DNA of 64,000 nt from Planococcus sp. MSAK28401 (lineage in GTDB: Bacteria; Bacillota; Bacilli; Bacillales_A; Planococcaceae). The notes under the pieces are model-generated. The model did not search any database, was not told the origin of the DNA, and was given only the letters and a program-made list of their open reading frames with translations. Positions within the stretch are counted from its first letter, which is position 1. Every line of letters starts with the position of its first letter. The DNA lies in contig NZ_JAAMTH010000001.1 in assembly GCF_018283455.1 (NCBI RefSeq), positions 3,329,501-3,393,500 of the forward strand. The letters are read 5' to 3'. Both the position numbers and the translations under genes were made by a program. Below, piece after piece: positions 1-64,000 of the stretch.

Positions 1-82
1 ATTAAATTGTCCACTAAATGGGGCTCAGTTCAAATGCTGATCACGGTGGGTTTTTTATTAGTCCTGATTTAGCATAGTTTAG

Positions 83-111
83 TTGATAACCCCTATTGAA
101 TAGGGTATATT
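83..111 (+). promoter_or_regulatory. toxin-antitoxin promoter with palindromic operator in the spacer
   Basis: The -35 TTGATA (83-88) and -10 TATATT (106-111) are 17 nt apart. The spacer holds a perfect 7-1-7 palindrome, CCCTATT-G-AATAGGG (91-105). A symmetrical site lying exactly between the promoter hexamers is the usual place for an autoregulatory antitoxin to bind, so repression by the downstream antitoxin is inferred. Confidence 0.6.
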
Positions 112-145
112 TAAGAGAGTATATGTCACCCGTTAAGAGGTATGT

Positions 146-508
146 ATGAAAAGAACCTTTGTCTATGTAGAAAACTTTGATCAAAATTGGAAAAAGCAAG
201 GACTAGGGGCTGCTGAACAGCGCGAACTCGAACTTCAACTGCTGACCGATCCTGGACAAGGGGACGTCATCACGGGGACCGGTGGCCTTCGGAAAATGCG
301 TTTTTCACCGGAACGTGAACATCAAGGAAAAAGTGGTGCGTATCGTATCATTTACTTGGATATCCAGACGTCCTCCCATACGATTTTGCTGCTGATTTAC
401 GCGAAGAACCAACAAGGCAATTTGAAACCAGACCAAAAGAAAGCGCTCAAGCAATTGGTAGACCAATTAAAGAGCTTTTATAGTTCTGAAAGGATGGATG
501 ACCAATGA
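146..508 (+). CDS. RelE/HigB-type toxin of a type II toxin-antitoxin system
   Basis: This 120-residue basic protein resembles the RelE/HigB (ParE-like) toxin fold. The central stretch with FSPER, GKSGAYR and IIYLD (about residues 52-70), followed by a hydrophobic strand ILLLIYAK, is typical of HigB-2-like mRNA interferases that cut ribosome-bound mRNA. The start has AAGAGG five bases upstream. The toxin precedes its antitoxin and their genes overlap by 4 bp (ATGA), the HigBA order. The family call is from pattern recognition; a gyrase-targeting ParE-like activity is less likely but cannot be excluded. Confidence 0.8.
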   Translation: MKRTFVYVENFDQNWKKQGLGAAEQRELELQLLTDPGQGDVITGTGGLRKMRFSPEREHQGKSGAYRIIYLDIQTSSHTILLLIYAKNQQGNLKPDQKKALKQLVDQLKSFYSSERMDDQ

Positions 509-828
509 ATGAAGACCAATTGTTTCACGAACTAAAAACGAGTCTAGGGCAAGCGATTGAATACGCAGAAGGCAATTCGACCAAAGCCCGCAAGAAAACG
601 GTCGCGATCAAAGAACTCGCCACTTTTTCTGCGCAAGAAATCAAGGACTTGCGTCTACAGATGAACTTAACACAGAAGTCATTTGCGGCCTTGATGGGCG
701 TTTCCACTAAAACAGTAGAAGCATGGGAACGAGGAACAAACCATCCGAGTGGTACGGCTCGCCGTTTGTTGGAAATTCTGAAAAACGAACCTCATGTTGC
801 GGAAGACCAACAAATCGTCTCTGTCTAA
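505..828 (+). CDS. HTH (XRE/HigA-type) antitoxin
   Basis: This 107-residue protein has a helix-turn-helix in its C-terminal half (about residues 47-95). It contains LRLQMNLTQKSFAALMG, then VSTKTVEAWERG and a proline-containing loop, the pattern of XRE antitoxins of the HigA/MqsA type. The N-terminal half (about 1-45) is charged and is the probable toxin-binding part. Translation is coupled to the toxin through the ATGA overlap. It should neutralise the toxin and repress the promoter at 83-111. Confidence 0.8.
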   Translation: MNEDQLFHELKTSLGQAIEYAEGNSTKARKKTVAIKELATFSAQEIKDLRLQMNLTQKSFAALMGVSTKTVEAWERGTNHPSGTARRLLEILKNEPHVAEDQQIVSV

Positions 829-844
829 TCCAGTCCAACCAAAA

Positions 845-882
845 AAGCGTACCCGGCTGTTCAATCATGGCCGGGTACGCTT
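845..882. terminator. bidirectional terminator between antitoxin and AbrB-type gene
   Basis: A 13-bp perfect stem, AAGCGTACCCGGC (845-857) with its complement (870-882), encloses a 12-nt loop. On the minus strand it runs into a T-rich tail, making a good terminator there. On the plus strand the tail is weaker. The stem abuts the stop codon of the AbrB-type gene. Confidence 0.8.
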
Positions 883-1134
883 CTATTCGTCACTCATGTA
901 TTTCACAATTTGCTTTAGGCCCTCTTTGCTGATCCAGGCTTCGCCAATCCGAATGGCTTCTTCCGTAACTTTCCCCGTCACGGCACAGACATAGCGTTGT
1001 CGATGAGGCTCGACGATAATTTGTCGATCGTTATGTGTGATATCGACCAAATCGCCTTCGTGCAGCTGAAATATCTCTAAAATCTCTTTTGGGATCACAA
1101 TACGTCCTAAATTGTTAAGCCTTTTTGTATGCAC
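883..1134 (-). CDS. AbrB/SpoVT-family transcriptional regulator
   Basis: This 83-residue protein carries the AbrB swapped-hairpin DNA-binding domain at its N-terminus. The signature LGRIVIPKEILEIF (about 9-22) is followed by EGDLVDI, as in AbrB and SpoVT. The C-terminal 35 residues form a short extra region that may aid dimerisation. The start is GTG, with GGGGGAAG a few bases upstream. A 27-codon open frame with its own SD ends 11 bp ahead of it, so the two may be one transcript. AbrB-type proteins commonly act as transition-state regulators; the targets here are unknown. Confidence 0.85.
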   Translation of the reverse strand: MHTKRLNNLGRIVIPKEILEIFQLHEGDLVDITHNDRQIIVEPHRQRYVCAVTGKVTEEAIRIGEAWISKEGLKQIVKYMSDE

Positions 1135-1145
1135 ACTCTTCCCCC

Positions 1146-1229
1146 TTACTCTTGCTTCGTAATGGCTTCTATCTCCTGATCGATTTCCTTCAATTTGATT
1201 GCTTTTTTCACAATGTCTATATTTTTCAA
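1146..1229 (-). CDS. possible 27-residue leader peptide or small protein
   Basis: A TTG-initiated frame encodes a charged, probably helical peptide beginning LKNIDIVKKAIKLKEIDQ. It has a good AAAGGAG site (1238-1244) 8 nt upstream. It ends 11 bp before the start of the AbrB-type gene and sits directly downstream of a perfect palindrome. It could be a translated leader, a small partner protein, or chance. It has no recognised family. Confidence 0.4.
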   Translation of the reverse strand: MKNIDIVKKAIKLKEIDQEIEAITKQE

Positions 1230-1247
1230 GTTGTTAGCTCCTTTCAT

Positions 1248-1266
1248 TTGTTAGAGACTCTAACAA
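1248..1266. promoter_or_regulatory. perfect 9-1-9 palindrome, probable operator
   Basis: TTGTTAGAGACTCTAACAA reads as two 9-bp arms around a single base. It lies just upstream of the ribosome site of the 27-codon frame and so in the untranslated leader or promoter of the AbrB-type gene. There is no T-tract, which makes a repressor site more likely than a terminator. Autoregulation is inferred. Confidence 0.5.
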
Positions 1267-1609
1267 GTGAAAAAGTTTCAATGATACTTTTTATATTTAT
1301 TTTTAAAACTTCCTAATTTCCGATATGATTTTCGAGCTCTTCAGAAATTTCATTTCTTCCCTACTTTCTTTTCAAAAGAAACATATAAGGCTATTTAAAG
1401 TTTGATAGGAGGAATAGTAACATTCCAAGCCAGTCAACATTGCTAGGATTTATCTTTTTTCTCAAGTGTACAACATGAAAATAGAATTTTTTGTAAAAAA
1501 TAAATTTGAAGCGTTAGTAAATGCATGAACCGACTTTACACACGCTCTTCAATTAACCCCATCCCCCTGTTTCCGCAGCGAAGGATCCTCAAAAATTTTT
1601 AACCAAAGA
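1267..1609. other. AT-rich intergenic region with no recognised gene
   Basis: About 340 bp separate the AbrB-type transcript from the MMPL terminator. The DNA is AT-rich and presumably holds the promoter of the AbrB-type gene on the minus strand. An AGGAGG near 1410 is not followed by a credible reading frame. Nothing else could be supported. Confidence 0.5.
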
Positions 1610-1639
1610 AAAACTGCCGGGAAGCTTCCCGGCAGTTTT
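1610..1639 (-). terminator. terminator of the tetR-MMPL operon
   Basis: A perfect 30-bp palindrome has arms AAAACTGCCGGGAAG and complement. It lies 9 bp past the MMPL stop codon and has A/T flanks, as in a bidirectional intrinsic terminator. Confidence 0.85.
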
Positions 1640-1647
1640 AGCTATCT

Positions 1648-3969
1648 TTAGATGGAGTTTTCTCCAGTATTCGTGCGTATCGCTTTATCTTTATCTTTTT
1701 CATTCAATTCGTGGAGCAATTTTTCGCCTTCAATGTCTAAATCCGGAAGAATCTTGTCGAGCCATTTCGGCAGCCACCAGATTTTGTCGCCGAACATCGA
1801 CATGACGGCCGGCACGAAGATCATGCGGATGAGGAAGGCATCGACGAGGATGCCGAATGCTAAGGCAAATCCGATTTGCTTGATCATGATGTCATCCGTG
1901 AAGATAAAGCCGGAAAATACCGAGACCATGATCAATGCGGCGGCGACCACGACTTTACTCGCTGTCTTGTAGCCGCTGACGATGGCCCCATCGCCTTTTT
2001 CACCGTGAATATAGGCTTCGCGCATCGACGACACAAGGAATACTTGGTAATCCATGGCGAGCCCGTACAGGATGCCGGTGACCATGATCGGGATAAAGCT
2101 CAACAACGTTCCGCCGGTATCGATTCCGAAGAGCGATCCGAGCCAGCCCCATTGGAAGACTGCGGTTGTGGCGCCGAATGTTGCCATGATGCTCAACAGG
2201 AAACCGACCGTTGCCTTGATCGGGATCAAGATCGAACGGAAGACGACTAACAGGATAAGCAGTGACAGCACGACGATAATGGCGATATAGATCGGGAACA
2301 CTTCAGCCAACTTCTCCGAAATGTCGATATTGACCGCCGTCAAACCAGTCACGCCGATTTCTGCATTGGTGTTTTCAGTAGCTGCGGCATCTGTCCGTAA
2401 ACTTTCCACCAATTGTTTTGTCGCTTCATCTGTTGGTCCGTTTTCAGGAATGATGCTGATGATGGCGATTGTTCCATCTTCATTGAAGCCGCCTGGAGAT
2501 ACTTCCGCTACGCCGTCAAGCTGTGAGATATTGCTGAGCAGTTGGAAATATTCCTGCGGATCTACTGCAGCTGCATCCTGGTCTTTGGCCACGACAAGAA
2601 GCGGGCCGTTAAAGCCTTCGCCAAAGCTGTCGGAAATGACGTCATAGCTCTGCCTTACAGCGGTGTCTTGATTGGCGCTTTCGCCCGACGGCATACCGAG
2701 GTTCATCTGTGCGACTGGCACTGCGAGTGTACCGAGAACGATAATGACCAGTAAGACCGCGACCCATTTCGTTTTCAATAAGCCGGTGATCCATCCTTGA
2801 GCAAAGCTTGGTTTCGAGCTGTTGTTCGTTTGAGCTTTATTTCTCGTTTTGGCTGAGACGATCCGCTCCCCGATCAAGCCAAGCAACGCCGGAAGCAGTG
2901 TGAGCGCGACCAGCACATCAATCAGCACCGTCAGTGCGGCGACGATTGCCATGCTGCTGAGGAACGAGATGCCGATGACCAGCAAACCGCTGAGCGCGAT
3001 GATGACGGTCAAGCCGGCAAAGAAGACCGCGCTGCCCGCTGTACCGACTGCACGGGCAGCCGCTTCTTTAGCGGGCAATTGTTGTTCGTTGATCAGTTTG
3101 CGCTGTCTGTTAACAATGAACAAGGCATAATCTATGCCGACAGCAAGGCCGATCATCAAAGCGAGAACCGGTGTCAGGCTGTTGATCTCGAACATGCTCG
3201 ACAAGGCGAATGTTCCGCCAACGCCCACACCGACGCCGATCAATGCCACGACTAGCGGCAAGCCTGCGGCGATTAATGAGCCGAGCGTGACGACCAGGAT
3301 GACTGCTGCGATAGCGAGCCCGATGATTTCATGCGTGCCGCCGATCGGGATATCGACGCCTTGCAGCGCGCCCGTCGGAATGACCGTGATGGAAGAATTG
3401 TCTTGAGCGATATTTGCGGCATCTGCAAGTTCTTCGCGTTCCGCTTCGCTCAAATCTTCCGCTGTTTTGGTCAGTTGGAACTGGAATAATGCAACCGTGC
3501 CGTCTTCTGAAATTTGGATTCCCGGGACCGGCATTTCTTGAACGATGAACGGCCGGTGGTTGACTTCAGACGCCGGGAGCTGGCTCATCATGTCTTGCAG
3601 TCCCTGCAGCTGGGCCATTGCTTCTTCGTCTTGCAGCATGTCCATTGGATTGACGACATGATCTAGTCCATAAATTTCATTTGCTGCCATGGCTAAAGCT
3701 TGGGCATTGGCCGGATCGTCAATGGCTTCCCCTTCCGGCACTTCGAACAGGTAACTTCCCTGCCCGCCGGATGCGGCTGGGTATTCTTCCGCCAATTCGT
3801 CCAGTACGTCCTGTGCGGCGGTGCCGTCAATTCTTGTTTCGCTGCTTGTATTCACGCCATTCGTTACGATGGCTGTGATGATGACGCCTAAAATGAGCAG
3901 CCAGCTGGCAATGAAAATCCAAGGCTTGCTATAGGCTGTTTTTCCGATGCTGTAAAAAAATCTCGACAC
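1648..3969 (-). CDS. MMPL-family (RND superfamily) membrane transporter
   Basis: This 773-residue protein has two similar halves, each with one leading membrane helix, a large extracytoplasmic loop and a block of five helices. The first helix is at about 15-36. Both halves carry a DY motif typical of MMPL proteins (GIDYALFIVNR and AMDYQVFLVSS), the likely proton relay. The family exports lipids, siderophores or drugs by proton antiport; the Bacillus relative is YdfJ. The start is GTG with CGGAG upstream. It lies 26 bp after a TetR gene on the same strand, so it is probably an inducible efflux pump controlled by that repressor. The substrate is unknown. Confidence 0.9.
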   Translation of the reverse strand: MSRFFYSIGKTAYSKPWIFIASWLLILGVIITAIVTNGVNTSSETRIDGTAAQDVLDELAEEYPAASGGQGSYLFEVPEGEAIDDPANAQALAMAANEIYGLDHVVNPMDMLQDEEAMAQLQGLQDMMSQLPASEVNHRPFIVQEMPVPGIQISEDGTVALFQFQLTKTAEDLSEAEREELADAANIAQDNSSITVIPTGALQGVDIPIGGTHEIIGLAIAAVILVVTLGSLIAAGLPLVVALIGVGVGVGGTFALSSMFEINSLTPVLALMIGLAVGIDYALFIVNRQRKLINEQQLPAKEAAARAVGTAGSAVFFAGLTVIIALSGLLVIGISFLSSMAIVAALTVLIDVLVALTLLPALLGLIGERIVSAKTRNKAQTNNSSKPSFAQGWITGLLKTKWVAVLLVIIVLGTLAVPVAQMNLGMPSGESANQDTAVRQSYDVISDSFGEGFNGPLLVVAKDQDAAAVDPQEYFQLLSNISQLDGVAEVSPGGFNEDGTIAIISIIPENGPTDEATKQLVESLRTDAAATENTNAEIGVTGLTAVNIDISEKLAEVFPIYIAIIVVLSLLILLVVFRSILIPIKATVGFLLSIMATFGATTAVFQWGWLGSLFGIDTGGTLLSFIPIMVTGILYGLAMDYQVFLVSSMREAYIHGEKGDGAIVSGYKTASKVVVAAALIMVSVFSGFIFTDDIMIKQIGFALAFGILVDAFLIRMIFVPAVMSMFGDKIWWLPKWLDKILPDLDIEGEKLLHELNEKDKDKAIRTNTGENSI

Positions 3970-3995
3970 ATGTGCAACTCCGTTCTCTACTTTTG

Positions 3996-4607
3996 TTAGT
4001 TAAAGCCTTTTCGTAAATGGCCAAAAACGATATCGATGTATTGGTTAAACTCGTTATCGGTCTCGTCCTGCTCCCCGTCTTCCGGTAATTTGACGGCGAT
4101 GCTTTCATCCAGCACCGGCAAAATCGCACCAAATACGGCGCCGATCAGAATAGGGTAATACTCTTCCGGATAATCGCTGCCGAACTCTTCACTGATGCCG
4201 CGTTTCGCAAAATTTTGCACTTCCATCAATGCGCCGGTTACATACAGCTTGAGCGAAGGATAGTTGCGCGACAGTGAAATGAGCTGGTTGAGCCGCCTCA
4301 ATTTATTGATCGTGAAACTTCCCCGGATGTACAACTCGATGGTATCCAAAGGCGTATACTTTTCTGTGGAGAATGAGATTTGGCTGTCGCGCTCTAAATA
4401 ATCATTCATCGTCAAGGAGTTGGCGATCGCTTCTTCTTTGCATGAAAAATAATTGGCAAATGTCCGGCGTGAATAGCCTGCCGTATTGACGATATCTTCC
4501 ACTACAAAACCGTCCACGCCATGCTCCACTGCCAAGTTAAATGCAGCTTCGGCCAAGGCCTGGCGAGTCGCGATTTTTTTCTTATCCCGCAAACCGCTGT
4601 CAGTCAT
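3996..4607 (-). CDS. TetR/AcrR-family repressor upstream of the MMPL pump
   Basis: This 203-residue protein has a TetR-type helix-turn-helix at about residues 10-57 (ATRQALAEAAFNLAVEHG, then VEDIVNTAGYSRRTFANYF). The divergent C-terminal half would hold the ligand pocket. GAGGTGATGGA precedes the ATG. It is the first gene of a two-gene unit with the MMPL exporter and likely represses that unit from the palindrome at 4647-4671. Its inducer cannot be predicted. Confidence 0.9.
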   Translation of the reverse strand: MTDSGLRDKKKIATRQALAEAAFNLAVEHGVDGFVVEDIVNTAGYSRRTFANYFSCKEEAIANSLTMNDYLERDSQISFSTEKYTPLDTIELYIRGSFTINKLRRLNQLISLSRNYPSLKLYVTGALMEVQNFAKRGISEEFGSDYPEEYYPILIGAVFGAILPVLDESIAVKLPEDGEQDETDNEFNQYIDIVFGHLRKGFN

Positions 4608-4636
4608 TCCATCACCTCATTTTTCAATTCTTACAT

Positions 4637-4671
4637 GTTATACCACAAAAATTGCTCAATGTGCAATTTTT
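4637..4671 (-). promoter_or_regulatory. promoter and palindromic operator for tetR-MMPL
   Basis: On the minus strand TTGCAC (4666-4661) and TATAAC (4642-4637) are 18 nt apart. A perfect inverted repeat, AAAAATTGC-N7-GCAATTTTT (4647-4671), covers the -35 and much of the spacer. This is a good layout for TetR autorepression. Confidence 0.55.
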
Positions 4672-4747
4672 CCCTTTGGGCAATTATACAAAAAACGGAT
4701 CGATTGGTTGTATAATGGCTATTATCACCTGTACGAAGGAGGCTCTT

Positions 4748-5404
4748 ATGAAAACTCATTATTATTTAGGTTGGTTTAGTGAGTGTTTTCCGGAAAACCT
4801 AAGCAAAGCCTTAAGGGAAGACCTTCCAGAACGTAAATCGCTCGTGATGATCAGCTCAGATCCATCAGACGCTGAAGTCGACGGCGTTGTGGAACGTGCC
4901 TGGCTCCATCAGGCAGGTATTTCATTCGATGAATATCATCTAATCGATTCGCGTGTAGAGCAGGAAGTGGCCCATGCCTTAATCAGAAATGCCTCGGCCA
5001 TTTTTCTATTGGGCGGAGATACGCTTAAGCAAAACCGGTTTTTGACGGAGTATGATTTGGCGGAGCCTATCAAAACGAGCGCCGCCTTGGTCATGGGGGC
5101 CAGCGCCGGGGCGATCAATATGTCCGCTAAATGGAAGTGCTCGGAACGCTTTGGATATGCTGTCGACATGGACACCGTTTGCGACGGCCTCGCGCTAGAC
5201 CCTTTTTCCGTGCTGTCCCATTTCGACCTCGAAAACAATATGGCACTCCTACAAGAAGAGCTGTCTGCCCTGTCAGATGAAATGAACGTGTACGCGTCAA
5301 ATAAAGACTGTGCCTTGCGCTCAAAAGGCGGCAGCATCGATATTTTGGGCGATGTCTATGTTATGTCGCGCTCAGACATCCGGAAACTGGAGGAGACTTT
5401 TTAG
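4748..5404 (+). CDS. peptidase S51 / glutamine amidotransferase-like protein
   Basis: This 218-residue protein has the class I glutamine-amidotransferase-like fold of dipeptidase E relatives. FLLGGDTLKQN is followed by the nucleophile elbow MGASAGAINMS, where Ser replaces the amidotransferase Cys. The start is the ATG after GAAGGAGG; an in-frame upstream extension has no ribosome site and runs through the tetR promoter. It is transcribed alone, divergent from tetR. The S51 family cleaves Asp-X dipeptides or cyanophycin; the exact substrate is unknown. A second S51 protein is encoded at 11974-12672. Confidence 0.8.
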   Translation: MKTHYYLGWFSECFPENLSKALREDLPERKSLVMISSDPSDAEVDGVVERAWLHQAGISFDEYHLIDSRVEQEVAHALIRNASAIFLLGGDTLKQNRFLTEYDLAEPIKTSAALVMGASAGAINMSAKWKCSERFGYAVDMDTVCDGLALDPFSVLSHFDLENNMALLQEELSALSDEMNVYASNKDCALRSKGGSIDILGDVYVMSRSDIRKLEETF

Positions 5405-5432
5405 CTTCGTTAACTGTATCGATGGGCAAAAT

Positions 5433-5479
5433 AAAAAACGTTCAGCAAGCACAGTTTCATGCTTGCCGAACGTTTTTTT
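5433..5479. terminator. bidirectional terminator
   Basis: The stem AAAAAACGTTC-GCAAGCA pairs with TGCTTGC-GAACGTTTTTT around an 8-nt loop, with one mismatch. It lies between two convergent genes and has A and T tracts on its two sides. Confidence 0.85.
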
Positions 5480-5486
5480 GGTGGAT

Positions 5487-6482
5487 TTAAGCATCTTGGC
5501 AATTAACGATGGTTCTCCCTAAATGCTTGCCGTTTTTGATCGCCTCGATTGTTTCAGGGACTTTTTCGAGCGAGACTTCATCCGTCAAAGTTGTTTGGGT
5601 GATGTTCCAGTCGGCCGCCATCTTGTCCCAAATCGCGCCGCGTTTTTCGATCGGCACGTTGACCGAATCGATGCCAAGCAAATTGACGCCTCTTAAGATG
5701 AACGGCAGCACCGTCGCCGTCAGTTGAAGGCCGGCTGCGTTGCCGCACATGCTCATGCTGCCGCCGTAGGAAATTTGCGGGATGATGACCGACGCCACAT
5801 CGCCGCCGACCGTATCCAGGACATAGTCGAATTTCGGCTTGTTCAATGGTTTTTTCAGTTCGCCCAGATCATCCGGGAAAATGACTTCGCTTGCTCCCAG
5901 TGATTTCGCTACGTCCACTTGATGGTCTTTACGCACCAAGGCCGTGATATTGGTGTAGCCGATTTTGGAGAGAATCTGCAGCGCGACACTGCCGACGCCG
6001 CCAGTCGATCCTGTAACCAGTAGCTCCGGATTATTTTTCGGGTCCATGCCGTTTTGTTCAAGCGCTTGAATAGATAAGGCCGCCGTGAATCCAGCCGTCC
6101 CGAACACCATGGCGTCTTTCAAGCTCAAGCCGTTCGGCAAAGGCACGATCCACTGGGCCGGCACGCGGGCATATTCGGCGAAGCCGCCGGTATGGCTCAT
6201 GCCCATCTCAAATCCTGTAACGACCACTTCCTGGCCTTCCTGGAATCGCCCGTCTGCTGTATGTACAATCGTTCCGCTGAAGTCGATTCCGGGAATCATC
6301 GGGTAATCGCGGATGACTCCGCCTTTTTTCTGTACCGCGAGCATGTCTTTGTAATTGATTGACGAATACGCCACTTTCACCAAAACGTCTCCTTGCGATA
6401 ATTGTTCTTCGCCGATTTGTTCCACGCCGTAGGTCACTTCATCTTCTTGTTGTTTAATGACAATCGCTTTAAATGGATCCAT
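5487..6482 (-). CDS. YhdH/YhfP-family quinone/acryloyl-CoA oxidoreductase
   Basis: This 331-residue protein is a zinc-free medium-chain dehydrogenase. It has SSINYKDMLA and MIPGIDFSGTI near the N-terminus and the NADPH-binding stretch TGSTGGVGSVALQIL at about 158-172. This combination marks the YhdH/YhfP (AcuI-like) group, which reduces acryloyl-CoA or quinone-like electrophiles. AGGAGGGATTTTC precedes the ATG. It is a single gene, divergent from the next TetR gene. Whether acryloyl-CoA is the real substrate is unknown. Confidence 0.88.
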   Translation of the reverse strand: MDPFKAIVIKQQEDEVTYGVEQIGEEQLSQGDVLVKVAYSSINYKDMLAVQKKGGVIRDYPMIPGIDFSGTIVHTADGRFQEGQEVVVTGFEMGMSHTGGFAEYARVPAQWIVPLPNGLSLKDAMVFGTAGFTAALSIQALEQNGMDPKNNPELLVTGSTGGVGSVALQILSKIGYTNITALVRKDHQVDVAKSLGASEVIFPDDLGELKKPLNKPKFDYVLDTVGGDVASVIIPQISYGGSMSMCGNAAGLQLTATVLPFILRGVNLLGIDSVNVPIEKRGAIWDKMAADWNITQTTLTDEVSLEKVPETIEAIKNGKHLGRTIVNCQDA

Positions 6483-6584
6483 GAAAATCCCTCCTTGCTC
6501 TTCTCTTCCCGAATCAGCGTTGTGGCATGCATTATCTGGAGAGATCCTCTTGCACTATTTTACTGCTGTGAGCAAACCCATTCT

Positions 6585-6625
6585 TTGACATTGATTTATC
6601 CAGCAATTATATTAGACTGGTCGGT
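6585..6625 (+). promoter_or_regulatory. SigA promoter with LmrA/YxaF-type operator
   Basis: TTGACA (6585-6590) and TATATT (6608-6613) are exactly 17 nt apart. Overlapping the -10 is TAGACTGGTCGGT (6613-6625), which resembles the AGAC-N2-GTC boxes known for the LmrA/YxaF repressors of Bacillus. Autorepression of the downstream tetR-MFS pair is inferred. Confidence 0.65.
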
Positions 6626-6648
6626 TTAATTATTTAAAGAGGTGAATT

Positions 6649-7224
6649 ATGTCTAAACCCAATACGAAAGTGGCGTTGATCGAGGCTGCTTCCAGATTGT
6701 TCCGCCTGCACGGCTACGAAGGGATCAGTCTTAATGATATTTTAAAAGAGATCAATATTCCTAAAGGTTCCCTGTACCATTATTTCCCTAATGGCAAAGA
6801 AGAGCTGGCTGTCGAAGCCATTCATCATACCAAAGATATTGTTTTGGCATGGATTGAAGAGTCGTTCGAACAAATTGGCGATCCTGTCAAAGCGGTGCAA
6901 GACCATATTCATCAGTTGGCCGCTCTATTGAAAGATGAGACAGAACCGGTCGGGTTTCCGATTGGGACGATTGCGGCTGAAAAATATTCGACCAATGAAC
7001 CGATCAGGTCCGCGTGCCAAACAGCATTCGAAGAGTGGAGCGAACTATACTCCACTAAGTTTTTTGAAGCAGGATACAGTGAAAAGCTGGCTAAAGATTA
7101 CGGGGTGTTCATTCTGGCCGCGATCGAGGGAGGCATTCTTCTTTCACTTACTACCAAAAGCGAGGAATCGCTTTTAATCATCGCCGATCAAATTCCTTTC
7201 ATCTTGTCAAAAAGAGAGAATTAG
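6649..7224 (+). CDS. TetR-family regulator of the LmrA/YxaF type
   Basis: This 191-residue repressor has a helix-turn-helix at about 5-50 (LIEAASRLFRLHGYEGISLNDIL, then KGSLYHYFPNGKEEL). SLYHYFP followed by GKEEL and the downstream QDHIHQL region are characteristic of LmrA/YxaF/QdoR proteins. It sits 32 bp upstream of a DHA2-type drug exporter on the same strand, matching the lmrA-lmrB arrangement of Bacillus. AGAGGTG gives the start. Confidence 0.88.
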   Translation: MSKPNTKVALIEAASRLFRLHGYEGISLNDILKEINIPKGSLYHYFPNGKEELAVEAIHHTKDIVLAWIEESFEQIGDPVKAVQDHIHQLAALLKDETEPVGFPIGTIAAEKYSTNEPIRSACQTAFEEWSELYSTKFFEAGYSEKLAKDYGVFILAAIEGGILLSLTTKSEESLLIIADQIPFILSKREN

Positions 7225-7256
7225 AATCAGGCATTTCAGAGAGGAATGGATAAAAT

Positions 7257-8723
7257 ATGACAACTATAGCAGGACAGCAACAAGAAACCATCAAAACGAC
7301 TCCTATTTTAATTTCATTCTTAATTGCAGGCTTCATTGGATTGTTCAGTGAGACTGCGCTCAATATGGCATTGGGTGATTTAATCCAACAATTCGGTGTG
7401 GGATCGTCCACCATCCAATGGCTCACGACCGGATACTTGCTGACACTCGGCATACTGGTCCCTGTCTCGGGCTTATTACTGCAATGGTTCAGCACAAGAC
7501 AGCTATTCATTGCCGCTCTGGCCTTTTCAGTGACCGGCACCTTGATCGCTGCACTGGCGCCGAGTTTCAGCATTCTCATGGTGGCCCGGGTCATCCAAGC
7601 AATCGGTACCGGCTTGCTTTTGCCGCTCATGTTCAACACCATTCTATTGATCTTCCCCATTCATCGCAGAGGCGCGATTATGGGATTGATGGGCTTGGTC
7701 ATCATGTTCGCTCCGGCGATCGGGCCGACGATTTCCGGATTTTTAATTGAAAACTTAAGCTGGCATTGGATTTTCTGGGTGTCTCTTCCGTTTCTCGTGT
7801 TTGCATTGATTTTCGGCATCATGTTCATGCAGAACGTTAGCGTGATCACAAAACCTAAGATCGACATTACTTCCATCGTGCTGTCTTCCCTCGGGTTTGG
7901 CGGCATTGTTTATGGATTCAGCACCGCTGGGGAAAGCGGCTGGGGCAGTTTCATCGTAATCGCATCCCTTGCGATTGGATTTGTCTCGCTGTTCTTGTTC
8001 TCCATCCGCCAATTCAAAATGGACCAGCCGATGATTAACCTCCGCGTCTTTAAATACCCGATGTTCACACTTGGGCTTGCGGCCGTTTTTATCGCGTTCA
8101 TGGTCATCCTGTCATCAGCCATTCTGCTGCCGCTTTATTTGCAGACAGGACTTGGCTTGGCAGCTGTCACAGCCGGGCTCATCCTCCTGCCGGGCGGTGT
8201 GTTGAACGGATTGATGTCCCCGATTACCGGGCGGATTTACGATAAATACGGGCCGAGAGGATTGGTCATTCCCGGGTTTTCCATCATCATCATTACCTTG
8301 TGGAATTTGTCTGGCGTCACGACCGCCACTACAGCAGTCGCGATAGTCGTCTTGAATACTCTTTTGATGATCGGGGTTTCATTGGTGATGATGCCTGCCC
8401 AAACCAATGCATTGAACCAATTGCCAAAAGACTTGTATCCGGACGGCACCGCTTTGATGAACACACTTCAGCAAGTATCCGGCGCCATCGGGACAGCGGT
8501 CGCTATCACCATCATGTCTTCGACGCAATCGACCTATATGCAAAATGTATCCGATCCAAACAGCGCTTCCGCTATTCCCGAAGCACTGACGGCCGGCGTG
8601 CAAAATGCCTTTACATTCGGTTTGGTACTCGCTGTGGTCGGCTTGGTGATTTCTTTCTTCATCAAATCCGTCCATCTGGCGCCAGAAAAAGCGCCGCAAG
8701 GAGAAGTTGTCGAAAACACTTAA
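7257..8723 (+). CDS. DHA2-family MFS multidrug exporter (LmrB-like)
   Basis: This 488-residue protein has about 14 membrane helices. Antiporter motif C-like glycines are seen in FAPAIGPTISGFLIENLSWHW, and WLTTGYLLTLGILVP is typical of the EmrB/LmrB (DHA2) branch of proton-driven drug exporters. The N-terminus is cytoplasmic and polar and the C-terminus is short. It follows a LmrA-type repressor and should be induced by that repressor's ligand. The drug range cannot be read from sequence. Confidence 0.92.
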   Translation: MTTIAGQQQETIKTTPILISFLIAGFIGLFSETALNMALGDLIQQFGVGSSTIQWLTTGYLLTLGILVPVSGLLLQWFSTRQLFIAALAFSVTGTLIAALAPSFSILMVARVIQAIGTGLLLPLMFNTILLIFPIHRRGAIMGLMGLVIMFAPAIGPTISGFLIENLSWHWIFWVSLPFLVFALIFGIMFMQNVSVITKPKIDITSIVLSSLGFGGIVYGFSTAGESGWGSFIVIASLAIGFVSLFLFSIRQFKMDQPMINLRVFKYPMFTLGLAAVFIAFMVILSSAILLPLYLQTGLGLAAVTAGLILLPGGVLNGLMSPITGRIYDKYGPRGLVIPGFSIIIITLWNLSGVTTATTAVAIVVLNTLLMIGVSLVMMPAQTNALNQLPKDLYPDGTALMNTLQQVSGAIGTAVAITIMSSTQSTYMQNVSDPNSASAIPEALTAGVQNAFTFGLVLAVVGLVISFFIKSVHLAPEKAPQGEVVENT

Positions 8724-8849
8724 AAATGAATGAACGATCGATTGAGCCAGGTTCCATTCATTTCATGATTGACTTCTTTTTTAATCCAGTTATAATGAGA
8801 AACAATATCTGCATAACGAAGATTTGCCCGAGCATTTCGGAGTATAAGA

Positions 8850-9117
8850 ACAAAAGCGATGATAAGAACGAGTACCTGTGACTGAAGCAGACAGAAAGTG
8901 GCCGGTTGATGAGAGGCGCATGCGGTGTCCGGGGAAATACCTCTTTGAGCTGTGTACCGAACCTTCAGTAGGCTACACCGGAGTTGCATCCGTAATCCAT
9001 GCAGGAGTATCGCTTCGGCCGTACTTTCCAAGGGAAGCTGTGCGAGCAGTTTCCAAACTAAGGTGGTAACACGCATATCCGCGTCCTTTAGGGTTTTTCC
9101 CTAGAGGGCGCTTTTTT
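8850..9117 (+). promoter_or_regulatory. tyrosine T-box leader of tyrS
   Basis: The leader begins with the stem I start AGCGATGATAAGAACGAGTA (from 8855). Later comes the T-box core AAGGTGGTAACACGC (9060-9074), whose TGGT pairs with the tRNA acceptor end, and then a terminator. A TAC triplet at 8938-8940, followed by CTCTTTGAGC on the 3' side of stem I, is the best specifier candidate and matches tyrosine. Uncharged tRNA-Tyr would stabilise the antiterminator and switch on tyrS. Assignment of the specifier by eye is less certain than the T-box itself. Confidence 0.9.
9081..9117 (+). terminator. T-box regulated terminator
   Basis: GCGTCC-TTTAGGG pairs with CCCTAGA-GGGCGC and is followed by six T. 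It competes with the antiterminator formed by the T-box core just upstream. Confidence 0.88.
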
Positions 9118-9169
9118 GTATTCTTATCGATTTTGCGATATGACTATTCCAAGACAAGGAGATGTTAGC

Positions 9170-10384
9170 ATGCGACTCACACCCGTTGAACAAATGAAAA
9201 TCATCGAAAAAGGAGCAGCCGAAATCATCGAGGAAGGCGAATTGCTCGAAAAGCTCGAGCGCTCATACAACGAACAGCGCCCGCTCACCATCAAACTCGG
9301 CCTCGACCCGTCCGCACCTGATATCCACCTTGGCCACGCAGTAGTTTTGCGCAAAATTAAGCAATTGCAGGACCTCGGCCACCAGGCGGTCATTTTGATC
9401 GGCGACTTCACCGGGCGCATCGGCGACCCTTCCGGCAAGGCGAAAGGACGGACCGCGCTCAGTGACGAAGAGGTCCGGCAGAATGCGGAGACTTACTATG
9501 AACAGATCTTCAAAGTGCTCGACAAAACGAAGACAACGGTGCGCTTCAATAGCGAATGGCTGTCGAAACTTAATTTCGAGGAGGTCTTGAAGCTTGCCGC
9601 CAGCACGTCGGTCGCGCGCATGCTCGAACGCGACGATTTCCAGAACCGCTACCAAAACCAGTCGCCCATCGGCATTCACGAGTTTTTCTACCCGCTCATG
9701 CAAGCCTACGATTCCGTTGAACTGAAAGCGGATATCGAAATCGGCGGCACGGACCAAACCTTCAATATTTTAATGGGCCGCACGCTGCAAAAGCATATGG
9801 GCCAGGAAAAACAAGTCGCCATCTTTATGCCGCTGATCGAAGGGCTCGACGGCGTGGAAAAGATGAGCAAAAGCCTGGGCAATTACATCGGCGTCAGCGA
9901 AGCGCCTGAAATCATGTTCAAGAAAGTAATGGAGATACCGGATCCTTTGGTCTTCAAATACTTTGAACTGACGACAGATGAGCATCCCTTGGCTATCGAA
10001 TCCTTACTCGACCGGCTTGAAGACGGTGAAAACCCGCGCAATATCAAATTGGAACTGGCGGAAATCATCACGGCGCTCTACCACGGCGAAGACGCGATGA
10101 AAGAAGCGAAACGCTACTTCGAAACCGCCTTCCAAAAGCGTGAAATCCCGGAAAATGTCCCTTCGCTGCTGGTGGAAATCGGTAAAGAACGCATCGAAGA
10201 AATCATTCCGCAGTTGGTAGAGTCTGGATTTGTCCGCAGCAAAAGCGAATTTGTGCGGCTCATCGAACAAAACGGCGTATCGTTCAACGGCGACAAGCTG
10301 ACACGCGAAGAACTCGACACCGTCGTCCATAACGGCGACGTCCTGCAGATCGGCAAAAAGCGCTTTGTGCGTTTTGAAAAATAG
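9170..10384 (+). CDS. tyrS: tyrosyl-tRNA synthetase
   Basis: This 404-residue class I synthetase has the HIGH-type motif HLGH at 53-56, KMSKS at 231-235, and an S4-like RNA-binding domain at the C-terminus (about 340-404). GDFTGRIGDPSGK after HLGH places it in the TyrZ-like branch rather than the classic B. subtilis TyrS branch. The start is the ATG after AAGGAG (9157-9162); an upstream in-frame ATG overlaps the T-box terminator. It charges tRNA-Tyr in the cytoplasm and is controlled by the tyrosine T-box. Confidence 0.96.
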   Translation: MRLTPVEQMKIIEKGAAEIIEEGELLEKLERSYNEQRPLTIKLGLDPSAPDIHLGHAVVLRKIKQLQDLGHQAVILIGDFTGRIGDPSGKAKGRTALSDEEVRQNAETYYEQIFKVLDKTKTTVRFNSEWLSKLNFEEVLKLAASTSVARMLERDDFQNRYQNQSPIGIHEFFYPLMQAYDSVELKADIEIGGTDQTFNILMGRTLQKHMGQEKQVAIFMPLIEGLDGVEKMSKSLGNYIGVSEAPEIMFKKVMEIPDPLVFKYFELTTDEHPLAIESLLDRLEDGENPRNIKLELAEIITALYHGEDAMKEAKRYFETAFQKREIPENVPSLLVEIGKERIEEIIPQLVESGFVRSKSEFVRLIEQNGVSFNGDKLTREELDTVVHNGDVLQIGKKRFVRFEK

Positions 10385-10392
10385 TCATAGGA

Positions 10393-10428
10393 AAAGGCGC
10401 AGAAACGGATATCCGTTTCTGCGCCTTT
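10393..10428. terminator. bidirectional terminator, tyrS / aldehyde dehydrogenase
   Basis: A perfect 36-bp palindrome has arms AAAGGCGCAGAAACGGAT and complement. It sits between convergent genes and has A/T-rich flanks. Confidence 0.88.
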
Positions 10429-10435
10429 ATTTAAT

Positions 10436-11875
10436 TTATTTTTTATACTGCATATAAACAACTTGGGTCGCAAGGAAGTCTTCCATGCCGTGCTTGCCGT
10501 CCGCACCGCCGAGGCCGGATTGGCGCATGCCGGCGTGATAGCCTTGCACTGCTTCGAAGTTTTCGCGGTTGACGTAAGTCTCGCCGAATTTCATTTCATT
10601 GACGACGCGCATTGCTTCGTTCAGGTCGTCTGTATAGACAGAAGAAGACAAGCCGAAGACCGTGTCGTTGGCCATTTCAATTGCTTCTTCAATAGTGCTG
10701 AACGTCGTCATCGGAAGCACCGGTCCGAAAATCTCTTCACGCATGATATCGGAATCGTGCGTCACGTTCGTTAAAATAGTTGGCTTGTAGAAGAACCCGG
10801 CCAAATCCGCGCGTTCCCCGCCTGTCGCAACGGTCGCCCCTTGCGACACAGCGTCTTTAACCATGCCTTCGACAGTCTCCAAACGGTCTTGGCTGATCAG
10901 TGGCCCCATTGTGACGTCTTTGCTTTCTCTCGGGTCACCAAGTTTCGTCGCTTCGAATGCTTGGATAAGTTTTTGGCTGAGCTCTTCCGCTACGCTTTCA
11001 TGAACATAAAGGCGCTCAGCATTCGTGCACGCTTGTCCACCGTTTGCGAGTCTTGACGTGGTGATGGCTTTTGCGGCTAGGTCCAGGTCGGCATTCTGCG
11101 TGACGATGGCCGGCGCCTTGCCACCAAGTTCGAGATTGACTTTGGTGATGTTTTGCGCTGCCGCTTCCATTACTTTCGTGCCGGCCGGCAAGCTGCCTGT
11201 CATGGTGATCATTTGGACTTTTTTATGCGAAGCCATCGCGTTGCCAATCTCAGAACCGGTGCCGGTTACGACATTGTAAACGCCTGCTGGGATTTCTTCC
11301 ATCTCGTCGACAAGTTTCGTGAATTCCATTGCCGTATTCGGTGTCTGCTGGCTCGGCTTGATGACGATTGTGCAGCCTGTAACAAGTGCTGTCGCGACTT
11401 TTCTCGCTAAAATGAATATTGGGAAGTTCCATGGGATAATTCCAGCCACAACGCCGATCGGTTTTTTGTAGACCAGAATGTTCTCATTTGGCCGGTCGCT
11501 CGGCACGATTTCCCCTTCAATCCGTCTCGCCCATTCGGACATATAACGGAAATAATCGATCGCCAAATCTACCTCGCCGCTTGCCAGTTCATAGTCTTTC
11601 CCTTGTTCTTCCTGCAATAGGTCGATGAACTTGTCGCGGTTTTCCGCAATTTTATCGCCCAGCTTGCGGACGATTTTCCCGCGTTCGATATTCGGTGTCA
11701 GTTCCCATGCCTGTTGTGCCTGGTGCGCCGCTTCTACGGCTTTATCGACATCTTCTTCAGTGCCTTTCGGAATCTTGGAAATCACTTCTTCCGTCGCTGG
11801 GTTGATGATGTCGATCCATTCGTCTCCAGTGGACTTTATATATTCGCCGTTCACATACATTTGGTGAGTTTGCAA
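10436..11875 (-). CDS. NAD(P)-dependent aldehyde dehydrogenase
   Basis: With a TTG start at 11875 the protein is 479 residues, the usual family length. That TTG has TAGGAGGAG at the right spacing; a longer frame upstream has no ribosome site. The catalytic Glu is in NLELGGKAP (E249) and the catalytic Cys in GGQACTNAE (C283). PWNFP and the cofactor-binding TMTGSLPAG are also present. It resembles lactaldehyde/glycolaldehyde (AldA-like) and betaine-aldehyde-like enzymes; the substrate is not determined by sequence. It oxidises an aldehyde to the acid in the cytosol. Confidence 0.93.
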   Translation of the reverse strand: MQTHQMYVNGEYIKSTGDEWIDIINPATEEVISKIPKGTEEDVDKAVEAAHQAQQAWELTPNIERGKIVRKLGDKIAENRDKFIDLLQEEQGKDYELASGEVDLAIDYFRYMSEWARRIEGEIVPSDRPNENILVYKKPIGVVAGIIPWNFPIFILARKVATALVTGCTIVIKPSQQTPNTAMEFTKLVDEMEEIPAGVYNVVTGTGSEIGNAMASHKKVQMITMTGSLPAGTKVMEAAAQNITKVNLELGGKAPAIVTQNADLDLAAKAITTSRLANGGQACTNAERLYVHESVAEELSQKLIQAFEATKLGDPRESKDVTMGPLISQDRLETVEGMVKDAVSQGATVATGGERADLAGFFYKPTILTNVTHDSDIMREEIFGPVLPMTTFSTIEEAIEMANDTVFGLSSSVYTDDLNEAMRVVNEMKFGETYVNRENFEAVQGYHAGMRQSGLGGADGKHGMEDFLATQVVYMQYKK

Positions 11876-11973
11876 AAGATCTCCTCCTAATTTTTCTATT
11901 AGTAGGTTTTTCCCTTTCCAGTTACCGGTAAACTTGGCCTTCTGCACTAACCTGCTTAGACAGAACTTAACTG

Positions 11974-12672
11974 TTACCCAATGGCAGGCTTCCCCAAAAA
12001 CCGTGTTTCCAGTTCATGTTCATATTCCAGACCTACACGGTAAGCCTTGGCCTCAGGACGTGAACTGACAACGCTGTGCAAGTCCTGCCCGATAAAATGA
12101 AGCGCCACGCCGTCATCTGCGGCGAGTCCCGGCTTGATCTGCCCTTGTTTGAACAATCGCTGATACGTCGGACGCCGGTGCGCTTCCCCGTCGTAATGGG
12201 GGCAGTTACTGCCGGGCAAAAAACCTAAGCAGTTCAGCGGATGCAGTTCTTCGCCGAAAGAATCGGTGACGCCTTGTTCAAACCAGCAAATCGACCCCGC
12301 ACTGATGCCTGCCAAGACGATTCCTTGGCTCCAGGCTTTTTCGATAATAAGGTCCAAGCCCCATTCCTTCCATAGCGCAAGCAAATTTTTCGTATTGCCC
12401 CCGCCGACATACAAAATGTCCTGCGACAACACGAACTGTTCGAGCGCTTGCGCTGGCGGCTTGAATAACGACAGATGTGTAGGCTCGCAGTTTTGCTGTT
12501 CGAAGAAATCGTAGAACCGGGTGATATAGCTGTCGGCGTCCCCGCTCGCTGTTGGGATAAAGCAGATCTTCGGCGTTTCTTTCGCCGATTGTTCCAATAT
12601 GTATAGATCGAGCAATGGATTTTCAGGCTCCATCGAGAAGCCGCCTCCACCCAGTGCGATAATCTGTTTCAT
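11974..12672 (-). CDS. peptidase E-like serine peptidase (family S51)
   Basis: This 232-residue protein starts with a strand and glycine-rich turn, IIALGGGGFSMEP. It has YVGGGNTKNLLALW (about 88-101) and the nucleophile elbow LAGISAGSICWFEQG with Ser at about 124, as in dipeptidase E relatives such as Bacillus YgaJ. The usual downstream His-containing strand (PHYDGEAHRR) is present. Such enzymes release N-terminal Asp from dipeptides. It is probably monocistronic on the minus strand. Confidence 0.87.
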   Translation of the reverse strand: MKQIIALGGGGFSMEPENPLLDLYILEQSAKETPKICFIPTASGDADSYITRFYDFFEQQNCEPTHLSLFKPPAQALEQFVLSQDILYVGGGNTKNLLALWKEWGLDLIIEKAWSQGIVLAGISAGSICWFEQGVTDSFGEELHPLNCLGFLPGSNCPHYDGEAHRRPTYQRLFKQGQIKPGLAADDGVALHFIGQDLHSVVSSRPEAKAYRVGLEYEHELETRFLGKPAIG

Positions 12673-12950
12673 AACCTTCTTCCTTCCGGTTTGGATTTAT
12701 ACTTGGCCGCTGCACTCGCTTTAAAGCGCCATCCCCTTCTCTTGCACTTTTATTGTTCTCTCTTTAAGGCGGAGATTCCTTCGCAACCGCAAATAAGCTA
12801 TTTGCTTTAATGCCGTTTTCTTCTATATAATGTGACTGTTTCCGGAAATCGAACACCGGACGCCTTAAACCGCTTAAATGTCTACCATCTTTCAGCTAAG
12901 CTGGATGCTTGGCTTCTTTTTATTGCTATTATCTGCTATATTCAAAAAAA
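12673..12950. other. divergent intergenic region without a gene
   Basis: This stretch separates the S51 gene (minus) from the SigW-type promoter (plus). It is AT-rich with short stacked T-tracts and includes a possible small hairpin around AGCTAAGCT near 12895. No open frame with a ribosome site was seen. Confidence 0.5.
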
Positions 12951-12976
12951 TGAAACTTTCGCATACATCGTCCGTA
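12951..12976 (+). promoter_or_regulatory. SigW-type ECF promoter of the pspA operon
   Basis: TGAAAC (12951-12956) and CGTA (12973-12976) are separated by 16 nt, which is the SigW consensus of Bacillus. It lies 20 bp ahead of the first gene. In B. subtilis the pspA operon belongs to the SigW envelope-stress regulon, so site and cargo agree. Confidence 0.85.
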
Positions 12977-12995
12977 TGTTAAGAGAGGTGAAAAA

Positions 12996-13505
12996 ATGGG
13001 ATTTTTAAATCGTTTATTTGGCGGGACAAACAAAGAAACACCGAAAGCAGAAAAGCGGACTTTGCTGAACCTGCGCGTCGGGGATTTTGTGTCATACGAT
13101 CTTGCGGATTATGAAGTCGCCGGAAAAATCCATTATAACGATAGCGGTTATACTTGGTCTGCCTATCAGTTGGTTTCTGCCGGCAAAACTTTGTGGCTCA
13201 GCGTGGAAATGGATGATGAATTGGAAGTTGGGATATATGAAACGGCCCACCTCCCAGGACTCGAACCCGGCGCCAAGCAAGTTTCATATGACGGCCGTTC
13301 TTATCACCTGGAAGAACGCGGCAAGGCTTTCGTGAAAGCGGAAGGCAGAAGCCAGAACGTTGACGGCAAAAGCATGGACTACTATGATTACTCAGACGAA
13401 TCAGGAGAGTCATTTTTATCCGTCGAGGTATGGGGCGGCGATGTCGAAGCCAGCCACGGCTATGAAATCGAAGAATACGAAATCACTATTTTAGCAGGAA
13501 GCTAA
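12996..13505 (+). CDS. DUF4178 domain protein, first gene of the PspA operon
   Basis: This 169-residue soluble protein matches the DUF4178 pattern: LLNLRVGDFVSYDLADYEVAGKIHY near the N-terminus, a beta-rich middle, and the C-terminal GYEIEEYEITIL. AGAGAGGTG precedes the ATG. DUF4178 genes recur beside pspA, DUF350 and spermidine-synthase-like genes, and the order here follows that pattern. The biochemical role is unknown; a part in the membrane-stress response is inferred only from the SigW promoter and neighbours. Confidence 0.8.
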   Translation: MGFLNRLFGGTNKETPKAEKRTLLNLRVGDFVSYDLADYEVAGKIHYNDSGYTWSAYQLVSAGKTLWLSVEMDDELEVGIYETAHLPGLEPGAKQVSYDGRSYHLEERGKAFVKAEGRSQNVDGKSMDYYDYSDESGESFLSVEVWGGDVEASHGYEIEEYEITILAGS

Positions 13506-13523
13506 AAGACTGGAGGAAACAAT

Positions 13524-14195
13524 ATGTTTCAATTTTTCAAGAGAGTAAAAACTTACGTAGGGTCGGAGTTAAACGCGGCGCTCGATAAAGCGGAAGATCC
13601 GGTGAAAATGCTTGAACAGTTTATGCGGGAAATGTCGATGGATATCCGCGATGCTGAAACAGCAGTGGCCAAACAGTTGGCAAATGAAAAAATGCTGAAG
13701 AAGAAATACGACGACGCCAATAGCATGGTGGAAAAACGCCAGCAGCAAGCAGTACAAGCGCTTGAAGCAGAAAATGAAGAATTGGCCCGCCGTGCACTTG
13801 AAGACAAGCAAAATCACGCAAAGCAAGCGGATTCCCTGAAACAGGCCCATGAGCAAGCGGCAGCTGATGCCACGGCTCTTCGTGGACAGTTAGCTGAAAT
13901 GAAGCGCGAGTATGAAGAAATGGAACTCAAGCAGGATTCCTTAAAAGCACGTGCCGAATCTGCCAAAACACGGACCAAGATTAACCGCACAATGTCTTCT
14001 GTAGGGGGCGACGAGTCACGGCGCGGTTTTGACCGCATGGAAGAAAAAGTCATGCAGTTCGAAGCGGAAGCCGAAACTTCTGAAGATTTGCGCGCAGGCG
14101 GACGCAGCCTGGACGATGAATTTGCATCGCTCAATAAAGGCGATGCCGTGGATGATGAGCTGGCGGCCCTTAAGAAACAGTTCGGAAAAGAATAA
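13524..14195 (+). CDS. pspA: PspA/IM30 membrane-stress protein
   Basis: This 223-residue protein is almost entirely helical, with an N-terminal amphipathic stretch (MFQFFKRVKTYVGSELNAAL). Long coiled coils follow, including EDPVKMLEQFMREM, the PspA/Vipp1 signature. It would polymerise on damaged membranes and keep them sealed. It follows the DUF4178 gene by 18 bp. A terminator-like hairpin directly after it suggests that pspA mRNA is made in excess over the downstream genes. Confidence 0.95.
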   Translation: MFQFFKRVKTYVGSELNAALDKAEDPVKMLEQFMREMSMDIRDAETAVAKQLANEKMLKKKYDDANSMVEKRQQQAVQALEAENEELARRALEDKQNHAKQADSLKQAHEQAAADATALRGQLAEMKREYEEMELKQDSLKARAESAKTRTKINRTMSSVGGDESRRGFDRMEEKVMQFEAEAETSEDLRAGGRSLDDEFASLNKGDAVDDELAALKKQFGKE

Positions 14196-14202
14196 CGAAC
14201 CG

Positions 14203-14230
14203 CGGCCCGCTTTTGCGGTGGGCCGTTTTT
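14203..14230 (+). terminator. partial terminator inside the operon, after pspA
   Basis: CGGCCCGC pairs with GCGG-GGGCCG across a TTTT loop and is followed by TTTTT. Genes continue on the same strand 22 bp later with no obvious new promoter, so read-through and a step-down in expression are inferred. Confidence 0.7.
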
Positions 14231-14252
14231 GTTCATTTGGAGTGTTTTAATT

Positions 14253-14795
14253 ATGAGAAAAAAAGGATGGTTAACCGGCTTGATCGCTTTAGCCGTTTTT
14301 CTGGCAGCCTGTGGAATGGCATCGGCAGAAGACTATATCGATCAAAATTATACCTTTATAAATGCTGTACAGAACAACCAGAACACCAATGACCGTGCAA
14401 TGCTCTACCGATCTGATAAAAGCATACCGGACACCGCAGCAGAATTAAGCGGGATCCAGGAACCTGAGAGAATCGGCGAAGAAGTGGATGGCCGACAGGT
14501 GCTGGTCTATGATGACGAATTGATCATTTTAACAGAAGATCCGGAAAATGCAGGAGCTACGCTCGTTGAAGTGGCAGAAGACGAGTTTGTCCGCTCGCAT
14601 TACAATCCAGGCTTTTTCTCTGGCATGTTTGTCGGTTCTTTTTTAAGCAATCGATACGGGTCTGGCTGGACGCAGGCCAATAGATGTGCCGGAGGCGGCT
14701 GCTATTCAGGCGGCGGTTCTTATAACACCTTCCCTTCCGGTTCATTCGGGCGGGGATCAGAATTTCGCGGCGGAGGCCCGGGAGTCGGAAAATAA
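14253..14795 (+). CDS. DUF4247-type lipoprotein of the PspA operon
   Basis: This 180-residue protein has a lipoprotein signal, KKGWLTGLIALAVFLAAC, with lipobox LAAC at about 20-23. The exported part contains DYIDQNYTFINAV and ends in a low-complexity Gly/Ser/Tyr tail with CAGGGC, as in DUF4247 proteins. The ATG at 14253 follows GGAGTG; an upstream in-frame ATG lies within the hairpin tail. It is probably anchored on the outer face of the membrane. The function is unknown. Confidence 0.75.
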   Translation: MRKKGWLTGLIALAVFLAACGMASAEDYIDQNYTFINAVQNNQNTNDRAMLYRSDKSIPDTAAELSGIQEPERIGEEVDGRQVLVYDDELIILTEDPENAGATLVEVAEDEFVRSHYNPGFFSGMFVGSFLSNRYGSGWTQANRCAGGGCYSGGGSYNTFPSGSFGRGSEFRGGGPGVGK

Positions 14796-14819
14796 ACTTT
14801 AGTAAAGGGGCTTAAAGCA

Positions 14820-15212
14820 GTGAATCCATTCTTATTGACATTTTTATATTTCCTCGCAGCTATTGCTGTTGTAATCGTAGGCTTAGTCGTATTTGAGCTT
14901 ATGACCAGAAAATACAAAGATTGGGACGAAATGAAAAACGGAAATTCGGCAGTCGCTTTGTCGATAGCAGGAAAAATCATCGGCACGTGCGTCATCATTA
15001 CCTTTTCCATTTTCCATAATGACACAATTACAGAAACGGCAATTTGGGGTCTGTACGGCTTAGGGCTTCAGTTGGTCGCTTATTTACTTTTTGAACTTCT
15101 CACCCGCTTTTCAGTGGAGGACGAGCTGAAAGCTAACAATACAGCGATTGGGATCATTTCATTTGCCGTTTCAGTCGGATTGGCGTTCGTGATTGGCGCT
15201 TCCATTACATAA
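14820..15212 (+). CDS. DUF350 family membrane protein
   Basis: This 130-residue protein starts with GTG and has four predicted membrane helices in two pairs, the DUF350 architecture. Typical pieces are NGNSAVALSIAGKIIGTCVII and ANNTAIGIISFAVSVGLAFVIG, two repeats each carrying an N-A/G-AI motif. DUF350 proteins are found with pspA and polyamine enzymes in many bacteria, but their activity is unknown. Confidence 0.85.
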   Translation: MNPFLLTFLYFLAAIAVVIVGLVVFELMTRKYKDWDEMKNGNSAVALSIAGKIIGTCVIITFSIFHNDTITETAIWGLYGLGLQLVAYLLFELLTRFSVEDELKANNTAIGIISFAVSVGLAFVIGASIT

Positions 15213-15224
15213 GGCGGTGTTTGA

Positions 15225-16781
15225 ATGATAGAAACAGAATCCGTCCGGCAAAGCCGGGCGATTTATTATGCATCGGGCATTGTGTCCATTTGCGGCATTA
15301 TTTTCGAAGTGCTGTTCGGGGCGCTCGGTTCATACATTTTAGGAGATGGAGTGAAGCAGTATACACTTATCATCTCTCTTTTTTTAACCGGAATGGGAAT
15401 CGGGGCTTACATTAGTGAAAAAGTGACCAAGCATTTGGTCGCTTCATTTATTTGGATTGAATACGGCATTGGGATTACGGGCGGATTCGCGGCCATGTTG
15501 CTGTTTGGTGTTACCGCTTATTTGCCGGACGGCACCGATTCGCTGTTTTTGTACAGCGTCACGCTGCTTGTCGGGACTTTAACCGGAGTCGAATTGCCGG
15601 TTTTGATCCGAAAAGCGAATGAGATCGGGGTTTCACTCCAGAAAAGCGCTGCGAAAGTGCTGTTTTTCGATTATGCTGGCGGCCTGATAGGCGGTCTGCT
15701 TTTCCTATTTCTGTTGCGCCCTTATTTCGGCCTCGTCAAAACCTCCTTTCTTGTCGGCATCATTAACGTAGCTGTTGCCTTGTGGATCGTTTTTCGCTTT
15801 AAAGGTGAATTAAAACGGTTCCGCATGCACGCTTCATTCGGCTTTTTATTTCTAGCCATTCTAATTGCCGGCGCATTGTTTGGAGAAGAAGCCGCTTTTC
15901 ATTTTGAACAACGGCTGTACAAAGACCCCGTCGTATTTTCAGAGCAGACCTCCTATCAGCAAATCATTTTGACGAAAGAACAGGGAGACACGCGGCTCTA
16001 TTTGGATGGCCAGCTTCAATTCAGTTCCTTCGATGAACACCGTTACCATGAGATCCTTGTCCATACGCCGATGGCAGCGGCTGCCCGCCATGACCGGGCG
16101 CTGGTCCTAGGGGGCGGCGATGGGCTGGCGGTCCGTGAATTGCTGAAATACGACGAGTTGAGAAAGATCGATTTGGTTGATCTTGACCCTAAAATGACAG
16201 CTCTCGCACAGCAAAATCATTTGCTGACCGAACTGAACGAAAATTCGCTGGATCATGAGAAAGTGAATGTTTTGAACGGCGATGCGTTTCGCTTTTTAGA
16301 GCAAGCGGAGGGGTTTTATGACGTCATCATTATTGACTTGCCGGATCCAAACAATGAATCCCTCAATAAGTTGTACACACAGGAATTTTATTCACTTGCC
16401 CGCAACCATTTGTCTCCAGATGGTGCCATGATGGTTCAGGCGACCAGCCCGGTATTTGCCCCGGAAGTCTACTGGACAATCGATAAAACTATTGATGCTA
16501 CCGGTTTGCAGACCGAAAACCTGCACGCTGACATTCCAAGTTTCGGCGGCTGGGGCTATGTGCTTGCTTCCCGAAACGGCATCAATATCGAGGAACTTGA
16601 AATACTCGAAGATACCCAATACTTAACCGAAGATTTACTGCCGGCGTTGACTGTATTCGGCAAAGATGAAGATGCCGCTATCGAAGACAGCAATGGCCAG
16701 AACATCACACTCGAACCCAATACATTGATCCGGCCTGAGTTGATCGAGATCTACGAAAAGGCATGGAACAATTACGATTAG
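15225..16781 (+). CDS. membrane-embedded spermidine-synthase-like protein
   Basis: This 518-residue protein has about seven N-terminal membrane helices (about 1-215) fused to a spermidine-synthase-type methyltransferase fold. The cofactor loop LVLGGGDGLAVRELLKY (about 288-304), DLVDLDPKMTALA and IIIDLPDPNNESLNKLY match polyamine aminopropyltransferases. The fused membrane form is a known companion of pspA and DUF350. It may make or sense polyamines at the membrane. Aminopropyl transfer is probable but not certain, because such fusions have rarely been assayed. Confidence 0.88.
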   Translation: MIETESVRQSRAIYYASGIVSICGIIFEVLFGALGSYILGDGVKQYTLIISLFLTGMGIGAYISEKVTKHLVASFIWIEYGIGITGGFAAMLLFGVTAYLPDGTDSLFLYSVTLLVGTLTGVELPVLIRKANEIGVSLQKSAAKVLFFDYAGGLIGGLLFLFLLRPYFGLVKTSFLVGIINVAVALWIVFRFKGELKRFRMHASFGFLFLAILIAGALFGEEAAFHFEQRLYKDPVVFSEQTSYQQIILTKEQGDTRLYLDGQLQFSSFDEHRYHEILVHTPMAAAARHDRALVLGGGDGLAVRELLKYDELRKIDLVDLDPKMTALAQQNHLLTELNENSLDHEKVNVLNGDAFRFLEQAEGFYDVIIIDLPDPNNESLNKLYTQEFYSLARNHLSPDGAMMVQATSPVFAPEVYWTIDKTIDATGLQTENLHADIPSFGGWGYVLASRNGINIEELEILEDTQYLTEDLLPALTVFGKDEDAAIEDSNGQNITLEPNTLIRPELIEIYEKAWNNYD

Positions 16782-16809
16782 ATCACCTTTAAGAAGGAGG
16801 GGAAAATAA

Positions 16810-17586
16810 GTGATTATTCTTCGCCGTCTTTACCTCCAGGCGACGAGCTTGTCCTGGCTTATACTCACGGTCAGCACCATCATCCTGATTGTTTTCAGCA
16901 CATTCACATTGCCTGTGATCGAGCCGTCGACGTTCACCAGCTACGCTGATTCTTTATGGTTCACGATGACGACCATATTGACTGTCGGTTACGGTGATCT
17001 GTATCCTACAACTACCGATGGAAGAATATTTACAGTGGTCTTTCTTTACATCATCGGGATCGGGTTGTTTGCATCCTTTATTGGAAAAGCGATTGAAAGC
17101 TTGACCTTGCACAGAAAACGGAAAGAAAGAGGCGAGTTGATGTATAAAGGGCGGAATCACATTGTCATTATTGATTGGTCATATAAAGCTGAAAATGCTA
17201 TTGCAGAAATCCTGAAACAAGATGAGCAAACTGAAGTGGTCGTCATTGATCGGATGGAGAAAGCAAAAGAGATCAATACACGAGTTCATTACGTCAGAGG
17301 AAACGCCACGCATGAAAACATACTGAGACAAGCAAATGTAGAACAAGCGAAAGCGGTCCTCATTTTTGCCGATGACCGCATCGAAGACCAAATGCTGACA
17401 GATGGCAAATCCCTTCTAGTAGCTACAGCTGTAGAAAGAATGTCACCCGGCGTCTATACGACTGTTGAAGTGGAACGGGAAGAACATCTCCCGAATTTCT
17501 CGCATATTAAGGTCGATAAATTCATCATGTCGAACGGCACAATCGCTAAAATGGCGATTAACTCCATTTTTTCTGAAGCCCAATAA
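16810..17586 (+). CDS. two-helix potassium channel with RCK (TrkA-N) domain
   Basis: This 258-residue protein starts with GTG after AAGGAGGGG. The first membrane helix is at about 16-38. The pore filter TVGYGD is at 58-63 and the second helix at about 75-95. A cytoplasmic TrkA-N Rossmann domain (HIVIIDWSYKAENAIAEIL, from about 116) follows. The architecture is that of MthK/YugO-like K+ channels. As the last gene of the SigW operon it probably adjusts membrane potential during envelope stress. Confidence 0.92.
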   Translation: MIILRRLYLQATSLSWLILTVSTIILIVFSTFTLPVIEPSTFTSYADSLWFTMTTILTVGYGDLYPTTTDGRIFTVVFLYIIGIGLFASFIGKAIESLTLHRKRKERGELMYKGRNHIVIIDWSYKAENAIAEILKQDEQTEVVVIDRMEKAKEINTRVHYVRGNATHENILRQANVEQAKAVLIFADDRIEDQMLTDGKSLLVATAVERMSPGVYTTVEVEREEHLPNFSHIKVDKFIMSNGTIAKMAINSIFSEAQ

Positions 17587-17594
17587 GATGAAAG

Positions 17595-17633
17595 AAACCG
17601 GAAAGCAGGGACTCCCTGCTTTCCGGTTTTTTT
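17595..17633 (+). terminator. terminator of the pspA operon
   Basis: AAACCGGAAAGCAGGGA pairs with its near-complement around a short loop and is followed by seven T. Confidence 0.88.
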
Positions 17634-17675
17634 GATTGTATATCCTGCCCCGCATGCAGTGCTCGCAATTTCCCT

Positions 17676-18068
17676 TTAGAAAGCTTCTTTTATTTTCACA
17701 GCCACTTCGCTCGGCTTTACATCAATCCTGTCTATTACATCCAGCCCGATCCACACCGCAAGATAGGTGCCACGGCCGCGGCTTGAATCGGTGTATTCAT
17801 CGCCAAGGCCGGTGCCGAAAATTCCCCCGGTTCTCTTTGCCATAAAAAAATACTGATCGCCTTCATAGTCTGTTTTTGTAAAAAGCCCTTCGATTTCCAC
17901 TTGCACGCCGAGTTCCTCGAATGCTTCCCTTTTCGCTGCCGCTTCCGGCGTTTCATGTTGCTGAATGTCGCCGCCCGGAAACACATAATACACAGAGCCG
18001 TCGCGTGTTCGTTCGATCAGTGCTACGCGACCTTCTTCAATGAGTACAACTGATCCTCTATTCGCCAT
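17676..18068 (-). CDS. Nudix hydrolase
   Basis: This 130-residue protein has a complete Nudix box, GGDIQQHETPEAAAKREAFEELGV (about 31-54), with the metal-binding REAFEELG core. It would hydrolyse a nucleoside-diphosphate-linked compound using Mg2+; the substrate is not predictable. It overlaps the upstream zinc-ribbon gene by 11 bp, suggesting translational coupling. Confidence 0.9.
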   Translation of the reverse strand: MANRGSVVLIEEGRVALIERTRDGSVYYVFPGGDIQQHETPEAAAKREAFEELGVQVEIEGLFTKTDYEGDQYFFMAKRTGGIFGTGLGDEYTDSSRGRGTYLAVWIGLDVIDRIDVKPSEVAVKIKEAF

Positions 18069-18309
18069 ACAGCTCTTTGTCTTTTCGGTTGCTTAGACGG
18101 ATATAATACGGAAACAGTACGATGAGCAACAGGCCGATCGTTCCGCTCACATACCCGAGCCCCATCAAAAATCCGCCATTATTGAACGATACGTACTGCC
18201 TCGCGCCGCAAGATGGACAGTTCTTGCCGTCTTTTGCCATGCCCAGTTTCCAGATATCTTTCGCTTTCCATTTAACTCCGCAATTTGTGCAATGTGCCAC
18301 GCTTATCAC
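18058..18309 (-). CDS. zinc-ribbon membrane protein (TIGR04104-like)
   Basis: This 83-residue protein has an N-terminal zinc ribbon (CTNCGVKWKAKDIW, then CPSCGARQYVS) and one C-terminal membrane helix (GYVSGTIGLLLIVLFPYYI). It begins at GTG. The CxxC-W-K pattern matches a small Bacillales family annotated as putative zinc fingers. A paralogue lies directly upstream. The role is unknown. Confidence 0.75.
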   Translation of the reverse strand: MISVAHCTNCGVKWKAKDIWKLGMAKDGKNCPSCGARQYVSFNNGGFLMGLGYVSGTIGLLLIVLFPYYIRLSNRKDKELYGE

Positions 18310-18346
18310 CCTTTTCCATCTTATTTTCTTCTATGTATACAAAATG

Positions 18347-18589
18347 TCAGCGTTTCTTCAATTGCGTTTCCTCATTTTCACTGCTTAGCTTCATAAACAG
18401 ATGGTCTTTTATATCCCATACCAACTCCCACCAAGTTGCCCAAAACAACATGTCCCGAAATGTGTGATTTTCTACTTTCATGTACTGGATGATACCGCAG
18501 TTCGGGCATGGGCAACCATCCCCCAATTCATACAGCCAATGCTTTTCTTTAGACTTCCAGCGGTATTTGCAGCTCGCGCAACGCGTCAT
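18347..18589 (-). CDS. zinc-ribbon small protein (TIGR04104-like)
   Basis: This 80-residue protein has CASCKYRWKSKEKHW and CPCPNCGIIQYMKV, a zinc ribbon like that of its downstream neighbour, followed by a tryptophan-rich amphipathic stretch (FWATWWELVWDI). It probably arose by duplication of the adjacent gene. The two zinc-ribbon genes and the Nudix gene may form one transcript. The function is unknown. Confidence 0.7.
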   Translation of the reverse strand: MTRCASCKYRWKSKEKHWLYELGDGCPCPNCGIIQYMKVENHTFRDMLFWATWWELVWDIKDHLFMKLSSENEETQLKKR

Positions 18590-18725
18590 CGTTCTCGACT
18601 CCTTTTGTTATTTTACGCCTATTTCTCGCAAAGGTTTCATGTACAGCTGAAAACTTTCTTGCGCTATCCATACGCCTCCTTCAAGCTTTCACTCTTTACA
18701 ACACTTAATGCATTCCTTTACACTT

Positions 18726-18757
18726 TTATCTATTCAAGTGATTAATTGAATAGATAA
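18726..18757 (+). promoter_or_regulatory. 12-8-12 inverted repeat, ArsR-type operator
   Basis: TTATCTATTCAA (18726-18737) and TTGAATAGATAA (18746-18757) are perfect complements around 8 nt. This resembles ArsR/SmtB operators. The right arm ends in the AAGGAG ribosome site of the ArsR-rhodanese gene, so binding would block its expression. Autoregulation is inferred. Confidence 0.65.
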
Positions 18758-18769
18758 GGAGTGATCCGG

Positions 18770-19444
18770 ATGGAAGCACGGGAATTCAAAAATTTCGCCT
18801 ATGGGCATTTCACGAAAATCAGCAAAGCTTTATCGAGCCCAAGACGTTTCGAGCTGCTCGATTATTTGGCGCAGGGACCGAAGACGGTGGAACGCCTAGC
18901 GAAAGAGACACATATGTCGGTGGCGAATACGTCACAGCATCTACAGGCATTGCGCGAAGCGCGTTTGGTCGCTTCTTCGAAAGTGAAAAACCATCATTGT
19001 TATAAACTTGCCGACGCTGAAGTCGCCGAATTATTGCAGTTGACGAAACGGCTCGCTGAACGGCAATTTCCCGATATGGGCGAGGTCCGGACGATGGAAA
19101 CGACAGCGGGTGGTGCGGTTCCGGTCATGTCCTCGGCTGTGGCATTGGAAGAAGTGGCTAGCGGACGCGCGGTGTTGATCGACGTTCGGGCTGAAGATGA
19201 GTACGCCAGCCGCCACTTGACGGATGCCGTGTCGATTCCGCTAGCGCAGCTCGAAGAGAAACTGGCACAGTTGCCGGTTGGCAAGAAAGTCATTGCATAT
19301 TGCCGGGGCGCTTATTGCCTGTATGCGAGTGATGCTGTACGTTTTCTGCTTGAACGCGGGTTTGAAGCGTACCGCTTGGATGAAGGGCCAGCAGATTCGT
19401 CCATTTCCCAGGAAATCGATGCGGACGGTAGGGAGATTCGATGA
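18770..19444 (+). CDS. ArsR-family regulator fused to a rhodanese domain
   Basis: This 224-residue protein joins an ArsR winged helix (about 10-95; LSSPRRFELLDYLAQGPKTVERLA, SVANTSQHLQALREA) to a rhodanese domain (about 120-215; VLIDVRAEDEYASRHL). The rhodanese active-site loop is CRGAYC, with its catalytic Cys in place. No metal-binding ELCVCDL motif is seen, so sulfur or persulfide sensing is more likely than metal sensing. The ATG at 18770 is 8 nt from AAGGAG. It overlaps the MFS gene by 4 bp (ATGA) and probably controls it. Confidence 0.9.
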   Translation: MEAREFKNFAYGHFTKISKALSSPRRFELLDYLAQGPKTVERLAKETHMSVANTSQHLQALREARLVASSKVKNHHCYKLADAEVAELLQLTKRLAERQFPDMGEVRTMETTAGGAVPVMSSAVALEEVASGRAVLIDVRAEDEYASRHLTDAVSIPLAQLEEKLAQLPVGKKVIAYCRGAYCLYASDAVRFLLERGFEAYRLDEGPADSSISQEIDADGREIR

Positions 19445-20667
19445 GAAACATCCAATTCGGCATTAAAGAAAATATCGCCCAGTTTCTCCTGCTCGTGCTG
19501 ACGAACTTTTTTGTCGGTTCGATGGTCGGGCTTGAACGGACTGTCCTGCCGATTATCGGCGAAGAAGAATTTGGGCTCGCTTCAGCGAGTGCGGCGCTAT
19601 CGTTCATCATCAGCTTCGGTTTCTCGAAAGCGATCGTCAATTATTTTGCCGGCGCCATCGCCGACCGGCTGGGCCGCAAAAAAGTGCTGATCGTCGGCTG
19701 GAGTGCGGGGCTTTTTGTGCCGCTGCTCGTCATTTTCGCCGATGCCTGGTGGATGATCGTCGTCGCCAATATTTTTCTCGGCATTAACCAAGGCCTCGCC
19801 TGGTCGATGACGGTCAATATGAAGATCGACCTTGCGAAGCCGACAGAACGCGGTCTTGCGGTCGGGCTCAACGAATTTGCGGGCTATACCGGCGTTGCCG
19901 TCATGGCGGCTTTGTCCGGTTACGTCGCTGCGACTTTCTCGAACCGTCCCGAACCGTTCTATATTGGATTGGCAGTCGTAGCGATCGGCCTTATGCTATC
20001 GTTTCTCGTCCGGGATACCGGCGAACACTTGAAGCGTCAGGCCAAATCGTCGTCACAAGAGGCGGCCCTTTCCGCAGGGGAAGTGTTCAAGCGCACAGCG
20101 TTCAAAAATCCGACACTGTCGACCGCCACCTTCGCCGGGCTTTCCACGAATTTGAAAGATGGCATGGCGTGGGGCTTGTTTCCGCTATTTTTCGCCGGTG
20201 TCGGGCTAAGCGTTCCGGAAATCGGCTTGCTTGTCGCTTTGTATCCGGCCGCCTGGGGCTTTTTCCAATTGTTCACCGGATTCTTGAGTGACCGCTGGGG
20301 CCGGAAATGGCTGATCGCCGGCGGCATGTGGCTGCAGGCTGCTTCGCTATGGCTGTTGCTGATGGTCGATCAATACAGCTTATGGATTTTGGCATCCGTC
20401 CTGCTCGGCCTTGGGACCGCAATGGTCTATCCGACCTTGCAAGCGGCGATCAGCGACGTGGCCGCACCTTCTTGGCGTGCTTCTTCAATGGGCGTCTATC
20501 GTTCATTCCGCGACAGCGGCTATGCCTTCGGCGCACTGTTCGCCGGCATCTTGACCGACGTCATCAATGTCGAATGGGCGATTGGCCTGGTTGCCCTTCT
20601 GCCGATGATGGCCGGTGTGATGGCTGCGCTGCGCATGAAAGAAACGCTTCCGGAGAAAGCAAGCTAG
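19441..20667 (+). CDS. MFS transporter co-transcribed with ArsR-rhodanese
   Basis: This 408-residue protein has 12 predicted membrane helices and an MFS motif A-like loop (GAIADRLGRKKVLIVG, about 73-88) with a second copy in the C-half (GFLSDRWGRKWLIAGG). GLNEFAGYTGVAVMAALSGY is also characteristic of a clade found with ArsR regulators. Its start overlaps the regulator stop, so the two are translated together. The cargo is unknown; export of the compound sensed by the regulator is inferred. Confidence 0.88.
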   Translation: MRNIQFGIKENIAQFLLLVLTNFFVGSMVGLERTVLPIIGEEEFGLASASAALSFIISFGFSKAIVNYFAGAIADRLGRKKVLIVGWSAGLFVPLLVIFADAWWMIVVANIFLGINQGLAWSMTVNMKIDLAKPTERGLAVGLNEFAGYTGVAVMAALSGYVAATFSNRPEPFYIGLAVVAIGLMLSFLVRDTGEHLKRQAKSSSQEAALSAGEVFKRTAFKNPTLSTATFAGLSTNLKDGMAWGLFPLFFAGVGLSVPEIGLLVALYPAAWGFFQLFTGFLSDRWGRKWLIAGGMWLQAASLWLLLMVDQYSLWILASVLLGLGTAMVYPTLQAAISDVAAPSWRASSMGVYRSFRDSGYAFGALFAGILTDVINVEWAIGLVALLPMMAGVMAALRMKETLPEKAS

Positions 20668-20701
20668 TTAAAGAAATCGCTACACCGAATATCGCAACAA
20701 T

Positions 20702-20736
20702 AAAAAAGCCGCCAGAGAAAACTCTCTGGCGGCTTT
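20702..20736. terminator. bidirectional terminator
   Basis: AAAGCCGCCAGAGA pairs with TCTCTGGCGGCTTT around a 4-nt loop. It serves the MFS gene and the convergent zinc-sparing operon. Confidence 0.85.
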
Positions 20737-20754
20737 AGCGTATTCAGATGAAGT

Positions 20755-21108
20755 TCATTCACTGATGAACAGAAAAACCTGCTTGTCTTCCTGCCCTGCT
20801 TCACCGGCGAAACGGTCCGTGTAGTCGAGCCATTTGGCGCGTTCTTGGCGGGCTTCGATTTTATCGCCGAGTTCTGCTTCGATTTGTTGCATCATGGCGG
20901 AGATCTCCTTGAACGAGCGGTTGAAACGGTAAGCTGCCTGCTCGAACGGCGAATGAAGCACCAGCAAGTGGCGAAATTCCTCCACGGTATCCGCTTGTTC
21001 AGCCAGCGCATCTTCCAGCTCTATGATGAAGCGGTATAGTTGCCGCTGCTCCTCGCCCAGTTTCGCCACTTCGCTTTTCAGCAAATAGGCAATCATGCCA
21101 TCGTTCAT
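20755..21108 (-). CDS. unknown 117-residue protein at the end of the Zur operon
   Basis: This acidic, mostly helical soluble protein has no cysteines. It has the pieces LLKSEVAKLGEEQRQLYRFI and FNRSFKEISAMMQQIEAEL. No family is recognised. The start is the ATG at 21108 with AAAGGAGG upstream; the frame extends further but lacks a ribosome site there. It follows rpsN by 22 bp and is the last of four genes behind a Zur box. A role during zinc starvation is inferred only from this position. Confidence 0.7.
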   Translation of the reverse strand: MNDGMIAYLLKSEVAKLGEEQRQLYRFIIELEDALAEQADTVEEFRHLLVLHSPFEQAAYRFNRSFKEISAMMQQIEAELGDKIEARQERAKWLDYTDRFAGEAGQEDKQVFLFISE

Positions 21109-21130
21109 TGCCCACGCCTCCTTTATTGTC

Positions 21131-21400
21131 TTACCAGCTTGATTTTTTGACGCCGGGGATCTGCCCTTTATGTGCAAGGTCGCGGAATGCGATGCGGGAC
21201 ATGCCGAATTTGCGCATGAAGCCGCGCGGGCGTCCCGTCACTTCGCAACGGTTCTTCAAACGGGTCGGCGACGAGTCTTTTGGCAGTTTCGCCAATGCTT
21301 CGTGATCGCCTTGCGCTTTCAGTTCTTTGCGGAGTTCCGCATAGCGCGCCACCATTTCACGTTGTTTTTTATCGCGTGCTACTTTTGATTTCTTGGCCAT
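21131..21400 (-). CDS. rpsN: 30S ribosomal protein S14, zinc-independent form
   Basis: This 89-residue protein is S14 by [21 protein letters not shown] and the C-terminal [21 protein letters not shown] block. It is the longer form lacking the paired CxxC zinc ligands of the 61-residue S14. In Bacillus this paralogue replaces the zinc form when Zur is derepressed. It lies in an operon with zinc-free L33 and a CobW-type GTPase behind a Zur box. Confidence 0.95.
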
Positions 21401-21439
21401 CGATAGGCTCCTCTCTATTATGCAATAATTTTCGCTAGA

Positions 21440-21589
21440 TTACTTTGTTTCGCGGTGCAAAGTCACTTTTTTCAAACGTGGGCAGTATTTTCTCAATTCG
21501 ATGCGCTCCGGGTTGTTGCGCTTGTTTTTGGTCGTCGAGTAATTGCGGTCGCCCGTTTCTGTGCAGGCCAGTGTAATATTCACTCTCAT
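21440..21589 (-). CDS. rpmG: 50S ribosomal protein L33, zinc-independent form
   Basis: This 49-residue protein begins [19 protein letters not shown] and ends in [10 protein letters not shown], unmistakably L33. The positions that carry zinc-binding Cys pairs in the other form read CTET and YCPRLKK, so no complete ligand set remains. It lies 15 bp after the GTPase gene. It should substitute for the zinc-binding L33 under zinc limitation, releasing zinc from ribosomes. Confidence 0.93.
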
Positions 21590-21604
21590 ATTCGTTCCTC
21601 CTTT

Positions 21605-22723
21605 TTAATGGGTCATGGCTGTTTGCGGCAGCGGATCATTGAACCCGCTCCAGTCTTCCGCCAGTTCTTGTTGTGTCAGCAAGCAGCTATCCAACGATTG
21701 GATGATCTCTTGTTGGTCCATCTTGATGCCGATCAGCACCAATTCGGTCATTTTCACGCCGTACGTTTCGTCCCACGCTCCGGCTGTCTCCAGGCTCGCA
21801 GCAGGCCCTGCCTGCGATAATAACGTGGCCGTCTCGTCACGTATGGCGATGCGCAAAAATCCTTTGGCACGGACCACTTCCACCGGCCAGTCCATGATCC
21901 AGTGGAACAAGCGCTCCGGATGAAATGGTGTTTGGCTACGGTAAACGAAGGAAGCGATGCCATATTCTTCGGTTTCCGGCACGTGTTCTTCGTTGAGTTC
22001 TTTGATCCAACCGGCGCCTTGGCTCGCTTTGTCCAAATCAAAACGTCCAGTGTTGAGCACTTCACCGAGTGGCACTTGCGAGCGTTCGGTGCGGAGAATA
22101 TTCGCAGACGGATTTAAGGCCCGCAGAACGCCGTGCAGCTCGTCTGCTTTATCATTTGTGAGCTGGTCGGTTTTGTTCAACAGGATCACATCCGCAAACT
22201 CGATCTGATCGATGAGCAAATCGGAAATTTCCCGTTCATCGGATTCCGTCGCGCCTTCTTTTCGGTCGAGCAAAGTTTCGCCGGAAGCGAAATCACGCCA
22301 GAAACCGTGACCGTCGACGACCGTCACCATCGTATCGAGACGGCACATGGCGGATAGATCCACGCCGAGCGCGTCGTCCATATAACTGAAGGTCTGTGCG
22401 ACTGGAACCGGCTCACTGATGCCGGACGATTCGATGACAATATAATCGATATCGCCCTCACTCGCCAACTTCTCGACTTCCACGATCAAGTCTTCGCGCA
22501 ATGTGCAGCAAATACAGCCATTTTGCATTTCGACCAGTTTTTCTTCTGTGCGGGAAAAGCCGCCGTTTTGGACAAGTGCACTGTCGATATTCACTTCGCT
22601 CATGTCGTTGACGATGACTGCGACTTTTAAGCCTTCGCGGTTCGTTAAAATATGATTCAATAGCGTCGTCTTGCCCGCGCCCAGGTATCCGCTCAATACA
22701 GTAATGGGGATGCGCTCGTCCAT
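21605..22723 (-). CDS. CobW/COG0523-family G3E GTPase, ZagA/YciC-like zinc chaperone
   Basis: This 372-residue protein has Walker [10 protein letters not shown] at 12-20 and the metal-binding CICC at 70-73. Downstream are the G3E ESSG and NKTD motifs and a C-terminal CobW domain with WDE. Zur-controlled members of this family (YciC/ZagA in Bacillus) deliver zinc to enzymes such as folate-synthesis FolE during starvation. ATG 22723 follows AAAGGAG; a TTG further upstream is less likely. It is the first gene of the operon behind a Zur box. Confidence 0.92.
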
Positions 22724-22757
22724 ATGATCTAACTCCTTTATTGTTTCAATCAATAAA

Positions 22758-22772
22758 TCGTAACGGTTACGC
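22758..22772 (-). promoter_or_regulatory. Zur box
   Basis: TCGTAACGGTTACGC is a 7-1-7 inverted repeat differing from perfect symmetry at one end base. It fits the Bacillus Zur consensus TCGTAAT-N-ATTACGA. It lies 35 bp upstream of the GTPase start. The zinc-sparing cargo supports the call. Confidence 0.85.
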
Positions 22773-22824
22773 TTTATATATTAAAGCGCTTTGATCATTT
22801 GTGCAAGTATTTTTTCAGCAGAAT

Positions 22825-22852
22825 AAAAAGCCCTGCCGTATTGGCAAGGCTT
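22825..22852 (-). terminator. terminator of the Y-family polymerase gene
   Basis: On the minus strand AAGCCTTGCC pairs with GGCAGGGCTT around a 5-nt loop and is followed by T-rich DNA. It lies 18 bp past the stop. Confidence 0.75.
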
Positions 22853-22869
22853 GCTTTATATCAAACACT

Positions 22870-24126
22870 TCATTTTTTATGCCCGCCGATCAGCTTCGTG
22901 CGGTCAATCGCCGTGCCGGCGTCTGTACCGGAAACGCCACGGTAAATCGCGGTCGGCCCGTGCTTGCGCTTGATCGCATCCATCGCCGCGCCGAGGCGCC
23001 GCCTTTGCCATTTATCCGCTTCGAACAAGCTTAGCTGCATTGAAGTTTCGTCCTCCAGATTGGTGATGGACAGCGAAATTTGCCGGACGGGCTGGCCTGT
23101 GTAAAATTCCCGGAACAGTTCTTTGCACACGGCGTAGATTTTCAAGGTGTCGTTGGTCGCTTCGTCGATCGAACGTGAGCGGGAGAACCCACCGCCGAAT
23201 GAAGTTTTGCTATAGCTCATGCCGAGATGGATCGTGCGCCCGGCCATGCGCGCTTCCCGCGTACGCATCGCCACGTCTTCGCACATTTCCAGCACAATCG
23301 TCAGGATATCTTCACGCGTTTCATAATCGCGGTAAAGAATTTGGCCTTTCCCGAAGCTTTTCTGCCCTTCGATAAGCAACGACCCGAGCTCCGAATAATC
23401 GATGCCGCGCGCGTGCTGGTGCAGCTGGTGGCCCATGATCCCGAAGCGGTCCTCTAGCCGTTTGACGTCCGCCCTCGCCAAGTCACCGACTGTGAATATC
23501 CCCATATTATTGAGGTTGCGCTCCATCCGGCTGCCGATGCCCCACATTTTGCTGAGCGGGGAAACTGGCCATAATTTTCTCGGCACGTCTTTCATCGTCC
23601 AATGCGCGAGCCCTTTTTTCTTGCCTTCGAGGTCGAGTGCAAGCTTGGCCAGCAGCATATTCGGCCCGATGCCGACTGCAGACGGCAAGCCGAACTGGCG
23701 CATGATCGAATCCTGCATATCGATCGCTGCTTTTTCAGGAGTTCCGTACAAATGGATGATGCCCGTCAAATCGATGAAACTCTCATCAACGCTGTAGACA
23801 TGAATGTCTTCTTTCGGGACATACTGGGCGAATAGGTCCGTAATGGCCATCGAAATCTCTAAGTAAAACTGCATCCTCGGCTCAATGAGCAGGATATCCG
23901 GATGATCCGGAATTTCAAATAGCCGTGTGCCGGTTTTGACGCCGAAGCGTTTTTTCATTTCCGGCGAGGCTGCGAGCACGACGCTGCCTTTTCGCTCCTG
24001 GTTGCCGACGATGGCGATGCACGCTTCCATCGGATCAAGTCCGCGCTCGACCGCTGAACAGCTGGCGTAGAAACTGCGCATGTCGATACAGGCAATATAA
24101 CGGGGCTTTCCTGTTTGTTTTCCCAT
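22870..24126 (-). CDS. Y-family DNA polymerase (UvrX/YqjW-like)
   Basis: This 418-residue protein has the palm motif CIDMRSFYASCSAVERGLDP at the N-terminus and the catalytic YSVDESFIDLTG, then helix-hairpin-helix (MWGIGSRMERNLNNMG) and little-finger domains. It resembles the UvrX/YqjW group of Bacillus rather than the housekeeping DinB. The ATG at 24126 begins MGKQTGKPRY. A perfect LexA core just upstream places it under SOS control, so it likely performs error-prone bypass of lesions. Confidence 0.9.
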   Translation of the reverse strand: MGKQTGKPRYIACIDMRSFYASCSAVERGLDPMEACIAIVGNQERKGSVVLAASPEMKKRFGVKTGTRLFEIPDHPDILLIEPRMQFYLEISMAITDLFAQYVPKEDIHVYSVDESFIDLTGIIHLYGTPEKAAIDMQDSIMRQFGLPSAVGIGPNMLLAKLALDLEGKKKGLAHWTMKDVPRKLWPVSPLSKMWGIGSRMERNLNNMGIFTVGDLARADVKRLEDRFGIMGHQLHQHARGIDYSELGSLLIEGQKSFGKGQILYRDYETREDILTIVLEMCEDVAMRTREARMAGRTIHLGMSYSKTSFGGGFSRSRSIDEATNDTLKIYAVCKELFREFYTGQPVRQISLSITNLEDETSMQLSLFEADKWQRRRLGAAMDAIKRKHGPTAIYRGVSGTDAGTAIDRTKLIGGHKK

Positions 24127-24143
24127 GCTGCCACTCCTATATA

Positions 24144-24155
24144 GAACGTTTGTTC
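24144..24155 (-). promoter_or_regulatory. LexA (DinR) box
   Basis: GAAC-GTTT-GTTC is a perfect match to the core GAAC-N4-GTTC of the Bacillus SOS box. It lies 18 bp from the polymerase start codon. Confidence 0.85.
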
Positions 24156-24298
24156 TTATTTTAATGGAAAAGCTGGAAAGCGGCAAGAGGCAAAAGAAAG
24201 GTATATCCGAAAAAGACAGAATGTTTTGAACTAATTCCAGATAATCGGTAATCTAAGAGAGAAAGCTCGGAAGATCAATTCAAAGGGGGCAAAACAGA

Positions 24299-25048
24299 AT
24301 GGCAAGATTGCAAGGGAAAGTGGCCGTCATTACTGGAGGCGCTGGCGTTATCGGGAAAGTGACGGCGAAACGTTTTTTAGAAGAAGGGGCAAAAGTTGTG
24401 CTCGTCGATATTTCCGAACAGGCACTCCAAGAAACGAAGCAAGAACTCGGTGGCGAAGTGGAGATTGTCCAAGCGGATGTTTCCAAAGAAGCAGACGTCA
24501 AAAACTATGTCGATAAAGCGGTCGAAGCGTTCGGCAAGATCGACGTGTTCTTCAATAATGCAGGGATCGAAGGGAAAGTTGCTCCGCTCACCGAGCAAAC
24601 GGTGGAAGATTTCGACCAAGTCATCGCGATCAATGTGCGCGGCGTCTTTCTCGGCACGAAGCATGTATTGCCGGTCATGTACAAGCAAGGCTCCGGGAGC
24701 GTCATCAATATGTCATCGGTGTCAGGCCATAGCGGTTCACCGAATGTCAGCCCCTATATCACATCAAAGCACGCAGTCGTCGGCTTGACGAAAGCCGCGG
24801 CTTACGAAAGTGCGCGACATCAAGTCCGCGTCAATTCGGTCCATCCATCGCCGGTCAATTCACGCATGATGCGCTCGCTCGAGGAAGGGCTCGGTACAAC
24901 CGAAAAAACCTTGTCGAAAACCATTCCGCTCGGCCGCTACGCCGAATCCGAAGAAATCTCCAATCTGGTGCTGTTCCTCGCTTCCGATGAAAGCACGTTC
25001 ATCTCAGGCGCCCAGTACCGCGTAGATGGCGGCATGGCCGCATTATAG
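24299..25048 (+). CDS. short-chain dehydrogenase/reductase
   Basis: This 249-residue protein is a classical SDR. The cofactor loop [15 protein letters not shown] is at about 13-27, NNAG at about 86-89, the catalytic Ser in [10 protein letters not shown], and the catalytic pair in [15 protein letters not shown] (Tyr-x3-Lys). It ends in [10 protein letters not shown]. The Asp after the second strand (VDIS) suggests NAD(H) preference. The substrate is unknown. It is a single gene between the polymerase and a convergent FAH gene. Confidence 0.92.
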
Positions 25049-25049
25049 A

Positions 25050-25088
25050 AAAAGACGGACACCTTCGATTCGGGGATGTCCGTCTTTT
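25050..25088. terminator. bidirectional terminator, SDR / FAH
   Basis: AAAGACGGACA pairs with TGTCCGTCTTT and has A and T runs outside. It is located between convergent genes and abuts the FAH stop codon. Confidence 0.85.
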
Positions 25089-25090
25089 AT

Positions 25091-25981
25091 TTATTCACGG
25101 CCCGTCAATTTCAAATCTTCAACCGCATTGTACAAAGTCTTAAATCCATCGATGCGGCATTCGACCACATCGCCGTCACGGATGACGACTGCACCCGGCG
25201 TTCCGGTTGAGATGATGTCTCCAGGCAATAGCGTCATTACTTCCGAATGAAACGCTATGAGCTCCCGCGGCCGGAACGTCATATTCGAGACGCTGTTTTT
25301 CCGGTGGACTTCCCCGTTCTTGACGGTCGCCACCGTCAGGTCAAGCACAGCCTCCACTTCGTCAGGCGTCACGAGTTCTGGGCCGAAACTGAAGAAGGTG
25401 TCAAAGCTCTTCGCGCGCGTCAAATAGCGCGGATTTTTCTCGAGAATGTCTTCAGCGGTCATATCGATAATCGTCGTGAAACCCGCCACCACATCGAATG
25501 CATCTTCTCTTGAGACGTCTTTGCATTCCGTTCCGATAATGATGCCGAGCTCCGCTTCCGCCGTCACCCGGTTTGACTGACTGGGCAGCTCGATTACATC
25601 GCCCGGCCCGATAATCGCCGTATCGGGTTTCATGAAACTCGCCGGTTCGGTGTCGGGCGATACTTGTTTCAAATCGGCCGCATGCTCGGCGTAATTTAGC
25701 CCGATGCCCCAGATTTTTCGCGGATGGCGATATAAAGGCGCGTAATCCGCTTCGGAAAACGGCATAAGTGATGCCTCGAGCGCCCCTTCAGGCATGCGTT
25801 CGAATTCTTCTCTCAGCCACCTCTTCAAGAGCTCGAGTTCTCCTGTTTCGATCAGCGTAAACAAATCGGTCGGCCAGTTTTCCGCCGTATGTTCGTTGAG
25901 CTTGCGCAATGGCAAAAAGCCATCCTTCATGACCAGTGCCGCTTCTTCCGTGCCGTTCCACTGGATTGTCGCGAGGCGCAT
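25091..25981 (-). CDS. fumarylacetoacetate hydrolase family protein
   Basis: This 296-residue protein has the FAH fold in its C-terminal two thirds: KIWGIGLNYAEHA, then metal ligands in VTAEAELGIIIG and FTTIIDMTAED, and the closing GDIISTGTPGAVV. The family includes 2-keto-4-pentenoate hydratases and acylpyruvate hydrolases. The ATG at 25981 follows GGGGGAGG. No pathway neighbours identify the substrate. Confidence 0.9.
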   Translation of the reverse strand: MRLATIQWNGTEEAALVMKDGFLPLRKLNEHTAENWPTDLFTLIETGELELLKRWLREEFERMPEGALEASLMPFSEADYAPLYRHPRKIWGIGLNYAEHAADLKQVSPDTEPASFMKPDTAIIGPGDVIELPSQSNRVTAEAELGIIIGTECKDVSREDAFDVVAGFTTIIDMTAEDILEKNPRYLTRAKSFDTFFSFGPELVTPDEVEAVLDLTVATVKNGEVHRKNSVSNMTFRPRELIAFHSEVMTLLPGDIISTGTPGAVVIRDGDVVECRIDGFKTLYNAVEDLKLTGRE

Positions 25982-26046
25982 CACACCTCCCCCTTTCCTT
26001 TCCCTTTATTTCGGTTTCTTCCGGCCAAAACCCTGCCGAAACACAG

Positions 26047-26079
26047 AAAAACAGGCTTTCCTTCTAGAGGAAAGCCTGC
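26047..26079 (-). terminator. terminator after the L7/L12-like gene
   Basis: CAGGCTTTCC pairs with GGAAAGCCTG around TTCTAGA. On the minus strand it ends in TTTTT, just past the stop of the small gene. Confidence 0.8.
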
Positions 26080-26084
26080 TGGTT

Positions 26085-26384
26085 TCAATCATTCTCTTTT
26101 AGTCCATCAATATATTGTTTCGCTTCTAGGAGCGAATAGCCGAAAGCGACACGTGCCGCTTTCACGGCCCGGACTTCCTGCCCTTCAGCGATCAAGCGCC
26201 GCAGCTCGCCATTGATCGCCGGTTCTTCCAAGGTTACTTCCGCTTCCAATTGCTCAATGCGTTTTGACATATGCTTCATGCGCACCTCCAATGCCTGGAT
26301 TTGCTGGTTCAGCAATACATACACCGCACCAACAGCCCCTAATGACAAACCGATTAGCCACACCCAATCCATGCCCTGTGCCAT
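26085..26384 (-). CDS. membrane-anchored protein with L7/L12 C-terminal-like domain
   Basis: This 99-residue protein has one N-terminal membrane helix (VWLIGLSLGAVGAVYVLL), a short coiled coil (about 28-52), and a C-terminal segment, ELRRLIAEGQEVRAVKAARV followed by GYSLLEAKQYIDGL. The latter resembles the C-terminal domain of ribosomal L7/L12 (pattern AVK-R-x4-G-x-L-x-EAK). Its ATG immediately follows the TAA of the EF-G-binding protein gene, so translation is coupled. The function is unknown; interaction with a translation GTPase is a speculation from this pairing. Confidence 0.75.
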   Translation of the reverse strand: MAQGMDWVWLIGLSLGAVGAVYVLLNQQIQALEVRMKHMSKRIEQLEAEVTLEEPAINGELRRLIAEGQEVRAVKAARVAFGYSLLEAKQYIDGLKEND

Positions 26385-27065
26385 TTAGCGTTCCAGCCGA
26401 TCTAAAAATTTTTCGAGGCGGTCAACGGTCGTCAGTCGGGCGTTGCACGCCGCTCCATCTGCACAGATGTACTGGCCGTGCTTGACGTAGCTGTCGAGAT
26501 TCGCCCCTTTGGTCTTGGCCATGAATAAGCCAACCGAACTGTGTTTATGGCAAATCATGCAGACACCTTGCTTGCGGCTCGCGCCGAATTGGCCGCTCAC
26601 GGTTTGCAGGCGGCCGTTCCGTTCGGCCACCAAAAAGCGGTTGGTGTTTTCCTGCCAGGACAAATACGATAAGGCATGAAAATCCATTGCCGGGAGATTC
26701 GGCCCTTTCAGCCTTTTCGCTTTTGGAAACAAGCGCTTCAAATCGTCGAGCTTGACGCTTGGAAAAGGAATCAAGTAAGGGCGCAGCCCCGACAGAAACT
26801 CTTCCGCAGCGTTAGTGTCTTTCACCGCCGTCAGCGGGCGCAATACATTCTTCTGCTCTTCCGTTAACACCGGGAACATAGCGAATACTTTTTCATGGCT
26901 TAAATGGCGCAGCACGCTCAACACTTCTGCATCATTCGCCGTCGCATGTGCCGTCACGAGCGTTAAGGCCTGCTCTTTAATGAAATTATATTGATGGTTG
27001 CGGATAAACGCTTCGGGCTGCCCTGAAACATTCGTCCGGTCCGTCGATTCTTTGATGATAGCCAT
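26385..27065 (-). CDS. FusB/FBP-type elongation factor G-binding protein
   Basis: This 226-residue protein has a helical N-terminal half and a C-terminal treble-clef zinc domain, CMICHKHSSVGLFMAKTKG then KHGQYICADGAACN (about 158-205). This matches FusB/FusC and related chromosomal EF-G-binding proteins. FusB proteins free EF-G from ribosomes stalled by fusidic acid. Chromosomal homologues are common in Bacillales, and resistance is not implied here without testing. It is the first gene of a pair with the L7/L12-like membrane protein. Confidence 0.88.
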   Translation of the reverse strand: MAIIKESTDRTNVSGQPEAFIRNHQYNFIKEQALTLVTAHATANDAEVLSVLRHLSHEKVFAMFPVLTEEQKNVLRPLTAVKDTNAAEEFLSGLRPYLIPFPSVKLDDLKRLFPKAKRLKGPNLPAMDFHALSYLSWQENTNRFLVAERNGRLQTVSGQFGASRKQGVCMICHKHSSVGLFMAKTKGANLDSYVKHGQYICADGAACNARLTTVDRLEKFLDRLER

Positions 27066-27130
27066 CGCTAGCCTCCTTGAAAGGTATGACTTTCCTGTGA
27101 TTTTACCATATTTTGTCCGTCATCGCAGAA

Positions 27131-27156
27131 AAGGCACCCTGAAGTCAGGATGCCTT
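27131..27156 (-). terminator. terminator of the ggt-chromate transporter operon
   Basis: AAGGCA-CCTGA pairs with TCAGG-TGCCTT with one mismatch. On the minus strand it runs into TTTTCTG, directly after the last stop codon. Confidence 0.7.
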
Positions 27157-27159
27157 CCC

Positions 27160-27699
27160 TTAAGCTATGAAAATTCCCGTGACAGCGCCGTAAAGCAGCG
27201 CTAAACCGATGACCAAGGCGGGATGCAGTTTCCATTTCTCGAGCATCAGGTAGCTGGCCACCATCAGGATCGCGGTCTGGATACCGCCGAGTGACGCTTC
27301 TGAGGTCAGGATGAAGTCGAGTGTCATGACGCCGATCAACACGGCGATGACCGGCTTGACGACTTTCGAGATGTTTTTCACTTCGCGTGAATCTTTGTAT
27401 TTAAAAAGAATCGCCATCAGCGCAATCATCAAAATCAACGAAGGGGCGACGGCGCCGAACAGGCCAACCACTGCCCCGAGCACGCCTCCTTCGGCATAGC
27501 CGACATAGCCCGCCATTTTTGTCGCGATCGGGCCGGGCAAAGAGTTGCCGAGCGCCAGCACTTCACTGAACTCCTGGGTATCCATCCAGCCATAGCGGTC
27601 CACGACCTCCTTCTCGACGAGCGGGATCGATGCCGGCCCGCCCCCGTAACCAAGGATGCCAGGAATGAAAAACGCCAGGAATATCTGCCAGTAGATCAT
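27160..27699 (-). CDS. chromate transporter subunit (CHR family), second
   Basis: This 179-residue protein is a single CHR domain with about five membrane helices. FFIPGILGYGGGPASIPLVEKEV and ALGNSLPGPIATKMAGYVGY carry the family signatures. It pairs with the upstream 189-residue CHR protein by a 4-bp overlap. Such split pairs insert in opposite orientations. The true ion may be chromate or another oxyanion. Confidence 0.9.
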   Translation of the reverse strand: MIYWQIFLAFFIPGILGYGGGPASIPLVEKEVVDRYGWMDTQEFSEVLALGNSLPGPIATKMAGYVGYAEGGVLGAVVGLFGAVAPSLILMIALMAILFKYKDSREVKNISKVVKPVIAVLIGVMTLDFILTSEASLGGIQTAILMVASYLMLEKWKLHPALVIGLALLYGAVTGIFIA

Positions 27700-28265
27700 G
27701 TTCTCTTCACCGTCCTTTTAATGAATGGCACGAGGACCAGAAGAATCAAGCCGGCGATAAGAAAGGCCGGGTGGATGCCGAGCACTTCGAGCAAAATGAC
27801 GGAGACCACAATCAATAGAATGGCCTTGCTCCAGCCGAGCGCCTTCTCGGATTGCTGGATGAAATTCCAGGTCAGGACACCGAGCATGACGGCAACGACC
27901 GGAACGACCGCATTCGACATATTCGCAACCCACGGCACGTCTTTATAGTTTTGCAGGATGCCGAGCAGGAGAATCATCAAGACGACGGTCGGGATGATGG
28001 AGGCAGCGAGTGCGATCAAGCAGCCGCGAAGCCCCGCTACCCGGTAGCCGATATAGCCTGCGAGCTTGGTCGCGATCGGCCCCGGCATCGTGTTCGATAA
28101 GGCGATTGTGTCGCCGTATTCTTCGTCTGTCATCCAACCGTAGCGCTCCACGACATCACGCTGCATGATCGGGATGACTGCCGGGCCGCCGCCGAAGCCA
28201 AGCATGCCTGCCCGGAAGAAGGCCATGGTGAGATCAATCGATTTGACGCCTTGTTTTTTTACCAA
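27696..28265 (-). CDS. chromate transporter subunit (CHR family), first
   Basis: This 189-residue CHR-domain protein has FFRAGMLGFGGGPAVIPIMQRDV and ALSNTMPGPIATKLAGYIGY. The reading frame is open further upstream, but that part lies inside ggt in another frame and looks noncoding. The chosen start is TTG 28265, overlapping the ggt stop (TTGGTAA), which implies translational coupling. An ATG at 28226 is an alternative that would shorten the polar N-terminus. The paired arrangement beside a gamma-glutamyltransferase parallels ywrA-ywrB-ywrD in Bacillus. Confidence 0.88.
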   Translation of the reverse strand: MVKKQGVKSIDLTMAFFRAGMLGFGGGPAVIPIMQRDVVERYGWMTDEEYGDTIALSNTMPGPIATKLAGYIGYRVAGLRGCLIALAASIIPTVVLMILLLGILQNYKDVPWVANMSNAVVPVVAVMLGVLTWNFIQQSEKALGWSKAILLIVVSVILLEVLGIHPAFLIAGLILLVLVPFIKRTVKRT

Positions 28266-29863
28266 ACAGCAATCGCCCCGTCCGTACGGGATTCCGTGCC
28301 GCCTGCAAGCACGCCTGTTTCCGGATTGCGCCAGATGATCTGGCCGCGCCCGAAGCTTCCCGGATCTGCCATCACTTCCACTTGATGCCCTTTGCGCTGC
28401 AATTCCTGCGCCAAATAGTTCGGGAACTCCGCTTCCACGGTGACTTTCTTGCCGCCCATCCATTGCCAGCGCGGCATATCGAGTGCCGCTTGCGGATTAA
28501 GCAGATAATCAAGCGTATTCACGACCACTTGGAAATGGCCCTGTGGCTGCATATAGCCGCCCATGACGCCGAACGGCCCGACCGCTTCACCCGCTTTCGT
28601 CAAAAATCCGGGAATGATCGTATGGAAAGTGCGTTTGCCGGGTTTCAAAGCATTCGGGTGGCTTTCATCAAGCGAGAAATCCGCGCCGCGGTTCTGCAAG
28701 CCGATGCCTGTTCCCGGAATGACGATCCCTGAACCGAAGCCCATATAATTGCTTTGGATATATGAAATCATATTGCCTTCTTCATCGGCCGCTGCGAGAT
28801 AGACCGTTCCGCCTTTTGGCAGTTCGTACGCGACCGGGTCGATCGCTTCCGTGCCGATTTCTTTTGCACGGCTCGCTGCATAATCGTCTGACAATAAATG
28901 TTCAGCCGTCACCGGCATGTCCGTTTGTTCAGTAATGAATGCCTGGCCGTCTGTATAAGCCAGTTTCATCGATTCAATTTGCTGATGCAGCGTATTGGCT
29001 TGTTGCCACACGGGTGCGTCCAGCTGCTTGAAGATATTGAGCGCCATTTGCGCGACCATGCCCTGGCCATTCGGCGGAATTTCCCATACTTCATGTCCTT
29101 TATAGCTGGTCGAGATCGGCTTGACCCATTCCGCTTTATACGCCGCCAAGTCTTGTTTTTTCAAAAAACCGCCGTGTTCAGCCATGAAGCTATCGATTTT
29201 CTCTGCCAGCTCGCCTTCATAAAAGGCTTTCGCATCGGTGTCGCCGATTTTGCGGAGCGTGTCGGCATGTCCTGGTGATTTCCACATTTCGCCGATTTCC
29301 GGCGCGCGGCCGTCCGGTGCGAAAGTTTCAAACCATGCTTCAAATTCCTTTGTGGTGAAATTCTTTTTGAAGGTCTCATACGCTTTTTTCCAGTACTTGC
29401 CGAGAATCGGCGTCAATGGATAGCCTTCTTCCGCGTAGCGGATCGCCGGCTCCAATGTTTCCGCAAGCGATAATTTGCCGAAACGCTTCGACAGCTCTGC
29501 CCAAGCAGAAGGGACGCCTGGCACCGTAATCGGCACCAACCCGTGTGTTGGCATCTTGTCATGCCCTTTCGCTTTCACCGCATCAATCGTAAGTTCTTGA
29601 GGGGAAGGCCCGGAAGCATTCAGCCCGTGCAGCTCGCCTTTGACCCATACTAGCGCGAACGCATCGCCACCGATACCATTTGAGGTCGGTTCAACGACGG
29701 TCAAGGTCGCAGCGGTCGCAATCGCGGCATCAATGGCGTTTCCGCCTTTTTTCAAGATTTCAAGACCCGTCTGTGCGGCAAGTGGCTGCGATGTCGCGAC
29801 CATGCCTTTTTTGCCAAAGACCGTATGGCGTTTCCCAGGGAAAGGGTGATTCGTGTAATCCAT
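28259..29863 (-). CDS. ggt: gamma-glutamyltransferase (YwrD-like)
   Basis: This 534-residue Ntn-hydrolase precursor lacks a signal peptide. MVATSQPLAAQTGLEILKKG and the catalytic Thr in PKGGTVYLAAADEEGN, where the chain would self-cleave, identify it. NYMGFGSGIVIPGTGI and GPFGVMGGYMQPQGH are also family hallmarks. It transfers or hydrolyses gamma-glutamyl groups. Absence of a signal peptide suggests a cytoplasmic enzyme like YwrD. It heads a three-gene unit with two chromate transporter genes. Confidence 0.93.
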   Translation of the reverse strand: MDYTNHPFPGKRHTVFGKKGMVATSQPLAAQTGLEILKKGGNAIDAAIATAATLTVVEPTSNGIGGDAFALVWVKGELHGLNASGPSPQELTIDAVKAKGHDKMPTHGLVPITVPGVPSAWAELSKRFGKLSLAETLEPAIRYAEEGYPLTPILGKYWKKAYETFKKNFTTKEFEAWFETFAPDGRAPEIGEMWKSPGHADTLRKIGDTDAKAFYEGELAEKIDSFMAEHGGFLKKQDLAAYKAEWVKPISTSYKGHEVWEIPPNGQGMVAQMALNIFKQLDAPVWQQANTLHQQIESMKLAYTDGQAFITEQTDMPVTAEHLLSDDYAASRAKEIGTEAIDPVAYELPKGGTVYLAAADEEGNMISYIQSNYMGFGSGIVIPGTGIGLQNRGADFSLDESHPNALKPGKRTFHTIIPGFLTKAGEAVGPFGVMGGYMQPQGHFQVVVNTLDYLLNPQAALDMPRWQWMGGKKVTVEAEFPNYLAQELQRKGHQVEVMADPGSFGRGQIIWRNPETGVLAGGTESRTDGAIAVW

Positions 29864-29887
29864 TGTGATTCCTCCTATTATGTATTA

Positions 29888-29911
29888 CTCAAGCTATAGA
29901 ATGTTCTTGAG
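29888..29911. promoter_or_regulatory. inverted repeat between ggt and lysR
   Basis: CTCAAG-N12-CTTGAG lies in the 153-bp divergent region. LysR regulators often bind such interrupted dyads between themselves and a divergently transcribed target. ATTCAAAT also occurs twice further right, near 29934 and 29952. Regulation of ggt by the LysR protein is therefore possible but unproven. Confidence 0.35.
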
Positions 29912-30016
29912 CGAAATGAACTTTTCATATTATTCAAATTTTACGGGAGTGATTCAAATAAGTAAAATTAAATATATTTAATAGTATAATGAAAAAAACT
30001 CATCGAGGTGGATGTA

Positions 30017-30946
30017 TTGGATCACAAATTGGAGATTTTTGTCACAACCGCTGAACAAAAAAGCTTTACGCGCGCAGCCGAACTATTGCACATGACACCT
30101 TCCGCCATTTCCTTAAGCATCAAAGCCCTGGAAAATAAATTAGGCGTCCGGCTGTTCGAGCGCAGCAATAAATATGTCCAACTAACGGAAGCCGGGCAAG
30201 TGATGTATGCCCAGTCCAAAGAAATTCTCTTAAAGTATGATCAATTAAAGCTGGCACTCACGGAACTCGAACCATCCACAGCCATGCCCTTGTCGATCGG
30301 CGCTGCCTATACATTCGGTGAATACTTTTTGCCGGGCATCATCTACGCCTTCAGCAAGCGCCACCCGAACATCACGCCAAACATCACCATCCATAATTCG
30401 AAAACCATTATCGAGCAGATCCATAAGCAGGAACTGGATATCGGTTTTATTGTCGAAGGGGAAGCGAGCGGCAGTGATGCCGACACCAAATTGTTCACAG
30501 AAGAGGAAATGGTCATCATCGCACGTCCCAACCATCCGCTCATCCGCCATTCACAGGTCGACCGCCGTTTGCTTGAAGCGGAAACCTGGATTATCCGCGA
30601 ACCCGGCTCCGGTACGCGCGACGTGACCGACAAGCTGTTCGCTCAGCTCGGCATTGCGCCGAAAAAAGTGATGAGCTTCGGCAGCTCACAAACGATCAAG
30701 GAATCGGTCGCGCTCGGCCTTGGCATTTCCTATCTATCGGAATCCACCGTCAAAAGCGAAACAAAAACCGGGTCAATCGGCGCCATTACACTGGCTGATT
30801 TCCCGAACAAGAGCCGTTTCCATTACATCACCCACCGCGCGAGCTTCCATACACAGGCCGCCCAGCTGTTCCTAGACTTTCTCGACTCTTATGTTCTCGA
30901 TGAAAAAGTATCGGTGCATACGAAGAAGCGGTTAGCGGATCTGTGA
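30017..30946 (+). CDS. LysR-family transcriptional regulator
   Basis: This 309-residue protein has a LysR winged helix at 1-60 (FVTTAEQKSFTRAAELLHMT, SAISLSIKALENKLG, LFERSNK) and a periplasmic-binding-like effector domain from about 90 to 295. The TTG at 30017 is preferred, since GAGGTGG lies 6 nt upstream and it gives the usual LDHKLEIF start; GTG 30008 sits on the ribosome site itself. It is divergent from ggt and close to an OFA transporter, either of which could be its target. Confidence 0.92.
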   Translation: MDHKLEIFVTTAEQKSFTRAAELLHMTPSAISLSIKALENKLGVRLFERSNKYVQLTEAGQVMYAQSKEILLKYDQLKLALTELEPSTAMPLSIGAAYTFGEYFLPGIIYAFSKRHPNITPNITIHNSKTIIEQIHKQELDIGFIVEGEASGSDADTKLFTEEEMVIIARPNHPLIRHSQVDRRLLEAETWIIREPGSGTRDVTDKLFAQLGIAPKKVMSFGSSQTIKESVALGLGISYLSESTVKSETKTGSIGAITLADFPNKSRFHYITHRASFHTQAAQLFLDFLDSYVLDEKVSVHTKKRLADL

Positions 30947-31010
30947 GGAGCATTTTCGATTTATTTTCATTTAGCTGTACAGTAGCTCCTGGATTGCCGT
31001 TACATTTCAG

Positions 31011-31048
31011 AACCGGAAACCCCTCAAAAGCCAAGGGTTTCCGGTTTT
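31011..31048 (+). terminator. terminator of the lysR gene
   Basis: AACCGGAAACCC pairs with GGGTTTCCGGTT around a 12-nt loop and is followed by TTCTT. Confidence 0.8.
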
Positions 31049-31259
31049 CTTATATCCCAATAATTATATTGCCTGAAATAGCATTTTTCCTTCTGAAAGA
31101 GAGAAATTGATAACTGAAGCAGAATATTTTAGAATAATTTAAATTCTTTTTCTGACGAGCTTCAAAACCGCATGAACACTGGCTTTCAGACCCTCCCCCA
31201 TCTTTCCTACGCATAGAATCTCTCCTCTAAACCAGAAAATTTCTCCCTCAGCGAAAAAT

Positions 31260-31306
31260 GAGTATATACTCCCAATTCAATTTATGATTTTTTGAAAACG
31301 CTTACT
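31260..31306 (+). promoter_or_regulatory. palindrome and CcpA cre site upstream of the OFA transporter
   Basis: GAGTATATACTC (31260-31271) is a perfect 12-bp palindrome. TTGAAAACGCTTACT (31292-31306) fits the cre consensus WTGNAANCGNWNNCW at every position. The cre lies about 135 bp ahead of the promoter at 31440, compatible with activation or roadblock-independent repression by CcpA. The rest of 31049-31439 is AT-rich without a gene. Confidence 0.5.
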
Positions 31307-31439
31307 TTAAATCACCCGTTTTGTTTCTTTTTCATTAAAAAAGAGCGTTTTTTGTCTCTTTGAACACACAAGTCGATGCTCTCCTTTAACAGTAATGTCA
31401 TTTTCTTGTTAGATTAGTTTTTCTATTCTGAAAATTAGT

Positions 31440-31468
31440 TTGTCGAAATAGTGAAAAGCATGTATTCT
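31440..31468 (+). promoter_or_regulatory. SigA promoter of the OFA transporter
   Basis: TTGTCG (31440-31445) and TATTCT (31463-31468) are 17 nt apart. They lie 38 bp upstream of the start codon. Confidence 0.55.
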
Positions 31469-31506
31469 CGAAACAACAGTTGCACTCACAAAGGAGGAAT
31501 TTCACA

Positions 31507-32790
31507 ATGAAGACTAATAAAAACAGATGGCTGATTGCTTTATCCGCCATCGCGATCCAATTGTCGATCGGAGCGGCTTATGCCTACAGCGTCTATACGA
31601 AACCCATCAGCGAAACGATGGGCTGGTCTCCAACGGAAATCACCTACGCCTTCACGATCATGATGGCGCTCGGCGGGATTTCCGCTGCGTTCTTCGGCGG
31701 CTTCGTCGAAAAGAACGGGCCGCGGAAATCCGCCATGGTAGCCGCTTTCTTATTCGGTCTCGGGCAAGCGGGCGCTGGGTTTGCCACGCAAATCGATTCA
31801 CTCATGCTGTTCTTGCTTACATACGGATTCATGAGCGGGATGGGGCTCGGGGTCGGGTATATCGCACCGATTTCGACACTCGTCAAATGGTTTCCTGACC
31901 GCCGCGGCCTCGCGACTGGCATGGCCGTCATGGGCTTTGGCGCCGGTGCACTCATCACCGCTCCGGTTGCAGCGAGCTTGATTGCTTCTGTCGGCGTGAC
32001 GACTACTTTCTATATTCTCGGCATCAGTTATTTCATCTTAATCTCACTCGGTGCTTCCTATATCGCACCGCCGCCTGAAGGGTTCATGCCTAAAGGAATG
32101 GAAGCGGATCTTGCTTCAGGCAAAAAGGTCATGAAGAAAGACTTGGCACAACTGACAGCCAGGCAGGCCGTGAAAACACGCCGCTTCTGGATGTTGTGGA
32201 CGATGATGCTCATCAACGTCAGCGCCGGCATCATGATTATTTCGGTGGCGTCTCCTATGGCACAGGAATTGGTCGGCTTGACGGCAGCGGGTGCCGCGAC
32301 ACTTGTCGGTATCATGGGGATCTTCAACGGCGGCGGACGCCTCGGCTGGGCCGCGATTTCCGATTACATCGGGCGGCCGACCGTGTTCATGATGTTCTTC
32401 ATCATTCAGATCGTCGCTTTCGTCATGCTTCCGGGCATCACCAACGTCATCATTTTCCAAGTGTTCATCTTGCTGATTGTTTCTTGCTATGGCGGCGGCT
32501 TCTCGAACTTGCCGGCCTTTATCGGCGACATGTTCGGCACGAGACAGCTTGGCGCCATCCACGGCTATTTGCTGACGACTTGGTCTCTCGGCGGCATCAT
32601 CGGGCCGGCGATCGTGTCACAAGTCTATTCCGCAACCAACAGCTATGTACCGGTTTTCTATATCTTCATCGGATTGATCTCCGTTGCACTTGTCTTGTCC
32701 ATCTTGATCCGTATGGATATCCGCCGTGTGGAACGCAATTACGAAAAAGACGACAAGGTCCAAGCGACTCAACAAGCCGTTTCTTCTTAA
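31507..32790 (+). CDS. OFA-family MFS transporter (oxalate/formate antiporter-like)
   Basis: This 427-residue protein has 12 membrane helices. AYAYSVYTKPISETMGWS and GFVEKNGPRKS are typical of the OFA family, which includes OxlT and putative lactate or pyruvate carriers such as YhjX. The ATG at 31507 has AAAGGAGGAA upstream. A cre site suggests carbon-catabolite control, which fits a carboxylate carrier. The substrate cannot be assigned. Confidence 0.88.
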   Translation: MKTNKNRWLIALSAIAIQLSIGAAYAYSVYTKPISETMGWSPTEITYAFTIMMALGGISAAFFGGFVEKNGPRKSAMVAAFLFGLGQAGAGFATQIDSLMLFLLTYGFMSGMGLGVGYIAPISTLVKWFPDRRGLATGMAVMGFGAGALITAPVAASLIASVGVTTTFYILGISYFILISLGASYIAPPPEGFMPKGMEADLASGKKVMKKDLAQLTARQAVKTRRFWMLWTMMLINVSAGIMIISVASPMAQELVGLTAAGAATLVGIMGIFNGGGRLGWAAISDYIGRPTVFMMFFIIQIVAFVMLPGITNVIIFQVFILLIVSCYGGGFSNLPAFIGDMFGTRQLGAIHGYLLTTWSLGGIIGPAIVSQVYSATNSYVPVFYIFIGLISVALVLSILIRMDIRRVERNYEKDDKVQATQQAVSS

Positions 32791-32798
32791 AACGCACG

Positions 32799-32835
32799 AA
32801 AGCCCAGGAAAAGGCATTCCTTTTCCTGGGCTTTT
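32799..32835. terminator. terminator between OFA transporter and amidase
   Basis: AAAGCCCAGGAAAAGG pairs with CCTTTTCCTGGGCTTT around CATT, with T and A runs outside. It serves both convergent genes. Confidence 0.88.
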
Positions 32836-32870
32836 TCTATCTTCTTCTATCTAACATGATCCAAGTTAAT

Positions 32871-34364
32871 TCATTGAAAGAACGGGTTTCCGCGCTGGCC
32901 GATCCACAAGTCACTTTGTTCGATCTGTCTCGCGAGCTGCAGCAAGCGATGCTCTTCGCCTTTTTGCGCCATCACTTGGACGCCGATCGGCAAGTTCGCC
33001 TCGGTCACGTGAAGCGGCAAGGACATCGCCGGCTGGCCGGTCAAGTTCGCCAGTTGCGTGAATGGCGTATAGCTGAGGCTCGGCAAGAACATTGCATAGA
33101 TTAATTCTTGCTGATCCGTTGCATCACGAGCCATGTCGAGTGCTTGCAATAAGCGTGTACGCGATTCTTTAGAATGGCTCAATTCACCGATTTCCGGGGC
33201 AGGGTGTGCTGTCGCGGGAGTAATGTAGAAATCAAAACGCGCGTGCAATTCCGCCATTTTTGCAGCCGCTGCATCCCATGCGGCAAGGCTCGCCGAATAA
33301 TCAGCGGCCGAAACCCGTTTGCCGGCCGTTGCCAAAAGCCAGGACTCAATTTCCATATCGTCTTCCGACAAGCGCCGGCCGAATGTTTTCTCCAGATTTT
33401 TCTGAAGCAATGCCATTTCCCCGCTGTTCATCAAATAATACTCGCGCATCAATTGGACGCCGTCGATGTCAGGGGCTTGTTCTTCGACTCGATGCCCCTG
33501 CTCTTCAAGCCAGCGCACCGTCTTCAGCACGGCTTGTTTCGCATCTTCTGACACCAGCGTCCCAACAGGCGATTCCAGCGAAAACGCGATTGTCAGCGGC
33601 CCGTTAAACTCCCGGTCCAGTTGTTGCGTATAGTTGCCCGGAAACAGCGGCGTTTGAAACGCGGCTTCTGGCTGAATGATCTGCAATGCATCGAGCAGTG
33701 CAGCGCTGTCCCGCACCGTCCGGCTAAGCGCAAAATCGATCGATGCCCCTTGCCATTGTCGTCCGGCTCCCGGCCCGACAGGCGTTCTGCCGCGTGTCGG
33801 CTTGAGGCCGAACAAACCCGTGAATGATGCAGGGATGCGGATCGATCCGCCCCCGTCGCTGGCACCGGCGACCGGCACGATGCCCGAGGCGACAGCGGCC
33901 GCTGCCCCGCCGCTTGAGCCGCCTGGGGAGTGATCCGTATTCCACGGATTATGCGTCGGGCCAAATAACTCCGGTTCTGAAATATTCTTCAAGCCGAATT
34001 CCGGCGTATTTGTGTGGCCGACCGGGATGAGACCGGCTGCTTTTAAGCGCGCGACGAAATGAGAATCGCGTTCCGGGCGGAAGTCTGCCAGTAATTTCGA
34101 TCCTGCACTCAAGCGCTGGCCGGCGAGTGCTTGCGAGATGTTCTTCAAGGCAACCGGCACGCCGCCAAGAATGCCGCCTCTCGCATTCTCCGCCTCCAGC
34201 AATGCCTGTTCGTGGCGCTCCGCTGTGAAAGCATGAAGTTTCGGCTCCACTTCATCCAGACGCTGAAAGCTCAGTTCCACCAATTCCCTTGGGCTAACTT
34301 CCCCTTTTTTCACCAGTTCCGCAAGCGCTGTCGCATCGAGCGACAAGTATGTTTTCATATCCAT
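32871..34364 (-). CDS. amidase signature family enzyme
   Basis: This 497-residue protein contains the Ser-cisSer-Lys triad of amidases. The Lys is in VPVALKN (about 77-83), the cis-Ser in [15 protein letters not shown], and the nucleophile in [20 protein letters not shown]. It resembles stand-alone amidases rather than GatA, since no gatB or gatC is nearby. The chosen start is the ATG at 34364, just after a GGGGG stretch. The substrate is unknown. Confidence 0.9.
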
Positions 34365-34552
34365 TCCGTATGCCCCCGTTTCCCTTAGATCAGTCCAGTT
34401 GTTTCTCATTCTCAAGTGTAGCATTTCCTGAGACTGGCAAATAGCCAGGGGTTCGATGAGGTTTTGAGAAGCTTTCGAACTAAGTGCTTCCATTTGTTAT
34501 CTAAAATATAACGAAAATGGACACATTTGAAACAACTTTTCCGCTAAAACCG

Positions 34553-34601
34553 TTGACTTTAGTGAATGGCTAGCTATACTAGTAAATGAGAATCGTTTTC
34601 A
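34553..34601 (+). promoter_or_regulatory. SigA promoter with Fur box, iron transporter
   Basis: TTGACT (34553-34558) and TATACT (34575-34580) are 16 nt apart. Just downstream, TGAGAATCGTTTTCA (34587-34601) fits the 7-1-7 Fur box TGATAAT-N-ATTATCA with three differences. Iron-dependent repression at the transcription start is inferred and agrees with the ferric-iron cargo. Confidence 0.75.
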
Positions 34602-34642
34602 TTTGAATAAGATTCATCAACCATTTCAAAGGAGAGACATCC

Positions 34643-35719
34643 ATGAAGAAATTGTTTTCATTCTTATTAGTGCTTGGCACGCTTTTGATCCTTGCTGCAT
34701 GCGGCAGCTCGAACAATTCAGAAGAACAACCGGCGGAAACGTCCGGCGACGAAACTGAAACAGCCAGCAACGAAGTGAATCTATATACAGCCCGCCACTA
34801 TGATGTGGACGATGAGCTTTACAAAAAGTTTGAAGAAGAAACTGGCATCAAAGTCAACTTGATTAAAGGCGAAGCTGACGAGTTGCTTGAGCGTATCAAG
34901 CGTGAAGGCGACGCAACACAAGCCGATTTGTTTTTGACGGCTGATGCAGGCCGCCTGCACCGCGCGAAAGAAGACGGCATTTTGCAGTCAGTTTCAAGCG
35001 ATGTGCTGGATGAGCAGATCCCTGCCAACTTCCAGGACGAAGACCAAATGTGGTATGGCCTGACAAAACGCGCACGCGTCATTATGTACGATAAAGAAAA
35101 AGTCGATCCGTCTGAACTATCCACGTACGAAGCATTAACGGAAGACGAATGGGTGGGACGCGTCTTGATCCGCAGCTCTGAGAACATCTACAACCAATCC
35201 TTGCTCGCTTCTTTCATTGAATTGAACGGTGAAGAAGAAGCAAAAGAATGGGCAGCCGGCATGGTTGACAACTTTGCGCGCGACCCTGAAGGCGGCGACC
35301 GCGACCAAGCCAAAGCAATCGCAGCGGGCGTCGGCGATGTAGCCATCATGAACACGTATTACTTCGGCCAAATGCTGAATTCTGAAGACCCTGAAGAAGT
35401 CAAAGTGGCTGAAGGCCTCGATGTATTCTTCCCGAACCAGGATACGACAGGCACGCACGTGAACGTCAGCGGCGCGGGTGTGGTAAAATCAGCTAAGAAC
35501 CAAGAAAATGCGATTAAATTGCTGGAGTTTCTCTCCGCACCGGAAGCACAGGAAACATTCGCTTCCGTCAATTATGAATACCCAGTAAACGAAGCAGTGG
35601 AACCATCCGAATTGCTGCAATCATGGGGTGACTTCAAAGAGCAGGACATCTCGATGTCTGCACTCGGCGAAAACAATGCCCAAGCGATTCTATTGTTCAA
35701 CGAAGTCGGCTGGAAATAA
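34643..35719 (+). CDS. ferric iron ABC transporter, substrate-binding lipoprotein
   Basis: This 358-residue protein has a lipoprotein signal with lipobox LAAC at about 18-21. A Ser/Glu/Thr-rich linker (about 24-48) and an FbpA/FutA-type binding domain follow. VNLYTARHYDVDDELYKKF and the paired tyrosines further on (MNTYYFGQM) are typical of ferric-ion clamps. It is anchored outside the membrane. It is the first gene of a three-gene operon with permease and ATPase. Confidence 0.92.
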   Translation: MKKLFSFLLVLGTLLILAACGSSNNSEEQPAETSGDETETASNEVNLYTARHYDVDDELYKKFEEETGIKVNLIKGEADELLERIKREGDATQADLFLTADAGRLHRAKEDGILQSVSSDVLDEQIPANFQDEDQMWYGLTKRARVIMYDKEKVDPSELSTYEALTEDEWVGRVLIRSSENIYNQSLLASFIELNGEEEAKEWAAGMVDNFARDPEGGDRDQAKAIAAGVGDVAIMNTYYFGQMLNSEDPEEVKVAEGLDVFFPNQDTTGTHVNVSGAGVVKSAKNQENAIKLLEFLSAPEAQETFASVNYEYPVNEAVEPSELLQSWGDFKEQDISMSALGENNAQAILLFNEVGWK

Positions 35720-35732
35720 GCTGAGTGATTTC

Positions 35733-35761
35733 CCCTTGCCGCTGGTTTAGTGCGGCAAGGG
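35733..35761 (+). terminator. intercistronic hairpin after the binding-protein gene
   Basis: CCCTTGCCGC and GCGGCAAGGG form a perfect 10-bp stem around 9 nt, followed by a weak T-rich tail. In ABC operons such hairpins commonly stabilise or overproduce the binding-protein mRNA relative to the permease. Confidence 0.65.
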
Positions 35762-35794
35762 ATTTCTTGCGAGTTGGAAAGAGGTGCCTGGATT

Positions 35795-37426
35795 TTGCAA
35801 CGCAGATTGGCCAATTTCAATATCTGGACTGTAGGGGCAGTCGTCATCATTCTGATGCTGTTCCTGCCGAACTTGACCATTGTCACCGGGCTGTTCACGC
35901 CGTCGAATGACAATTGGGAACATATGAAAGAATTCGTATTGCGTCAGTTTGTCATCAACTCATTGATCCTGACGCTCGCGACAGCGTTCTTCACGATTCT
36001 GATCGGGCTGAGCCTGGCCTGGCTGATCGCCCAATACGATTTTCCATTCCGGCGCTTTTTGAAGTGGGCGTTGATCCTCCCTCTTTCCATCCCGCCGTTT
36101 ATCGGTGCTTATACGTACCACGGCATCTTGAATTTCACCGGCGCCATCCAGACGACGCTGCGCGAGGGATTCGGAATGGAGCTGAACCCGGCGTATTTCG
36201 ATATCATGAACTTGCCTGGTGCGATTTTCATTTACACGATGTTTTTGTACCCTTATGTTTACACGATCACGCAAGTGTATTTGTCTGAACAATCGGCGTC
36301 ATTGATCGAAAGCACACGGTTGCTCGGCAAAGGCCCTTGGCGCACGTTTTTCCAAGTGGTGCTGCCGATTTCACGGATTTCCATCATCGCCGGCGCGAGC
36401 CTCGTCGTGTTGGAAGTGCTGAATGATTACGGCGTCGTGAAATATTACGGCATCCAAACCTTTACGACCGCCATCTTCCAAAGCTGGTTCGGCCTTGGGG
36501 ATTTGGATACGTCGATCAAACTGGCCGCGTCTCTCATGGGCTTTGTCATTATCATTCTACTCATCGAGAAGCTGCTCCGCGGCAGGCGGCAATACAGCTA
36601 TTTCTCGACGAAAGTGCGCCCGCTCCAGCTCATCCCGCTTAGCGGCTGGAAAGGCTTTGCGGCGGCAGGCTATGGCATGGTGATCTTGAGCCTCGGCTTC
36701 TTCATCCCTGTCATTCAGCTGATTGACTGGACGATTTTGACCTTCGGGACGATTCCGATGGAAGAATTCATGCGCTATGTGCAAAACTCGGTGTTTGTTG
36801 CCGGGCTCAGCGCCACCTTGATCGTCATCCTTGCGCTCATCGTCGGGAATTTCGCCCGCATGGTGCAAGGCAAATATACGAAGCTCTTGCCGAAACTGAC
36901 AGTGCTCGGCTATTCGATTCCTGGGGCGGTCATCGCCGTCGCCGTCGTCACAGCCTTTGTCGCACTCGATGGCTACCTCGCTCCCGTTTATGTGGCGATC
37001 GGCCTCGAGACGACGCTGGTGCTCAGCGTCAGCATTGTTCTGCTGCTTGCCGCTTACATCATCCGCTTCTTCGCCATCGGCTATAACTCGATTGAGACAG
37101 GCTATGACAAGATCGGCACGAACTTCCGGGATGCTTCAAGACTGCTCGGCGCCGGCCCGACGAAGACCTTTTTCAAAGTCGACGTACCGATGATGAAAGG
37201 CGCGATTATCAGCGGATTTATCCTGGTCTTCATCGATGTGCTCAAGGAGATTCCCTTGACATTGATCCTCAGACCGTTTAATTTTGATACATTGTCAACA
37301 AAAGCTTTCCAGTACGCAAGTGATGAAAAAATCATGGAGGCTTCCCAAGCTTCCCTTTTGATTGTCGGCATCAGCGCCTTGGCCATTGTGATTTTCTATA
37401 AGATACTCGAGAAGGAGATGGATTGA
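35795..37426 (+). CDS. ferric iron ABC transporter, fused permease
   Basis: This 543-residue protein consists of two tandem permease domains of the FbpB type, about 12 helices in all. The coupling loops are ESTRLLGKGPWRTFFQVVLP in the first half and RDASRLLGAGPTKTFFKVDVP in the second. The TTG at 35795 follows AAAGAGGTG at 8 nt; a longer GTG-started frame would include the hairpin. It carries ferric iron through the membrane, driven by the next gene product. Confidence 0.92.
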   Translation: MQRRLANFNIWTVGAVVIILMLFLPNLTIVTGLFTPSNDNWEHMKEFVLRQFVINSLILTLATAFFTILIGLSLAWLIAQYDFPFRRFLKWALILPLSIPPFIGAYTYHGILNFTGAIQTTLREGFGMELNPAYFDIMNLPGAIFIYTMFLYPYVYTITQVYLSEQSASLIESTRLLGKGPWRTFFQVVLPISRISIIAGASLVVLEVLNDYGVVKYYGIQTFTTAIFQSWFGLGDLDTSIKLAASLMGFVIIILLIEKLLRGRRQYSYFSTKVRPLQLIPLSGWKGFAAAGYGMVILSLGFFIPVIQLIDWTILTFGTIPMEEFMRYVQNSVFVAGLSATLIVILALIVGNFARMVQGKYTKLLPKLTVLGYSIPGAVIAVAVVTAFVALDGYLAPVYVAIGLETTLVLSVSIVLLLAAYIIRFFAIGYNSIETGYDKIGTNFRDASRLLGAGPTKTFFKVDVPMMKGAIISGFILVFIDVLKEIPLTLILRPFNFDTLSTKAFQYASDEKIMEASQASLLIVGISALAIVIFYKILEKEMD

Positions 37427-37427
37427 T

Positions 37428-38174
37428 ATGTTTGTCGCCATTGAAGATGTGAGTTTTTCCTATCCGAATACACAGGCCCCTGCACTTGATCGATTCACGC
37501 TGGACATTAAAAAAGGTGAGGTCATTTCGATCCTCGGCCGCAGCGGCAGCGGAAAAAGCACGATTTTGCGCTTGCTCGCTGGGCTTGAACGGCCGAAAAA
37601 TGGACGCCTGGTCATCCAGGACGAAACCTTGTTCGACGACAAGACATTTTTGCAGCCTGAAAAACGCGGCATCGGCATGGTCTTCCAGGACTACGCTTTG
37701 TTCCCGCATATGACGGTTGCTGCGAATATCATGTTCGGCTTGTCAGGCATGAAAAAAGCCGATAAGAAGAGACGCATGCATGAAATGCTCGAGTTGGTCG
37801 AATTGCAGGAGTACGAAAAACGTTATCCGCATCAATTGAGCGGCGGCCAGCAGCAGCGTGTGGCAATTGCCCGCGCGATTGCGCCGAACCCTCATTTGAT
37901 TCTGCTGGATGAACCGTTCAGTAATTTGGATGCCGAGCTGCAAGGAAAAATTCGCAAAGATCTTCGGGAGATTTTGAAAAAGGCGAACATCACCTCCATC
38001 TTCGTAACACACGATGAAAAAGACGCGCATATCCTTGCCGACCGCATTGTGAAATTGAAAGACGGCAAAATGGATTTTGTCGGGCGCCCGTGCGATATGC
38101 TCGATACGTTCCGCCAAGAAGCCATTGCCGAATCCGAAGAAGTATTGAAATCCCAACCCGTCGTCAATGTATAA
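37428..38174 (+). CDS. ferric iron ABC transporter, ATP-binding protein
   Basis: This 248-residue ATPase has Walker A GRSGSGKST (about 37-45), signature LSGGQQQR, Walker B LILLDEPFSNLD, and the switch His in IFVTHDEKDA. It begins 1 bp after the permease stop. The short C-terminus lacks the regulatory domain seen in some FbpC proteins. Confidence 0.93.
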   Translation: MFVAIEDVSFSYPNTQAPALDRFTLDIKKGEVISILGRSGSGKSTILRLLAGLERPKNGRLVIQDETLFDDKTFLQPEKRGIGMVFQDYALFPHMTVAANIMFGLSGMKKADKKRRMHEMLELVELQEYEKRYPHQLSGGQQQRVAIARAIAPNPHLILLDEPFSNLDAELQGKIRKDLREILKKANITSIFVTHDEKDAHILADRIVKLKDGKMDFVGRPCDMLDTFRQEAIAESEEVLKSQPVVNV

Positions 38175-38183
38175 GTAACTATG

Positions 38184-38222
38184 AAAAGCCGGCCTTTCCG
38201 TCATGGAAGGCCGGCTTTTTTT
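38184..38222 (+). terminator. terminator of the iron transport operon
   Basis: AAAGCCGGCCTTTCC pairs with GGAAGGCCGGCTTT around a short loop and is followed by T7. Confidence 0.88.
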
Positions 38223-38317
38223 GATGATCCGCTAAACAAGGAGCTGCCTTAGCATTTTTGAAAAATCTTCCTTTTTGGCGTACATTAAATAATAAGAATA
38301 GACGGGGGGGGGATTGT

Positions 38318-38623
38318 ATGGATGTATTGATGTATTTATTTCTTGCGGCATTGTTGGTCCCGGTAAATATATTTCTCATAAAATGGCACAGAAGCGGAAG
38401 ATTTCCGCTCTGGGCTACGGGCATATTATTGGCCGTTTTCGGCATTGGACTTGGCTATGCCGCCCGTTTCCTGCTGGTTGATATCTGGGCTACCGGTCAA
38501 GGAGGCGCTATAATGGCTGCGTTCATAGGTCTCGTTGTACTGGCCAATGGCGTGATCCATTTCGTGATCGGGCTGATATTGGCTATCGTAAAACTAGTTG
38601 CCAACAAGCGTGCGCGAGCATAA
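38318..38623 (+). CDS. small membrane protein, unknown
   Basis: This 101-residue protein has about three membrane helices (DVLMYLFLAALLVPVNIFLI, then WATGILLAVFGIGLGYAARF and GLVVLANGVIHFVIGLILAI). The ATG at 38318 follows a run of nine G that may serve as ribosome site; the run is also a likely spot for slippage. No family is recognised. It is monocistronic between two terminators. Confidence 0.65.
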   Translation: MDVLMYLFLAALLVPVNIFLIKWHRSGRFPLWATGILLAVFGIGLGYAARFLLVDIWATGQGGAIMAAFIGLVVLANGVIHFVIGLILAIVKLVANKRARA

Positions 38624-38624
38624 G

Positions 38625-38667
38625 AAACCCCAAACTACGCAGATTCTGAGCGTGGCTTGGGGTTTTT
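38625..38667. terminator. terminator after the small membrane protein gene
   Basis: AAACCCCAA pairs with TTGGGGTTT around a 23-nt partly paired loop and is followed by TT. Confidence 0.6.
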
Positions 38668-38718
38668 GATTTAGATATCTCGCTGAATAAGCATGTCGCT
38701 TTAACGCTTCCCAATAGT

Positions 38719-40458
38719 TTAATGAATGTCTTCAAGTTCCACTTTCATCCATCCCCGGACGCTATTGATGAACCAGATGGCGTCGAATGTGTCGAGCTCG
38801 TCTTTCTTCAGCACTTTTGGTTCAATTCGCCCTTCTTCAATGAGCTGTTCGCGGTAGGTGCCGCCAAGCAGGCCGCTTGAGACGGGCGGCGTGTAGAAAC
38901 GGCCGTCTTTTTCTGCGACCAGGTTGCCGATGGTGAACTCGGTCAATTCCTCACGGTCATTCCATAACAACACGGAAAAAGCGTCAGGTGCTTGCTGTTG
39001 GTGCTGTTCATAGATGCCGCGGTTGGTCGTTTTGTGATAGAGAAATGCATTTCGGTTGTCGACTGGCGATTTGGCGAGCGTACAGCGGATCGGCTGCTCG
39101 ATTCGGGCTGCCGGCTGTGCAGTCAGCTCCATCTTGCCGCTGCGCTCAAGCGTCAGGCGGACTTTGAAAAGGCCTGTCGCATGCTGTGAAGCAAGCGATT
39201 CCAATTGTTTCGCCACAACTTCTTCATCCAATGCAAAACGGAAATATGCCGCGCTTTTTTTCAGCCGTGTGAGGTGAAGCGCGACCAGCGGATAGTTCCC
39301 GTCTTCTAGCTTAAGCGATTCGAGCAAGGCGAATTCCGGACGCTGGTCGGTCAGCACGCGGGCTTTCGTCAAAAGCTCCTCGTACTCGCCTTCGGATGTT
39401 GAATCCCAGGTGATGCCGCCGCCTACACCGTAGCGCGCAGCAGATTTATCCTGATCGATGACGACGGTGCGGATCGGCACATTGAAGATGGCGTTCTTTT
39501 CAGGCGTGATATAGCCGATTGCGCCGCAATAGACTTCCCGCGGCGTCTGTTCAAGTTCGGCGATATAGCGCATCGTGCTGACTTTCGGCGCGCCGGTGAT
39601 CGAACCGCACGGAAACAATGCCTGGAACCAGTCGAATACGCTGAGTCCTTCCGGCAATTCAGCTTCCACCGTTGAGGTGAGCTGATGGACGGTCGGGTAT
39701 TTCTCCGCTTCAAACAGCTTCGGCACTTGGACCGTCCCCCGCTTGGCAAGGCGGCTCATATCGTTTCGCAATAGATCGACAATCATCAAGTTCTCGGCGC
39801 GTTCTTTTTCCGAATCGAGCAGTACATCCAAAATAGCCTCATCTTCCCAGTTCGTCCTGCCGCGCGGAGCAGTGCCTTTCATCGGTTTCGTACGGATGTG
39901 TGAACCGTCGATGCGAAAGAACAGTTCCGGCGATGCCGATAAAATCTGATGGCGACCGATGTCTAAGTAAGCACTGTAATCCGCTTGCTGGTTGCGTGCA
40001 AGCTGCCGGTAAAATGCTTTTGCATCGCCTTTGAATCCTGCAGTGAGGCGTTCCGTGTAATTCACTTGATAGGTATCGCCTTCTTCGATGGCCTGGCGGA
40101 TTTTCCGGATGCCGTTCTTGTACTCAGCAACGGAGCCTTCAAGGGTCCAGTCCGATACTTCATAATTCCCTTCGCTTGAAGGTTTTGGCGCTTGTGTTTT
40201 GCTATAGATGCCGAACCATACAAGCGGCATTTCAACACCGTCGCGAACGGCCATTTCCGGATGAAAAGCAGGCGCTGCTTCGTAGGATACATAACCCGCC
40301 GCGTAATAGCCCCGTGATGTGTAATGGTCGACTTGTTCAAAAACGCCTGCCACATCCTTCAGCGACTTCGCTTCAAGCACCGCGTGCGGCTCGGAAAAAG
40401 CGATCGTTTCCGGTGTTCCGTCGTCTTTCGCAAAATCAAACTGCAGATAAGGGGCCAT
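38719..40458 (-). CDS. pabB: aminodeoxychorismate synthase component I fused to a PabC-like lyase domain
   Basis: This 579-residue protein has a chorismate-binding domain at about 100-375 (GDTYQVNYTERLTAGF, KPMKGTAPRGR, FPCGSITGAPKVSTM). A class IV aminotransferase-like domain at about 380-579 ends near SSGLLGGTYREQLIEEG. PabB makes 4-amino-4-deoxychorismate with PabA; the PabC-like part would then release p-aminobenzoate for folate. The PIKGT variant KPMKGT fits PabB rather than TrpE. ATG 40458 has AAAGGAGG upstream and lies inside the end of pabA. Confidence 0.9.
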   Translation of the reverse strand: MAPYLQFDFAKDDGTPETIAFSEPHAVLEAKSLKDVAGVFEQVDHYTSRGYYAAGYVSYEAAPAFHPEMAVRDGVEMPLVWFGIYSKTQAPKPSSEGNYEVSDWTLEGSVAEYKNGIRKIRQAIEEGDTYQVNYTERLTAGFKGDAKAFYRQLARNQQADYSAYLDIGRHQILSASPELFFRIDGSHIRTKPMKGTAPRGRTNWEDEAILDVLLDSEKERAENLMIVDLLRNDMSRLAKRGTVQVPKLFEAEKYPTVHQLTSTVEAELPEGLSVFDWFQALFPCGSITGAPKVSTMRYIAELEQTPREVYCGAIGYITPEKNAIFNVPIRTVVIDQDKSAARYGVGGGITWDSTSEGEYEELLTKARVLTDQRPEFALLESLKLEDGNYPLVALHLTRLKKSAAYFRFALDEEVVAKQLESLASQHATGLFKVRLTLERSGKMELTAQPAARIEQPIRCTLAKSPVDNRNAFLYHKTTNRGIYEQHQQQAPDAFSVLLWNDREELTEFTIGNLVAEKDGRFYTPPVSSGLLGGTYREQLIEEGRIEPKVLKKDELDTFDAIWFINSVRGWMKVELEDIH

Positions 40459-41059
40459 CGTGTGCGCCTCCTTTCTTTTCACGATTCCATAATTGGGCGT
40501 TCTGATAAGCGGTCGCGAGCATCTGAAACCCATCCTTCGTCAAAATTGATTCAGGATGGAACTGGATGCCTTCAACCGGTAATTCCTTATGGCGCACGCC
40601 CATAATGCTGCCATCTTCTGCTGTTGCCGTCACTTCGAAAATTCCTGGCAGCGTATCGATTTCCGCTACGAGCGAATGATAACGTACGACCGGCGTCGGT
40701 GAAATCAATCCCGCAAAAACGCCCTGTCCGGAGTGCGCCACTTCCGATACCTTGCCGTGTACAGGCTGTGCGCCTTTACGGACTTTCCCGCCGTAAAACT
40801 CGACGATACTTTGGTGGCCCAAGCACACGCCGAGTATCGGCACGTTCCCGCTGAGCTGTTCGAGCACTTTGGTTCCGACGCCCGGCTGTAAAGGCTTGCC
40901 CGGCCCTGGCGACAGCACAATCAGTTCCGGCGATAAGGCTTCGATGTCCCGGAGCGCGGCCTGGTCATTCTGGAAAACTTCCACACGCGCACCGAGCCGC
41001 TCGAAATAATGGACCAGATTATATGTAAATGAATCATAATGATCGATGATGGCAATCAC
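40436..41059 (-). CDS. pabA: aminodeoxychorismate/anthranilate synthase glutaminase subunit
   Basis: This 207-residue class I glutamine amidotransferase has the nucleophile Cys in GVCLGHQSIVEFYGG (about 78-92) and the His-Glu pair in QFHPESIL. YDSFTYNLVHYF at the N-terminus is typical of PabA/TrpG. The start is GTG with GAGGAG 8 nt upstream. It overlaps the pabB fusion by 23 bp. Because no trp genes are near, folate synthesis is its likely main role, although PabA can serve both pathways in Bacillus. Confidence 0.92.
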   Translation of the reverse strand: MIAIIDHYDSFTYNLVHYFERLGARVEVFQNDQAALRDIEALSPELIVLSPGPGKPLQPGVGTKVLEQLSGNVPILGVCLGHQSIVEFYGGKVRKGAQPVHGKVSEVAHSGQGVFAGLISPTPVVRYHSLVAEIDTLPGIFEVTATAEDGSIMGVRHKELPVEGIQFHPESILTKDGFQMLATAYQNAQLWNREKKGGAHDGPLSAV

Positions 41060-41267
41060 AGGAAAAACTCCTCTTCAAATGGAATGTTGCGTAAATTCAT
41101 TATAAAGGGAGGATAGGGATTAAGCATCGTTTATCTAATGGCGAGGTTTGATCCTAAGGCAAAGTTGTTATATCTACAGCACCGATTAGAAAATATTTCC
41201 TTATATGTATTTTCAAGCTTTGTCTAAGTTATACTACGATTAGCTTGTAATGAAGGGAGATATCGTG

Positions 41268-41417
41268 ATGGAAAAGAATTTACTCGTTTATATAGCAGTT
41301 GGAGCCCTTCTTGGACTGTTCTACGGCAGCATTTGGCAAGGAGTCGCCGCCATGTCATTGGTTTATATTGCATTGCGCCTCGACCATTTGATAAAGCTAT
41401 TGGAATTTAAAAAGTAA
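41268..41417 (+). CDS. 49-residue membrane protein, unknown
   Basis: The frame begins MEKNLLVYIAVGALLGLF and ends LIKLLEFKK. It would form one or two membrane helices (about 4-37) with a basic tail. GAAGGGAG lies 10 nt ahead of the ATG. It is divergent from pabA, and the 208-bp gap upstream is AT-rich without other signals. It has no known family; codon use and ribosome site support a real gene. Confidence 0.6.
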   Translation: MEKNLLVYIAVGALLGLFYGSIWQGVAAMSLVYIALRLDHLIKLLEFKK

Positions 41418-41450
41418 GACGAGAAATTTACACCATCGCCAACCAGGAGA

Positions 41451-41660
41451 TTATTCTTGTTTGGCCTCTTTCCGTTCTTGCGCTTCTTTTCTTTTCACCC
41501 TTTTCTCAAACCAAAATCCGCCGCGTATAAATAGCGTGATGAACAAAGCTTTAAGGATATTTTCTTGTAAATGCCATGTGCCTTGCTCTGTGTAATCCAT
41601 CCAACTATTTAAAGCTGCAAGCACCAAAAATCCTATAAAATATACTATAAATTCACGCAT
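41451..41660 (-). CDS. 69-residue membrane protein, unknown
   Basis: It has one or two membrane helices (REFIVYFIGFLVLAALNSWM and a second around ILKALFITLFIRGGFWF) and a highly charged Lys/Glu tail. The ATG at 41660 has GGAGG 7 nt upstream. No family is recognised. It converges with the 49-residue protein gene and may be monocistronic. Confidence 0.65.
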   Translation of the reverse strand: MREFIVYFIGFLVLAALNSWMDYTEQGTWHLQENILKALFITLFIRGGFWFEKRVKRKEAQERKEAKQE

Positions 41661-41744
41661 GTCCAAGCCTCCATTTGCATGCCTTGTCTCAACATGCCCA
41701 CCATAACATGCGGACTTTCATATTCCAAATAAAGGATGAACATT

Positions 41745-41774
41745 AAAACCCAGATCGCTAAGCGTCCGGGTTTT
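41745..41774 (-). terminator. weak terminator upstream of the 132-residue gene's end
   Basis: AAAACCC and GGGTTTT close a hairpin whose interior TCGCT/AAGCG pairs only partly. It lies just past the stop of the minus-strand gene at 41781. Confidence 0.5.
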
Positions 41775-41780
41775 GTCTAT

Positions 41781-42179
41781 TTAATCGATCTGGCGCAATG
41801 CAGCAGCGAGCCGTGCGGCGAAATTCTCCGGCGGTTCCTCTGCAATTAGGCGCAGGCACACAATATTCGGATTCGAGTCGATGCTTTGCTCAAATTCTGT
41901 CGGCAAGGCTATCGGGTATTGCTGCAAGGCTTGCGTAAATAACGGCACTTCTTCAGGGAGCAGGTAAATGTCTGCTTTGTTCTCGGCAGAGCCATCGGAT
42001 TTCAGGTTTCGAAACGATATATCGTGTTCCAGTGTGCAATCAAAATTTTTATCATGCAATTGAATGGTTACGATCCGGTTTTTCTTGATCAGGCATTCCA
42101 TGTCCGTGGTCTCGGTTTCAGCCTCAAGCAAGTTACCGACCTGTTGTGCCAGGTCCATGATAGTGTGTTCGATTTTCAT
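41781..42179 (-). CDS. 132-residue soluble protein, unknown
   Basis: It is an alpha/beta protein beginning MKIEHTIMDLAQQVGNLL, with an acidic middle and a C-terminus NFAARLAAALRQID. The start at 42179 follows AAAGGGGA; a longer frame would run into a terminator hairpin. No conserved motif or family was recognised and neighbours give no clue. Confidence 0.6.
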   Translation of the reverse strand: MKIEHTIMDLAQQVGNLLEAETETTDMECLIKKNRIVTIQLHDKNFDCTLEHDISFRNLKSDGSAENKADIYLLPEEVPLFTQALQQYPIALPTEFEQSIDSNPNIVCLRLIAEEPPENFAARLAAALRQID

Positions 42180-42215
42180 ATCGTTCCCCTTTCTTAAAGC
42201 CAAGTTACGCAAAAG

Positions 42216-42260
42216 AAAAAAACGCCGAAAAAAACCCAAGCAAGGGCTTTTTTCGGCGTT
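42216..42260 (-). terminator. terminator of the acidic lipoprotein gene
   Basis: On the minus strand AACGCCGAAAAAA pairs with TTTTTTCGGCGTT around a loop with an inner CCC/GGG pair, and is followed by T5. Confidence 0.8.
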
Positions 42261-42425
42261 GGTTCCAGCGCTATAGTCTGTTCCATTTTACCAAAGTGGA
42301 ATTATTTATTTTGAAGCAGTGATTATTGATTCTTGACCGGAAATACTATGGCTTCCCGTTCTTGAATAGTATAAGACAAATCATCCAAAAAGAGAAACTA
42401 TAGGCCTACACCTACTTATACAAAA

Positions 42426-42608
42426 TCAATCCTCTTCTTCTTCTTCTTCGTCATCTTCATTGTCATCAGAGTCGCCTTGTTCTTCACCTGGCATGACATC
42501 TGTTTCCTGTTCCATCTCCGGCTCGTCTTCCCCGCCGCCGCAACCAGCAAGCATTCCCGTAGACAGCATTGCCGCTGCGCCGACTTTCAGCCATTTCTGT
42601 TGTGCCAT
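42426..42608 (-). CDS. small highly acidic lipoprotein
   Basis: This 60-residue precursor has signal GAAAMLSTGMLAGC with lipobox LAGC (about 20-23). The mature part of about 38 residues is mostly Glu and Asp, ending in an unbroken run of acidic residues. It would sit on the outer membrane face and could bind cations. No family is recognised. An SD-like GGAGG precedes the start. Confidence 0.7.
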   Translation of the reverse strand: MAQQKWLKVGAAAMLSTGMLAGCGGGEDEPEMEQETDVMPGEEQGDSDDNEDDEEEEEED

Positions 42609-42681
42609 TGGCCTTCCTCCTCTGTTTTAGTTCCTTATTAGCTCTATACCCGCTTGCCAGAAGGAGAAACTAAAAGAGATT

Positions 42682-43161
42682 TCAAGAGTTAGCCGCCGAC
42701 AGAAGGCCTGGGTGGTGACTGTATTTCATCAGCACGCTTTTCGCGAATGCGTCACAGCGCGGGCGGTCATCCGCTGATGGCATCTGTTCGACTTTGAGCG
42801 TTGCGGCTAAGATCGTTTTCGCATGAAGCATGTCCCGAAACAGATCCACCGCGCCGCAATACGTCGCAAAGCAGCGGTCGCCTGTGCCGAATACGCCTGT
42901 GATGGGCGTCTTGTCCTGCTGTTCCATCGCTTCGAACAAGCCGTGCAGCTGCTTCGGGATTTCCCCGTTCATCCACGTATACGTCCCGACCAAAACTATA
43001 TCGTAACGAGATAGTTCAGCAAGATTGAATTCTTTCACTCGAAAAACATCCGGCTGCAGCCCCTGCCGCACGAATGCATCCAGTACCATACGGGCGAGGC
43101 ATTCGGTATGCCCCGTCGCAGAAGCATAGACAATTGCGACGTTCGGTTTATAATTCGTCAA
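42682..43161 (-). CDS. flavodoxin of the ribonucleotide reductase operon
   Basis: This 159-residue protein has a flavodoxin fold: the FMN phosphate loop YASATGHTECLA (about 12-23), TYTWMNGEIPKQ, and FGTGDRCFATYCGAVD. It starts at TTG inside the 3' end of nrdF (14-bp overlap) with no strong ribosome site, so coupling to nrdF is likely. It takes the place where nrdI usually stands. It could supply electrons for the radical cofactor or act as a general flavodoxin; motifs favour an ordinary flavodoxin over NrdI. Confidence 0.88.
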   Translation of the reverse strand: MTNYKPNVAIVYASATGHTECLARMVLDAFVRQGLQPDVFRVKEFNLAELSRYDIVLVGTYTWMNGEIPKQLHGLFEAMEQQDKTPITGVFGTGDRCFATYCGAVDLFRDMLHAKTILAATLKVEQMPSADDRPRCDAFAKSVLMKYSHHPGLLSAANS

Positions 43162-44185
43162 AGCCGTTCGACTCCGATACTTTCGTATAGGCGCGCGATT
43201 TCTGTTCGAAGAAATCCGACTTCGTGCTGTTCATCATATCATCGCCGAAGACACGGATCCATGGCATCGGGTTGTCGCGCGTTTCATAGAGGTTGCCGAG
43301 CCCGATTTGACGCAGCCGCTTGTTGGCCAAATACTCGACGTATTCGTTGAACTCATCGAGATCCAGGCCGTCGATTTCCCCGAGGATATGCTGGGCCCAT
43401 TCTTTTTCGAGTTCCACTGCATGCGCCACTTCATCGCGGATCCAGTCGTTCATGTCATCTGTCGCGAGTTCCGGGTTTTCTGCAATCAGGATGCGGATAA
43501 ACTGGGAAACGAAATAGGCGTGCTGCATTTCGTCGCGCTGGATATAACTGATCATCGTGCTGGTCTTGAGCATTTTCTGCTGGCGCGCAAGGTGGTAAAA
43601 AAACGCAAAACCCGCATAGAAATAAATGCCTTCCAAGTTGATCGAATTGACCGCAAGCTTCAATAAGTTTTTCAAATCAGGCTCGTTGCGGAACGCTTCG
43701 TACGCAGACAAGATCCGTGCGTTGCGCTTTCTGACGAGCGGGTCGTTCTTCGCTTCATCAAAGCGCCGGTTTTGTTCATCGAGCGGCACGAGTGAGCTGA
43801 GCACGTAAGAATATGATTCGGTATGGACTGCTTCCTGCTGGGCGATGACGGCAAAAATCGACTTGAAGCTTGAATCGCTGACATAGTCCATTACTTGGGT
43901 CATCGTCGGCGTCTGCAGGCTGTCAAGAGACGCGAGCTGCGTGTTGATGCGCAAAAAGACGCCTTTCTCGGTATCCGATAGTGAGTCCCAGTTTTTGATG
44001 TCATCCTGCATATTGATTTCCTGCGCTTTCCAGAAGTTCGCGAGTAGCGCTTGGTACAAGTCATACATATGCGGATGGGCGATGTCGTTCCAATTGAGCA
44101 AGCCGGAGCTCGCCCCGCCGACAATGGCGGTCGAGCGGTTCGGTGCATCCGGATCCATCAATGGTTGTTTCGTTAAAGTTTGCAT
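43148..44185 (-). CDS. nrdF: class I ribonucleotide reductase small (beta) subunit
   Basis: This 345-residue helical protein contains the dimetal site: Asp in LASLDSLQ, Glu/His in QQEAVHTESYSYV, Glu in NLEGIYFY, and Glu/His in RDEMQHAYF. The radical Tyr sits four residues after the first His, as in NrdF. It provides the radical for NrdE. ATG 44185 has AAAGG 9 nt upstream; ATG 44194 is an alternative with no spacing. It follows nrdE by 15 bp. Confidence 0.94.
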   Translation of the reverse strand: MQTLTKQPLMDPDAPNRSTAIVGGASSGLLNWNDIAHPHMYDLYQALLANFWKAQEINMQDDIKNWDSLSDTEKGVFLRINTQLASLDSLQTPTMTQVMDYVSDSSFKSIFAVIAQQEAVHTESYSYVLSSLVPLDEQNRRFDEAKNDPLVRKRNARILSAYEAFRNEPDLKNLLKLAVNSINLEGIYFYAGFAFFYHLARQQKMLKTSTMISYIQRDEMQHAYFVSQFIRILIAENPELATDDMNDWIRDEVAHAVELEKEWAQHILGEIDGLDLDEFNEYVEYLANKRLRQIGLGNLYETRDNPMPWIRVFGDDMMNSTKSDFFEQKSRAYTKVSESNGFDEL

Positions 44186-44200
44186 ACTCCTCATCCTTTC

Positions 44201-46378
44201 TTAGCTTTCACATGCCTCGCATGCTTCGATTTCTTCCTGCGACGTGCTGCGCACATAATAGCTCGTCTTCAATCCGCAATTCCACGCTTCGAGGTGCAAC
44301 TCCAGCAATTCCTTGGCGCGGATCGTGTGCGGCACATACAAATTAAAACTGATTGACTGATCGATATGGCGCTGTCTCGCGGCGTTTTGGCGGATGCTCC
44401 ATTTCTGGTCCAGCACGTGGCGCGCACGGCGGTAATAGTCATACGTCCGGTGGTTCAAATCCGGTGCTGTTACATTAAAACGGAAATTCTTTTTCTCTTC
44501 TGCGTATTCGACGGCATACAAAGGATCGATGCCGTCTGTCGAACCGCCGATTTTAGCGGTAGACGAGTTCGGCGCGACCGCCATCATCCAGCCATTGCGG
44601 ACACCGGATGCTGCAACTTTACGGCGCAATGCGTCCCAGCGTTCGCTGTTGTAGCCGCGGCGTTCGAAAAAGCTGCCCGTATGCCATTCAGAATCCTTGA
44701 ATTCGCTGAAGGCTCCTTTTTCTTCTGCCAATCCCGCAGATGCGCGGATTGTGTGCCAGGCGATTTCTTCGTACAAAGTATCGGCATACTCGACCGCTTC
44801 TTCTGTTTCCCAATGGATGCTGCGAAGCGCCAGCAAGTGGTGCCAACCGAATGTACCTAATCCAACGGCGCGATATTTTTGGTTCGTCACTTCTGCCTGG
44901 CCGACGGAAATGGTATTCAAATCGATGACATTATCAAGCATGCGCAATTGAATCGGAATGAGGCGGGACAAAACGTCCGCTTGCACCGCTCTTGGCAAAT
45001 TGATGGATGATAAATTGCAGACGACGAAATCGCCCGGTTTTTTCACAGTGACCAAATTGCCTTCTTCGTCTTTGTATTCTTTGATGATTTCAGTCGGCGA
45101 CATGTTCTGTGCGATTTCACTGCACAGATTGCTGCAGTAGATAGACGTTTTGCCGATGCCGCGCAAGTGCTTGTTCGGGTTTTGGCGGTTCACTTCGTCG
45201 CGGTAGAACATATACGGCGTGCCGGTCTCGAGTTGCGACACCATGATGCGCGCCATAACATCCATTGCACGGAACGATCTTCTTGCCAATAAAGGATGGT
45301 TGACCGCTTCCTCGTATTTTTCAGTAAAGTATTTATGATCCATTTCGTCATAGAAATCTTCCAAACCAAGCAGATTGCCCTGATCGTCTTTCCAGCCCAT
45401 CACTTGCTTAACTTCGTGCGGGCAGAACGTATGCCATTCGCCGACGCTGCGGCCGTTTTCATCCGTTTCCTGCAATTTTTGCATAAACAAATCCGGAATC
45501 GAGACGCCAGTGAAAATATCGTGTGCTTTGCGGCGCTCATCGCCATTATTCGTTTTCAAATCCAAGAAGCCGTTCATGATGTCTTTATGGAATACATCCA
45601 AATAGACTGCCACTGCGCCTTGGCGCTGGCCAAGCTGGTCGACGCTGACGGCAGTGTCGTTGAGCAGGCGGATCCACGGGATAACGCCGGATGAGTTGCC
45701 TTTGAATTTGCGGATGTCTGAGCCGAGTGCGCGCACTTTTCCGTAATAAACGCCGAGGCCGCCGCCGTCTTTGCTCAGGCGCGCGACATCCCAGTTGTTC
45801 TGGTAGATGCCATCAAGCGAATCCGCTACGGTGTCGATAAAGCATGAGGACATTTGCCCGAAACTTTTCCCGGCATTCGATAAAGTCGGCGTTGCTACCG
45901 TCATATACAAATTGCTCATCGCCCAATACGCTTCCTTGACGAGTTCCAAGCGGCGCACTTTCGGTTCTTTTTGCATCAAGGTCATCGCGATCACAAGAAA
46001 CCGCTCCTGCGGCAATTCCCACACACGCCCGTCATAGTCTTTTGCCAAATAACGATCCGCCAATAAAAACAGGCCTATGTAATTGAATAATTCATCGCGT
46101 TCTGGCGCAATTTCTTGGCCTAATACACGGATTTCGTCCTCGGAATAGGCTTCCAGCAAATCTTTCGAATAAATGCCGAGTCGGCTCAGCCCCTCGATCA
46201 ACCCGTAAAAATCATCGTATTTGTTCGCTGCGCTATAGCCGCGCGTTTGTGCGGCTTGTTCGTATAATTTCTCCAAATACAATCCTGCCGCCTCAAATGT
46301 CCAATGCGGCTCGTCCATCGACACCCGGTCAAGTGCATCTTGAATTTTTCTATCGCGTTCTACTGCTCCTAAAGTCAT
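44201..46378 (-). CDS. nrdE: class I ribonucleotide reductase large (alpha) subunit
   Basis: This 725-residue protein reduces ribonucleoside diphosphates. Seen are the redox Cys in GQMSSCFID, the radical-site NLCSEI (Asn-Cys-Glu), the second redox Cys in FVVCNLSSINL, PNSSTAKIGGSTDGIDP, and a C-terminal CEAC pair for thioredoxin or glutaredoxin. No ATP-cone domain is evident at the N-terminus. ATG 46378 overlaps the end of the thioesterase gene region (TGAAATG). The operon lies behind a cobalamin riboswitch and an NrdR box. Confidence 0.95.
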   Translation of the reverse strand: MTLGAVERDRKIQDALDRVSMDEPHWTFEAAGLYLEKLYEQAAQTRGYSAANKYDDFYGLIEGLSRLGIYSKDLLEAYSEDEIRVLGQEIAPERDELFNYIGLFLLADRYLAKDYDGRVWELPQERFLVIAMTLMQKEPKVRRLELVKEAYWAMSNLYMTVATPTLSNAGKSFGQMSSCFIDTVADSLDGIYQNNWDVARLSKDGGGLGVYYGKVRALGSDIRKFKGNSSGVIPWIRLLNDTAVSVDQLGQRQGAVAVYLDVFHKDIMNGFLDLKTNNGDERRKAHDIFTGVSIPDLFMQKLQETDENGRSVGEWHTFCPHEVKQVMGWKDDQGNLLGLEDFYDEMDHKYFTEKYEEAVNHPLLARRSFRAMDVMARIMVSQLETGTPYMFYRDEVNRQNPNKHLRGIGKTSIYCSNLCSEIAQNMSPTEIIKEYKDEEGNLVTVKKPGDFVVCNLSSINLPRAVQADVLSRLIPIQLRMLDNVIDLNTISVGQAEVTNQKYRAVGLGTFGWHHLLALRSIHWETEEAVEYADTLYEEIAWHTIRASAGLAEEKGAFSEFKDSEWHTGSFFERRGYNSERWDALRRKVAASGVRNGWMMAVAPNSSTAKIGGSTDGIDPLYAVEYAEEKKNFRFNVTAPDLNHRTYDYYRRARHVLDQKWSIRQNAARQRHIDQSISFNLYVPHTIRAKELLELHLEAWNCGLKTSYYVRSTSQEEIEACEACES

Positions 46379-46379
46379 T

Positions 46380-46868
46380 TCAACACAGCTCCTTTGCGTA
46401 TTCATTTGCGATCATTCGGCGTTCTTTTCGCTCCTGTGCGTTCTCAAACAAACGTTTTTCGTTTTCCGTTTCCGGCACTACGCCTGCGACCAGCGTCGGC
46501 CTGCCTTCTGCATCCACGGCCACCATTGTTAAAATCGAAGTGGTCGTCAAACTGCGCGTGCCGCTTTCGATGTGCTGGCATTCTGCTTTGACGTACACTT
46601 CCATCGAGGTCCGGCCTGTTGAAATGACGACGCCTTCCAAAATCAAGATGTCGCCGACTTTCGCCGAGGACAGGAAATTGACGTTGTCGATCGATGCGGT
46701 CACGACTGCGCGCTGGCTATGCTTCATTGCCGCGATAGCCGCAATTTCATCAATATACGCGAGGACTGTGCCTCCGAAAATGGTGCCCATATGGTTGGTA
46801 TCCGGCGGCAAGACGAGCCGGGACTGGATGGTCCTGGACACGCCGGCCGGAAGTTGTTGTCTATGCAT
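46380..46868 (-). CDS. acyl-CoA thioesterase, hotdog fold (YciA/YkhA-like)
   Basis: This 162-residue protein shows PPDTNHMGTIFGGTVLAYIDEIAAIAAM (about 20-47), with the catalytic Asp in the long hotdog helix, and ASIDNVNFLSSAKVGD, the acyl-CoA thioesterase pattern. ATG 46868 has AAGGAGG at 8 nt. It is the first gene of the nrd transcript, between the riboswitch terminator and nrdE; its stop and the nrdE start are separated by 1 bp. Why a thioesterase is tied to DNA-precursor synthesis is unclear. Confidence 0.9.
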   Translation of the reverse strand: MHRQQLPAGVSRTIQSRLVLPPDTNHMGTIFGGTVLAYIDEIAAIAAMKHSQRAVVTASIDNVNFLSSAKVGDILILEGVVISTGRTSMEVYVKAECQHIESGTRSLTTTSILTMVAVDAEGRPTLVAGVVPETENEKRLFENAQERKERRMIANEYAKELC

Positions 46869-46891
46869 GATGAATTCCTCCTTATAAAAAC

Positions 46892-46925
46892 AAAAAAGCC
46901 CCCACTCTCCGGAGAGAATGGGGGA
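46892..46925 (-). terminator. riboswitch-controlled terminator ahead of the nrd operon
   Basis: On the minus strand CCCCCATTCTCTCC pairs with GGAGAGTGGGGG and is followed by CTTTTTTG. It lies about 90 nt downstream of the cobalamin aptamer and 24 nt upstream of the thioesterase start, the expected place for an expression platform. Confidence 0.85.
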
Positions 46926-47015
46926 CATGAAGGCAAGTCAATCATATGGGCATACTTGGGCCCCACAAACCAAACCTTTATCATCCTTCCCAATTCCCGG
47001 AGAAGTGCAAAACGA

Positions 47016-47173
47016 CAACAAAGGCAGGTCTCCTGGCTCGCGCGTCACTCTCGCCATGCCCTTCCCGTCCATTGGACAGTGGGATTTCATGGTTCGTCTG
47101 CGCTTACAGTTGCGGGAACAGCTCCGGGGTTTCACCGGATTCCCTATTCAGCCCATATGGGGCACCTTTGTTG
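47016..47173 (-). promoter_or_regulatory. cobalamin (AdoCbl) riboswitch
   Basis: On the minus strand the aptamer opens with CAACAAAGGTGCC and closes with CCTTTGTTG (P1, 9 bp). Inside are the conserved AATAGGGAA, CCGGTGAAACCCCGGAGCTG, CCCGCAACTGTAAGCG and CCACTGTCC. The B12 box AGCCAGGAGACCTGCC is at 47038-47023. It is followed by a terminator, so B12 should shut off the class I ribonucleotide reductase operon. The identity is beyond reasonable doubt; the off-switch direction is inferred from the terminator. Confidence 0.95.
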
Positions 47174-47178
47174 CGGTA

Positions 47179-47194
47179 TCACTATATATGGTGT
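47179..47194 (-). promoter_or_regulatory. NrdR box
   Basis: TCACTATATATGGTGT matches the palindromic NrdR consensus ACACWATATATWGTGT at 14 of 16 positions. It lies immediately upstream of the riboswitch aptamer, where the promoter should be. A weaker half-site is at about 47228-47235. NrdR represses ribonucleotide reductase genes when dATP is plentiful. Confidence 0.75.
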
Positions 47195-47399
47195 TGAATT
47201 TTTGCATCATCACCAAATCTTGTAGTTTCACTATAGACCAGTTCGAAATTTGCCGCAAGGATTTTCTTGGAGTTCCTGAAGAAAGCGAAAAAGGGTCTAG
47301 TCGCTGGCGTGTTTTTCGTAGAAACCTTTCCATTTGTAGTTATTTTTTGATACGAAGTTCCTCAATTTTTTTTGTTTAAATGAAGATAGCGTGCGCTTG
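47195..47399. other. leader/promoter region upstream of the nrd operon
   Basis: AT-rich DNA between the NrdR box and the repeat cluster should contain the nrd promoter on the minus strand. No convincing -35/-10 pair with standard spacing was found by eye, and no gene is seen. Confidence 0.4.
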
Positions 47400-47672
47400 C
47401 TTGTGGAACTGTTTCGGTCGTTGGTATGTGCTTCATCTTGGTAGTCGCCAGCCTGCTTTGGGTTGGCCTTTGGCAACAAGCCAATGAATTGGCGAGAAGG
47501 AGTTGAGCCGATTCATTTGCGACGCATCTGCGTAGCAGATGTGGGAGCAAGGTGTTTGACCTGATGCTTGAATAAATATTTATCTAAGGCGTCGGCTCAC
47601 CCTTGTCGCTGGCTGGCTAAGATATTTCATAAATTCTTGTAGGTCTAATTAAATCTGCTCCTTTAGATAGTT

Positions 47673-47979
47673 GCCGGCTTGTGGGGGAATCGCTTCCCGG
47701 GATGGGCATGTCATTAGGTAGTGAGAGCTTGATTGAAAAATTGTATCGGTGTTCTTTTTGTGCTTCATTTTATTAATCGCCGCCCGGCTTTGGGTTGGCC
47801 TCTCGCAATAAGCCAATTCATTTGCGACGCATCTGCGTGGCAGATGTGGGAGCAAGGTGTTTGACCTGATGCTTGAATAAAACATTTATCTAAGGCTTCG
47901 GCTCACCCCTTTGCGCTTGGCGGCTAGGAGATTTCATTGTTCTGTGTGTGTTTAATTAGATCTGCTTCTTTAGTTAGTT
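47673..47979. repeat. repeat unit 1, long form (307 bp)
   Basis: It runs from GCCGGCTTGTGGGGGAATC to just before the next GCCGGCTT. It includes the 78-bp insert at 47816-47893 with a perfect CATCTGC-GTG-GCAGATG hairpin. Confidence 0.85.
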
Positions 47980-48287
47980 GCCGGCTTGTGGGGGGAATCG
48001 CTTCCCGGGATGGGCATGTCATTAGGTAGTGAGAGCTTGATTGAAAAATTGTATCGGTGTTCTTTTTGTGCTTCATTTTATTAATCGCCGCCCGGCTTTG
48101 GGTTGGCCTCTCGCAATAAGCCAATTCATTTGCGACGCATCTGCGTGGCAGATGTGGGAGCAAGGTGTTTGACCTGATGCTTGAATAAAACATTTATCTA
48201 AGGCTTCGGCTCACCCCTTTGCGCTTGGCGGCTGGGAGATTTCGTTGTTCAATGTGCGTTTAATCGGATCTGCTTCTTTAGTTAGTT
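47980..48287. repeat. repeat unit 2, long form (308 bp)
   Basis: It is nearly identical to unit 1 over its whole length, including the 78-bp insert. The near identity of adjacent copies points to recent duplication or gene-conversion-like homogenisation. Confidence 0.85.
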
Positions 48288-48516
48288 GCCGGCTGGTTGG
48301 GGAATCGCTTCCCGGGATGGGCATGTCATTAGGTAGTGAGAGCTTGATTGAAAAATTGTTTCGGCGTTCTTTTTGTGCTTCATTTTATTAATCGCCGCCT
48401 GGCTTTGGGTTGGCCTTTCGCAATAAGCCAGGAAGGAGGCTTGTCTTATTGCTTCGGCTCACCCTTGTCGCTGGCCGGCTAAGATATTTCATTGGTCTGT
48501 GCGTGTTTAATTAGTT
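48288..48516. repeat. repeat unit 3, short form (229 bp)
   Basis: It matches units 1-2 at both ends but lacks the 78-bp insert. In its place, after AAGCCA, is GGAAGGAGGCTTGTCTTATTG, which resembles the short-form copies near 54 kb. A decayed partial unit follows to about 48610. Confidence 0.8.
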
Positions 48517-48682
48517 GCCGGCTGGTTGGGGAATCCCTTCCTAAGGCTTGCATTGGTAAGATAGATGGTGTTTATTTCGGGAGCTCATTTGTGCTTCACC
48601 TTGGTTTTCAATACCTTGCTTTGACACTTCCTGCAACAAAATCCTCGCCGCTTCCCGCAACGTAATCTATTTCCCGGGAAAT

Positions 48683-48715
48683 AAAAAGGCCGCGCAATTG
48701 TCTGCGCGGCTTTTG
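48683..48715 (-). terminator. terminator of the small basic protein gene
   Basis: GCCGCGCA pairs with TGCGCGGC around ATTGTC, with A and T runs outside. It abuts the stop codon of the minus-strand gene. Confidence 0.8.
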
Positions 48716-48904
48716 TTATCCATCGACCCATTCAGATTCAGCTTCTGGCTGTTTCCCTTTTTGGTTCGTGGCTTCTTTATTGTCTTTGCTTGTATACGGC
48801 TTAAAACTTTTGGCTTTGTTTTTGCCTTTTTCCCAACGGTTCCAGCCTTTTTTGCCGGTTCCTTGGCCTACGCCGCTTTTTGATTTTGCTTTCGCTTTGC
48901 CCAT
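48716..48904 (-). CDS. small basic protein, possibly DUF3934
   Basis: This 62-residue Lys- and Gly-rich protein begins MGKAKAKSKSGVGQGTGKKG, followed by WNRWEKGKNKAKSFKPY, and has an acidic tail. The N-terminal half resembles short Bacillales proteins grouped as DUF3934; this is from memory of the pattern. It may bind nucleic acid. The ATG at 48904 follows GGGAGTG. Confidence 0.65.
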   Translation of the reverse strand: MGKAKAKSKSGVGQGTGKKGWNRWEKGKNKAKSFKPYTSKDNKEATNQKGKQPEAESEWVDG

Positions 48905-48976
48905 TTCTTTCACTCCCGTTCACTCATCGTGACGTTCAGCTTACCACATCCCGCCGCTTTCGTGAACAGTTCGTGT

Positions 48977-49453
48977 TTAGGCCTCGAGCACTTTCTGGAT
49001 GTCTTTGTGCATCGAATCGGGCGTATCTTTCGGCGCGAACCTCGCCACGACTTTACCGTTTGAGTCGACAAGAAATTTCGTGAAATTCCATTTGATGCCG
49101 CTCGACAGGAAGCCTTTCGTGTTCGACGTCAAGTGATCGAACAGCGGATGGGCTTCTTTTCCGTTCACTTTGATGATGTCGTGCATCGGAAACGTGATGC
49201 CGTAAGTCATGCGGCACGACTTTTCGGCTTCTGCCGCTTCCCCGACTTCCTGGCCGAATTGATCGGACGGAAAGCCAAGCACGACAAGGCCTTCATCTTT
49301 GTAGCGCTGGTAAATTTTTTCGAGGCCGTCAAACTGGCCGCGCAGGCCGCATTTAGTCGCCGTGTTGACGATGACCATCGGCTGGCCTTTGTAGCGTTCG
49401 AGCTTATACTCTTCCCCGCTGGCATCGGTGACCTTAATATCGTAGATTCCCAT
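48977..49453 (-). CDS. glutathione peroxidase-like thiol peroxidase
   Basis: This 158-residue protein has the peroxidatic Cys in NTATKCGLRGQF (C35), the second motif LGFPSDQFGQE with the active-site Gln, and KWNFTKFLVD with the active-site Trp-Asn. In Bacillales these enzymes use thioredoxin rather than glutathione. It reduces hydrogen or organic peroxides. It is followed on the same strand upstream by an ohrR-ohr pair, so the stretch 49-50.4 kb is a peroxide-defence cluster. Confidence 0.93.
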   Translation of the reverse strand: MGIYDIKVTDASGEEYKLERYKGQPMVIVNTATKCGLRGQFDGLEKIYQRYKDEGLVVLGFPSDQFGQEVGEAAEAEKSCRMTYGITFPMHDIIKVNGKEAHPLFDHLTSNTKGFLSSGIKWNFTKFLVDSNGKVVARFAPKDTPDSMHKDIQKVLEA

Positions 49454-49481
49454 CACTTATCACTCCTGTTTCCATGAATTT

Positions 49482-49919
49482 TCATAGATCCATCTCGCCG
49501 AAAAATGCATTCAAGGCTTTCAAGTTGTTCATCAGTTCGATGGCATTGACATCAAGATAATTGCAGCTGGTAATCTTGTCGTGAATGGCCTGCTCAATCG
49601 GTTTTTCATCTGCACGCGATTGCTCCGTCAAAGAAATACGGAAAGCGCGGCGGTCTTCAGCCGATTGTTCTTTCACGATGCGGCCATTTTGAATCATGCG
49701 GTTGATGATCGGATTGAGCGTGCCGGTGCCGAGCCCGAGTTGTCCGCCGATCTCTTTCATCGTCAAGCCGTCTTCTTCCCACAACACGAGCAAGACCAAA
49801 TACTGCGTAAAGGTCAGGCCGAACGGTTCTAAGGTCTTGGCATAAAGTTTCGAGAAATTGCTCGATGCTTTATACACTTCAAAGCATAATTGCTGTTCCA
49901 GTTTGGTTGGTTTGTCCAT
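49482..49919 (-). CDS. ohrR: OhrR-type MarR regulator of organic peroxide response
   Basis: This 145-residue MarR-family protein has the N-terminal sensing Cys in QQLCFEVYKASSNF (C12), equivalent to Cys15 of Bacillus OhrR. The winged helix is LTMKEIGGQLGLGTGTLNPIINRM, with the wing EQSAEDRRAFRISLT. Oxidation of the Cys should release DNA and induce ohr. The start at 49919 follows CAGGTGATG; a longer frame is unsupported. It lies 20 bp after ohr on the same strand. Confidence 0.92.
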   Translation of the reverse strand: MDKPTKLEQQLCFEVYKASSNFSKLYAKTLEPFGLTFTQYLVLLVLWEEDGLTMKEIGGQLGLGTGTLNPIINRMIQNGRIVKEQSAEDRRAFRISLTEQSRADEKPIEQAIHDKITSCNYLDVNAIELMNNLKALNAFFGEMDL

Positions 49920-49939
49920 GTCATCACCTGTTTTTCTGC

Positions 49940-50359
49940 TTATCGAACGACAATCTCCACGTCCACTGAATCTTTGATCGCTTTGGAATATGGGCAATAC
50001 GCATGGGCTTTGTCGACATACTCCTGTTTCTTGCCCTCTTCCAAGCCGTCGATATCCACTTCAAGGCGTACTGCGAGTTTCACGCCGCCGTCTGCTTTAT
50101 CGCCAAGCAAGGAAACCGTCGCTGTGACTTCGCTGTTCGTTACTTTCACTTTATCACGTTCCAACACGAAGTCCAATGCACTGTTGAAGCAAGAGCTATA
50201 GCCTGCCGCAAACAATTGCTCAGGGTTGGTTGCCGTATTCGGCTGGCCGCCAAGCGCGACTGGTTTTGCCACATCGAGGTTGAAAATATTATCCGGTGAA
50301 TAAACTGTGCCTTCGCGTCCGCCGCTGTTGATCATTGTCGTTTCAAATATTGGTTTCAT
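49940..50359 (-). CDS. ohr: organic hydroperoxide resistance protein Ohr
   Basis: This 139-residue OsmC-family protein has the two catalytic cysteines in YSSCFNSAL (C57) and AYCPYSKA (C122). It reduces fatty-acid hydroperoxides using lipoylated partners. It precedes ohrR in a two-gene unit. A palindrome 45 bp upstream is the probable OhrR operator. Confidence 0.95.
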   Translation of the reverse strand: MKPIFETTMINSGGREGTVYSPDNIFNLDVAKPVALGGQPNTATNPEQLFAAGYSSCFNSALDFVLERDKVKVTNSEVTATVSLLGDKADGGVKLAVRLEVDIDGLEEGKKQEYVDKAHAYCPYSKAIKDSVDVEIVVR

Positions 50360-50403
50360 TTTTATATCCCTCCAAGAATTATATCTTACACGATCTATAT
50401 TAA

Positions 50404-50425
50404 TTTAAATCGCATACGATGTAAA
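50404..50425 (-). promoter_or_regulatory. probable OhrR operator
   Basis: TTTAAATCG-CATA-CGATGTAAA is an inverted repeat with one mismatch in nine, 45 bp from the ohr start. Known OhrR sites are AT-rich dyads of similar size. The target is inferred from position. Confidence 0.55.
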
Positions 50426-50452
50426 ATGAAATGCTTTGGTTTTTGTCCAAAA

Positions 50453-50482
50453 GAAAAATCCCGGATGCAAGATCCGGGATTT
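50453..50482 (-). terminator. terminator hairpin, copy A
   Basis: AAATCCCGGAT pairs with ATCCGGGATTT around GCAAG. The 28-bp block from 50453 to 50480 is identical to the one at 50719-50746. On the minus strand it ends in TTTTTC. Confidence 0.8.
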
Positions 50483-50570
50483 CCCAGTGTGTTGAAGAAG
50501 GCCATTAATCCATTACGAAGTAGAATGGATTTTTTTCTACATTCAAAAATCAATGATCTTTCTAAGTATT

Positions 50571-50690
50571 TGGAGAAGCGTTCGCTCGACTCCAGTGGAT
50601 CAGCGAGACGACCGAGACCCCGCAAGGCGCGTAGCGACTGAGGAGGCTTGGGCGCGAGCCCACGGAAAGCGAGCGATAAGCTTCGGAAAA
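50571..50690. repeat. Bacillales-type GC-rich intergenic repeat
   Basis: The stretch contains GTTCGCTCGACTCCAGTGG, CCGAGACCCCGCAAGGCGCG, GAGGAGGCTTGGGCGCGAGC and CCACGGAAAGCGAGCG. These are the blocks of a very common structured intergenic repeat of Bacillus and Planococcaceae genomes. It lies between two identical terminator hairpins. No gene is present in 50483-50718. Confidence 0.7.
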
Positions 50691-50718
50691 TACGATTTCT
50701 TACCTTTCTCCACAAACT

Positions 50719-50746
50719 GAAAAATCCCGGATGCAAGATCCGGGAT
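50719..50746 (-). terminator. terminator hairpin, copy B
   Basis: It has the same 28 bp as copy A, ATCCCGGAT-CTTGC-ATCCGGGAT on the minus strand followed by TTTTTC. It lies 30 bp past the methyltransferase-like gene and is its terminator. Confidence 0.85.
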
Positions 50747-50776
50747 GTCCACTTCTTTATTCGCGATAGCTGAGCT

Positions 50777-51331
50777 TCAATAAATATAAGGAATCAAGCG
50801 CGCGCGGTGCCTCATCCATTCCTTGTATTCAGGGCCAAACTTTTCAACGAGCAAGGCTTCTTCGTGCTGCATGCGTTTATTGAGTGCAAAAGCGAGCAGC
50901 AAGCCGCCGGCAATCGCCGCAATAGGGCTCGTAAAGAATAGCGCCATGCCGATGCCGATCAAAAACAAGCCGGTATAAAGCGGGTGGCGCAGCTTACGGT
51001 AAGGGCCGCTGCTGACGATTGTATCACCTTCCCTAACCGTCACGTGGCGTGTAAATTGTGATTTCAAGTGAATGATCCCCCAAAATCGCAAAAAGACGCC
51101 GACAATAAGCAGCACGAGCCCAATCGGCCTGAGCACCGATGCCAGTTCAGTTTCTGCCAGTTCCTGGAGCCAAAAACCAACCGCGATGGTGGCAATCAGC
51201 GACAACAGAATCCCAAAGAACGTCCTTTTTTCGACCGGGTCGCCTTGCCCGGTCTCGCGATTTTTAAAAACGATGAATTCGACCAGCCAAATAACGCTCA
51301 CGGCGGTGAAAACCCAGTCCATCCAGCCCAT
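50777..51331 (-). CDS. isoprenylcysteine carboxyl methyltransferase-like membrane protein
   Basis: This 184-residue protein has about four to five membrane helices and the C-terminal ICMT/PEMT signature: GPYRKLRHPLYTGLFLIGIG (about 112-131), then NKRMQHEEALLVEKFG and YKEWMRHRARLIPYI. Members methylate lipids or prenylated groups with SAM. The bacterial substrate is unknown. ATG 51331 follows AAAGAGGTGG. Confidence 0.88.
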   Translation of the reverse strand: MGWMDWVFTAVSVIWLVEFIVFKNRETGQGDPVEKRTFFGILLSLIATIAVGFWLQELAETELASVLRPIGLVLLIVGVFLRFWGIIHLKSQFTRHVTVREGDTIVSSGPYRKLRHPLYTGLFLIGIGMALFFTSPIAAIAGGLLLAFALNKRMQHEEALLVEKFGPEYKEWMRHRARLIPYIY

Positions 51332-51408
51332 CACATCCACCTCTTTCTTCTCTTTAAAATACTATAGAAGTTGCCGCTCAAATACAATTTCCAACTTGTG
51401 GTGCATAG

Positions 51409-51442
51409 AAAAAAGCTGCCCCGGCGCATTGCCGGAACAGCT
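51409..51442 (-). terminator. terminator of the ba3 oxidase operon
   Basis: On the minus strand GAGCTGTTCCGGC pairs with GCCGGGGCAGCT around GCATT, with two mismatches, and is followed by six T. Confidence 0.8.
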
Positions 51443-51447
51443 CTTCA

Positions 51448-51534
51448 TTAGTCTTCGTCCGTCACCGACAACTCAACGAGCATCGCGGTAAAAACGATGA
51501 AAATGACCATTAATGCGATTACCATCGTGAACAT
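51448..51534 (-). CDS. 28-residue membrane peptide, putative oxidase subunit
   Basis: The frame MFTMVIALMVIFIVFTAMLV followed by ELSVTDED encodes a single hydrophobic helix with an acidic tail. TAGGAG lies 9 nt upstream of the ATG. It starts 12 bp after the stop of oxidase subunit I, inside the operon and before the terminator. Its size and position suggest a small accessory subunit like those known for other haem-copper oxidases. No family is recognised. Confidence 0.6.
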   Translation of the reverse strand: MFTMVIALMVIFIVFTAMLVELSVTDED

Positions 51535-51546
51535 TGTCCTCAACTC

Positions 51547-53199
51547 CTACCATGTAATAAATCCTTTCGAGCCAGGTGGTGCATGTTGGATCATGTGGGT
51601 CAGTGGAATAGCGTAAGCAATGATGATCAACGCGGCGGCAATGCCGATCCAAATCCACCAGTTCTCCAGCCATTTTGGCGTATTGGACATATCGCTTTCC
51701 GCCAGCGGAAATTCCACCATCTGTTCAGGCGTTTCCGCTTTTGGCGAAACGAACATGGTCATGATGACGATATACATCAAAATCATGGCGGACAGGAACA
51801 AAATCGTGCCGCCGATCGCCATCGTCACATGGTTCGAGATGATGCCGTCAAACCATTCCATCGCTGACGGATGGCCGTTATAGCCGCTGTAAGCTGTGCG
51901 GCGCGGTGCCCCCATCAGCCCCAATACATGCTGAGCAGTCGACATGAGCAGCATGCCGATCGACCAAGTGATAATCTGGACAAAGCCGAGGCGCTGCATG
52001 CGCTTCGTGAAACGGCGACCCGTCAAATACGGGATGAGCCAGAAGGTCAATCCCATAAACGTCATCGCAACAGGCGTCCCGACGGTAATATGGAAATGCC
52101 CGACAATCCATAAGGTATTGTGGACGACTTCATTCAATTGAAAACTGGCATTGATGATCCCGCCAGCACCCCCAGGAATGAAGAACGCCATGGCAATGAA
52201 AATCGACGTGAAACGGACATCTCGCCATGGCAGTTTCTTAAACCAGCCGAACAAACCAGTGCCCCCTTTTTTGCGTCCTGAAATTTCAAAGGTCGCAAAC
52301 ATCGAGAACGCCGTCATGAGTGACGGCACGATGACCATAAACGTTAAGACCACCTGCAGGAACTTCCAGAAGTTTGAGATGCCCGGCTCGGTCAATTGGT
52401 GGTGGAACCCGACCGGAATCGAGAACAGGATAAACAAGACAAACGCAAGACGCGCCAAGGAATCACTGAACACTTTCACGCCAAGCAGTTTCGGCACGAT
52501 CGTGTACCAAGCGATGTACGCGGGAAGCAGCCAGAAATACACAAGCGGATGGCCGAAATACCAGAACAGCGAACGGCTCAATTCCACATTGATCGTATCC
52601 GTCCAACCGAATGCCCACGGAATGTATTGGAACAACACAGTCGCAACAACACCAAGACAGGCGATGATCCATAACACGATGGTCGTTACCGTCATGAAGG
52701 CAAACAAGGGACTCAATTGCCCTTTATTGTTGCGGCGCCAGACCATGTAATGGCCGACCAAGGCAAAACTCGAGATCCATGTGCCGACAATGACCAAAGC
52801 CAGGCCGACGTAATAAAAGCCGTTCGCTTTCAGCGGTGCATAAAAGGTATAAAGCACCGAAGCTTCCCCAGCGATGATCAGCACTGTTGCCATGACCGTT
52901 CCGAGAAGCGTCACCCACAGGCCGATCCATGAAAACAAGCGGACTTTCGGGCCGAAGCTTCCAAGGCTTTTGCTCATGCCGGTGATAAAGAAGGCAAAAA
53001 TGAAAAAGGTCGTATAAATAAGTGCGAGTAAGACGCCGTGCGCAGTAAGGATTTGGTAATAATCTAACCAAGTCGGGAGCTGGAGGGCGTCGTTGCGGAT
53101 AAAGACCTGCAAGACGCCCATGAGCGTGCCGATCAAAAATGCAGTATAAGCGACACCTAAGTGCCATAAAGCGATTTTACGTTCTGGTTGGGCAATCAT
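51547..53199 (-). CDS. ba3-type cytochrome c oxidase subunit I
   Basis: This 550-residue protein has 12 to 13 membrane helices. FWYFGHPLVYFWLLPAYIAWY contains the CuB His-Tyr region, and WIVGHFHITVGTPVAM contains the haem His cluster. The lack of the A-type proton-channel residues and the pairing with a CoxIIa-like peptide place it in the ba3 (type B) family. It reduces oxygen with high affinity. ATG 53199 overlaps the end of subunit II, with GAGGTG upstream. Confidence 0.93.
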   Translation of the reverse strand: MIAQPERKIALWHLGVAYTAFLIGTLMGVLQVFIRNDALQLPTWLDYYQILTAHGVLLALIYTTFFIFAFFITGMSKSLGSFGPKVRLFSWIGLWVTLLGTVMATVLIIAGEASVLYTFYAPLKANGFYYVGLALVIVGTWISSFALVGHYMVWRRNNKGQLSPLFAFMTVTTIVLWIIACLGVVATVLFQYIPWAFGWTDTINVELSRSLFWYFGHPLVYFWLLPAYIAWYTIVPKLLGVKVFSDSLARLAFVLFILFSIPVGFHHQLTEPGISNFWKFLQVVLTFMVIVPSLMTAFSMFATFEISGRKKGGTGLFGWFKKLPWRDVRFTSIFIAMAFFIPGGAGGIINASFQLNEVVHNTLWIVGHFHITVGTPVAMTFMGLTFWLIPYLTGRRFTKRMQRLGFVQIITWSIGMLLMSTAQHVLGLMGAPRRTAYSGYNGHPSAMEWFDGIISNHVTMAIGGTILFLSAMILMYIVIMTMFVSPKAETPEQMVEFPLAESDMSNTPKWLENWWIWIGIAAALIIIAYAIPLTHMIQHAPPGSKGFITW

Positions 53200-53200
53200 G

Positions 53201-53668
53201 TCAGTACACCTCAATTTCCGTAGACATCATGTGATGCCCGGTGCCGCAGTATTCATTGCACAGAATCAAATACTTGCCCGGTTCTTCAAATGTGTAGGAT
53301 TTGGTCGTGATCCGTCCGGGAACGACCATCATATTGACTTTCGTGTTGTCGATCGTAAAGCTGTGCACCACGTCTGTGCTGGTGACTTTGAAAATGATTT
53401 CTTTGCCGGCCGGCACCCGCAAGTCCGGTGCGTTGTAGCCAAAAGCCAGTGCGACGATCGCCACTTGGTACGTATCTTCGTCCAATTGCGTGACGCCTGG
53501 GTTATCGAATGGGGCGGTTTCGTTCACCATCTCCGGGTCAATGGTGTCCATCCCCCCGGACGGCGTGTGGTTTTGTGAAAACGCACTGACCCCGACGACG
53601 CTCAAAAAGACAATGAGCGAAACGATGCCGAAACTGAGCCAAATCTTCTCGTATTTATGGAAATGCAT
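53201..53668 (-). CDS. ba3-type cytochrome c oxidase subunit II
   Basis: This 155-residue protein has one N-terminal membrane helix (about 8-28) and a cupredoxin domain. The CuA site is the His in TDVVHSFTI with CNEYCGTGHHMM (about 137-148). It accepts electrons from cytochrome c outside the membrane. Its length fits the short type-B subunit II. It lies between the 40-residue CoxIIa gene and subunit I. Confidence 0.93.
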   Translation of the reverse strand: MHFHKYEKIWLSFGIVSLIVFLSVVGVSAFSQNHTPSGGMDTIDPEMVNETAPFDNPGVTQLDEDTYQVAIVALAFGYNAPDLRVPAGKEIIFKVTSTDVVHSFTIDNTKVNMMVVPGRITTKSYTFEEPGKYLILCNEYCGTGHHMMSTEIEVY

Positions 53669-53686
53669 GATGAATCTCTCCTTTTT

Positions 53687-53809
53687 TTATCTCGCTACGT
53701 ACATCAAATACACGGCAACCCACATGGCAACGATGAAGATGCCGACGAAGAATACACTGACGAGTGTGCCCTTCAAATTCACATCATGATCCGATTGCTT
53801 TTTATCCAC
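53687..53809 (-). CDS. cytochrome c oxidase subunit IIa-like peptide
   Basis: This 40-residue frame starts at GTG after GAGGTGGAG and reads MDKKQSDHDVNLKGTLVSV, then one membrane helix (VFFVGIFIVAMWVAVYLMYV). Size, the charged N-terminus, the NLKGTL motif and its place ahead of subunit II match the CoxIIa (CbaD-like) subunit of ba3 oxidases. It is the first gene of the operon. Confidence 0.85.
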   Translation of the reverse strand: MDKKQSDHDVNLKGTLVSVFFVGIFIVAMWVAVYLMYVAR

Positions 53810-53844
53810 TTTCTCCACCTCTTCGCTCTTTTGCTATTTCCTTT

Positions 53845-53887
53845 AGCATAGGACCTAAGTTTCGGTTTAGCTGTGACATAAATCACA
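53845..53887 (-). promoter_or_regulatory. Fnr-dependent promoter of the ba3 oxidase operon
   Basis: TGTGA-CATAAA-TCACA (53872-53887) is a perfect Fnr/CRP-type dyad. On the minus strand a -10 TATGCT lies at 53850-53845, giving a start near 53838. The dyad centre is then at about -41.5, the class II activating position known for Bacillus Fnr. No good -35 is present, as expected for an activated promoter. Confidence 0.75.
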
Positions 53888-53933
53888 CCTGGCCGTATTT
53901 ATTTTCAGCTGTCCATATTTTCGCCAAAAAAAG

Positions 53934-53957
53934 AAAGCCTGCGGATGGATAGGCTTT
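53934..53957. terminator. short hairpin upstream of the oxidase promoter
   Basis: AAAGCCT and AGGCTTT form a 7-bp stem around a 10-nt loop, with an A-run to the left and TT to the right. It could end transcripts coming from either side. No adjacent gene requires it, since repeats lie to the right. Confidence 0.4.
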
Positions 53958-54034
53958 TGGAAGATACTATTTGTTGGAATGAATGGTGGAGATAGCCGGG
54001 GATAGCGTGTGGCGTTGTTCTCCTTTTCTATTTT

Positions 54035-54480
54035 TCTTCTTGGTAATATTCGCTGCCTTGCTTTGGGTTGGCCTTTGGCAATAAGCCAGGAAAATCACCT
54101 GTCTTACTGCGTCGGCTCACCCTAGGCGCCGGCAGCTGAGAGATTTTATTGTCTATAGATTGTTCAATCGTATCTACTTCTGTATTAGGTTGCCGGCTAG
54201 TGGGGGAATCGCTTCCCGGATCAGGGTGATTGAAGATAGTTAGGGTCTGCGAGTGGTGTTGTGGTCGTGTTCTATTGGTGCCTCGTGTTAGTATTCGCCG
54301 CCGGGCTTTGGGTTGGCCTCTTGCCATAAGCCAGGAAGAGCGCCTGTCTTACGGCATCGGCTCACCCCTTTACGCTCGGCGGCTTGGAGATCTCGTTGAT
54401 TCGGGTGCGTTTAATCAGATCTACTTCAATATGCAGTTGCCGGCTAATGTGGGAATCGCTTCCTGAGATGGCGCATCTGA
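54035..54480. repeat. second cluster of the long intergenic repeat, short forms
   Basis: Two diverged units carry CTTTGGGTTGGCC at 54060 and 54305 (about 245 bp apart). Each has AAGCCAGGAA, CCTGTCTTA, TCGGCTCACCC and a GTTGCCGGCTA element with a GGGAATCGCTTCC hairpin. Both are short forms without the 78-bp insert. They are more diverged than the 47-48 kb copies. No gene was found in 53958-54910. Confidence 0.8.
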
Positions 54481-54622
54481 AAAGCCGCTGATTGAGCAAG
54501 TTAAGGTTATAGGTTTGTTTGGTGGATAGAGACATGTGGCCCTCCATTCTTCTACCTGTTTGAAGCAAGCTATAGAATAATATGAATTTCTACGTTCCAT
54601 TTTAAAGGAACTGAAGAACCGA

Positions 54623-54775
54623 TCTTCCACTCTAAAGCTAGAGACGGAGTGGAAGGGGCCGACGCCTGAGGGACCGCGCGGGCTGGCGAGACAAATGAGC
54701 TGCGATCTTTGCAGCTCATTGGCTCAACACCCGCCCCTCGGCAAGCGTGCCCCTGCAACGTAGTCGAAAAGCGGA
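54623..54775. repeat. Planococcaceae-type intergenic repeat with hairpins
   Basis: It opens with the inverted repeat CTTCCACTC...GAGTGGAAG (54624-54655). It continues with GGGGCCGACGCCTGAGGGAC and CGCGCGGGCTGGCGAGAC, and ends with CGCCCCTCGGCAAGCGTGCC and CCTGCAACGTAGTCGAAA. These blocks belong to a common intergenic repeat of this family. In the centre is a perfect 10-bp hairpin, AATGAGCTGC-N7-GCAGCTCATT (54694-54720). Confidence 0.65.
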
Positions 54776-54880
54776 AGCTTTTCTTTTCAAAGTTCTTTTG
54801 TTTCAGTTTCATAACTCATCTTCAACCCATCTCTACAACACACTCTTAAGAAGTGAAAAATGAAATTACTAGAACACACA

Positions 54881-54906
54881 AAAAGCCTACCGTAACGGCA
54901 GGCTTT
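54881..54906 (-). terminator. terminator of fnr
   Basis: AAAGCCTACCG pairs with CGGCAGGCTTT around TAA with one mismatch. On the minus strand it ends in TTTTG. Confidence 0.8.
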
Positions 54907-54910
54907 AAGA

Positions 54911-55606
54911 TTAGTCGATTTTGCAGAGGTAGATTGGGCATTCTTCGCAATTGATGTCGAATTTCAGTTTGGGGATATTGTATAGGACGATTTTGCCGTC
55001 TTTCATGCCGACGGTTCCTTGTTTGCGCAAGTCGCTGAGCATCCGGTTGACCATTTCACGGCTCATGCCGCAGAAATTCGCCAACTCTTGGTTCGTCAGC
55101 AAAATATCGATTAGTAAGCCGCCTTCAGCTTCTACGCCGTAGCTATTGCCAAGGCGAATCAACGTCGAATATAAAGCCCCTTTTTTCCCGTGGAGCATCA
55201 AGTCGCGGAAACGGGTTTGCGTTTTCTGCTGGTCGATGCCCATCCATTTCATAAACGCCATCGCAAGCGAAGGGTCTTTTTCAAGCGATTGTTCCAGCTC
55301 TTCGACGGGAATTTTCAAACATACGGTCTTGGTCAGCGCACGGGCATCCAGCAAATACGTGGCGCCTTGTGCGAACACGGTAATTTCGCCGACCATCTGT
55401 CCAGTGCCGCAAATTTTCAATGCCAGCTCACGGCCGTCCGGTGTTACTTTTCCGATCTGCACTTTTCCGGAACGGAGAATGTAAAGGCCTTTCACCGCCT
55501 CCCCTTCACGGAAAAGATAATCGCCTTTTTGATATTCTTTGACTTGGTGGCTGATTGTCAATAGCTTCTCAAGCTCGGGCGTCAAGGTGCCGATTTCTGA
55601 TTCCAA
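54911..55606 (-). CDS. fnr: Fnr, oxygen-sensing CRP-family regulator
   Basis: This 231-residue protein has a cyclic-nucleotide-binding-like domain (about 18-125), a dimer helix, and a winged helix (LLTNQELANFCGMSREMVNRML). The C-terminal CEECPIYLC (C220, C223, C228) has the spacing of the iron-sulfur ligands of Bacillus Fnr, which differs from the N-terminal cluster of E. coli FNR. It should activate genes at TGTGA-N6-TCACA sites when oxygen is low. A perfect site lies about 1 kb away at the ba3 oxidase operon. Confidence 0.92.
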   Translation of the reverse strand: MESEIGTLTPELEKLLTISHQVKEYQKGDYLFREGEAVKGLYILRSGKVQIGKVTPDGRELALKICGTGQMVGEITVFAQGATYLLDARALTKTVCLKIPVEELEQSLEKDPSLAMAFMKWMGIDQQKTQTRFRDLMLHGKKGALYSTLIRLGNSYGVEAEGGLLIDILLTNQELANFCGMSREMVNRMLSDLRKQGTVGMKDGKIVLYNIPKLKFDINCEECPIYLCKID

Positions 55607-55778
55607 AGGGTTCTCGCTCCTTTCTGGTGCTCCTGCTTTTTTTCAAGCGTATCATATCTACCGTAAAATTTGGATGCGTTTTCACAATTACGTGGAAGCT
55701 TCGGGGAAATTTTCTGAAAAAAGAAGGAAGTCCTCGATGATGTATCGAAAGGTAGCAGTATAGAAGGAGGAATGAACA

Positions 55779-56243
55779 ATGACTTTGAAATATTCTCGAA
55801 TTATGGTGGCAGTGGATGGTTCGAAAGAAGCGGAATGGGCATTTAAGAAAGCCGCCGCCGCAGCTTCCCGAAATCACGCTGACCTCTATCTCGTGCATGT
55901 CATCGATAATCGCTCATTCGGCTCCATTGAAGCATACGACCGTACGATTGCAGACCGCACACTGAAAAGCGGGGAAGAATTGCTTGCCCGCTACAAGGAA
56001 GAAGCAACTTCACACGGTGCCACAAATGTCCATACGATGATTGAATACGGTTCACCGAAAACAGTCATTCCGAAGAAACTGGCGGATGAACTGAAAGTGG
56101 ACGTCATCGTTTGTGGTGCTACTGGTTTGAATGCTGCAGAACGCTTAATCATGGGAAGCGTCTCCGAACGCATCGTCCGCACAGCCAAATGTGATGTGCT
56201 CGTAGTCCGCCGAAACCAGGAAGACATCGACGCAGACGAATAA
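55779..56243 (+). CDS. universal stress protein (UspA family)
   Basis: This 154-residue protein has SRIMVAVDGSKEAEWAF at the N-terminus and the ATP-binding signature GATGLNAAERLIMGSVSERI (G-x2-G-x9-GS) near the C-terminus. It likely binds ATP as a dimer. AGAAGGAGG precedes the ATG. It is divergent from fnr, and the 170-bp gap between them shows no clear Fnr dyad. Confidence 0.94.
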   Translation: MTLKYSRIMVAVDGSKEAEWAFKKAAAAASRNHADLYLVHVIDNRSFGSIEAYDRTIADRTLKSGEELLARYKEEATSHGATNVHTMIEYGSPKTVIPKKLADELKVDVIVCGATGLNAAERLIMGSVSERIVRTAKCDVLVVRRNQEDIDADE

Positions 56244-56256
56244 CAGGAACTCAAAT

Positions 56257-56297
56257 AAGAAAAGCCTTTCCCGGTTAAAGCGGGAAAGGCTTTTCTT
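56257..56297. terminator. bidirectional terminator, usp / carboxypeptidase
   Basis: AAGAAAAGCCTTTCCCG and CGGGAAAGGCTTTTCTT form a perfect 17-bp stem around GTTAAAG. Confidence 0.9.
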
Positions 56298-56301
56298 CGT
56301 C

Positions 56302-57351
56302 TTATTCCGTTTCGCGGGTTTGTTGGAATGCCAGCGTATCCCAGAACGACGTGTCTTGTGTATCAATCGAACCGTCCGCAATGGCACGCACAGTCGATTC
56401 CAATGTCGTGATCGTTTGTTTGATCAAATAGCCGTTGCTCTTCTGGCCAAGGACATACGGCTCGTATTCGTGGTCGGACATACCGCGCATCTCAAAGAGC
56501 AATGTCGAAATGCCGTATTCAACTGCGATTCCATTGCGGCTGATTGTTTCAGCGTCGCCGCCGCGATATTTCCCGAGATGGCCCCATCCAGTGGAATCGA
56601 CAGCATCAAACACGACAGCGCCGAGCTTTTTCGACCCTTCTACGACATCCGGGTCCGCATTTGGTGTAGTTGGATAAAGGATTGAGCCCGAAACCAATTC
56701 GCCGTCGCGTTCGCTATTGACCCCTTGATGGTGCAAGTCGATCATATAATCAATGTCATATTTGCGCATGACATTATCATGCAACGCTTTTGTTTCAGGC
56801 TGTATTTTATCGACATGATCTCGGTTCAAATCCACCCCGACTGCGTTGTAGCGCGTTAAGTTGCGGTCACCTGACGCTACGTAATCGTCCAATGAGAAAT
56901 CAACGTCTCCCATGGCACCGTCTGCATTGAGCATGGGCACGACCAGGATATTGACGTTATCCGTAACGCCTTTCATTTTGCCGGTGCCCAGATGCTTGAT
57001 GAATTCAAGCGCTCCTTCTGTCGTCAGCTGTTCGTTGCCGTGCTGTTGCGTCAAGAATAGAATGGTCGGGTTTTCCGGGTTGCTCATGTATTTTGCCACG
57101 TACAAATCGCGCCCTTTAACGCTTTGCCCGATGACTTCAAGTTCCATCTGTGGTTGTTTGGCATCCTGCTTTTTCAAAAAGTCAGCCATTTCCGAGTAGG
57201 TGGTCAAAATGGACGTGTTGATTGTTTCATTGCCGCCATATCCAGGCCCGTTGCCGACTGCTTGCACTACGGTAGAATTCATCGGTACGGCACTCAAAGC
57301 AAGAGCCCCCGCCAACGATAAAGTTAATACCCCTTTTTTCAACGATTTCAT
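56302..57351 (-). CDS. secreted M14-family zinc carboxypeptidase
   Basis: This 349-residue precursor has a signal peptide with a probable cut after VVQA (about residue 31). Zinc ligands are seen in TQQHGNEQ (His and Glu, about 103-110) and DLHHQG. The catalytic Glu is in TLLFEMRGM, and the substrate Arg region is GVDLNRDH. It would trim C-terminal residues from peptides or cell-wall stems outside the cell. It is a single gene between two terminators. Confidence 0.92.
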   Translation of the reverse strand: MKSLKKGVLTLSLAGALALSAVPMNSTVVQAVGNGPGYGGNETINTSILTTYSEMADFLKKQDAKQPQMELEVIGQSVKGRDLYVAKYMSNPENPTILFLTQQHGNEQLTTEGALEFIKHLGTGKMKGVTDNVNILVVPMLNADGAMGDVDFSLDDYVASGDRNLTRYNAVGVDLNRDHVDKIQPETKALHDNVMRKYDIDYMIDLHHQGVNSERDGELVSGSILYPTTPNADPDVVEGSKKLGAVVFDAVDSTGWGHLGKYRGGDAETISRNGIAVEYGISTLLFEMRGMSDHEYEPYVLGQKSNGYLIKQTITTLESTVRAIADGSIDTQDTSFWDTLAFQQTRETE

Positions 57352-57757
57352 CGATCCATCACTCCTTTTTGTATGTTGCCATCCGACCCTTTCCTTTTTT
57401 CCGCCTTCTTCTCCTGCCGGAATTGTGAAAACGATTCCTTCGTAATGCGAAACAAACGCCTTCCGCTGCCCCCAGCCCTATCAGAAATAATAGAAAACAT
57501 GAATTATTCTGCAAAAACATTACTTTCTCCTTATAAAAATTACATTTGTTCTGCTTATGTGTCGCTTATGACAGTATAGACCTAGATTTGATAAGAAACT
57601 GTAATAATAAATAGGTTTATGCGGTGTTACAATGGGTCTGCCGGAATTTTTGACGGCTTTTTTTCATGGCCTCAGCTATGCTTTATTACATCAAAAAAGA
57701 ATTCTTAAATAGAAAAACAATAAATTAATTAAGGGAACGCGAAAGGAGCACAACACA
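57352..57757. other. divergent intergenic region with a possible cre site
   Basis: The region separates the carboxypeptidase (minus) from the M23 hydrolase (plus). TGAAAACGATTCCT (57426-57439) fits the cre consensus except at its first flank base, 75 bp from the carboxypeptidase start. A TTGATA near 57579 may belong to the M23 promoter, but no -10 at standard spacing is clear. No gene was seen. Confidence 0.35.
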
Positions 57758-59077
57758 TTGAACACATGGTCCAAATGGTTCGTAGCAGCATTATCCGCTG
57801 TTCTGGCGCTATCCATTTTCTTGCCGACAGCGAGTGCTGATAAATTGTCCGACCTCGAAAAAGAAAAACAACAGGTCGAGCAAGAAAAGAACAACTTGAA
57901 TTCCGAAATCCAGTCAAAGAACAACGCGATCGTCGAGAACCAGACAAAGCTTGAAAAAATCATGAACAAAATACAGGAATTGAACGGCGAAATTGAAGAA
58001 ACGCAAGGCAAGATCGATGCCGTTCAAGCACAGATTGACCAAACGAAAGTCGAAATCGATGAGTTGAAAGAATCGATTGAAGAACTGGAACGCAAAATCG
58101 CAGAACGCGAAGAACTTTTGAAAGAACGGGCACGCGCTATCCAATTGAGCGGCGGTTCCGTTGACTATATCGATGTGTTGCTTGGAGCTAACAGCTTCGT
58201 CGACTTTATCGACCGCGCATCTGCCGTCAACACCTTGATCGAAGCAGACCGCGAAATCATGCGCGAACAAGCAGCAGATAAAGAGCTTTTAGCTGAACAA
58301 AAAGCGGAAGTTGAAGAAAAGCTCGCGAAACAAGAGAGCCAAAAGGCAGAACTTGTGGACTTGAAAGATTCATTGGACGCACAAAAGAAAAAGCAAGACG
58401 ATTTGCAGGATGATTTGAAAGCAGAACAGAAACGCCTAGCAAAAGAAAAAGCAAAACTTGAAGAAGACCATGCAAAAGCCATGAACATCAGTTCTTCACT
58501 AGAAAAGAAAATCGGCAAAGAACAAAAACGTTTAGCGGAAATCGCGCGTAAAGCAGAAGAAGAACGCAAAGCGAAAGAAGCCGCAGCCCGCAAAGCTGCA
58601 GCTAAAAAAGCAGCACAATCCAGTGCTCCTGCAGCCACTGTCACACAAGCGGCAGCACCTAAATCAAGCGCTGGGTTCATCCGCCCGGCAGCAGGACGCC
58701 ATACTTCTGGATTTGGCGGACGTGATATCGGGGCAGGGCATGAATCGCATCTAGGCTTTGACATCGCCAATAGCCCAGGAACGCCAATCCATGCAGCAGC
58801 AAGCGGTTATGTATCGCACGCTGGCGCTATGGGCGGTTACGGCAACGTCATCATCATTACCCATGTCATCAATGGACAAAGTTATGCAACGGCGTATGCA
58901 CATTTGAATTCCATCAATGTTTCTGTCGGCCAAGCTGTCTCTCAAGGGCAGAATATTGGCGGCATGGGCAACACTGGACGTTCAACTGGCCCGCACTTGC
59001 ACTTTGAAATCCACATCGGCAGCTGGAACGGCGCTCGCTCGAACGCAGTCAACCCAGCAGCATATATCGGTGGGTGA
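57758..59077 (+). CDS. EnvC-like murein hydrolase activator / M23 peptidase
   Basis: This 439-residue precursor starts with TTG after AAAGGAG. The signal peptide has a cut site near ASA (about 28). A long coiled coil (about 30-285) ends in an Ala/Lys-rich stretch, and a LytM/M23 domain covers about 305-439. Zinc and catalytic residues are in HLGFDIAN (His, Asp) and GPHLHFEIH (HxH), so the enzyme should be active. It resembles the coiled-coil M23 proteins that cut or regulate cutting of peptidoglycan. Confidence 0.93.
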   Translation: MNTWSKWFVAALSAVLALSIFLPTASADKLSDLEKEKQQVEQEKNNLNSEIQSKNNAIVENQTKLEKIMNKIQELNGEIEETQGKIDAVQAQIDQTKVEIDELKESIEELERKIAEREELLKERARAIQLSGGSVDYIDVLLGANSFVDFIDRASAVNTLIEADREIMREQAADKELLAEQKAEVEEKLAKQESQKAELVDLKDSLDAQKKKQDDLQDDLKAEQKRLAKEKAKLEEDHAKAMNISSSLEKKIGKEQKRLAEIARKAEEERKAKEAAARKAAAKKAAQSSAPAATVTQAAAPKSSAGFIRPAAGRHTSGFGGRDIGAGHESHLGFDIANSPGTPIHAAASGYVSHAGAMGGYGNVIIITHVINGQSYATAYAHLNSINVSVGQAVSQGQNIGGMGNTGRSTGPHLHFEIHIGSWNGARSNAVNPAAYIGG

Positions 59078-59092
59078 CGATCCGCAATAGAT

Positions 59093-59130
59093 AAAAGGCA
59101 GTATCCGAGAATCTCGGGTACTGCCTTTTT
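59093..59130 (+). terminator. terminator of the M23 hydrolase gene
   Basis: AAAAGGCAGTATCCGAG pairs with CTCGGGTACTGCCTTTT around AAT with one mismatch, followed by T. Confidence 0.88.
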
Positions 59131-59259
59131 GTATCCATTGAATTTTGTCGAAGAGTTAAATTCTTCCTTTTATATGTTAGACTGAAAGAAATAAACAGAT
59201 TTCTTTCTATATATTACTCATTCCATAAGATCCACTATCACTTAAGGAGGCGGTTCAGT

Positions 59260-59487
59260 ATGTTGGGGAAAATCAATATGGGAATGGCGATTGCAGCATT
59301 GCTTTTACTAGCCCTTTTATTGACCGGGAATGAATTTAAGCCTTTCCCGAATTTCATCTTCGCTTTTTTAGCATTGATGTTCTTATCGCAAAGCATCGAA
59401 AGCTTTCGGGAGAAAAAAAGATGGGAAGGCGCGCTCCAAGGATTTGTTTCGGTGGTTTCTCTTTTGGTCGTTGCCACCAGCTTTTAA
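59260..59487 (+). CDS. small membrane protein, possibly DUF3953
   Basis: This 75-residue protein has two or three membrane helices (IAALLLLALLLTGN, IFAFLALMFLSQSI, FVSVVSLLVVATSF) and the polar loop ESFREKKRWEG. It resembles Bacillales DUF3953 proteins, at moderate confidence. AAGGAGG precedes the ATG. It is the first of six consecutive plus-strand genes of unknown function. Confidence 0.65.
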   Translation: MLGKINMGMAIAALLLLALLLTGNEFKPFPNFIFAFLALMFLSQSIESFREKKRWEGALQGFVSVVSLLVVATSF

Positions 59488-59526
59488 GCAATCGAACACA
59501 CCCCCGTACGGAAAGGAGATAGCCAC

Positions 59527-59826
59527 ATGAAGACACTTCTCGAACTGATTCGTGTGTTTGCCATTTTAGGGATCCTGGGAATGGGCGGCGGATTGATTTT
59601 GACAGGTTTTTATTCAGGCAGCCCTAACACCGAACCGTATCGATGGCTCGGCGGCGTCGCGGTGCTATTGCTGATTTTTGTGCTGTATCGCAATAAGCTG
59701 CAATTTTCGGGCTGGTATCAAGGAACGAAGCGCGACAAACTGCGTCGGCCTATTACGATTTTATTGGTATCCGCTTCTGTTTTGCTGATGATTTCACCGT
59801 TTGTTTTAGGGGCCCTTTCGGCTTAA
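59527..59826 (+). CDS. 99-residue membrane protein, unknown
   Basis: It has three membrane helices (FAILGILGMGGGLILTGFY, WLGGVAVLLLIFVLYR, PITILLVSASVLLMISPFVLG). GAAAGGAG precedes the ATG. It is 39 bp from the previous gene. No family is recognised. Confidence 0.65.
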   Translation: MKTLLELIRVFAILGILGMGGGLILTGFYSGSPNTEPYRWLGGVAVLLLIFVLYRNKLQFSGWYQGTKRDKLRRPITILLVSASVLLMISPFVLGALSA

Positions 59827-59865
59827 GCAGCTGATTTAAACAAATTTCAATAAAGAGGTGTATCG

Positions 59866-60153
59866 ATGGATTCCGATTCCGGAAGGAAAGAAAAGAACAT
59901 AAATAATCCCTACTTATCTTTAAGCATTGGTGCTATAGGGATGTTGCTTTTGACTTTTGGCATCTTTGAATTGGTTCTCAACAATATTGGCATGAATCCC
60001 GCTGAGTTTCTTCTGCCATGTGCTGGATTGATCATCTTGGTGCACTATATATATTACTTAGAAAGGAAAGCAGGCATCAGCAATAAGTTGATCTGGATCC
60101 GAGCATTGGCGCTTATGACAGTCCTGGCGGTGGGGGCATATATTGCTTATTGA
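59866..60153 (+). CDS. 95-residue membrane protein, unknown
   Basis: It has three membrane helices after a charged start (SDSGRKEKNINN); the second contains GMNPAEFLLPCAGLIILVHYIYY. AAAGAGGTG precedes the ATG. Size and topology resemble the neighbouring small membrane proteins, although sequence similarity between them is not obvious. Confidence 0.65.
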   Translation: MDSDSGRKEKNINNPYLSLSIGAIGMLLLTFGIFELVLNNIGMNPAEFLLPCAGLIILVHYIYYLERKAGISNKLIWIRALALMTVLAVGAYIAY

Positions 60154-60185
60154 GCTGTTTATCCTGATAAATAAGAGGTGCTATC

Positions 60186-60488
60186 TTGGAGACGAGGACG
60201 CAAGAAACTTTTACTGAAGCAAAACCGATTGTGCTGACTTTATCGCTGGTGCTCACAGCTATCATCGTGCTAGTGACTGGTTGGGCACTTCCCAATATAA
60301 ATTTCTGGGTTTATTTCTTTGTTTATGGCTTCATCGACTTTGGATTCATACTGGCCATGATTTTAGGGATACGCACCAAAAATAAGCCGGTTATGATTTT
60401 CAGCGTCATTGCAAATGGTATCTTTATTGCAGTACTTTCCAGCTTTCTCTTCCTGTTGTTGCTGGGCCATGGCATATCCGAACCGTAA
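60186..60488 (+). CDS. 100-residue membrane protein, unknown
   Basis: It starts at TTG with AAGAGGTG 7 nt upstream. Three membrane helices (PIVLTLSLVLTAIIVLVTGW, FFVYGFIDFGFILAMILGI, FSVIANGIFIAVLSSFLFLLLL) follow a polar N-terminus. No family is recognised. Confidence 0.6.
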   Translation: METRTQETFTEAKPIVLTLSLVLTAIIVLVTGWALPNINFWVYFFVYGFIDFGFILAMILGIRTKNKPVMIFSVIANGIFIAVLSSFLFLLLLGHGISEP

Positions 60489-60503
60489 ATTAGGAGGGCT
60501 TCA

Positions 60504-60782
60504 ATGAAACAGCAATTGCTGTCCATCTTGTCGTTTCTGTTATTTCTCGCACTGCTTATCCCTTTCGCTTATTCTGGCAGTCGTTTGGGGACGCTGCTAT
60601 TCGAGGGTCTATTTGCGCTCGGTTTCTATTCACCGCTCGTGCTGGCCGTTGTCGGATTCGCTGCAGCTTGGTTTGGGGTCCGGACTGTTTACCGAATGCT
60701 GCTCACCAGCGGACATGCTTTTCTTTTTGTGCTGTATGCAGTCTTACTTTTTGTTGCGGTATTCGGTTTTCAGGAACCGTAG
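60504..60782 (+). CDS. 92-residue membrane protein, unknown
   Basis: It has three membrane helices (ILSFLLFLALLIPFAYSG, PLVLAVVGFAAAWFGV, AFLFVLYAVLLFVAVFGF). TAGGAGGG precedes the ATG, 15 bp after the previous stop. No family is recognised. It is the last membrane gene of the run. Confidence 0.65.
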   Translation: MKQQLLSILSFLLFLALLIPFAYSGSRLGTLLFEGLFALGFYSPLVLAVVGFAAAWFGVRTVYRMLLTSGHAFLFVLYAVLLFVAVFGFQEP

Positions 60783-60854
60783 TCGGAAGCTCCCTTCCCT
60801 CTTTTATCCAACTAAAGCCATTCAAGTAATTAAACAGAAGTGAGGATTATGCTC

Positions 60855-61619
60855 ATGTTTATTCAAGAAGAAATCCTTTTTAAAAGCGAGAAACAGATTC
60901 TCGATGCGGACTGCAAGAGAAATTCCATTATCGTATTGTTGAAAGGTAAAGGTGAATCCATTGTTCAATTGGATGGAAAAACCATTCTATTGGCATCTCC
61001 CCACCAGTATAATATCCGGTTTACCGCTAGCCATTTTTGTCTGTTGAATCGTTTAGAAGCAAAATTGTCATTTTATACACTCACAGGAGATTTTGTTTCG
61101 GAACATGGTACCGGACATGACGTATATGAATTATTTCCCTATAAAGACGGGGTTCTGTGCAGTTATGGCGATGAGGGGGCGTTTGGGGAAGACTTGGGAA
61201 AGAATATGCTGAATTATTTTGCTCCCTTGCGAGAACCTGAATCCTTTATTGAAAGGGCAATCGAAAACAACTTGCTATACGATCCATTAATTGTTCGCCA
61301 CAAACCATTCGCTTGCATCAGTTGGCAAAACAATGAATTGATTTTCTTGAACGGCGAGCTGGAACAGCAGAGGGCAATGGAACTTCCGATTTTACCGATG
61401 CATCTAATCGCTTTTGCTTTAACGTTTGAATACGCGGTTTTTATCGAAAACAATAAAATATGGCTGTGGAAATTTGAGGAGTCTACAGGTATAACTGAAT
61501 ATCCTGCTGAGTATTCCTATAAGACGAGGGCCATTTATCATCGGCACGAGTACTTATTCTTAACGGTTTCTCACCATGAAGTGCGGGCTTTCAAGCCGGT
61601 CATGAGCGAAATCAAATAA
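60855..61619 (+). CDS. 254-residue soluble protein, unknown
   Basis: This beta-rich protein has repeated short strands separated by acidic or glycine turns, for example SIIVLLKGKGESIVQLDG, HDVYELFPYKDGVLCSYGDEG and NNKIWLWKFEESTG. This suggests a beta-propeller or WD-like fold, but no family is recognised. The ATG at 60855 is preferred because GTGAGG lies 9 nt upstream; 60849 is an alternative. It follows the run of small membrane proteins and ends at a terminator. Confidence 0.65.
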   Translation: MFIQEEILFKSEKQILDADCKRNSIIVLLKGKGESIVQLDGKTILLASPHQYNIRFTASHFCLLNRLEAKLSFYTLTGDFVSEHGTGHDVYELFPYKDGVLCSYGDEGAFGEDLGKNMLNYFAPLREPESFIERAIENNLLYDPLIVRHKPFACISWQNNELIFLNGELEQQRAMELPILPMHLIAFALTFEYAVFIENNKIWLWKFEESTGITEYPAEYSYKTRAIYHRHEYLFLTVSHHEVRAFKPVMSEIK

Positions 61620-61631
61620 CTGCAGCCATCA

Positions 61632-61671
61632 AAAAACAGAGAATCCCATAAGCAATGGATTCTCTGTTTTT
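61632..61671. terminator. bidirectional terminator before panB
   Basis: AAAAACAGAGAATCC and GGATTCTCTGTTTTT form a perfect 15-bp stem around 10 nt. Confidence 0.9.
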
Positions 61672-61683
61672 GCGTGTATTTAA

Positions 61684-62517
61684 TTATTTCGACCCGTATA
61701 GCTGCTCGAGTTCTTCTTCTTTCATCGTGAAGCGATGCTGTTCTTTCGGGAACGCGCCGCTCTTCACTTCTTCGACGTACTGGGCGAGCCCTTGTTGCAT
61801 GGTCTCGCCTGCTTCTGCGTAGGACTGGACGAATTTCGGCAAATGGTGCGAGCCGTATTTTACGGTGTCGTGGTAGACAAGCACTTGCCCGTCGGTTTCG
61901 CTGCCGGCGCCGATGCCAATGACCGGAATGTTGAGTTCTTTTGTGACTTGGGCAGCCAATTGATGCGGGATGCATTCGAGTACGAGCATGCAGGCTCCTG
62001 CCGCTTCGCACGCTTTGGCGTCTTCGATCAATTGCTTGGCGGCGCTGGCGGTTTTGCCTTGCACTTTATAGCCGCCGAGCACAGCCGCTGACTGCGGCAA
62101 TAAACCAAGATGGGCGACAATGGGAATGCCTGCCCCGACGAGTTTTCGCGTCACTTCGAGTACTTCTCCTGCACCTTCAAGTTTCAAAGCTTGCGCGCTC
62201 GTGTCCTGGAAGATGCGCATGGCGTTTTCCAGTGTGTGGTCCCAACTGCCGTGGAACGAGCCGAACGGCATATCAATGACAAGGAACGTATCCTGCGCCC
62301 CTCTTCGTGCCGCTTTTCCGTGATGGACCATATCCTCGACGGTCACCTTGACGGTCGAATCATAGCCGAGTACGACCATGCCAAGCGAATCGCCGACAAG
62401 CAGCACATCCATCCCCGCCGCTTCCGCGATTTTGGCGGAGGGGTAATCGTAGGCCGTCAGCATCGCGATTTTGTTTCCCTGTTGTTTCATCTTCATCAAT
62501 GAAGCTGTATTTTCCAT
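61684..62517 (-). CDS. panB: 3-methyl-2-oxobutanoate hydroxymethyltransferase
   Basis: This 277-residue TIM-barrel enzyme shows [30 protein letters not shown] (about 19-48), with the metal-binding Asp in VGDSLG, plus [20 protein letters not shown] and [19 protein letters not shown]. It makes ketopantoate for pantothenate and coenzyme A. No panC or panD is downstream within the minus-strand transcript, which ends at the terminator. Start ATG 62517 has GGAAGGAG upstream. Confidence 0.95.
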
Positions 62518-62549
62518 TGTTTTCTCCTTCCGGGAAGGAAACCTTTGAA

Positions 62550-62582
62550 AAAAGCCCGCCGCAAAAGAGCGGACGGACAGAA
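62550..62582 (-). terminator. terminator between the GNAT gene and panB
   Basis: On the minus strand GTCCGTC pairs with GGCGGGC through two G-T pairs, enclosing a small CCGC/GCGG-like interior, and is followed by TTTTTT. It lies about 33 nt ahead of panB, so it may end the GNAT transcript or attenuate panB. Confidence 0.55.
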
Positions 62583-62721
62583 TTTGATTGCGTCGGTTTC
62601 TCCGTCCCTGTCATTTTTCAGATCAAGGCAGATCTATTGAGTTGTTAAGCTTTTTACAGGTGCAGTTCCTCACAGATACCGCCCTGTTTTTACTATAGCA
62701 GATGCTTACGCTAGCTGAAAG

Positions 62722-63192
62722 TCACTCATCCTTCAGCATTACTTGAAACGCAGCGTAGTCGTTGTTGAACTCACCGGCCTTCACGAATCCAGCCCTTTCA
62801 TACAAACGGATCGCGCGTGCATTGAACTGGGCGACCGTTAGGCGCAGTGCTTGTTCGGGATAGCGCTTGTTGATTTCACTGAGCAGAAAATCCACAAACG
62901 CAGCTCCTCGCCCCGCTCCGGTTTTTTCCGGTTTCATGCCGAGCCCGATATCGACGGGGCCGTCTGCATAAGCGTTTGATTCATGGCCCGCTGGCACTTG
63001 CGCTCCCTTGCCCGTGCAATAAAAACCGAACAACTCCCCGCGCTCTGTCACCACACGGTAGTTGCCGTCCATCAGCTCCTGCAAACTTTCAGCCGTCGCT
63101 TCCCCGTTATAGAAATCGTAAGGATACGGATAGCGCCAGGAAAGGATGGCCCTTGCGCGTTCTTCTGTCATTGCCTGTTCTTGAAATTTCAC
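62722..63192 (-). CDS. GNAT-family N-acetyltransferase
   Basis: This 156-residue protein has an acetyl-CoA-binding segment GMKPEKTGAGRGAAFVDFLL (about 81-100), RLTVAQFNARAIRLYERAGF and a terminal NNDYAAFQVMLKDE strand. ILSWRYPYPYDFYN near the N-terminus is typical of a Bacillales subgroup. The acceptor is unknown. It overlaps the upstream methyltransferase-HIT gene by 4 bp. Confidence 0.9.
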   Translation of the reverse strand: MKFQEQAMTEERARAILSWRYPYPYDFYNGEATAESLQELMDGNYRVVTERGELFGFYCTGKGAQVPAGHESNAYADGPVDIGLGMKPEKTGAGRGAAFVDFLLSEINKRYPEQALRLTVAQFNARAIRLYERAGFVKAGEFNNDYAAFQVMLKDE

Positions 63193-64000
63193 CGTTCATC
63201 CCTGCCTTGGCCAGGACGCCGGTTTTCAGGTTTTTTCAGCCAATGGCGCAAGCCTTTTCCGGCATACGGTTCGTCATTGAAACGCGGGATGACATGGAGA
63301 TGGCTATGGCCGATCGATTGATTCGATGCTTCTCCGACATTCCAGCCGAGCGTATAGCCGTCCGGCGCTATCTTCTCGAGAAAAGGCTTCACGAGTCCGA
63401 GCAGCTCCTGTGTCTCCTGCCATTCTTGCGGCGTCAGTTCGAACGGCGACGAGCGATGCTGTTTCGGGACAATAACACCCGACCCTTCGAGCACGCCTTG
63501 CGCTTTCTCGTGCTGCAAGAACCAGCAATTAGCGGTTTCAAAAACGATCCGCTGCTCCAGGTCATAAACCGGATGGCAAAACGGGCATTCGGGATGCAAT
63601 TGGATAACGGCGCCGCAATGGGAATGCGCTTTGAATTCGCATGTTGCGATATTGGACAAGGCCGCTTCGAGTTCATCAAAAACGGTATAAGCTTCGTCAG
63701 CGTCCCAGACATTTTCGTATTCATTCCGGCAAGCTTGACGGTCTTCCGTGGTCCGAAAAGCGATATCGCCGATCAATAACGTGCCTCCCGGCGCCAGCCT
63801 TTTCAGCAATTGCTTGAGGAAACTCCATTTATCCGCGTCTTCCAAGTGATGAAGTGCGTATGTACTGACGATGCAATCAAAAAACTGCCCGTCAAAAGCA
63901 GGCGGCAAACCATTCGCCATGTCCCATTCCACCAGCTGCGCTTCCGGCATCTTTTCTTGTGCACGTTCAATCATTTCAGAAGAAAAATCAATTCCGAAAA
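63189..64000 (-). CDS. SAM methyltransferase-HIT fusion protein, 5' end outside the window
   Basis: The visible part of about 270 residues begins inside a class I methyltransferase (FGIDFSSEMIERAQEK, then FDCIVSTYALHHL and LKRLAPGGTLLIGDI). After about residue 125 it continues into a HIT domain with HPECPFCH near its start and the catalytic GHSHLHVIPRF. The nucleotide-binding glycine loop of the methyltransferase lies beyond the right edge. HIT domains hydrolyse nucleotide-phosphoramidates or nucleotidyl groups; the fused pair of activities has no known pathway here. It overlaps the GNAT gene by 4 bp. Confidence 0.88.
   Translation of the reverse strand, partial: FGIDFSSEMIERAQEKMPEAQLVEWDMANGLPPAFDGQFFDCIVSTYALHHLEDADKWSFLKQLLKRLAPGGTLLIGDIAFRTTEDRQACRNEYENVWDADEAYTVFDELEAALSNIATCEFKAHSHCGAVIQLHPECPFCHPVYDLEQRIVFETANCWFLQHEKAQGVLEGSGVIVPKQHRSSPFELTPQEWQETQELLGLVKPFLEKIAPDGYTLGWNVGEASNQSIGHSHLHVIPRFNDEPYAGKGLRHWLKKPENRRPGQGRDER

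Follow-up and report, generated by a model that had tools for sequence, protein, structure and literature searches.

Why should a ribonucleotide reductase that does not need vitamin B12 stand behind a leader that appears to sense it, and does the boxed promoter next to this sensor add a further level of control? In the window, the 64,000-nt stretch of Planococcus sp. MSAK28401 DNA that was analyzed, the minus strand carries, from 5′ to 3′, a promoter, a distal and a proximal NrdR box, a cobalamin aptamer, a P13-like hairpin, a terminator and a ribosome-binding site (RBS), followed by the thioesterase, nrdA, nrdB and flavodoxin genes (Table 1). This leader is predicted from its sequence to be a two-input switch, NrdR plus an AdoCbl riboswitch, acting on a B12-free class I reductase, with a probability of about 93%; its elements, its gene partners and the co-inheritance of the riboswitch with the B12-dependent class II reductase, NrdJ, are matters of observation. 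The range 46380-47194 spans the thioesterase gene, the leader and the proximal NrdR box, and the distal box (to 47225) and the promoter (47230-47258) are found just beyond it.

Table 1. Features of the class I ribonucleotide reductase operon and its leader, in order of transcription
Feature	Position	Strand	Evidence
Promoter, TTGCGG-N17-TATAGT	47230..47258	-	8/12 consensus matches, under the promoter-scan threshold
Distal NrdR box, CTACAAGATTTGGTGA	47210..47225	-	10/16 to consensus; 31 bp from proximal box
Proximal NrdR box, ACACCATATATAGTGA	47179..47194	-	14/16 to consensus
Cobalamin (AdoCbl) riboswitch aptamer	47006..47184	-	RF00174, 130.5 bits
B12 box region, GCGAGCCAGGAGACCTGCC	47023..47041	-	RF00174 alignment
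P13-like hairpin, CTTC-UCCGGGAAUUGG-GAAG	46986..47005	-	Leader alignment and folding
Candidate antiterminator strand	46989-47000	-	Inside P13-like hairpin
Intrinsic terminator between aptamer and first gene	46899..46924	-	11 pairs, then CTTTTTTG; -19.6 kcal/mol
RBS of thioesterase, AAGGAGGAATTC	46872..46883	-	Located in leader sequence
Acyl-CoA thioesterase, hotdog fold (4HBT), first operon gene	46380..46868	-	PF03061, 69.9 bits (cut-off 20.6)
nrdA, class I ribonucleotide reductase alpha	44201..46405	-	NF006665, 1200.5 bits (cut-off 1057)
nrdB, class I ribonucleotide reductase beta	43148..44194	-	NF007184, 391.2 bits (cut-off 310)
Flavodoxin, overlapping nrdB end	42682..43161	-	PF00258 (Flavodoxin_1), 64.8 bits (cut-off 25)
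Likely operon-end terminator, 17-pair stem	42221..42260	-	Terminator scan

Regarding the riboswitch, Rfam finds a single cobalamin element in the window (RF00174, 47006-47184, minus strand; E 1.5e-32), and its score of 130.5 bits is four times the cut-off of 31.5 bits; the alignment covers all 189 model positions (1-189) and the B12 box is intact, so that the full AdoCbl aptamer described in the first-pass annotation stood up to the covariance-model search proposed there. By eye, the TATAGT element of the promoter recurs, with a TTG-type -35 element 17 bp upstream, in 14 leaders of the own and the sister genus. Further upstream, at 47384-48442, the window has three to four copies of a direct repeat of about 308 bases, with no clear gene and with two copies 98% identical. 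Elsewhere in the window there are a pan motif (RF01749, 62598-62685, minus strand, 57.9 bits) and a T-box leader (RF00230, 8850-9091, plus strand), the latter barely above its cut-off (93.4 bits against 93).

As for the genes, the first-pass annotation had read the operon as thioesterase-nrdE-nrdF-flavodoxin; the gene set and the assignment to class I hold, and the names nrdE and nrdF, which denote class Ib, do not. The alpha subunit scores 348.2 bits with the class Ib model TIGR04170 (cut-off 750) and the beta subunit 162.7 bits with TIGR04171 (cut-off 355), and both pass NF006665 and NF007184, respectively; because of this the enzyme is taken as class I rather than NrdEF, and nrdA and nrdB are the better names. 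The flavodoxin is below the cut-off of the general flavodoxin models (best 98.3 of 123 bits) and reaches 57 of 163.8 bits with TIGR01754, the model of reductase-associated flavodoxins. In three family genomes (G044, G058 and G102), nrdA is in two pieces.

Among the 122 family loci, 13 have the thioesterase gene between riboswitch and nrdA; they all belong to the 14 loci of the own and the sister genus, and no thioesterase match was obtained in the other 109. In Cytobacillus, Mesobacillus (two loci), Neobacillus, Bacillus and Pseudoneobacillus, six loci in total, the gene occupies the same place, with 69-75% identity. The window NrdA, whose nearest named matches (97-98%) are Planococcus maitriensis and others, is 79-96% identical to its counterparts in the own genus, 77-78% to those of the sister genus and 56-65% to NrdA of the same type elsewhere in the family; for the other genera retained, identity over the best segment is 70-78%. 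Because the latter is closer than the rest of the family, the operon was probably exchanged between Planococcus and Bacillus-type lineages.

The B12-dependent isozyme expected next to a B12-repressed, B12-independent one exists in the same genome: as the first-pass annotation had predicted, there is a class II reductase, an 852-aa NrdJ that scores 1647.9 bits with NF005991 (vitamin B12-dependent reductase; cut-off 854), and with PF02867 it and the window NrdA are the two ribonucleotide reductase large subunits of the genome. Two further cobalamin riboswitches bring the genome total to three, and none of them is at nrdJ. One heads a salvage operon with BtuF-, BtuC- and BtuD/CbiZ-like proteins, CbiB (TIGR00380) and PduO (TIGR00636), and the other a PduO-like protein (71 bits, cut-off 108.45) and a BtuF-like protein; CbiB and PduO of the former are over their cut-offs, and the remaining names are sub-cut-off matches or come from reading the sequence. 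Five genes with B12-binding domains are present, one with a 715-aa, mutase-sized frame, and the genome lacks CbiC, a marker of de novo corrin synthesis. Given these uptake, salvage and use genes and the lack of CbiC, the outcome of another check proposed with the first-pass annotation, the cell probably imports, adenosylates and uses B12.

The link between the riboswitch and NrdJ was followed through 121 genomes of the family, in which NrdA, class Ib NrdE and NrdJ were located; 119 of them provided upstream DNA for 122 class I loci, and two genomes without a class I locus at the thresholds used (G050 and G107) were left out of the counts. Riboswitches were counted with an nhmmer nucleotide profile seeded by the three aptamers of the own genome and grown from its own matches. 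Of the 99 genomes with NrdJ, 98 have a riboswitch before the class I operon, versus none of the 20 that lack NrdJ (Fisher p 8.6e-22, a value that ignores kinship), and the rule holds both for NrdA-type loci (73/75 with NrdJ, 0/12 without) and for class Ib loci (26/26 and 0/9). It is obeyed also within the four genera that have both states (g3, g7, g10 and g17). An NrdJ concealed in the genomes classed as lacking it was ruled out with TIGR02504, for which 0 of 21 genomes were over the cut-off. On the side of the riboswitch, Rfam at E ≤ 0.1 gave no cobalamin match in any of the 20 riboswitch-less loci checked among the 23 (all but L079, L096 and L115), and it gave a match over cut-off in all 20 riboswitch-bearing loci checked among the 99, mostly low scorers of 81-121 bits.

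Exceptions are few. Genome G098 has NrdJ and no riboswitch; its NrdJ is encoded on a contig of 4,031 bases, in an assembly of 450 contigs with a contamination of 8%, and if this gene is its own, genus g9, with seven members lacking NrdJ, becomes a fifth mixed genus and runs counter to the rule. A riboswitch is also missing before the second nrdA of G041, a genome with NrdJ. In G113, which has no NrdJ, a damaged aptamer with decayed core and B12 box sits in the expected place, scoring 31.6 bits with the profile and going unseen by Rfam. Since the aptamer is kept in 98 of 99 genomes with NrdJ and is absent or decayed in 20 of 20 without it, the pattern points to retention of the riboswitch under selection tied to NrdJ. 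In many genomes, of the family and of others, nrdJ itself is split into two to four parts; the splits fall close to residues 265-272, 482 and 653 and suggest introns or inteins.

Outside the counted family set, the riboswitch was found in 65 of 80 named loci. One of the 80 (L230) was left out of the NrdJ check, having 88 bases only upstream of the match; of the 79 usable loci, 50 were checked, namely all 14 without riboswitch and 36 of the 65 with it, and a few of these 50 "other-genus" genomes, such as Jeotgalibacillus, may belong to the same family in some taxonomies. NrdJ was present in 36 of 36 riboswitch-bearing genomes; among the 14 without riboswitch, 11 had no NrdJ match and three had one (Gracilibacillus lacisalsi, G. 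timonensis and Streptohalobacillus salinus, the last partial, 46%). The choice of the DNA-precursor enzyme by B12 supply is thus indicated to be a family-wide rule, common also in Bacillus-type neighbours, that is kept or lost with nrdJ.

Regarding the NrdR input, the NrdR-like palindrome reported just upstream at first is confirmed and is one of two boxes, 31 bp apart, at the reductase promoter; the scores of 14/16 and 10/16 refer to what is taken here to be the NrdR box consensus. The distal box is weak by itself (10/16), both boxes have the conserved C and G of the palindrome, and the score of the pair was reached by 0 of 200 dinucleotide shuffles of the same leader. The proximal box runs into the aptamer, sharing with it the first six positions of the model, which are unpaired. 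A spacing of about three helix turns and the prime importance of one G-C pair per palindrome half are described for NrdR boxes in the relevant parts of PMC9110341 and PMC12051234, and the window pair has that spacing. The genome also encodes NrdR (TIGR00244, 230 bits, cut-off 124.65).

The pair recurs at all 99 riboswitch-bearing family leaders, with 31-32 bp spacing in 86. A chance match was ruled out, considering that the best single box scores at least 13/16 in 97 of 99 leaders, a level that simple base shuffling yields in about 1.9 of 99, and that, of 200 dinucleotide shuffles per leader, none reached the pair score in 95 leaders and a single one did in each of the other four; because the sequences are related, these 99 leaders represent conservation plus pattern, and not 99 independent cases. 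Both boxes are complete at the conserved C and G in 45 of 99, and the distal boxes of many relatives are without these positions. At the 23 loci without riboswitch, the pair beats 200 of 200 base shuffles in 20, is reached by 1 of 200 in L101, and fails this test in L100 and L096; the family offers a natural series in which the riboswitch was lost repeatedly and the NrdR boxes stayed. In the own genus, nrdJ is preceded by a box pair with a spacing of 32 in 4 of 4 loci, a count made with no shuffle control. Since the boxes persist after riboswitch loss and also precede nrdJ, NrdR control seems to be independent of the riboswitch and to cover both reductases.

As for the expression platform, the terminator claimed in the first-pass annotation is there: an 11-pair stem at 46899-46924, -19.6 kcal/mol, precedes the first gene, as would be looked for in a cobalamin riboswitch. 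It was singled out by its strength and place because the whole scan gave terminator-like sites at near shuffle level (12 in 6.8 kb against 9.5). In the family, terminators follow 93 of 99 aptamers by a test that required -8 kcal/mol or stronger at 45-140 bases past the aptamer match, with no shuffle control, and that replaced a looser one (96/99); the six leaders with no terminator by this test are all from genus g4. A P13-like hairpin with a CGGG-type loop lies 3′ of the aptamer in both leader groups aligned, and in the window folding allows its 3′ half to pair with the 5′ arm of the terminator. This candidate antiterminator pairing had p 0.25 against shuffles in a duplex test, and across the family pairing clearly above chance was not found, with p ≤ 0.05 in 9 of 93 leaders.

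B12 most likely switches the class I operon off; this direction is taken from the riboswitch class, the terminator and the tie to NrdJ, and a proven antiterminator plays no part in it. The sequence of events would start at the DNA, where NrdR loaded with dATP and ATP, when deoxynucleotides are plentiful, would occupy both boxes, which lie at the start site, and block transcription. Once transcription has begun, AdoCbl would bind the aptamer in the RNA, and polymerase on the bound leader would stop at the terminator, ahead of all four genes; with no AdoCbl, it would read through, presumably by means of an antiterminator. The cell would use NrdJ while imported B12 lasts and make the class I enzyme once B12 runs out, because nrdJ has NrdR boxes but no riboswitch. 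In this respect, the first-pass reading, that the cell also has NrdJ and chooses between its reductases by B12 supply, is supported, since none of its refuting conditions that genome data can address came true.

The opposite direction has to be weighed against this one. Minimum-energy folds are ambiguous: the segment 3′ of P1 folded alone favours an antiterminator-like pairing, with the complete leader an anti-P1 hairpin together with the terminator is preferred, and because this hairpin may also form beside the terminator, the direction is unreadable from such folds. The fold of the isolated segment would suit an arrangement in which AdoCbl keeps P1 closed and frees the strand for the terminator 5′ arm, so that B12 turns the class I operon on; however, minimum-energy folds model neither the ligand nor the L5-L13 kissing loop. 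Besides, the riboswitch is retained where a B12-using substitute exists, which fits repression, and in the parts of PMC3848588 dealing with Propionibacterium (Cutibacterium) acnes, the view is that B12 riboswitches decrease nrdAB expression, and premature termination of transcripts was observed; activation by B12 is accordingly very improbable.

The riboswitch might otherwise be an inherited relic, with no present function at nrd. That leaders can outlive their use is seen in G017 (locus L077), which has neither NrdJ nor aptamer and yet keeps, before nrdA, a terminator like that of its relatives, but a relic would hardly follow the presence of NrdJ as closely as the family counts do, and this view is the least credible. 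Finally, the thioesterase may be the real target, induced in B12 shortage to free CoA as B12-dependent mutases stall, with nrdAB as a passenger; its presence there in 13 of the 14 own- and sister-genus leaders and in the six Bacillus-type loci agrees with this, as do the five B12-binding-domain genes with the mutase-sized one among them. Still, most family loci have no thioesterase there and the constant partner is the class I reductase, which leaves this proposal highly unlikely, even if slightly less so than the others. Under the preferred two-input reading the thioesterase can still be a co-regulated extra, and any tie of it to B12 shortage is a guess.

Comparable systems exist in other bacteria. 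In work attributed to Borovok and dated 2006, Streptomyces coelicolor nrdABS is said to be a class I operon under coenzyme B12 control via a riboswitch; it differs from the window in its gene order and in being experimental, while the window is known from sequence. In P. acnes, nrdAB has a nrd-box and a cobalamin riboswitch at its promoter and nrdRJ has no riboswitch, as in the Planococcus genome; unlike the latter, it is an actinomycete, nrdAB has a single nrd-box, and nrdDG is also annotated with a riboswitch (PMC3848588, in the parts on these operons). The first-pass annotation referred to the arrangement as established for actinomycetes; it is not new to Firmicutes either, as a putative AdoCbl riboswitch before nrdAB was reported for another member of the Bacillota, Bacillus methanolicus MGA3, from RNA-seq 5′-UTR analysis (PMC4342826). 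The corresponding locus of B. methanolicus strain DE0196 (L232) has a riboswitch and an NrdR-like pair, with NrdJ in its genome and, unlike the window, no thioesterase match; NrdR and NrdJ, both found for the window, go unmentioned in the portion of PMC4342826 on this leader. The window arrangement is therefore already known from other bacteria, and Planococcus is a further instance.

A different layout of the same two inputs occurs in relatives. In the window, both NrdR boxes are upstream of the aptamer P2 hairpin; in the class Ib riboswitch leaders (among L102-L134), one NrdR box, the partner of the proximal one, coincides with the P2 hairpin at the start of the aptamer, mostly CTACTATATGTAGTTT, in 26 of 26. 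This box is 31-32 bp from the other one and scores 11-12/16, versus 4-9 for the best upstream partner. A box coincides with the P2 hairpin also in three NrdA-type leaders (G015, G032 and G101), and five g2 leaders (L091-L095) and one of g11 may represent a further form or a register effect. As a control, 30 of 45 riboswitches from seven of the same genomes were read (6 nrd, 24 other), and 23 of the 24 non-nrd ones had no such pair (score 16-20 against 24-27). The odd one out (G037:C7:251845-252029, L159; score 24) is the first of two tandem riboswitches, with a cobalamin-biosynthesis-like gene downstream by sequence reading, and it looks like a copied nrd leader. In G113 (L116), the P2 hairpin is intact despite the decayed aptamer core and B12 box.

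It is somewhat more probable than not, on this pattern, that in class Ib leaders the same bases are both a DNA operator of the dNTP sensor and a stem in the B12-sensing RNA; if true, one sequence would double as protein operator and RNA aptamer stem, in a case that can be tested. Neither this shared hairpin nor the family-wide NrdJ rule was found described in the literature searched, and the nrd parts of PMC3848588 do not describe the hairpin. Two family loci, L048 (G060) and L050 (G010), carry a second, divergent cobalamin riboswitch upstream of the nrd riboswitch.
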